Shown: one piece after another, positions 1-21,299 of the stretch
Numbering within the stretch: position 1 is the first letter of the stretch
Layout: each line of letters starts with the position of its first letter
Virus record (IMG/VR): IMGVR_UViG_3300031658_000168
Span: 1-21,299 of that record
Reading direction: 5' to 3' (one strand)
Length of the DNA stretch: 21,299 nt
From: a virus
The notes under the pieces: model-generated
Database searches by the model: none
What the model was told of the DNA's origin: nothing
What the model saw: only the letters and a program-made list of their open reading frames with translations
Translations under genes and position numbers: made by a program

Positions 1-255
1 CATCAAAGCACAATATTAAACAAACAAGGGAAAGAAACTTTAACTCTAAATAGCGGTTATTACGAAGAGAACCATAATGAAGTGTTTGCACAGTTATCAC
101 TATCTGAAAAGGTTTGGATTACTTATAAGTCACAAGTGTTACCAATATCAATTACATCATCTTCTTTAGCCTTCAAAACTCAATTGAGTGATAAACTAAT
201 CAATTACACAATAGGGTGTGAGTTTGCTTTTGATAAGATAAACAACATTAGATAA
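1..255 (+). CDS. C-terminal part of an unrecognised phage protein, probably tail-associated
   Basis: An open frame runs from base 1 to a TAA at 253-255 and encodes 84 residues, so the gene starts before the window. The fragment is mixed polar and hydrophobic, with no membrane segment or signal peptide. It ends in TIGCEFAFDKINNIR. The next gene's ATG follows the stop codon with no gap (TAAATG), so the two are almost certainly co-transcribed. The neighbour is a large tail protein, which suggests a structural role in the tail tip. I do not recognise a named family. The continuous frame and tight junction make it a real coding segment; the function is inferred from context only. Confidence 0.8.
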   Translation, partial: HQSTILNKQGKETLTLNSGYYEENHNEVFAQLSLSEKVWITYKSQVLPISITSSSLAFKTQLSDKLINYTIGCEFAFDKINNIR

Positions 256-2757
256 ATGCAAGAAGTTCAATTATACATTGAGGGAGAAAGAATAGAGTTA
301 TTTAAAGATGAAACAATTTCTTTAACCGATTCAATCAAGAACGCAAAAGATATAAGTAAAATATTTACAACTTTTAGCCAAGAATTCAATCTACCCGCTT
401 CACCTGCTACTAATAAATTATTTAAGCATTACTATAATTATGATATAGTAGATGGGTTTGACGCAAGATATAAAGCAACGGCATTAATAAAATTAAACGG
501 TGCTGATTATAAGCATGGAAAAATTAGACTTAATTCTGTAACCTTAAAAAATAATAAAGCACACTCGTATAAAGTTGTTTTCTTTGGTAATACCGTAACA
601 TTAACAGACGTATTTGGTAACGATGAATTAGATACATTAGATTTATCTGCGTATGACCATACTTATTCATCTGCGGTAGTTAAGGCAGGATTAACAACAG
701 GACTATCCACAGGAGGTACAACGAGCACTAACAGGGATGTAGTATATCCTTTCATATCTCACACAGAACAGTTTGTTGTAGATGATACACCGACAGCAGG
801 TAGTTTTCATAATTTTGGAGGTACAAATGGACTGGCGCATACAGATTTAAAACCCGCTATAAAGTTAAAGCATTTTATCACCGCAATAGAATCTAAATAT
901 CCAGAGATTGATTTCAGCGATGACTATTTTAATAGTGCTGAATTCTTAGAAATGTACATGTGGTTACACCGAGAGAAAGGAGCGGTAGTTTCTGGTAATT
1001 CTGTACAAAATTGGGTGTTAGATGAAAGCCAATGGACATTAGATTCAGGAACTAATGTGCTACCTATAACTTGGCAGGATGAAGATAATTATACTTTTCA
1101 CTGGGTTGTAACACCTGTAAATGGAGCAGGTTTTTATACTGTAAAAGTTGACGATTATAGGGGGTCTGGAAATATTTATACTTCAACAAATAATTCAGGG
1201 AGAACTGTATTCACGTTTACAATAGAAAACGAGTATAATCCAAAACCTTACTGGTTGAATTTTACAATAGAAACATCTGGGGGGTTGTCTACCTTCTCAT
1301 CAGACCTATCTATAAGTAAAGCATTTGAGGGTGTTACTGGTATTTATAGCAGTCCTTTATCTACTGAATCTACGGCGGGAAATATAGTAATATCAGAACA
1401 GGTACCTAAGATTAAAATAATAGATTTTTTATCTAACCTTTTTAAAATGTCAAATCTTACGGCATATTTAGAAAATGATATTATAATTGTTAAAACTTTA
1501 GATGATTATTATTCTACGGGTATAAATCACGATGTGACCAAATATATAGATGTCACTAATTCAGATGTTGGGAGAGCACTTCCATATAATGAAATTAGTC
1601 TAAAATATCCAACTCCAAAAACGCTTCTAATAAATAAAGCAAACGAAAAAAGTAATTTTGAATTCGGCAATTTAGACTATAAAGCGGGGGTTAATTTTGA
1701 TGGTTCAAAATATAACGTAAAGATTGATTTTGAAAGAATGATGTTTGAACGCCAATCAAACCAAGATACAAAAGTATTAACTCAATTACAATGGGGGTGG
1801 TTTGTTGATAAAGATAGTAAGCCTATAATCAGCAGACCGTTAATATTTTATAATATAAACAGACCTTGTAATACAAATAATATTAAGTGGTTTGATGACA
1901 CTTTAATCAATACAACATACAACGCGGCAAGTAACGTAATGCAAGATAATACGCATACGTTAAACTTTGGCGCAGAGACTGATGAATATACAGGTGTCTT
2001 AAATACAAATAGTCTATTTAACGAATATTACAATAATTACATTCAATCTATTTTTGATGTACGTGCAAGGATATTCAATTTTACTGCTAATTTACCGCTA
2101 TCGCTTTTATTAAAATACAATCTAAACGACAAGTTTATAATAGCACAGAAAGCGTATAAAATTAATTCTATAAATACCGATTTACAAACGGGAAAAAGTA
2201 AACTTGAATTAATCACGTCACTTGCTGAAATACCTATTTCTGCGACTACTATTACATCAGCAGTTGAAGCGGCTCAATTATATGGGGCTTCTATAATATC
2301 AGCAAATTTAACTCAATTTGATAGTGTAAATTTAAACGCATCTTTAAGAGGTGGTTCGGTAATTTATGCGGTCATTAGTAGTTTAGCCGAGCAGAAAATA
2401 GATGTTTGGGTAGTAGCATTTTCAGACGAAGATACAGCAATAACAACGGGTACAAATAAAGTGGAATTTCAAATGCCAAATTACGCAACTACTTTAGAAG
2501 GTGTTTCATGTAGTTTTAAAACAGCACCGACAACATCTGCTATAACAATAGATTTATCAGAAGGTGGCACTTCGGTATTAAGTACAAAAATAACAGTAGA
2601 TGCAACTGAAAAAACAAGTGAAACGGCTGCGACTGCTTCAGTTATTTCAGATAATAGTTTAGCAGCAAATGCTGTTATGACTTTAGACGTAGATTCAGCC
2701 GATAGTGGGGGCACTTCTTCAGGTGGTAAATTAATGATTTATTTTAGGAAAGCATGA
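256..2757 (+). CDS. Large tail structural protein (tail tip/baseplate hub-like)
   Basis: An 833-residue protein whose N-terminus (about 1-120, including FTTFSQEFNLPASPATNKLF at 37-56) and middle (KIKIIDFLSNLFKMSNLTAY) resemble large virion proteins I know from Bacteroidota phages. These usually sit near the tape-measure gene and are annotated only as structural. Residues after about 690 become rich in Ala, Thr and Ser, like a repetitive beta-structured fibre or host-contact region. There is no signal peptide or membrane segment. Its start abuts the preceding stop, and its TGA overlaps the next ATG as ATGA, so translation is coupled to the leucine-rich-repeat gene. A role in the tail tip or adsorption apparatus is likely; distal tail protein, hub and fibre cannot be separated from sequence alone. 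Confidence 0.75.
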   Translation: MQEVQLYIEGERIELFKDETISLTDSIKNAKDISKIFTTFSQEFNLPASPATNKLFKHYYNYDIVDGFDARYKATALIKLNGADYKHGKIRLNSVTLKNNKAHSYKVVFFGNTVTLTDVFGNDELDTLDLSAYDHTYSSAVVKAGLTTGLSTGGTTSTNRDVVYPFISHTEQFVVDDTPTAGSFHNFGGTNGLAHTDLKPAIKLKHFITAIESKYPEIDFSDDYFNSAEFLEMYMWLHREKGAVVSGNSVQNWVLDESQWTLDSGTNVLPITWQDEDNYTFHWVVTPVNGAGFYTVKVDDYRGSGNIYTSTNNSGRTVFTFTIENEYNPKPYWLNFTIETSGGLSTFSSDLSISKAFEGVTGIYSSPLSTESTAGNIVISEQVPKIKIIDFLSNLFKMSNLTAYLENDIIIVKTLDDYYSTGINHDVTKYIDVTNSDVGRALPYNEISLKYPTPKTLLINKANEKSNFEFGNLDYKAGVNFDGSKYNVKIDFERMMFERQSNQDTKVLTQLQWGWFVDKDSKPIISRPLIFYNINRPCNTNNIKWFDDTLINTTYNAASNVMQDNTHTLNFGAETDEYTGVLNTNSLFNEYYNNYIQSIFDVRARIFNFTANLPLSLLLKYNLNDKFIIAQKAYKINSINTDLQTGKSKLELITSLAEIPISATTITSAVEAAQLYGASIISANLTQFDSVNLNASLRGGSVIYAVISSLAEQKIDVWVVAFSDEDTAITTGTNKVEFQMPNYATTLEGVSCSFKTAPTTSAITIDLSEGGTSVLSTKITVDATEKTSETAATASVISDNSLAANAVMTLDVDSADSGGTSSGGKLMIYFRKA

Positions 2758-3641
2758 GCACTTTTATAAACTCTTTTTGGGGTGGTGTTGCAATAACTCC
2801 AGTTGGCCATATGACTATTTCTACTACTTCAAGCAGTAGCACTTGGAGTCCATTAATTGTTTCAAATACTGGTAGTACTCTAACTTGGGTTGCTACTGGT
2901 GCGGCAACTCAAACAATTATAGCAGACGACCCTATTTTTGATTTTTCATTAAATACAACAAATGATATAATTAATATAGATGTTTATTTAGTATCTTCAT
3001 TAACAACGTTAATTACAGATGGAACGGATATTACAACTATAAATTTATTTGAATGTACATCATTAGAGATATTTCAGTCACAAAATGATAATATTACAAG
3101 TCTGGATATTAGTAATAATTTATCTTTAAATACCCTTTCAATAAATTTAAACCCTTTAAATTATATAAGTGTTACTAATAATATTTTGTTAACATTCATT
3201 AATATAGGTTATGGTTCTAATATTACAGGATTAGATGTAAGTAATAATACCCTTTTAACTGGACTATTATTACATAATGGTAATAATACATTAGCAGACG
3301 GATTAGATGTAAGTAATAATACCCTTTTAACTTCATTATGGGTTAATGATTCATTAATACCATCACTTGACGTTAGTAATAATACACTTTTAAAACAATT
3401 ATATTTTCAAAATACAGCTATGACAACTATACCAACAGGTATATCTGGATTAACAAGTTTAGAAAGGATTAATTCATTCGGAAATAGTTTTAGCTCTACT
3501 GAAACAAATACTCTCTTGGCTGATTTAGTAACCTGTTCAGTTACTAATGGATTTTTATATTTCACATCTAACGAAACAGGGCAAGGAATAACAGATAGAG
3601 CGACTTTAGTAACAAGAGGGTGGTCTATAACAGAATTATAA
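2754..3641 (+). CDS. Leucine-rich-repeat tail-associated protein, possible receptor-binding protein
   Basis: A 295-residue protein. The N-terminal 100 residues are Thr/Ser/Ile-rich. Residues about 115-215 contain five repeats of the form LDVSNNTLLTxL: LDISNNLSLNTL, ISVTNNILLTFI, then three almost identical LDVSNNTLL units at about 160, 184 and 205, spaced 24 and 21 residues apart. A less regular LRR tail (IPTGISGLTSLERINSFGNS) follows. This repeat type is common in Bacteroidota surface proteins, where the concave face binds ligands. The gene is translationally coupled (ATGA) to the large tail protein and followed by another tail gene. I infer a virion adhesin or fibre-tip protein. No signal peptide is seen, which argues against a secreted host protein. 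The receptor role is not proven. Confidence 0.75.
   Translation: MSTFINSFWGGVAITPVGHMTISTTSSSSTWSPLIVSNTGSTLTWVATGAATQTIIADDPIFDFSLNTTNDIINIDVYLVSSLTTLITDGTDITTINLFECTSLEIFQSQNDNITSLDISNNLSLNTLSINLNPLNYISVTNNILLTFINIGYGSNITGLDVSNNTLLTGLLLHNGNNTLADGLDVSNNTLLTSLWVNDSLIPSLDVSNNTLLKQLYFQNTAMTTIPTGISGLTSLERINSFGNSFSSTETNTLLADLVTCSVTNGFLYFTSNETGQGITDRATLVTRGWSITEL
3228..3332 (+). repeat. Near-identical DNA repeats inside the LRR gene
   Basis: A 33-bp stretch at 3228-3260 recurs without mismatch at 3300-3332, 72 bp (24 codons) apart. A diverged third copy starts at 3366, 63 bp further on. All copies are in the same reading frame and encode the GLDVSNNTLLT repeat. Nucleotide-level identity, including synonymous positions, indicates recent duplication or gene conversion rather than ancient LRR divergence. 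Confidence 0.9.
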
Positions 3642-3663
3642 AAAAATTTAAAACAATAATAAA

Positions 3664-4095
3664 ATGGGAAAAAGTAATTTACAAGAAACAGGATATTTAA
3701 AATTAGTTTATCAAAATATAGCATTGGCTAATATTGGAAACGCAGGTGGACTTTTACCAAGTTCAGCAGCAGGGAGTTTTTATGTTGCATTGTACACAGC
3801 AGCACCAACGGATGCAGATAGTGGCACAGAAGCGACCTATACGAGTTATGCAAGGGTTGCAGTTGTAAGGTCATCAGTCGGATGGACAGTTTCAGACAAT
3901 ATAGTGAGTAATGCTGATTTAATTACATTTCCTACAAATACGGGTGCAACTCAAACTATAACTCATATTGCAATTAGAACGGCTGCAAGTGGTGGAGATA
4001 TTGTACATCACGGTCAATTAGTATCTCCATTAATTGTAATTAATGGTAATATTCCAAAGTTTGAAATTGGAGATTTTACTATAACTGAAAACTAA
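3664..4095 (+). CDS. Gp80-like phage tail fibre/structural protein
   Basis: A 143-residue protein with the pattern FYVALYTAAPTDADSGTEAT followed by YTSYARVAV and, later, ITHIAIRTAASGGDIVHHGQ. This arrangement is familiar from small phage tail proteins of the Gp80 type, beta-rich proteins with an ALYTAAP strand and a TSYARV segment. There is no membrane segment or signal peptide. It lies in the tail region just before the tape-measure gene, with an A-rich leader (aataataaa) before the ATG as is usual in Bacteroidota. The family assignment is from memory of the motif and fairly secure. The exact place in the tail (fibre or tip accessory) is not known. Confidence 0.7.
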   Translation: MGKSNLQETGYLKLVYQNIALANIGNAGGLLPSSAAGSFYVALYTAAPTDADSGTEATYTSYARVAVVRSSVGWTVSDNIVSNADLITFPTNTGATQTITHIAIRTAASGGDIVHHGQLVSPLIVINGNIPKFEIGDFTITEN

Positions 4096-4099
4096 AAAC

Positions 4100-4249
4100 A
4101 TGGTAGTTTTAAAATTACTAAGTATAGACAATTTTTACGCGTCAAGTGAGGTGATAGAAATTGCAAAAGGAAAATATAAACTTCCAGAAAATATAAAAGA
4201 GGGAATCGAACAGATTAAACGCGCTTACCATGAAAAAAGAAATAATTGA
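4100..4249 (+). CDS. Small 49-residue protein upstream of and overlapping the tape measure gene
   Basis: An ATG 4 bases after the previous stop opens a 49-residue frame (begins MVVLKLLSIDNFYASSEVIE) ending at a TGA at 4247-4249, which overlaps the start of the tape-measure gene by 20 bases in another frame. The product is charged and helical at its C-terminus (PENIKEGIEQIKRAYHEKRN) with no membrane segment. The position just before a tape-measure gene is where tail assembly chaperones normally sit, but this product is far shorter than those and I see no convincing slippery site. It fills what would otherwise be a 134-base gap, which supports it being real. Confidence 0.5.
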   Translation: MVVLKLLSIDNFYASSEVIEIAKGKYKLPENIKEGIEQIKRAYHEKRNN

Positions 4250-6137
4250 GATTGATTTAAAAACAGGTAAGGCTATCGACAACGTTAAGAAGTTAGACAC
4301 GTCTGTTAAAAAAGTTACCAAAAGCACAAAAGATGTTGATGTCGCAAACAAAGAACTTGGAAGCGGTTTAGATAAAATGACAGGGGGAGCAGTATCTAAA
4401 TTCAAAGGTATGCTTTCTTCTATTAAAGCTGTTACAGGAGGATTTAATATCATGAAAGTTGCAATTATAGGCACTGGTATTGGTGCTCTATTAATTGCTA
4501 TTGTTGCTTTAAAAGCTGCGTTTAGTAATTCAGAAGAAGGTCAAAATAAGTTCGCCAAAATAATGGGCGTTATAGGCTCGGTTACTGGAAACTTTGTCGA
4601 CTTATTAGCATCTTTAGGGGATAAGATTATATGGGTATTTGAAAATCCTAAGAAAGCAATAAAAGATTTTGTTAAATTATTAAAAGAAAATATAATAAAT
4701 AGATTTAATGGTCTTTTAGAATTAGTTCCCGCATTAGGTAAAGCGGTATCTCAATTATTTAAAGGCGATTTTGCGGGTGCGGCTGAAACAGCAGCCAATG
4801 CGGTTGCGAAAGTTGCTTTGGGTACTGAAAATTTAACAGGTTCTATAAAAGCAGCAGCCGATGCGCTAAAGAAATTAGGTGAAGAAGTTGCTGCTGATGC
4901 AAAAGAAGCGGCTAAAATAGCAGATAAAAGAGCTGTGGCTGATAAAATAGAGCGGGGGTTAATTGTAGAAAGAGCAAAAGCAGACAGAGATATAGCTGAA
5001 TTACGTTTCAAATCAGAGCAAAGAGAAAAATTCAACGCAACTGAAAGAATAGCATTTTTGAAAGATGCATCTAAGATTTCAGAAGATATAGCGAATAAAG
5101 AAATAGCAGCTAATAGACTAAGATTAAACGCACAAATAGCTGAGAATAAACTTTCAGGAAGCACAAAGGATGATTTAAATAAAGTAGCTGAATTAAAAGC
5201 AAAAGGAATACAATTAGATACTGCTAAATTAAATCTACAAAAAAGATTACAAACTTCACTAACTACATTTCAAAATGAAGAAATAGCAGGAGCTAAAAAA
5301 ATAACTGATGCAGCTCAAAAAGTAATAGATGATGCTAAAGTAATATCTGATAAAAAGATAGTAGATGATGCAAAAACAGAAAAAGAACGATTAGATGCTA
5401 TTGATAAAATACAAGAAGATTATAAAATAAAAAAAGAAAATGATGATGCAGAAACTGAAATACAAAAAATAGAATTAGAGCAAACAAGGTCACTTGCGGA
5501 ATTAGACAGGTTAAATGCTACCAAAGAACAAAAGGCATTAACTATTGCGTATTGGAATAATAAAATAACCGAACAGAATAAAAAAGATGGAGAAAAACAA
5601 ATAGCAGACGAAACTAAAATAGCCGAAGCAAAAATAGCATTACAGCTTCAATTAGCGGGCGCGATAGGTAATGCTTTAGGGTCTATAAGTCAATTATTTG
5701 AAAGGGGCACGGCAGCAAGTAAAGCAGCCGCACTTGCTGAAATAGTTATAGGTACTGGAATAGGTTTTATTCAAGGGTTAGATATAGCACAGAAAGGAGC
5801 AAAAGCAACAGGACCAGCAGCACCGTTTGCCTTTCCTATATTTTATGCAACACAAATTGCAGCAGTATTAGGAGCAGCAGGAAAAGCAAAGAATATTTTA
5901 ACACAAGTTAAAGGTGGCGGCGGTGGTGGTGCTAATATAGGAGGTGCGCCATCAATACCAAAACAAAAAGCACAAGCACCATCATTCAACGTTGTAGGTT
6001 CTGGCGGTACAAATCAACTCGCCAGTGCAATAGGTGACCAATCTCAAAAACCTGTTAAGACATATGTAGTAGCAAAAGAGGTAACTACACAGGCAGAGAT
6101 GGATAGAAATATAGTAAAATCGGCTTCGTTTGGTTAA
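4230..6137 (+). CDS. Tail tape measure protein
   Basis: A 635-residue protein. A charged N-terminal helix region (1-60) is followed by a hydrophobic segment at about 76-98 (MKVAIIGTGIGALLIAIVAL). A long Lys/Glu/Ala-rich coiled coil spans roughly 200-480. A second Ala/Gly-rich hydrophobic stretch covers about 485-555, then a glycine run near 562-567. The C-terminal motif (VKTYVVAKEVTTQAEMDRNI) is one I know from tape-measure proteins of Bacteroidota phages and prophages. Such proteins set tail length and are ejected with the DNA; this length implies a modest tail if the usual scaling holds. It starts inside the small upstream ORF and is followed by a bipartite regulatory element at 6140-6174. 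Unusually, head genes rather than tail-tip genes lie downstream. Confidence 0.88.
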   Translation: MKKEIIEIDLKTGKAIDNVKKLDTSVKKVTKSTKDVDVANKELGSGLDKMTGGAVSKFKGMLSSIKAVTGGFNIMKVAIIGTGIGALLIAIVALKAAFSNSEEGQNKFAKIMGVIGSVTGNFVDLLASLGDKIIWVFENPKKAIKDFVKLLKENIINRFNGLLELVPALGKAVSQLFKGDFAGAAETAANAVAKVALGTENLTGSIKAAADALKKLGEEVAADAKEAAKIADKRAVADKIERGLIVERAKADRDIAELRFKSEQREKFNATERIAFLKDASKISEDIANKEIAANRLRLNAQIAENKLSGSTKDDLNKVAELKAKGIQLDTAKLNLQKRLQTSLTTFQNEEIAGAKKITDAAQKVIDDAKVISDKKIVDDAKTEKERLDAIDKIQEDYKIKKENDDAETEIQKIELEQTRSLAELDRLNATKEQKALTIAYWNNKITEQNKKDGEKQIADETKIAEAKIALQLQLAGAIGNALGSISQLFERGTAASKAAALAEIVIGTGIGFIQGLDIAQKGAKATGPAAPFAFPIFYATQIAAVLGAAGKAKNILTQVKGGGGGGANIGGAPSIPKQKAQAPSFNVVGSGGTNQLASAIGDQSQKPVKTYVVAKEVTTQAEMDRNIVKSASFG

Positions 6138-6139
6138 AA

Positions 6140-6174
6140 TTGTTACAAAAATATAAATCAATTGTTTATTAAAA
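6140..6174 (+). promoter_or_regulatory. Bipartite element, copy 1 (before the protease gene)
   Basis: TTGTTACAAAA at 6140-6150, a 13-bp spacer, then GTTTATTAAAA at 6164-6174, ending 10 bp before the protease ATG. Copy 2 (6807-6841) has both 11-mers and the spacer length unchanged, while the spacer sequences differ. The left half contains TTGT-T-ACAA, an inverted repeat with a one-base centre. The distance between the halves is close to the -33/-7 distance of Bacteroidota promoters, although the right half is not TAnnTTTG. I infer a phage-specific promoter or an activator/repressor site. Confidence 0.65.
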
Positions 6175-6184
6175 AAATATAATC

Positions 6185-6799
6185 ATGGATAATATAGAAA
6201 CTATCGAGTTGTTTATTGACGAGGAAAACTTAAATGATGGCATACAGGCTATTTCACTTGTGGAATCTCCAGCAATAGAAGAGAATTTTATTGCTCTAAA
6301 TAAGCATAAAGTTGAATTTAAAACTATTGATAAAGAAAAGAGAATAATTATTGGTTTGGCTTTAGTTCCAGATAAACCTATTTACAGAAAGGTAAAAGAA
6401 AAAGAATTTTATATCACATTTTCGCAAGATACCGTTTACAAAGCATCTGAATTATATCTTAAAAGACTAAAAAATAACAATACTACTTTAGAACATGAAA
6501 AAGATATTAAAGGCGTTTCTGTTATTCAATCTTGGATTATTGAGGACCCTAAAATGGACAAAGCAAATCTTTATAATCTGAATGCAATAAAAGGTGCGTG
6601 GGTTGTGGTTATGAAGATAGACAATGATGCTGTTTGGAACGATGTAAAAGATGGTAAATATTTAGGTCTAAGTATAGAAGGATTTTTTAGCGATGAAAGC
6701 ATTAAACAATCTGAAATTGTAGAAGATAAAAAAGTTGAAGATTTAACAGAATTAGAAGCAAAAGAATTGTACGATACTATTTTAAAAGTGTTAGGATAA
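6185..6799 (+). CDS. Prohead (capsid maturation) protease, XkdF-like peptidase S78 type
   Basis: A 204-residue protein. It has the ordered motifs of XkdF-like prohead proteases (Pfam Peptidase_S78_2): VESPAIEENF at 26-35, GLALVPDKPIYR at 57-68, TLEHEKD with probable catalytic His104, GVSVIQSWIIED with probable catalytic Ser116, and YLGLSIEGFF at 159-168. The usual acidic residue before the serine (ESW) is Gln here (QSW). The enzyme cleaves scaffold and/or capsid termini inside the procapsid. It is directly followed by a scaffold-like gene and the capsid gene, matching that role. The ATG is 10 bp after bipartite element copy 1. The C-terminus (about 172-204) is charged and helical. Confidence 0.88.
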   Translation: MDNIETIELFIDEENLNDGIQAISLVESPAIEENFIALNKHKVEFKTIDKEKRIIIGLALVPDKPIYRKVKEKEFYITFSQDTVYKASELYLKRLKNNNTTLEHEKDIKGVSVIQSWIIEDPKMDKANLYNLNAIKGAWVVVMKIDNDAVWNDVKDGKYLGLSIEGFFSDESIKQSEIVEDKKVEDLTELEAKELYDTILKVLG

Positions 6800-6806
6800 T
6801 TTGAAT

Positions 6807-6841
6807 TTGTTACAAAATAACAAAAAGGTAGTTTATTAAAA
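6807..6841 (+). promoter_or_regulatory. Bipartite element, copy 2 (before the scaffold gene)
   Basis: TTGTTACAAAA at 6807-6817, a 13-bp spacer of different sequence, then GTTTATTAAAA at 6831-6841. Both halves match copy 1 at every base. It lies in the 69-bp gap between protease and scaffold-like genes and ends 27 bp before the ATG at 6869. If it is a promoter, it would give the scaffold and capsid genes their own start, additional to read-through from upstream. Confidence 0.65.
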
Positions 6842-6868
6842 GATATTAATATTAAACAGAAATTAATT

Positions 6869-7447
6869 ATGAATCACAAAAAAATCTTGAATGATGTGAA
6901 AACTCTTTTAGGACTTGAAGTTAAGTTAGAACAATTAAAACTTGACAACGGTACTATTGTAGAGGCAGAAGCATTTGAGGTAAATGCAGAAATTTTTATA
7001 ATTTCAGAAGAAGAAAAAGTGGCTTTGCCTATTGGCGAATATACACTTGAAGATGGTAGACAACTATCAATTCTTGAGGATGGAATTATAGCAGAAATTA
7101 AAGAGGCAGGTGAGGAAGCACCTGTTGCAGAAGAAGAGGTTGCGCCAGAGTTAGAAAAAGAATCTACTGCACCTAAGAAAATCATTGAATCAATCAGTAA
7201 AGAGATGTTCTTTGAAGAAATTAAAAAACTCAATGATAAAATTGATGGTTTACAATTATCAAAAGTCGAAGAGGTAAAAGAGGAGGTTAAAGAAATAGAA
7301 TTATCTGAAGACGTTAAGCCTATTATTCCAAGCCCAGAATCTAAAGTTGATAAAAAGATAGTGAATCTATACTCACAAAAAAAATCAAGAACAGCACAGG
7401 ATGTTGCTTTTGAAATGATAAACAAATTTAAAAACAAAAATAAATAA
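6869..7447 (+). CDS. Probable scaffolding protein
   Basis: A 192-residue, strongly charged protein. Residues 1-80 look like a small folded domain with short strands (including LDNGTIVEAEAFEV and YTLEDGRQLSI). Residues about 83-100 are a Glu/Ala/Pro-rich linker, and 105-150 form a Lys/Glu helix (KKLNDKIDGL...KVEEVKEEVKEI) likely to be a coiled coil. The end is basic (about 170-192, FEMINKFKNKNK). An acidic, coiled-coil, low-complexity protein lying between the prohead protease and the capsid gene is the classic position and make-up of a scaffold that the protease removes. The capsid ATG follows its stop after only 2 bases. The assignment is by context and composition, not by a recognised domain. 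Confidence 0.7.
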   Translation: MNHKKILNDVKTLLGLEVKLEQLKLDNGTIVEAEAFEVNAEIFIISEEEKVALPIGEYTLEDGRQLSILEDGIIAEIKEAGEEAPVAEEEVAPELEKESTAPKKIIESISKEMFFEEIKKLNDKIDGLQLSKVEEVKEEVKEIELSEDVKPIIPSPESKVDKKIVNLYSQKKSRTAQDVAFEMINKFKNKNK

Positions 7448-7449
7448 TT

Positions 7450-8382
7450 ATGGCAACATCAGTATCAATAACAAGCACTTATGCGGGAGAAGCAGCTGGA
7501 GGATATATCTCTGCTGCGCAACTTGCATCAAACACAATCCTAAACGGTGGTATTACCGTTAAACCAAACATTAAATTCAAAGAGGTACTTAGATTATTCT
7601 CTACGGATGGACTTGTTGCTAATTCAACGTGTGATTTTACAGACACAGCTACAATTACTACTACTGAAAAGATTTTACAAGTTGAGAATTTCCAAGTGAA
7701 TCTTGAATTATGTAAAACTTCTTTTAGAAGTGATTGGGATGCTATGAGTATGGGAGCGTCTGCAAATGACAATATTCCAAGTACTTTCCAAGATTATCTT
7801 TTAGGATATGTTGCTGCTAAGGTAGCGGCTAAAAATGAGGCTACAATCTGGCACGGTGCGAATGCTACTGCTGGAGAGTTTGATGGTTTAGTAGTTTTAG
7901 CTACGGCTGACGCAACAGTTGTAGATGTTGTAGGTGCAACTTCAACAGCTTCTAATGTAGTTGCTGAATTAGGAAAAGTAGTAGATGCTATTCCAGCGTC
8001 TTTATTTGGAGACCCTGAATTAAAACTATATGTTTCTCAAAATGTAGCGAGAAACTATGTACGTTCATTAGGAGGTTTTAGCGTTGCTGCTACTTCAAAC
8101 GCGGGTACAGATGGAAAAGGAACTCAATGGTATAATGGCGGAGCATTATCTTTCGATGGTGTGCCAATCTTTATCGCAAACGGATTGGAAGCAAACTACA
8201 TGTTCGCTGCTAAATCTGACAACTTATTTTACGGTGCTTCAATGTTAAGTGACGAAAATGAAGCGACTGTTTTAGATATGGCTGACAAAGATGGTTCACA
8301 AAATGTAAGAGTAATTTTACGTTATGCTGCTGGAGTTCAGATTGGAATAGGTGCTGAGTGTGTTTTGTACACACCTGTTTAA
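7450..8382 (+). CDS. Major capsid protein
   Basis: A 310-residue protein. The N-terminus (residues 1-60) is Ala/Ser/Thr-rich, followed by a region with TTTEKILQVENFQVNLELCK and a helix-rich middle (FQDYLLGYVAAKVAAKNEATIWHGA). The C-terminal half is beta-rich (KLYVSQNVARNYVRSLGG, FDGVPIFIANGL, VRVILRYAAGVQIGIGAECV). This pattern matches capsid proteins I know from Bacteroidota phages and is consistent with the HK97 fold, where a long helix is followed by a beta P-domain. It follows protease and scaffold with only 2 bases between scaffold stop and this ATG. A strong terminator lies 18 bases after the stop, as expected for the most highly expressed virion gene. Confidence 0.85.
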   Translation: MATSVSITSTYAGEAAGGYISAAQLASNTILNGGITVKPNIKFKEVLRLFSTDGLVANSTCDFTDTATITTTEKILQVENFQVNLELCKTSFRSDWDAMSMGASANDNIPSTFQDYLLGYVAAKVAAKNEATIWHGANATAGEFDGLVVLATADATVVDVVGATSTASNVVAELGKVVDAIPASLFGDPELKLYVSQNVARNYVRSLGGFSVAATSNAGTDGKGTQWYNGGALSFDGVPIFIANGLEANYMFAAKSDNLFYGASMLSDENEATVLDMADKDGSQNVRVILRYAAGVQIGIGAECVLYTPV

Positions 8383-8399
8383 TAGAATCAATTAATCAT

Positions 8400-8430
8400 A
8401 AGGCTTTAGATTGATTTTTAAAGCCTTTTT
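8400..8430 (+). terminator. Intrinsic terminator after the capsid gene
   Basis: A perfect 9-bp stem, AAGGCTTTA at 8400-8408 with TAAAGCCTT at 8419-8427, a 10-base loop and a short T tail to 8430. It lies 18 bases after the capsid stop and only 15 bases before the next ATG, leaving no room for a promoter in between. It probably acts as a partial terminator that lowers expression of the gene downstream. Confidence 0.85.
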
Positions 8431-8445
8431 AAAACAAAAAAAAAT

Positions 8446-8976
8446 ATGTCATGTGCACTTAATGCTGGGAGATTAGAACCATGCAAGGATTCGGTAGCGG
8501 GAATTCGAGCAGTTTTATTCCTCAATTACGACGGAGATTTAACCGACACTTTAACGATTGTAGACGAAGAAATTACAGCAAATTCGGCTTTAACAACCGC
8601 GTATCGATATGAATTAAAAGGGGCAAACTCTTTTGATGAAGCAAATGAAAATAGCAGAGAAAATGGAACGTCTTTTTGGAATGGTACAGGAACTTTTGCT
8701 TTCAAAAAACAAAGTTTAGCATCTCAAAAAGAAATGAGATTATTATCCTATGGTAGACCGCACATCATTTTAGAATATTATAATGGTGATTACAGATTAA
8801 TAGGCTTAAAAAACGGTGCTGAATGTGCTGTAAATACAGCTTCTGGTGCCGCAATGGGTGATTTTATAGGTTACAATGTAACAGCTACTACTACTGAGGC
8901 GACAATGGGTCTTTATGTAGCATCTTCTTTAATAGGTCATGCTTCGGCAGGATTTGCGATTACTGAGGGAACTTAA
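8446..8976 (+). CDS. Probable major tail tube protein
   Basis: A 176-residue protein beginning MSCALNAGRLEPCKDSVAGI. This opening, followed by a segment like VLFLNYDGDLTD, a central TAYRYELKGANSFDEANENS, then KEMRLLSYGRPHIILEYYNG and a small-residue C-terminus ending in a strand, is a conserved layout in Bacteroidota phages. The protein is usually listed as hypothetical or tail-tube-like. The predicted all-beta make-up and its own bracketing by two terminators fit an abundant virion component. Cys3, Cys13 and Cys122 are visible; their role is unknown. I infer tail tube from composition and context. A minor capsid or decoration protein remains possible, because it follows the capsid gene directly. 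Confidence 0.6.
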   Translation: MSCALNAGRLEPCKDSVAGIRAVLFLNYDGDLTDTLTIVDEEITANSALTTAYRYELKGANSFDEANENSRENGTSFWNGTGTFAFKKQSLASQKEMRLLSYGRPHIILEYYNGDYRLIGLKNGAECAVNTASGAAMGDFIGYNVTATTTEATMGLYVASSLIGHASAGFAITEGT

Positions 8977-9001
8977 TAGTTGAATTTTTAGTATTTATAG
9001 T

Positions 9002-9030
9002 AACCCTTATTATTAATTTGATAAGGGTTT
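9002..9030 (+). terminator. Intrinsic terminator after the tail tube candidate
   Basis: A perfect 9-bp stem, AACCCTTAT at 9002-9010 with ATAAGGGTT at 9021-9029, a 10-base loop, then a T-rich stretch (tttattattta). It lies 25 bases after the stop of the preceding gene and ahead of a promoter-like region, so it closes that transcription unit. Confidence 0.8.
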
Positions 9031-9073
9031 ATTATTTAGTACAGATATATTACTGCGAATAATCTATAACTAT

Positions 9074-9110
9074 TTATAACAAAAAACTATATTTGTTGTT
9101 TATAGTAAAA
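9074..9110 (+). promoter_or_regulatory. Promoter region: degenerate bipartite element copy 3 with an embedded TAnnTTTG box
   Basis: TTATAACAAAA at 9074-9084 (compare TTGTTACAAAA), a 13-bp spacer, then GTTTATAGTAAAA at 9098-9110 (compare GTTTATTAAAA with two bases inserted), ending 7 bp before the ATG at 9118. The spacer contains TATATTTG at 9088-9095, a full match to the Bacteroidota -7 box TAnnTTTG. No clear -33 TTG is seen at the expected distance. A promoter here is likely because a terminator lies just upstream. Confidence 0.6.
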
Positions 9111-9117
9111 GAATTAT

Positions 9118-9444
9118 ATGATAATTTTGAAACCAGTGTCAACTTCTCAAATAATAAAATTTATAGGCAGGGGCGAAGCGTGTACTAAATTAATATTAAG
9201 AGATGAACAAGATAATACAGAAACTACTATTGTAACTGATTTTAGTGTATCCTCTTATTACTTAGCGGCTTCTTTAGTATTTGACTTAAAGGAGGGGCGT
9301 ACGTACAACTTAACGGCTTATAATAACACAGATATAGTCTATAAAGATAAAATATTATGCACGTCGCAAACTGAAAGCGATTATAGTATAAATGATGGTG
9401 AATACATAGAGCATTCAACTAATAACGATTACATAACACTATAA
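9118..9444 (+). CDS. Small conserved phage protein of unknown function, upstream of the portal gene
   Basis: A 108-residue protein, predicted mostly beta, with alternating polar and hydrophobic strands (CTKLILRDEQDNTETTIVTD, YYLAASLVFDLKEGRTYNLT) and a C-terminal segment containing DKILCTSQTESDYSINDGEY. The layout resembles a small immunoglobulin-like or jelly-roll domain. Similar short proteins with a KDKILCT-like segment occur near portal genes of Bacteroidota phages. There is no signal peptide or membrane segment. It is the first gene after the promoter region at 9074-9110 and ends one base before the portal ATG, so it is co-expressed with the portal. A virion accessory role (decoration or head-tail joining) is plausible but unproven. 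Confidence 0.65.
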   Translation: MIILKPVSTSQIIKFIGRGEACTKLILRDEQDNTETTIVTDFSVSSYYLAASLVFDLKEGRTYNLTAYNNTDIVYKDKILCTSQTESDYSINDGEYIEHSTNNDYITL

Positions 9445-9445
9445 C

Positions 9446-11197
9446 ATGAGTGAATCAATCCACGTAGTAGGTCTGTCGAAATATACGACCCCTGAAATTA
9501 AAGAAGTACGGAACAAAGAATGGATTTTGTACGGTGAAGATAATAATTACTTTGATTATTTAATAAAAAGATATACAGGAAGTACTACAAATAACGCTAT
9601 AATAAACGGTATTTCAAGAATGATTTACGGTAACGGAATAAGTGCTTTAGACGCCAACAGAAAGCCTGAATCATACGCTCAAATGTTATCTTTATTTAAG
9701 AAAAACGATTTAAGACGTTTTGCTATTGACCGTAAAATGTTAGGTATGGCTGCTTTTCAAGTGTCTTACGACAAAGGTCAGGTTGCTTTAGTTTCTCATT
9801 TTCCAATGAATACGTTGAGAGCCGAGAAGATGAATGAGAAAGGTGAGATTGAAGCGTGGTATTACCACCCTAAATGGGATGAATATAAGAATAGTGACAA
9901 GCCAGAGCGTATTACTTCTTTTGGTTTTGGGAATAAAAAAGGTAACGAGATATTTGTACTTGCTCCTTACGTTGCAGGATATTCATATTACAGTCCAGTT
10001 GATTATGTTGGTTCTTTAATTTACGCAAGTTTAGAAGAGGAAATTGCAGACTATTTAATGAATGACACGTTAAATAATTTCTCTGGTTCTAAGGTTGTGA
10101 ACTTCAATAACGGTGTACCAGACAAAGAGAAACAACTACAAATTAAGAATGATGTTCTTAATAAATTAACAGGTGCAAGAGGTGAAAAAGTGATTATTGC
10201 TTTTAATTCTAATGCAGAAAGCGCAACAACCGTTACAGATTTACCGTTAAACGATGCACCTGCACACTACCAATATTTAGCAGACGAATGTAGAAATAAA
10301 CTAATTGTAGGCCACTCTATTACTTCGCCAATGTTAGTTGGAATTAGAGAATCGGGTGGCGGTTTAGGAAATAATGCCGACGAAATAAAAACGGCTTCTT
10401 TACTTTTAGATAGTATTACAATAAAACCAATACAAGAAGAAGTATTGGAAGTGGTAGATATAATTCTATCTGTAAATAGTATATCTTTAAAGTTGTATTT
10501 CAAAACTATACAACCCCTTGAATTTTTAGATAATGAATCTGTAAAGCAATCTTTAAGCGCAGAAGAAAATAAAGATTTTAGCGATGAAGAGGGTAATGAA
10601 ATGATAGATAATCTACCAAGTGAAGAAATTTCAGATGAATGGGAATTGGTAGATAAGAGAGATGTGTCTGATGAAAATGAAAATATAGAAGATTGGGCAA
10701 ATAAACATATAAAATCTAAGCAAAATTTAATGCAAAAGTTTGCGGGGGTTATAAAAAGCAATCCAAACGCGAAGAGTTCTTTAGATAAAAGCATTTACAA
10801 GGTGAGGTATGAATATTCTCAAAAGTATTCAAGCGGGAAAAGTAGAGATTTTTGTGTTAAAATGATGTCGAGGTCAGATAGGGGTGTAAGATATAGAAAA
10901 GAAGATGTAGACCAAGCGAGTTTTAAAGGTGTAAATAAGAAGTTCGGACACAAAGGTAACTCGTATTCTCTATTTAAGTTTAAAGGCGGTGTTAATTGTG
11001 GGCATTTTTGGAGTGAAAACCTTTATAGGTTGAAAAATAAAACAGACGGAACACCTTATATAGATAAATCATTAAGTAGTTCTGAACAAGTTGATAGTAT
11101 TAAAGGGTACAATCCTAAGCCTAAAGGTGAAAAAGACGCTAAAACAGCGCCTAAAGACATGCCTAATAATGGGCATCATCCAAATTATAATAAATAA
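9446..11197 (+). CDS. Portal protein with a C-terminal Cys/His extension
   Basis: A 583-residue protein. Residues 1-365 have portal features: N-terminal KEWILYGEDNNYFDYLIKRY (24-43), a stem/wing region, APAHYQYLADECRNKLIVGH (271-290) followed by SITSPMLVGIRESGGGLGNN (291-310), and a helix ADEIKTASLLLDSITIKPIQ. This is the usual arrangement in Bacteroidota phage portals, the dodecameric DNA gate of the procapsid. Residues about 365-425 form a very acidic linker. Residues 430-583 are an extra basic domain with SRDFCVKMMS (Cys470), YRKEDVD and GGVNCGHFW (Cys518, His520), then a Lys/Pro/Gly-rich tail. That domain resembles the Cys/His-containing C-terminal part of minor head proteins. Its stop overlaps the next ATG (TAATG). 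Confidence 0.85.
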   Translation: MSESIHVVGLSKYTTPEIKEVRNKEWILYGEDNNYFDYLIKRYTGSTTNNAIINGISRMIYGNGISALDANRKPESYAQMLSLFKKNDLRRFAIDRKMLGMAAFQVSYDKGQVALVSHFPMNTLRAEKMNEKGEIEAWYYHPKWDEYKNSDKPERITSFGFGNKKGNEIFVLAPYVAGYSYYSPVDYVGSLIYASLEEEIADYLMNDTLNNFSGSKVVNFNNGVPDKEKQLQIKNDVLNKLTGARGEKVIIAFNSNAESATTVTDLPLNDAPAHYQYLADECRNKLIVGHSITSPMLVGIRESGGGLGNNADEIKTASLLLDSITIKPIQEEVLEVVDIILSVNSISLKLYFKTIQPLEFLDNESVKQSLSAEENKDFSDEEGNEMIDNLPSEEISDEWELVDKRDVSDENENIEDWANKHIKSKQNLMQKFAGVIKSNPNAKSSLDKSIYKVRYEYSQKYSSGKSRDFCVKMMSRSDRGVRYRKEDVDQASFKGVNKKFGHKGNSYSLFKFKGGVNCGHFWSENLYRLKNKTDGTPYIDKSLSSSEQVDSIKGYNPKPKGEKDAKTAPKDMPNNGHHPNYNK

Positions 11198-11706
11198 TGG
11201 CGAAAGCACTACTGGTTACGACCTCAGACATAAAGAAATACAGCGTTTTAAATGGCAATGTAGATAATGATAAATTTATTCAATACGTTGCTATTGCGCA
11301 AGATATACACTTGCAGAATTATTTAGGGAGTGACTTACTTGAAAAGTTACAGGACCTTTTACCTACTGATATACATCTACTTTTAAATTCAGAATATAAA
11401 ACACTCCTAAATACCTATGTTAAACCTATGTTGATACACTGGGCACTTGTCGAAATGTTACCTTTCATGGCATATACTGTTTCGAATGGCGGTGTTTATA
11501 AGCACTCCGCAGAAAATAGTCAAGGGGTTGATAAAAACGAAATTGATTTTTTAGTTGAAAAAGAAAGAAATATCGCAGAGAATTATACAAAACGGTTTAT
11601 TGATTTTATGTATTACAATAATGGAGATTATCCAGAATATACAAGTAATACAAACGAAGATATTAAGCCAGACAAACAAAGCAAATTTTCAGGATGGGTA
11701 TTGTAA
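11197..11706 (+). CDS. Head-tail connector/adaptor protein (DUF6712-like)
   Basis: A 169-residue, mostly helical protein: DIHLQNYLGSDLLEKLQDLL (about 32-51), NTYVKPMLIHWALVEMLPFM in the middle, and VEKERNIAENYTKRFIDFMY near the end, with a polar tail. Helical proteins of this size with a YVKPMLIHW-type core, encoded next to the portal in Bacteroidota phages, fit the DUF6712 head-completion family (gp6-like adaptor). They form a ring under the portal to which the tail attaches. Translation is coupled to the portal by TAATG, so the two are likely made in similar amounts. The family name is from memory; the positional argument is strong. Confidence 0.7.
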   Translation: MAKALLVTTSDIKKYSVLNGNVDNDKFIQYVAIAQDIHLQNYLGSDLLEKLQDLLPTDIHLLLNSEYKTLLNTYVKPMLIHWALVEMLPFMAYTVSNGGVYKHSAENSQGVDKNEIDFLVEKERNIAENYTKRFIDFMYYNNGDYPEYTSNTNEDIKPDKQSKFSGWVL

Positions 11707-11804
11707 AAAATAAAAGAGGTCAATATAAGCCTAAAGACGAACACTTAGAAAAACTAATAATTTTTCTTAAAAAAATAAATAGTTTAAGAATTAAAAATAT
11801 TTAA
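11694..11804 (+). CDS. Small basic 36-residue ORF overlapping the adaptor gene
   Basis: An ATG at 11694, preceded by AGG, opens a 36-residue frame overlapping the adaptor's last 13 bases and ending in TAA at 11804. The product (starts MGIVKNKRGQYKPKDEHLEK) is basic and ends in a helical IIFLKKINSLRIKNI. It occupies most of the gap before the holin candidate. No family recognised; it may be a real small phage protein or chance read-through in AT-rich DNA. Confidence 0.4.
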   Translation: MGIVKNKRGQYKPKDEHLEKLIIFLKKINSLRIKNI

Positions 11805-11838
11805 TTAATGCCGTGAGGGCGTAAAACTCAAAATAATT

Positions 11839-12012
11839 ATGAAAGGCTTTAAAACAATCGCATTTAACATTTTGTCAGGAATTTTATTAGTGCTAGAAAC
11901 GCAAGGCATTACAAATTGGGGGTTAACTCCTGAATTATTAGCTACTATTTTAGTTGTCGGAAACTTTGGGTTGAGATTAATCACAACCTCAAAAGCAGGA
12001 AAACAATTATAA
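11839..12012 (+). CDS. Small two-segment membrane protein, holin candidate
   Basis: A 57-residue protein starting MKGFKTIAFNILSGILLVLE. Two hydrophobic stretches are visible, at about residues 6-21 and 33-48 (ELLATILVVGNFGLRLI), joined by a short polar loop, with a basic C-terminal tail (TTSKAGKQL). Small proteins of this form, with a NILSGI...GLRLITT pattern, occur beside endolysin genes in Flavobacteria phages and prophages. Its position, two genes upstream of the M15 peptidase, fits a holin that permeabilises the inner membrane at lysis. The ATG has an A-rich leader. Too short to be sure from sequence alone. Confidence 0.65.
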   Translation: MKGFKTIAFNILSGILLVLETQGITNWGLTPELLATILVVGNFGLRLITTSKAGKQL

Positions 12013-12054
12013 TAATAAACTAAGCGCACCTACTCGCTTTTAAAAAATAAAATA

Positions 12055-12273
12055 ATGGATATTGAAAGCAGAGAATTATTGAAAAAAATATTATTTCACA
12101 TGGAGTCAGACCCTAAAATGGGTCATGTAGGAATCGCTGAAAAATTAGAGTTAATAGAAAAGCGAGTAGGTGTTATTGAAGGAAGGCATAAAGTAATTTA
12201 TAGAGCGGGTGTCGTTGTCGGAGCTTTATTCACTTCTGCTATTGGTATTATTGTTAAAATAAAATTATTCTAA
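12055..12273 (+). CDS. Holin-associated protein, XhlA-like (helix plus C-terminal membrane segment)
   Basis: A 72-residue protein. An amphipathic, charged helix region (about 1-45, including AEKLELIEKRVGVIEGRHKV) is followed by one hydrophobic segment at about 50-69 (AGVVVGALFTSAIGIIVKI) and a short basic end. This N-terminal coil with a single C-terminal membrane segment is the layout of haemolysin XhlA-like lysis proteins. It lies directly upstream of the endolysin gene, with stop and start overlapping as TAATG, so the two are translated together. I infer a lysis accessory or second holin. A structural role is unlikely given the neighbours. Confidence 0.65.
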   Translation: MDIESRELLKKILFHMESDPKMGHVGIAEKLELIEKRVGVIEGRHKVIYRAGVVVGALFTSAIGIIVKIKLF

Positions 12274-12611
12274 TGAAATATTTTAAAGAAAAAGAGTTTT
12301 TAATGGATGGAGTTATTGTGTTCGATAAAATGGATTCAGACTTACTATACCGTTTAGACTTACTTAGAGAGGTTGTAAGCGAACCTTTATATATTTCTAG
12401 TAGTTACAGGTCTAAAGAAAAAAATAATTCAGTAGGAGGCTCTAAAAATAGTTTTCATCTTTTAGGTAGAGCAATAGATTTAGCATGTGTTGATGGTGCT
12501 TCTAAGGCAAAGATTATAAAATGCGCTTTAGAACTAGGATTTACAGTTGGAATTTCTAAAACTTTTATTCATATAGATAACAGAGATTCACAAATCGTAT
12601 TCACATATTAA
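12273..12611 (+). CDS. Endolysin, peptidase M15 family (L,D/D,D-carboxypeptidase-like)
   Basis: A 112-residue protein with the zinc-binding signature of M15 peptidases: SFHLLGRAIDL gives His62 and Asp69 of the SxHxxGxAxD motif, and FIHIDNR gives His100 with Asp102 close by. YISSSYRSKEKNNSVGGSKN at 40-59 is the usual segment ahead of the first motif. The size equals a bare catalytic domain with no cell-wall-binding region, as in many endolysins of phages infecting Gram-negative hosts. There is no signal peptide, so release depends on a holin, and two candidates lie just upstream. It cleaves peptide bonds in peptidoglycan cross-links or stems. Confidence 0.9.
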   Translation: MKYFKEKEFLMDGVIVFDKMDSDLLYRLDLLREVVSEPLYISSSYRSKEKNNSVGGSKNSFHLLGRAIDLACVDGASKAKIIKCALELGFTVGISKTFIHIDNRDSQIVFTY

Positions 12612-12612
12612 T

Positions 12613-12846
12613 ATGGAAGCATCAACAAAATCAATTATAGACTTAGCATTAGCAGGAATTAAATTCTTAGCCCCAAACGAAAATACCAAGCAAAGACAGT
12701 TGCGCAAGAATATAAGACTGGCTTTTAGGAATTACAATCGTATTTGCAAAGAGATTGAAAAAAACGGAATTTCTGCGGATGAAAAGAAGATGTTGGAGGA
12801 ATTATTAAAATTATTAGTAAAATCTCAATATAAATTAATTGGATAA
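12613..12846 (+). CDS. Small helical protein downstream of the endolysin
   Basis: A 77-residue basic protein, predicted entirely helical (SIIDLALAGIKFLAPNENTK, then NIRLAFRNYNRICKEIEKNG and ADEKKMLEELLKLLVKSQYK). No signal peptide or lipobox is evident, which argues against an Rz1-type spanin; the N-terminal stretch is only mildly hydrophobic. It starts one base after the endolysin stop and is the last gene before a strong terminator, so it belongs to the lysis/late operon. I do not recognise the family. A lysis accessory role is possible by position only. Confidence 0.65.
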   Translation: MEASTKSIIDLALAGIKFLAPNENTKQRQLRKNIRLAFRNYNRICKEIEKNGISADEKKMLEELLKLLVKSQYKLIG

Positions 12847-12870
12847 ATAAAATAGTAACTCATTAACACA

Positions 12871-12903
12871 AAGCACTTTACAATTAGTAAGGTGTTTTTT
12901 TTT
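12871..12903 (+). terminator. Intrinsic terminator ending the late operon
   Basis: A 10-bp stem, AAGCACTTTA at 12871-12880 with TAAGGTGTTT at 12888-12897 (two G-U pairs), loop CAATTAG, and nine T residues at 12895-12903. It lies 24 bases after the last lysis-region gene and 53 bases before a TAnnTTTG box. It therefore separates the late genes from the next transcription unit. Confidence 0.85.
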
Positions 12904-12956
12904 GCTCTAAATTAAAAATAAATGAAATAAAGTAGTTATATATAGTATATATATTA

Positions 12957-12964
12957 TATCTTTG
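12957..12964 (+). promoter_or_regulatory. Bacteroidota-type -7 promoter box opening the early region
   Basis: TATCTTTG is a full match to the -7 consensus TAnnTTTG. At the -33 position only GTTA (12935-12938) is seen rather than TTTG. The upstream DNA is an alternating TA-rich tract (about 12936-12958) that would melt easily. It lies after a terminator and about 28 bp before the ATG at 12992. The in-frame TTG at 12962 lies inside this box, so it cannot be the translation start if this promoter is used. Confidence 0.65.
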
Positions 12965-12991
12965 AAATATATTAACTTTAAAACTCATAAA

Positions 12992-13285
12992 ATGAAGGGA
13001 GTAACACAAAAATTATTAAACAAAGTTTTAGATTCGGCTGATGTTCATCACGAAACTAGCGGAACTAGGATTGAGTATGATACCGAATCATTCCATTTAA
13101 CTTCGGTTTTAGATAGTAACGAGTATCTTACTTACGATGCGTATGATTCAGATGATAACGAGGTAAAACTATCAGATGACCAACAAATAATAGTTTTTAA
13201 TTTTGTAAAAGACTTGCAAGATGAAGAGGCTGAGAGAGTAGCAACACATAAAAGACATTTTTCAATAGGAGATAACGGAATTTAA
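12992..13285 (+). CDS. First gene of the early unit, unknown function
   Basis: A 97-residue protein starting MKGVTQKLLNKVLDSADVHH. I chose the ATG at 12992 because the longer in-frame TTG start at 12962 lies within the -7 promoter box and upstream of the expected transcript start. The N-terminal part is helical and weakly basic. The middle is acidic with short strands (YDAYDSDDNEVKLSDDQQ), and a helix with mixed charge (FVKDLQDEEAERVATHKRHF) lies near the end. No known motif, membrane segment or Cys/His cluster is visible. As the first gene after a strong-looking promoter it is a candidate immediate-early host-takeover protein, but that is only positional inference. Confidence 0.7.
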   Translation: MKGVTQKLLNKVLDSADVHHETSGTRIEYDTESFHLTSVLDSNEYLTYDAYDSDDNEVKLSDDQQIIVFNFVKDLQDEEAERVATHKRHFSIGDNGI

Positions 13286-13296
13286 AAATCAATAAA

Positions 13297-13464
13297 ATGA
13301 CTAAAACAATATTATCAACGGGAGTAATAGTGAAGCATAATCAGGAAGGTGTTGTAAAAGTATTTAGCCAAATCTTAAAAGACGAACCTATTTATAACGA
13401 GGTTACTTTAGACACCGCTTTAAAAAACCAATTAAAAAACCAATTAATTAAATTGCATAAATAA
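13297..13464 (+). CDS. Small 55-residue protein, unknown
   Basis: ATG at 13297 with an A-rich leader, 11 bases after the previous stop. Product: MTKTILSTGVIVKHNQEGVV, then KVFSQILKDEPIYNEV and a C-terminal amphipathic helix with a direct duplication (LKNQLKNQL). Its TAA overlaps the next ATG (TAATG). No family recognised. Tight coupling with the neighbours supports a real gene. Confidence 0.6.
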   Translation: MTKTILSTGVIVKHNQEGVVKVFSQILKDEPIYNEVTLDTALKNQLKNQLIKLHK

Positions 13465-13604
13465 TGAAAACAATAGAACTTACCACCAGAGAAGCAAGAT
13501 TGATTAGAACAGCATTAGTTTGCTTAACAGTAGTAGACGAGAACAAACTATCAACTGAAGAAATTCAAGACATTGAAGACTTGTATATAAAAATAGTATT
13601 ATAA
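13464..13604 (+). CDS. Small 46-residue acidic protein, unknown
   Basis: Starts within the stop of the preceding gene (TAATG) and ends within the start of the next, again TAATG. The product begins MKTIELTTREARLIRTALVC and ends in an acidic helix (STEEIQDIEDLYIKIVL). It looks like a two-helix protein, a form common among small phage proteins; no specific family can be named. Confidence 0.6.
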   Translation: MKTIELTTREARLIRTALVCLTVVDENKLSTEEIQDIEDLYIKIVL

Positions 13605-13699
13605 TGAAAAACTTAAAAGAACCATTACCAACTATGATAATGATACTAGTAGTATCATATCTAATTTATTTTACCTTAACTTTAAACTTTGACCAATAA
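13604..13699 (+). CDS. Tiny single-pass membrane protein (31 residues)
   Basis: Coupled by TAATG to both neighbours. After ten polar residues (MKNLKEPLPT) comes one hydrophobic segment, MIMILVVSYLIYFTLTLNF, long enough to span the membrane, and two to three terminal polar residues. In the early operon it could be an inhibitory or superinfection-exclusion type peptide, but nothing in the sequence proves this. Confidence 0.55.
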   Translation: MKNLKEPLPTMIMILVVSYLIYFTLTLNFDQ

Positions 13700-14205
13700 T
13701 GACACTACCAGAAAAAATAAAGAAATACGGATTGACTAAAGAAGATGTATTTAAACATCAACACTACACAATTATAACAAGAAGAGGCATTGAAAAAATA
13801 CAAGCCTACGAAAATATTTCTATAAGATATGAGGTTGTAAAATGTGAAGAAAACTTTGCGGTATTTAAAGCGATAGGATTAAAAAAGGATGTTACAATAG
13901 AAACGTACGGAAGTGCTTTAAAAGGTGATTATAAGACAGGTAATTGCAATACATGGTATGTTGCTGAAATGGCAGAAAAAAGAGCCATGTCAAGAGCCGT
14001 TCTAAAAATCACAGGGTTTTATGAATTAGGAGTGTTTGGAGAAGATGAAAGCGAAGATTTTAAACAGAAAGTTGAACGCAAAGAAGCACTTACTATTGAT
14101 AAGTTTGATAAAGCCAAACTGTTCACACCAGAGCAGATTCAAAAAGTTTTAGACACATTCAGAATGTCAGATGCACAAAGAAAAGATTTAAAAACATTAA
14201 TATGA
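13699..14205 (+). CDS. Conserved phage protein, candidate single-strand annealing/recombination protein
   Basis: A 168-residue protein starting MTLPEKIKKYGLTKEDVFKH. The central part has strands (ISIRYEVVKCEENFAVFKAI), then GNCNTWYVAEMAEKRAMSRA and VLKITGFYELGVFGEDESED. An aromatic-rich strand leading into a helix of the form AEKRAxSRAVLK, then a GxFGEDE end, recalls phage annealing proteins of the Rad52/Erf-like superfamily and similar proteins encoded near NinG in Bacteroidota phages. Residues about 130-168 form a charged helix pair. It is coupled to the previous gene by TAATG and to the next by ATGA. The gene is certain. The annealing role is a weak inference that a structure comparison could settle. 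Confidence 0.75.
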   Translation: MTLPEKIKKYGLTKEDVFKHQHYTIITRRGIEKIQAYENISIRYEVVKCEENFAVFKAIGLKKDVTIETYGSALKGDYKTGNCNTWYVAEMAEKRAMSRAVLKITGFYELGVFGEDESEDFKQKVERKEALTIDKFDKAKLFTPEQIQKVLDTFRMSDAQRKDLKTLI

Positions 14206-14402
14206 AATATCAAGGAATACAATTAAAAAATAAAGACGTTACAATTTCTTTAACAGAGCAAACAGTAGAGGTAATAGTTAGAGAGTGGTATCTAAACGGA
14301 ATGATAACATCTATTTTACAAGATGAATCAGGATATGATTTAGAAGAATTACTTACAAGTGAGGAATCTTTACAGTTTAAAATAAAAACTAAAGGATTAT
14401 GA
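14202..14402 (+). CDS. Small 66-residue protein, unknown
   Basis: Overlaps the preceding gene as ATGA and the following gene likewise, so it is part of a coupled series. Product MKYQGIQLKNKDVTISLTEQ, then a VEVIVREWYLNGMITSILQD segment and an acidic ESGYDLEELLTSEESLQF tail. Probably a small alpha/beta protein; no motif recognised. Confidence 0.65.
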   Translation: MKYQGIQLKNKDVTISLTEQTVEVIVREWYLNGMITSILQDESGYDLEELLTSEESLQFKIKTKGL

Positions 14403-14614
14403 GCCAAAAAGTAAGCATAGTATTAGAGTTAGAAGATAGGCGACAAAGCCACTTCTATGAAAAGAAAATAAGAGAGGATTTTAATGTAATAAGTTATGCG
14501 AATCTTCCAGACACATCTAAATTATACGAGGAGAACAGCACCTTTAAAAAGTTGGTAGCAAACGTAAAGAAGGCTCAATGGGCGCGAGATACATACATAA
14601 ACGATAATAATTAA
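14399..14614 (+). CDS. Small 71-residue protein, unknown
   Basis: Coupled to the preceding gene by ATGA overlap. Begins MSQKVSIVLELEDRRQSHFY; the middle has FNVISYANLPDTSKLYEENS and the end is a basic helix (KKLVANVKKAQWARDTYIND). There is no membrane segment or Cys cluster. It lies between a possible annealing protein and an RHH-like small protein. I cannot name a family. Confidence 0.65.
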   Translation: MSQKVSIVLELEDRRQSHFYEKKIREDFNVISYANLPDTSKLYEENSTFKKLVANVKKAQWARDTYINDNN

Positions 14615-14622
14615 ATCAAAAT

Positions 14623-14754
14623 ATGAAGAAAATAATTGATATTAAAGATACAGATATTCAACCTTTAAAAATATTAGCGGTTAAAGCGAATAAAGACTTG
14701 AAGAATTATATCCAAGATTTATTAACTAAACATATAAAAAATGGACTTAAATAA
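14623..14754 (+). CDS. Small ribbon-helix-helix-like protein, possible DNA-binding regulator
   Basis: A 43-residue protein starting MKKIIDIKDTDIQPLKILAV, then KANKDLKNYIQDLLTKHIKN. The order short beta strand (IIDIKD), helix beginning at the PLKILAVKAN segment, turn, then helix (LKNYIQDLLTKHI) is the minimal CopG/Arc-type ribbon-helix-helix plan. Such proteins bind operators as dimers and are common as phage regulators or antitoxins. No toxin gene is adjacent: the next gene, starting in the last 14 bases of this one, is an acidic conserved small protein. A regulator of phage genes is the more likely reading. Confidence 0.6.
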   Translation: MKKIIDIKDTDIQPLKILAVKANKDLKNYIQDLLTKHIKNGLK

Positions 14755-14929
14755 GATTACAAACATAGGTATAGATGGTATTGATTTTAACGACGCTTAC
14801 GATTTTGTAGACGCTTTTATTTGTAGTGCAGACCTCGATGGTGTAAAAATGACAGATGACCAATTAGACTATCTAAATGAGAACCATTCAGATTTTGTTT
14901 ATGATTCGGTTCTAAATTTCATACACTAA
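14741..14929 (+). CDS. Acidic conserved small phage protein of unknown function
   Basis: A 62-residue, strongly acidic protein: MDLNKITNIGIDGIDFNDAY, then DFVDAFICSADLDGVKMTDD, QLDYLNENHSDFVYDSVLNF. I recognise the pattern IDGID...DAYDFVDAFI...LTxxQLxxLNEN...DFVY as a small protein shared by many Bacteroidota phages and mobile elements, always without assigned function. The strong negative charge could suit DNA mimicry or protein binding, but that is speculation. It overlaps the RHH-like gene by 14 bases. Confidence 0.7.
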   Translation: MDLNKITNIGIDGIDFNDAYDFVDAFICSADLDGVKMTDDQLDYLNENHSDFVYDSVLNFIH

Positions 14930-14967
14930 TCGAATTAAAGACATTGTTAAAACGTGAGTGCGGTTTT

Positions 14968-15162
14968 ATGGTGTACGAAAAGAACGGTGTAAAATTCTTA
15001 AAAGAAACTTCTAAGCAAACGAATGAAGAATGTAGTAAGTTCGTGGAGTGGATAAGAAACTACGCGAGTAAAGAAGGGTTATTTATACCGGATGCCGAGC
15101 AATACAAAGAAAATAAGTTTGCTATTGATAGGGATATTGATAATCATAAAATATACTTATGA
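14968..15162 (+). CDS. Small 64-residue protein, unknown
   Basis: I take the ATG at 14968 as the start (MVYEKNGVKFLKETSKQTNE). An in-frame TTG eight codons upstream (14944) would extend it, but ATG is favoured. The rest is ECSKFVEWIRNYASKEGLFI, PDAEQYKENKFAIDRDIDNH. One helix and a few strands are likely. Its stop overlaps the start of a very short frame encoding MTLREELNKY. Confidence 0.55.
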   Translation: MVYEKNGVKFLKETSKQTNEECSKFVEWIRNYASKEGLFIPDAEQYKENKFAIDRDIDNHKIYL

Positions 15163-15191
15163 CACTAAGAGAAGAATTAAATAAATACTAA
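15159..15191 (+). pseudogene. Ten-residue remnant matching the start of the 15597 gene
   Basis: An ATG overlapping the previous stop (ATGA) reads MTLREELNKY and stops. Its DNA closely follows the opening of the gene at 15597 (MNLREELIKF), including the run CTAAGAGAAGA. It looks like a truncated duplicate of that gene's 5' end, or a tiny leader peptide. The match is short, so confidence is limited. Confidence 0.35.
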
Positions 15192-15204
15192 CAAATCACA
15201 AATA

Positions 15205-15245
15205 AAGACCTAAGCCGCTATTTTTTATACACGTTGTTAGGCACT
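15205..15245. other. GC-richer intergenic segment with a weak attC-like end
   Basis: In an otherwise AT-rich gap, CCTAA (15209-15213) and TTAGG (15237-15241) can pair around a 23-base interior. GTTAGGC at 15236-15242 fits the integron attC right-hand core GTTRRRY, but the matching left core RYYYAAC is missing. It resembles short repeated intergenic sequences I associate with Flavobacteriaceae genomes; that recollection is not verified here. Confidence 0.3.
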
Positions 15246-15252
15246 TTTAATT

Positions 15253-15525
15253 ATGACAAGAGAACAAAAAAATGAAGTAATAGTAAGATTATTCGCAAAA
15301 GCAATGTTTTACGGTGACTGGAAATGGGAAACACCTAATGAAAGGGTAATAACTATGTTGATGCAAGATATAGGTATGCTTGGATTCAAAGATGAAGATG
15401 ATATGATTGCTAAAACTAAAGTAAAGGAAAAACTTTATACAAAAGCAATTAAGTTAATTCCAAGCATACCGTGTAAACAAAGCGATAGTGAAACAGACCA
15501 AAAAAGCACAGAGTCTCTTATTTAG
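15253..15525 (+). CDS. Small 90-residue protein, unknown
   Basis: Starts MTREQKNEVIVRLFAKAMFY, then GDWKWETPNERVITMLMQDI and GMLGFKDEDDMIAKTKVKEK. The first 75 residues look like a compact helical domain with conserved-looking aromatics (FYGDWKWETP); the last 15 are polar and probably disordered. There is no membrane segment or metal-binding motif. An A/T-rich leader precedes the ATG, after the GC-richer segment at 15205-15245. I do not recognise the family. The regular codon usage and length support a real gene. Confidence 0.7.
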   Translation: MTREQKNEVIVRLFAKAMFYGDWKWETPNERVITMLMQDIGMLGFKDEDDMIAKTKVKEKLYTKAIKLIPSIPCKQSDSETDQKSTESLI

Positions 15526-15596
15526 CGTAACTGTTCGGCTTGTCTATCGTATATATAGAAACAACCTCTTTCAATAACCTATAAACAAAACAAATT

Positions 15597-15719
15597 ATGA
15601 ACCTAAGAGAAGAGCTAATAAAATTCAACCAACACCTCCACGAGAAACTTGGTGTATTAGTTGACGTTCCGGTAGGTATATCAATTATTGAAGATGTAGA
15701 CGAATATTTAAACCATTAA
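15597..15719 (+). CDS. Small 40-residue protein, unknown
   Basis: An ATG after the leader ATAAACAAAACAAATT opens MNLREELIKFNQHLHEKLGV, then LVDVPVGISIIEDVDEYLNH. Too short for a domain call; one helix then a strand-turn-helix is likely. The start is echoed by the ten-residue remnant at 15159. It lies 14 bases before the NinG gene. Confidence 0.55.
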   Translation: MNLREELIKFNQHLHEKLGVLVDVPVGISIIEDVDEYLNH

Positions 15720-15733
15720 AACCAAAATTAATT

Positions 15734-16339
15734 ATGATAACTCACAAACCATGCAAAGGGAACGGAAAAACAAAAGGACACGGTTGTGACATAATAACCG
15801 ACGTTAGATTTAGAAAGTTTGGTTTATGTATGAGTTGTTACGCAAATTGGTTATACACTTCTAAAGACGGTAAGGATATGATTGCTAAGGCTACTTTAAA
15901 GGCATCTAAGCCACGTATAGAATTAAATAAGGCAATCTACTTAGATAAGAGTATAAAACGCTTACCGATAGTTTTAAAGCAAACTCAAATAGTATTTAAT
16001 TCATATATTCGTGAACGTGATAAAAATAAGCCGTGCATATCTTCTGGATTTCCTTTAGGAGTTCAATATGATGCAGGTCACTGTTTTTCAGTAAAGCAAT
16101 TTAGCGGGTTAAGATTCAATGAAAATAACGTACACGCTCAAAGTATTGGAGATAATAGATTTAAAGAGGGTAATTTTGAAAGTTATATTTTAAATGTAGA
16201 AAATAGAATTGGAACAAAAGAATTAAATAAATTAAAAGAACTTGCAAATAACGAAAAAAGAACACCAAAGAAATGGAGTATTGAAGAAGTAGAAGAAATA
16301 AAAAAAGAATATAAATTAAAACTTAAAAACATAAAATGA
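15734..16339 (+). CDS. ninG: NinG/Rap-like HNH recombination nuclease
   Basis: A 201-residue protein. Residues 1-40 hold a zinc-finger-like set Cys7, Cys18, Cys32, Cys35 (GLCMSCYANWL). Residues 86-160 match NinG/Rap: IVFNSYIRERDKNKPC, YDAGHCFSV (His116), SGLRFNENNVHAQ (Asn132, His134), DNRFKEGNF and ENRIG. NinG/Rap is a structure-specific endonuclease acting on recombination intermediates such as D-loops and Holliday junctions. The canonical CxxC pairs around the HNH core are partly lost: CISS (Cys101, Ser104) and SIGD (Ser137, Asp140), while the HNH residues remain. It ends in a basic helix overlapping the next gene as ATGA. It fits the recombination/replication module with the possible annealing protein upstream. 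Confidence 0.85.
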   Translation: MITHKPCKGNGKTKGHGCDIITDVRFRKFGLCMSCYANWLYTSKDGKDMIAKATLKASKPRIELNKAIYLDKSIKRLPIVLKQTQIVFNSYIRERDKNKPCISSGFPLGVQYDAGHCFSVKQFSGLRFNENNVHAQSIGDNRFKEGNFESYILNVENRIGTKELNKLKELANNEKRTPKKWSIEEVEEIKKEYKLKLKNIK

Positions 16340-16716
16340 AAAATCCTATCGAAATACTAGAAGAACATATTTATTATATTAATCAAACAAAAATAAATTG
16401 TGAAAATAATGACAATACCCATGACCTTGCTGAGATAGTAAAAATAAAAAAAGATTTCAAGATTGCTATAATAGAATTAAAAAGGGTGTTTAAACTTAAA
16501 GGATTTTATAAAGATAGATATACAAGCGAGGTGTTAATATCTAAAAATATACCCCAAAAAGTAATACCAAAAGTAATACCAAAAGTAATACCAAAAATTA
16601 CAAAAAAAGAGAAGGATGAAATTAATTTCAGAAGAGATAGGTCAGATATTATCCTAAAAAATGGCAAAAGAATAAAAAGATTAGGATTAAAGAATATTTG
16701 GGAATTGAATAAATAA
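16336..16716 (+). CDS. Basic protein with a KVIP repeat, unknown function
   Basis: A 126-residue, strongly basic protein coupled to NinG by ATGA. Residues 1-55 are helical (NPIEILEEHIYYINQTKINC, DFKIAIIELKRVFKLKGFYK). Residues about 73-88 contain a tandem repeat QKVIPKVIPKVIPKI. The end is basic (FRRDRSDIILKNGKRIKRLG). The positive charge and place between NinG and the replication organiser suggest nucleic-acid binding, but no domain is recognised. It is the last gene before a promoter-like region, so it ends this transcription unit in practice, although I see no clear terminator. Confidence 0.7.
   Translation: MKNPIEILEEHIYYINQTKINCENNDNTHDLAEIVKIKKDFKIAIIELKRVFKLKGFYKDRYTSEVLISKNIPQKVIPKVIPKVIPKITKKEKDEINFRRDRSDIILKNGKRIKRLGLKNIWELNK
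16561..16596 (+). repeat. Three tandem 12-bp repeats (GTAATACCAAAA)
   Basis: GTAATACCAAAA occurs three times in a row without mismatch and in frame, encoding the VIPK repeats. The unit is a multiple of three, so copy number could change by slippage without breaking the frame. Confidence 0.9.
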
Positions 16717-16750
16717 TACTATTTAATTAGATTTTTAATAAAAGTTTTTA

Positions 16751-16758
16751 TAAGTTTG
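16751..16758 (+). promoter_or_regulatory. Bacteroidota-type -7 promoter box for the replication genes
   Basis: TAAGTTTG is a full match to TAnnTTTG, in a 134-bp gap between genes and about 93 bp before the ATG at 16851. No TTTG is seen at the -33 position (TTAG at 16727-16730 is the nearest). It would give a leader of about 85 bases containing the inverted repeat at 16798-16830. The A/T content makes chance matches possible. Confidence 0.5.
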
Positions 16759-16797
16759 TGATGTGTTTAAACTTAGCGGTTTAATTCAATGAGGTTT

Positions 16798-16830
16798 CTA
16801 CATTCCTGCACATTCTTTTTTTTAATGTAG
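16798..16830. repeat. Inverted repeat in the leader of the replication organiser gene
   Basis: CTACATT (16798-16804) and AATGTAG (16824-16830) form a perfect 7-bp stem around a 19-base loop that ends in eight T residues. It sits 20 bases before the ATG at 16851. It could be an operator or an RNA leader structure. The T run lies inside the loop, not after the stem, so it is not a normal terminator. Confidence 0.5.
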
Positions 16831-16850
16831 ATAAGATAAAATGTAAAATT

Positions 16851-17471
16851 ATGGCACAAGATAAAAAATCATTTATAATGTATTGCGAATGGTTAGAAAC
16901 ATTTGAAGAACTTACAGACGAAGAGGCTGGGCGTTTAATCAAGCACATTTTTAATTATGTCAACGATACAAATCCAGAAGCACCAGACAAATATACTAAA
17001 ATGTGTTTTATTCCTATTAAACAAGCTTTAAAAAGAGACTTAGTTAAATATGATAGATATATTAGTAAACAAAAAGTTAATGGGGCAAAGGGTGGGCGAC
17101 CTAAAAAAACCCAAATAACCCAACCCTTTATTTCAAAACCCAAAAAAGCTGATAATGTTAATGTTAATGTTAATGTAAAAGATATAACTACTATAACTAT
17201 TAATATGCGAGAATCGGAATTTAAAAATTCCTTACAACCATTTTTAAAAGACTTTGGAAAAGATGTATTAAACAAATTTTATCTATACTGGACTGAAAAG
17301 AAACCTAGAGGTAAAAAGATGAGATATGAAATGGAAAAGACTTTTGATATTGGCAGGAGATTAGAACGATGGAATAGTAATAACTTTAACACAAAATCAG
17401 ATAAAGATGAAAAGCGAAAAAAACTTGAGCAAATCACCGCAGCAATTAACAACGGAAAAATTAGACAGTAA
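16851..17471 (+). CDS. Replication organiser/initiation protein, DUF6291-like
   Basis: A 206-residue protein. The N-terminal domain (MAQDKKSFIMYCEWLETFEE, LTDEEAGRLIKHIFNYVNDT, then FIPIKQALKRDLVKYDRYIS) matches the DUF6291 pattern found in Bacteroidota phage and prophage replication genes. A conserved basic KVNGAKGGRPKKTQ (about 75-88) follows. The middle is a low-complexity linker with NVNVNVNVKD. The C-terminal half (FYLYWTEKKPRGKKMRYEME, then DIGRRLERW) resembles the DnaT/DnaD-like parts of phage replication organisers. It probably opens or marks the origin and recruits helicase-loading factors. The methyltransferase and RecA-like ATPase downstream fit a replication module. Its 3' end overlaps the next gene by 65 bases. 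Confidence 0.75.
   Translation: MAQDKKSFIMYCEWLETFEELTDEEAGRLIKHIFNYVNDTNPEAPDKYTKMCFIPIKQALKRDLVKYDRYISKQKVNGAKGGRPKKTQITQPFISKPKKADNVNVNVNVKDITTITINMRESEFKNSLQPFLKDFGKDVLNKFYLYWTEKKPRGKKMRYEMEKTFDIGRRLERWNSNNFNTKSDKDEKRKKLEQITAAINNGKIRQ
17153..17176 (+). repeat. Four tandem 6-bp repeats (TAATGT)
   Basis: TAATGT is repeated four times exactly, encoding the Asn-Val linker of the replication organiser. The six-base unit preserves frame if copies are gained or lost. Replication organiser genes often carry origin repeats inside the coding sequence, so an origin function is possible but not shown. Confidence 0.85.
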
Positions 17472-17697
17472 AATAGAAATCCAAAAGAGTTTAGCCTTCG
17501 CGATGCAGAGGTGCGATTCTTTAGATTTAAACGCTTTACTATGCGCTAATGATATATTTAACCAGTTTAACGGTAAACTATCCTTAGAACGCATTAAAAT
17601 AGCAATTAGGAACGGTTCAATGGGTAAGTATGGAATCAATTATAAACTTACAACGCAAGTTATAAGTAATTGGATTTATAAATTTATAAACGAATAA
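17407..17697 (+). CDS. Small replication-associated protein, unknown
   Basis: A 96-residue protein, MKSEKNLSKSPQQLTTEKLD, then IQKSLAFAMQRCDSLDLNAL, KLSLERIKIAIRNGSMGKYG and INYKLTTQVISNWIYKFINE. Predicted mainly helical. The segment IAIRNGSMGKYG...TQVISNWIYKF recalls small proteins encoded next to replication organisers in Bacteroidota phages, where a helicase-loader-like role has been suggested by position. It starts inside the last 65 bases of the upstream gene in another frame. The next ATG in frame (17503) would remove 32 residues and leave no overlap, so the true start is not certain. Confidence 0.7.
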   Translation: MKSEKNLSKSPQQLTTEKLDSKIEIQKSLAFAMQRCDSLDLNALLCANDIFNQFNGKLSLERIKIAIRNGSMGKYGINYKLTTQVISNWIYKFINE

Positions 17698-17719
17698 AAC
17701 AAACTAAAAATATAAAATT

Positions 17720-18571
17720 ATGGCAGTAGATTTATTTGGACAAGAAATTATTGAAGATGTACTATTACGTGACAAGTTTATAGAACCACCATTTAGCGTA
17801 TTAGACACAAAACAAGGTAATTGGCAAAGGCGTAAACGAGATTGGCAAAGAATAGGAATGAAAAGCGAGGTTGGCAGGGATAGTGTTGTTATAAATATGG
17901 ACACGACTAAAAAAGAGAAAAACTCTGCAAAATATGTATCTATTTTTGACCCTGCTCTATGTGAGGTTTTATATAATTGGTTTTGCGTAGATGGTAAAGA
18001 GATTTTAGACCCATTTGCTGGTGGTTCTGTTCGTGGAATAGTAGCAAACTATTTAGGTTTTAAATACACAGGAATAGATATAAGGCAAGAACAAATTGAC
18101 AGCAATAGAGAACAAGGTTTAGATATTTTAGACGTTGTAAACCAACCTAATTGGTATGTAGGTGATAGCAATGAAGTGTTAAACGGATTTACTAAAGAAT
18201 TTGATTTTGTTTTTAGTTGCCCACCTTATGCAGATTTAGAAGTTTATAGCGATTTGGAAGGTGATATTTCTAATATGACTTATATTAACTTTATGAAAGC
18301 GTATAAAGAAATAATTGCAAAGAGTTGTAAATTATTAAAAAGTGGTGGTTACGCTTGTTTTGTAGTTGGTGAGGTTCGAGATAAAAAAGGGAACTATATT
18401 GGTTTTGTTCCTGATACTATTAATGCTTTTCGTAAATGTGGAATGAATTTTTATAACGAAGGTATATTATTAAATGCAATTGCAAGTGCAAGTATGAGAG
18501 CAAACGGAAATATGAAAACACAAAAATTAGTTAAGGTACACCAAAATATTTTAATATTTAAAAAACCGTAA
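17720..18571 (+). CDS. Solitary DNA methyltransferase (amino-methyltransferase, N6-A or N4-C)
   Basis: A 283-residue protein. The N-terminus (MAVDLFGQEIIEDVLLRDKF, then IEPPFSVLDTKQGNWQRRKR) is a conserved lead region of a family of phage methyltransferases. Motif I is ILDPFAGGSVRG (95-106, SAM binding), followed by YTGIDIRQEQID (116-127). GDS at 148-150 follows, and catalytic motif IV is FSCPPYADLEVYS (165-177). Conserved HQNILIFKKP closes the protein. SCPPY is a DPPY-type motif that transfers a methyl group to an exocyclic amino group of A or C. No restriction endonuclease gene is adjacent, so it probably protects phage DNA from host restriction or serves regulation. Its recognition sequence cannot be read from the protein. 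Confidence 0.88.
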   Translation: MAVDLFGQEIIEDVLLRDKFIEPPFSVLDTKQGNWQRRKRDWQRIGMKSEVGRDSVVINMDTTKKEKNSAKYVSIFDPALCEVLYNWFCVDGKEILDPFAGGSVRGIVANYLGFKYTGIDIRQEQIDSNREQGLDILDVVNQPNWYVGDSNEVLNGFTKEFDFVFSCPPYADLEVYSDLEGDISNMTYINFMKAYKEIIAKSCKLLKSGGYACFVVGEVRDKKGNYIGFVPDTINAFRKCGMNFYNEGILLNAIASASMRANGNMKTQKLVKVHQNILIFKKP

Positions 18572-18594
18572 GCAACAAATAAAAATATTTTAAT

Positions 18595-19044
18595 ATGAAA
18601 CCATTCCAAATAATAGAAGACCAAAAGAAAGTAATTGAGCAATTAAAATATAAATTACAATTCTCTAAAGATAAAGTAAAAGATGCTAAAACTATAAACA
18701 CTTTGATAAATACGGTTAATGGTTTTGATTCGATGCTAAAAGAAAAGTATTTTACAGATACCATAGAAACTTTTTTATACTCAATAATCAAAGAATGGTT
18801 TATGATGCGCAAGGTGTACGATGGCTCTCCAATTCCTTTAGTAGAAGTGTGTAAAGATATAGACTTTGATATTTTAAACGGTTCTAAACAGAAGAAACTA
18901 GAAGTATTAAGCATCTTGAAAATGCACGAGTTAGCGCATAAAGTAGAAAATAAAACCGTATTCGATAAAAATTATACTAACTTTGACAAACTACTAACAG
19001 ACCTTATAAACGAATTTAAAGTACAAATCTTATGGAACAAATAA
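18595..19044 (+). CDS. Helical protein upstream of the ATPase, unknown
   Basis: A 149-residue protein, MKPFQIIEDQKKVIEQLKYK, then KDKVKDAKTINTLINTVNGF, FLYSIIKEWFMMRKVYDGSP and IDFDILNGSKQKKLEVLSIL. Residues 1-35 look like a coiled coil, and the rest is helical with few strands. It overlaps the RecA-like ATPase gene by 13 bases, which suggests that the two act together, perhaps as a loader or regulatory partner. No domain recognised. The leader carries AAAATATTTTAATAT, a 15-bp sequence also present at the end of the methyltransferase gene (18543-18557 and 18582-18596). Confidence 0.7.
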   Translation: MKPFQIIEDQKKVIEQLKYKLQFSKDKVKDAKTINTLINTVNGFDSMLKEKYFTDTIETFLYSIIKEWFMMRKVYDGSPIPLVEVCKDIDFDILNGSKQKKLEVLSILKMHELAHKVENKTVFDKNYTNFDKLLTDLINEFKVQILWNK

Positions 19045-19868
19045 ACCTTGACGATATAGAAAACCTATCTTCTGGAATAGATTTTAATAAAATGAAACAG
19101 GAGGCTTTTGTAGATGTAAATCAAAAGTTATCACACCCGCCAGTTGCCTTGAGTATTGGCTCACACGAATACAAAGGCGAATCAATACCAAACGCTTACG
19201 GTACTTTTGGAAACTTTAGTTGCATAGTTGGAGCATCAAAGGCGCGTAAATCCTTTTTTAAATCGCTTATAATGGCAGCATACATTGGAGGTAAAACAAA
19301 TACATTTGCACCAGACTTTAAAAGTCATAGAGTTGATTCAAGTTTTGTTTTAGATTTTGATACCGAGCAAAGCGCATACCATTCTCAAAGAGTATTTAAA
19401 AGAGTTTGTGATTTGGTTGGATGTAACGCTGCTTTTTACAAACCATTCTCTTTGCGAAAATACACGTTTAGAGAGCGTTTAGAATTTATTGAATGGTGTA
19501 TGTTAGAAAGTGACTTTAAGTCCAACATAGGGCTTGTGAGTATCGATGGCTTCGCTGATTTAGTTGCAGATGTAAACGATTTAACGCAATGTAATGAATT
19601 AGTACAGAAATTATTATCATGGACTGATATTTCCCAATGCCATTTAACGGGAATATTGCACACAAATTTTGGAAGTAATAAAGCGACAGGACATTTAGGG
19701 TCAGCAGTAATGAAAAAAGCGGAAACGGTTTGTGTTTTGGAATATGGACAAGATGCTACAACGGTAAAATTCTCTTACACAAGAGGTTTTCCGATAGATG
19801 GCTTTGATTTTACAATAGGTAGCGATGGGTTGCCAAGAACAAAAGAATTAACTCAATCTTTATATTAG
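19032..19868 (+). CDS. RecA-like AAA ATPase (RepA helicase/Sak4-like)
   Basis: A 278-residue protein. The Walker A region is FSCIVGASKARKSFF (62-76): GASKARKS has Arg72 where most P-loops have Gly, as in related Bacteroidota phage and plasmid ATPases with a GKAKSRKT-type loop. A strand SSFVLDFDTEQS (103-114) follows. Walker B is IGLVSIDGFADL (166-177, Asp172). The sensor-like strand is LTGILHTNFGSNK (205-217), then ATGHLGSAVMKKAETVCVLE. The fold is RecA/RadA-like, as in hexameric RepA helicases and Sak4 recombinases. It probably drives phage DNA unwinding or strand annealing with the replication organiser upstream. The last codons lie in a 31-bp sequence repeated at 21231-21261. Confidence 0.82.
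   Translation: MEQINLDDIENLSSGIDFNKMKQEAFVDVNQKLSHPPVALSIGSHEYKGESIPNAYGTFGNFSCIVGASKARKSFFKSLIMAAYIGGKTNTFAPDFKSHRVDSSFVLDFDTEQSAYHSQRVFKRVCDLVGCNAAFYKPFSLRKYTFRERLEFIEWCMLESDFKSNIGLVSIDGFADLVADVNDLTQCNELVQKLLSWTDISQCHLTGILHTNFGSNKATGHLGSAVMKKAETVCVLEYGQDATTVKFSYTRGFPIDGFDFTIGSDGLPRTKELTQSLY
19837..19867 (+). repeat. Direct repeat, left copy (31 bp)
   Basis: This sequence matches 21231-21261 at 29 of 31 positions. It contains CAATCTTTATATTA exactly. Here it covers the last codons of the ATPase gene; at the right copy it spans the stop of the YopX gene in another frame. A shared protein sequence therefore does not explain the match. Confidence 0.8.
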
Positions 19869-19930
19869 ATTAGATATAACCGTTGTCCAGCATTACGCAA
19901 GTCCTTGTGGGAAAACTAAAATTAAATATT

Positions 19931-20452
19931 ATGAAACAATCAAGAAAAAAACTTATCAAAAACCTCTACACTCGAGAAATTTATTATTATCAGTTAAAAA
20001 TTAAAAAAGAATTTCCTAAACTATTTATAAGTGAAAAATTAGATGCTGGAAAATGGTACACATTAGATGAAGTTGATGTAGAATTACTATTTTGTTTTAG
20101 CGGTAAATTGGGGAACAATACTCAATATGGATTCTGGCGTGGTGAAGATTGGTCAAATCGTCTTGGTTTACATGAAGAAGATTTAGAAAATTGTAAATTA
20201 GCTACTGAGATGGAATTAGAAAAAGCTTTTATAAAAGAAGCTGAAAAAAGAGGATATGCTAAGGGTAATTTTAAATGCTTATATCTTAAAGAGTTTGTTT
20301 CGGGTAGTTGTAACGTAGGCTTCTCACTATCGGAAAATCTATTTTGGAGCGAATATGGTTGTTGTTTTCATAATGGAGAATGGGCTGAGATTATAAAAGA
20401 AACAATAACTAAAGAACAGGCGGAAAAAGAATTAGGTAAAACAATAATTTAA
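19931..20452 (+). CDS. Conserved phage protein of unknown function
   Basis: A 173-residue protein. I start it at the ATG at 19931 (MKQSRKKLIKNLYTREIYYY) because the longer in-frame TTG start at 19883 lies in a GC-richer, non-A-rich gap and adds 16 unlike residues. Features: KWYTLDEVDVELLFCFSGKL, then YGFWRGEDWSNRLGLHEEDL, EKAFIKEAEKRGYAKGNFKC, and a C-terminal CCFHNGEWAEIIKE. The pattern KWY...GYGFxxxxxW...A...EV...I.EAKKRGY...NGxWAEI is widespread in Bacteroidota phages and prophages without a known role. It is the first gene in a three-gene block flanked by the 31-bp direct repeats. Confidence 0.75.
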   Translation: MKQSRKKLIKNLYTREIYYYQLKIKKEFPKLFISEKLDAGKWYTLDEVDVELLFCFSGKLGNNTQYGFWRGEDWSNRLGLHEEDLENCKLATEMELEKAFIKEAEKRGYAKGNFKCLYLKEFVSGSCNVGFSLSENLFWSEYGCCFHNGEWAEIIKETITKEQAEKELGKTII

Positions 20453-20477
20453 TAAATCACATAATAAATAGACTATA

Positions 20478-20600
20478 ATGGAAATTTGGCACATAAGTAA
20501 TATACCCGATGTTATATCTAAGGCTTGCAACTTTTATATGAGTGGAATGGATACCTCTGGGAAATGCAGTAACTGTGGCAAACTAGAACATTTGCATTAG
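20478..20600 (+). CDS. Tiny 40-residue protein with a zinc-knuckle-like C-terminus
   Basis: An ATG at 20478 encodes MEIWHISNIPDVISKACNFY, MSGMDTSGKCSNCGKLEHLH. The last 11 residues, CSNCGKLEHLH, give Cys30, Cys33, His38 and His40 in a C-x2-C-x4-H-x-H spacing that could hold one zinc ion. Small C-x2-C-G-K-x-H peptides occur in phage genomes. It lies between two accessory genes, inside the block flanked by direct repeats. The role is unknown; nucleic acid or protein binding is plausible. Confidence 0.55.
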   Translation: MEIWHISNIPDVISKACNFYMSGMDTSGKCSNCGKLEHLH

Positions 20601-20666
20601 ACATAACGGGTTATTCATGGCGCATTGCGATTTTGATTAATTAATAAATTTAATAAATAAACAGAC

Positions 20667-21245
20667 ATGTATATAGACGAAAAACTTATTAAAATACTAG
20701 AGCCGCATCTAGGTGAAACCATAGATGTTAGTTATGCTATAAGCCTTGTAAAAACCATAACAGAAGAGTACGGGAAAGTCAATACACCCGATGTTGTGAG
20801 TACGCTGTGTGAGTGTGGAGGAAATAAACAATATAATTTTAAAACAAACGGAATCATGAGAGAAATAAAATTTAGAGGACTGCGATTAAAAAAAGACTAT
20901 AATTCAAGTTTTCACGATAGTAAGTTTAAGTTTGGTAATCTGCTAAATAATCAAACAATAGGAGAGGTGGGTTCTAATTTAGATTCATACGAGTATGCAG
21001 ACGTTATTCCAGAAACAGTAGGTCAATTCACAGGATTAAAAGACAAGAACGGAAAAGATATTTATGAAGGGGATGTGATTTACTCGCCACAACATAATCC
21101 TGAAAAAATGGAAGTAAAATTTATTGAAGGAGGGTTTTGTATGGATTTGGGGGGTGCTAATTGTCCTATTGATATAAATCATTTTTATTCTTCATCAGGA
21201 GTAAAAATCGAAGTAATAGGAAACATACACGAACAAATGAATTAA
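20667..21245 (+). CDS. YopX-family protein with an N-terminal extra segment
   Basis: A 192-residue protein. From Met64 (ATG at 20856) the sequence is a typical YopX domain: MREIKFRGLRLK at its start, then VIPETVGQFTGLKDKNGKDI, YEGDVIYSPQ, and KIEVIGNIHEQMN at the end. YopX proteins (Pfam PF09643) are common in phages, and their function is not established. Residues 1-63 (MYIDEKLIKILEPHLGETID, then CECGGNKQYNFKTNG with Cys48 and Cys50) do not belong to the usual domain. They could be a fused small domain or a separate ancestral gene. The first ATG has an A-rich leader and the internal ATG also fits, so both forms may be made. The stop lies in the right copy of the 31-bp direct repeat. Confidence 0.8.
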   Translation: MYIDEKLIKILEPHLGETIDVSYAISLVKTITEEYGKVNTPDVVSTLCECGGNKQYNFKTNGIMREIKFRGLRLKKDYNSSFHDSKFKFGNLLNNQTIGEVGSNLDSYEYADVIPETVGQFTGLKDKNGKDIYEGDVIYSPQHNPEKMEVKFIEGGFCMDLGGANCPIDINHFYSSSGVKIEVIGNIHEQMN

Positions 21246-21261
21246 CACAATCTTTATATTA
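21231..21261 (+). repeat. Direct repeat, right copy (31 bp)
   Basis: 29 of 31 positions match 19837-19867. It spans the end and stop of the YopX gene and part of the following gap. The two copies bracket a block of about 1.36 kb with three genes. Confidence 0.8.
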
Positions 21262-21283
21262 ACTAAAAACAAATAATATAATT

Positions 21284-21299
21284 ATGAAGTATAAAGATT
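21284..21299 (+). CDS. Start of a further gene, cut by the window end
   Basis: An ATG at 21284 with an A-rich leader (AAATAATATAATT) opens MKYKD before the window ends. The spacing and leader are like other starts here. Nothing can be said about the product. Confidence 0.4.

Follow-up and report, generated by a model that had tools for sequence, protein, structure and literature searches.

Putative late promoters of a phage lineage of Bacteroidota, probably read by a small phage-encoded sigma factor

Three bipartite sites upstream of head genes in a siphovirus-like phage of Bacteroidota are likely late promoters, at which the host core polymerase would be directed by a phage-encoded ECF-like sigma factor. 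The exact sequence of the sites is private to this phage and only their architecture is shared with its relatives; in these viruses of marine and freshwater Bacteroidota the probable reader of such sites is a small sigma factor of the phages' own. The window, i.e., the whole stretch of DNA analysed, is a viral contig of 21.3 kb, whose map on the + strand starts with tail genes and ends with an AAA ATPase gene. By the capsid protein, its nearest cultured relatives are the Nonlabens phages P12024S and P12024L (39% identity), and more than 560 relatives of the capsid gene are present in the viral collection. The tail genes are followed by the genes for the tape measure (4230), protease (6185), scaffold (6869) and capsid (7450), by ORF 8446, and then by the connector (9118), portal (9446) and M15 endolysin (12273) genes, the replication genes and the AAA ATPase gene (19032). 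The genes that matter here are the following:

6185-6799, + strand: prohead protease gene (Peptidase_S78_2 / XkdF-like), first gene behind putative promoter 1 (PF14550, E 2e-14; phrog_24921, phrog_3017)
6869-7447, + strand: probable scaffold gene, behind putative promoter 2 (the phrog_24921 profile covers protease and scaffold proteins; P12024S gp01)
7450-8382, + strand: major capsid protein gene, 2 nt after the scaffold gene and without a promoter site of its own (phrog_11320 / phrog_1623; relatives)
9118-9444, + strand: small protein gene upstream of the portal gene, named connector by position only, behind putative promoter 3 (homologues in relatives)
19032-19868, + strand: AAA ATPase gene, the landmark ahead of the sigma gene in relatives (synteny; homologues 85-86% identical in G033/G034)

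The phage is a mosaic, its head genes being nearest to those of L004-L007 and its replication genes nearest to those of G033/G034; despite the latter proximity, the G034 capsid is only 40% identical to that of the window. Amid the tail genes, an ORF at 2754-3641 encodes repeated LDVSNNTLLT units resembling leucine-rich repeats and has a homologue in G033.

Bipartite sites in the window and in related phages

The element TTGTTACAAAA-N13-GTTTATTAAAA is found letter for letter at 6140-6174 and again at 6807-6841 on the + strand, with 13-nt spacers that are equal in length and differ in sequence, as the sequence-only reading of this DNA had described. Its placement of both copies shortly before an ATG was also borne out: 10 nt separate the end of copy 1 from the protease ATG (6185) and 27 nt the end of copy 2 from the scaffold ATG (6869). 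A degenerate third copy, TTATAACAAAA-N13-GTTTATAGTAA, had been overlooked; it is located at 9074-9108 with the same spacing, 9 nt ahead of the connector ORF (9118). The individual elements are:

6140-6150, + strand: left (-35-like) element of putative late promoter 1, TTGTTACAAAA, exact; aligns with WWAACAAA upstream of the protease genes of relatives
6164-6174, + strand: right (-10-like) element of putative late promoter 1, GTTTATTAAAA, exact; the clade-specific right element
6807-6817, + strand: left element of putative late promoter 2, TTGTTACAAAA, exact match
6831-6841, + strand: right element of putative late promoter 2, GTTTATTAAAA, exact match
9074-9084, + strand: left element of putative late promoter 3, TTATAACAAAA, 2 mismatches against copies 1 and 2; same position in 34/34 upstream sequences of connector homologues
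9098-9108, + strand: right element of putative late promoter 3, GTTTATAGTAA, 3 mismatches; same spacing as copies 1 and 2

With up to 3 mismatches allowed, the pattern has 2 matches in the window against 0.03 expected from dinucleotide shuffles, and 0/100 shuffles held 2 matches. Taken alone and with up to 2 mismatches allowed, the left 11-mer is not enriched in the window (31 observed, 32.5 expected), and the signal is therefore the pair at its fixed spacing. Scored by matrix over the + strand of the window, the three sites reach at least 20.8 bits and no other site exceeds 8.3 bits. The third site (9070-9117) can be folded as a hairpin (z -2.4), which copies 1 and 2 on the + strand cannot, and its spacer contains the host-type TATATTTG, which is absent from copies 1 and 2 on that strand.

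In all viral contigs of the collection no second occurrence of the exact string was found, and a looser pattern gave 15 matches, nine of which are one coding-like sequence repeated and the rest mutually unrelated. The scan of related phages that the sequence-only reading had proposed would thus have failed with its fixed consensus, since the string is unique to the window phage; the idea of a recurring element held for the architecture, which is widely common. Phages with the capsid gene of the window share a left element WWAACAAA, a gap of 12-13 nt and a right element that is specific to the clade, among them GTTTATTA, CGTTATCA, AGTTATCA, CGTTAATA, AGTTATAA and TAATTAATA. The close capsid relatives L005, L006 and L007 carry wTATAACAAAw-N12/13-GTTTAwTAA at the same gene positions, in L007 as ATATAACAAAA-N12-GTTTAATAATT upstream of both protease and scaffold and as TTTTAACAAAA-N13-GTTTATTATTA upstream of the connector. 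Further out, the left half departs little from WWAACAAA, and the right half varies by clade: it is CGTTATCAAA in clade B (G013, G020, G022), AGTTATCAT in clade C (G003), TAATTAATA or similar in clade D (G005, G008, G014, G029), CGTTAATA in clade E (P12024S) and AGTTATAATA in clade G (G034). Clade D is AT-rich, and its right element is less distinctive, amounting to little beyond an A/T-rich string. The late promoters of G001 are nearest to those of the window; the sites of G034, wTGTAACAAA-N13-AGTTATAATA, have a G in common with the window's TTGTTACAAA.

In distinct upstream sequences, the left element is present at the expected distance ahead of 36/40 protease, 34/34 connector and 22/39 scaffold genes. 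The same count in control genes, whose upstream sequences are of similar composition, gave 3/44 for the homologue of ORF 8446, 10/41 for the capsid gene and 10/42 for the portal gene. Matrices trained for each clade on the protease, scaffold and connector sites only were scanned over 14 genomes, a site being taken as recovered if a gene on its strand began at most 30 nt downstream; they recovered 26 further sites, 24 of which fall in the late arc, defined as reaching from the sigma gene to the end of the head genes. About 4 of the 26 are unlabelled equivalents of the scaffold or connector sites, which leaves about 22 independent ones, and column-shuffled matrices (100 trials) gave a mean of 1.35 sites and a maximum of 5. 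In P12024S, a matrix built from only two sites brings up five others that it had not been trained on, each ending 0-1 nt from an annotated start (gp35, gp41, gp44, gp45 and gp01). Some late genes have no recognisable site. The distance from site to ATG varies from 0 to 28 nt while the spacing between the halves is nearly fixed, and this speaks for a promoter rather than a translation signal. In clades B, C and E the right half often runs directly up to the ATG; promoters in these positions would result in leaderless late messages, a class that makes up 5.5% of messages in F. psychrophilum (PMC9723704).

Sigma factors of the ECF type are marked by promoters with AAC at -35 and CGT at -10 and by proteins that consist of sigma2 and sigma4 only (PMC8103513); in flavobacteria, an ECF promoter motif (SM6) has a CGT box and the primary sigma factor uses TAnnTTTG (PMC9723704). 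The layout of our sites, AAC-N15/16-nGTT, fits ECF promoters. AACA in the left half is conserved across clades, with TAC in place of AAC at two of the three window sites and AAC at the third. The right element contains CGTT in G001, G013, G020, G022, G032 and P12024S and AGTT in G003 and G034, reads TGTT/AGTT/TGTT in the window and TAATTA in clade D; nGTTTA with C preceding GTT is seen in the relatives only. Clades A, B, C and G have 15-16 nt between AAC and CGT, and P12024S (clade E) has about 17 nt.

A divergent, minus-strand site resembling the late promoters, in the gap before a late gene of 240 aa, lies at the head of some 250 nt of conserved sequence. This stretch has no conserved ORF and no Rfam match above the gathering score, its consensus fold holds 8 pairs with changes on both sides, and it is a candidate late non-coding RNA:

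L122 14530-14790, - strand: candidate late non-coding RNA stretch
L127 2260-2522, - strand: candidate late non-coding RNA stretch
L117 near 4419-4748, - strand: candidate stretch in a similar place

A sigma-like protein and the late programme proposed

Profile searches gave a weak match to Sigma70 region 2 in nearly every long contig of a relative. Three of the weak matches (G007, G009, G010) contain internal stops; they come from a different reading frame of a head gene and were set aside. A sigma-like ORF is present in every relative whose contig covers the locus, and these ORFs form one family of more than 560 members in the viral collection, with 150-190 aa, a common AEDIVQExY motif and a C-terminal helix-turn-helix. 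P12024S gp33 scores above the Pfam cut-off for Sigma-70 region 2 (25.2 against 24 bits); most other members stay below the curated cut-off, Sigma70_r4_2 is matched only weakly, and a sigma-4-like UPF0122 helix-turn-helix model is matched by 41/55 members. SigL, SigW and SigE are among the weak top matches of a profile search against the PDB.

AlphaFold (AF2) models were made for two divergent members: the G001 protein, which shares about 33% identity with the main group, and the G034 protein, which shares about 20%. Both consist of two helical domains joined by a disordered linker of about 11-20 residues at low confidence. In either case the top Foldseek matches were ECF sigma factors (probability close to 1.0, E-value 0.002-0.005). 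The modelled region 4 superposes on 2h27 (sigmaE region 4 with -35 DNA) at 2.3 A over 69 residues, the modelled region 2 on the ECF region 2 of 6tyg at 1.8 A over 67 residues and of 5uxx at 3.8 A over 82; the large rmsd over the full length results from a differing orientation of the domains. The predicted make-up is thus sigma region 2 and region 4 with a short linker, lacking sigma1.1 and sigma3.

Gene order is constant in the relatives: the AAA ATPase gene is followed 1.2-3.6 kb on by the sigma gene and then by terminase, tail, tape, protease, scaffold, capsid, connector, portal, lysis and replication genes, after which the order comes round again. The sigma gene is present in G001 and in G033/G034, and both lineages to which the window is nearest, one by its head genes and one by its replication genes, carry it. 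In the window itself it is absent; as the window ends 1.4 kb past the AAA gene, before the sigma locus, the phage's own sigma gene is expected just outside, and its factor is deduced from those of the relatives. Soon after the sigma gene, G001, G033 and G034 encode a small conserved protein that carries two motifs, GLGDTIEK close to the start and CGC, for which roles as sigma partner or anti-sigma factor are candidates only:

L139 949-1314, - strand: small GLGDTIEK protein
L141 2341-2802, + strand: small GLGDTIEK protein
L140 983-1363, - strand: small GLGDTIEK protein

What the comparison shows directly is the bipartite sites with their fixed spacing, orientation and position ahead of late genes, their conservation with right halves that differ by clade, and a conserved sigma-like protein predicted to fold into regions 2 and 4. 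From this we infer that the sigma factor reads the sites, as well as the start points and the timing given below and the presence of a sigma gene beyond the end of the window. The sigma gene, lying between the replication genes and terminase, would be expressed early or in mid infection. Its product, an ECF-like factor of about 150-190 residues, would bind host core RNA polymerase and recognise the left half as -35 and the right half as -10 element. The holoenzyme would then initiate transcripts with short leaders, or none, right upstream of separate late units: the protease; scaffold and capsid; connector and portal; and the terminase and tail genes. The sequence-only reading had suggested a late promoter read by a phage-encoded factor, and the comparison favours this, as conserved sites precede late genes and an ECF-like sigma gene is itself conserved.

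In the window, protease and scaffold are encoded by separate genes that share a frame, 228 codons lying between their starts, and promoter copy 2 occupies the break between them; in P12024S (gp01, 349 aa), and apparently also in G034, they are fused into one gene behind one promoter. The split with an added promoter may lead to scaffold and capsid being made in excess of protease. Two hairpins lie further downstream:

8400-8427, + strand: terminator-like hairpin after the capsid gene (RNA fold z = -3.7)
9002-9029, + strand: terminator-like hairpin upstream of putative promoter 3 (terminator scan; RNA fold z = -5.8 for 8985-9045)

Terminator hairpins may divide some of the late units, and behind one of them a promoter copy would restart transcription. 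ORF 8446 is flanked by two strong terminator-like hairpins (8383-8445 and 8985-9045) and has no late-promoter site. By eye, T-tailed hairpin-like sequences are also seen ahead of the connector gene in many relatives.

Other readings of the sites

It is improbable that the sites bind a phage-encoded activator other than a sigma factor, which would recruit the host sigmaA holoenzyme to weak late promoters. A bipartite site of fixed spacing would suit a DNA-binding dimer as well, or an activator next to a degraded -7 box, and of the two halves the left one is the better conserved. Against this, a TAnnTTTG element is found at no fixed position relative to the sites, the two halves differ in sequence at -35/-10 spacing and are neither inverted nor direct repeats, the distance to the ATG varies (0-28 nt) and that between the halves is constant, and a sigma-like gene is conserved in these phages, while the comparisons made here brought up no other conserved regulator.

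That the sites are ordinary host promoters, or promoter-like AT-rich DNA, read by a host primary or ECF sigma factor appears very unlikely. The host group does have ECF sigma factors with CGT -10 boxes (PMC9723704), and the 9074 site carries TATATTTG in its spacer, the one + strand copy of the sigmaA -7 box TAnnTTTG in the three window sites. The box has no constant place in them, in agreement with the sequence-only reading that the right half is not the host element, and TTG-N19-TAnnTTTG is not fitted by the sites. Moreover, the right half differs between phage clades, whereas the -7 box of the bacterial primary sigma factor is constant across the phylum, and with 24/26 recovered sites in the late arc the element occurs almost only upstream of late genes. 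A host promoter on the opposite strand was considered as well, since the CAAA of the left half gives TTTG in reverse and TAnnTTTG can be read backwards in some sites; it was rejected as the TA is not at a constant place, so that the reversed box is probably a chance product of AT-rich sequence. A clean division into host-type promoters early and phage promoters late was not borne out either: counted within 60 nt, host-type -7 boxes show no clear split between early (13/116) and late (13/152), and the one suggestive feature is boxes of promoter-like sequence close to the G034 and G027 sigma genes.

An RNA-level element for translation initiation or in the mRNA leader of highly expressed genes would suit sites near start codons in Bacteroidota, which lack Shine-Dalgarno sequences (PMC6847099), and is nevertheless exceedingly unlikely, given the ATG distance of 0-28 nt at fixed internal spacing, leaders 1 and 2 whose folding does not exceed that of shuffled sequence (z +0.6 and +0.3), right halves that often abut the ATG in clades B, C and E, a capsid gene, presumably that of the most abundant product, without a site of its own, and divergent site copies without a gene start. 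A search of the window against Rfam gave no match.

Meaning and comparison with known systems

Late-gene activation in phages of Bacteroidota is little studied. With phage-encoded sigma factors as late promoter readers, the most probable reading of the sites offers a specific scheme, open to experiment, for phages that are very common in the environment, and it lets early and late genes be called from sequence. It also supplies candidate promoter/sigma pairs of differing specificity that may be usable in Bacteroidota. Tentatively, and with somewhat more doubt than confidence, we propose a wider picture, in which a large lineage of Bacteroidota phages has its own ECF-type sigma factor for the late genes, keeps AACA fixed at -35 and lets the -10 element drift by clade, with leaderless late messages in several clades and a divergent promoter copy driving a structured late non-coding RNA; if true, nature would here provide a series of sigma/promoter pairs that are distinct from one another. 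In the open-access literature, no description of a phage-encoded sigma factor or late promoter was found for flavobacterial phages, nor one of the sites of P12024S/P12024L. What seems to be new is the family-wide use in Bacteroidota phages, the clade-wise change of the right half and the promoters that abut the start codon.

Phage sigma factors that replace the host sigma factor at middle or late promoters include T4 gp55 and SPO1 gp28 and gp33-34; T4 late promoters have a -10 element only, and SPO1 promoters differ in sequence. The sequence-only reading had thought the mechanism possibly undescribed, which does not hold for its class: phage-encoded sigma factors are established for the late structural genes of phiEco32 and deduced for those of 7-11 (PMC4331800), which makes the mechanism one of a known kind, and AAC/CGT is the ECF hallmark (PMC8103513). 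As in phiEco32/7-11, a few well-conserved short promoter copies precede structural genes and a phage sigma factor would redirect host core polymerase. Unlike there, the genomes are of about 35 kb, the phages infect Bacteroidota and the right half depends on the clade; the 7-11 motif is based on TGATGT, with an extra TATA part in its late form, in contrast to AAC-N15/16-nGTT here. Bacterial ECF (group 4) sigma factors resemble the phage proteins in promoter layout, in sigma2 and sigma4 joined by a short linker and in predicted fold. The latter differ in being phage-borne, in their very divergent sequence, in a gene located between replication and packaging genes, and in a right half that departs from CGT in several clades (PMC8103513; PMC9723704). 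Closest are the Nonlabens phages P12024S/P12024L (Inhavirus), with the same gene order, the Sigma-70 region 2 protein gp33 and, in P12024S, eight sites with the consensus TAAAACAAA-N13/14-CGTTAATA directly ahead of late genes; P12024S differs from the window in its capsid (39% identical), in its right half CGTTAATA and in the fusion of protease and scaffold.
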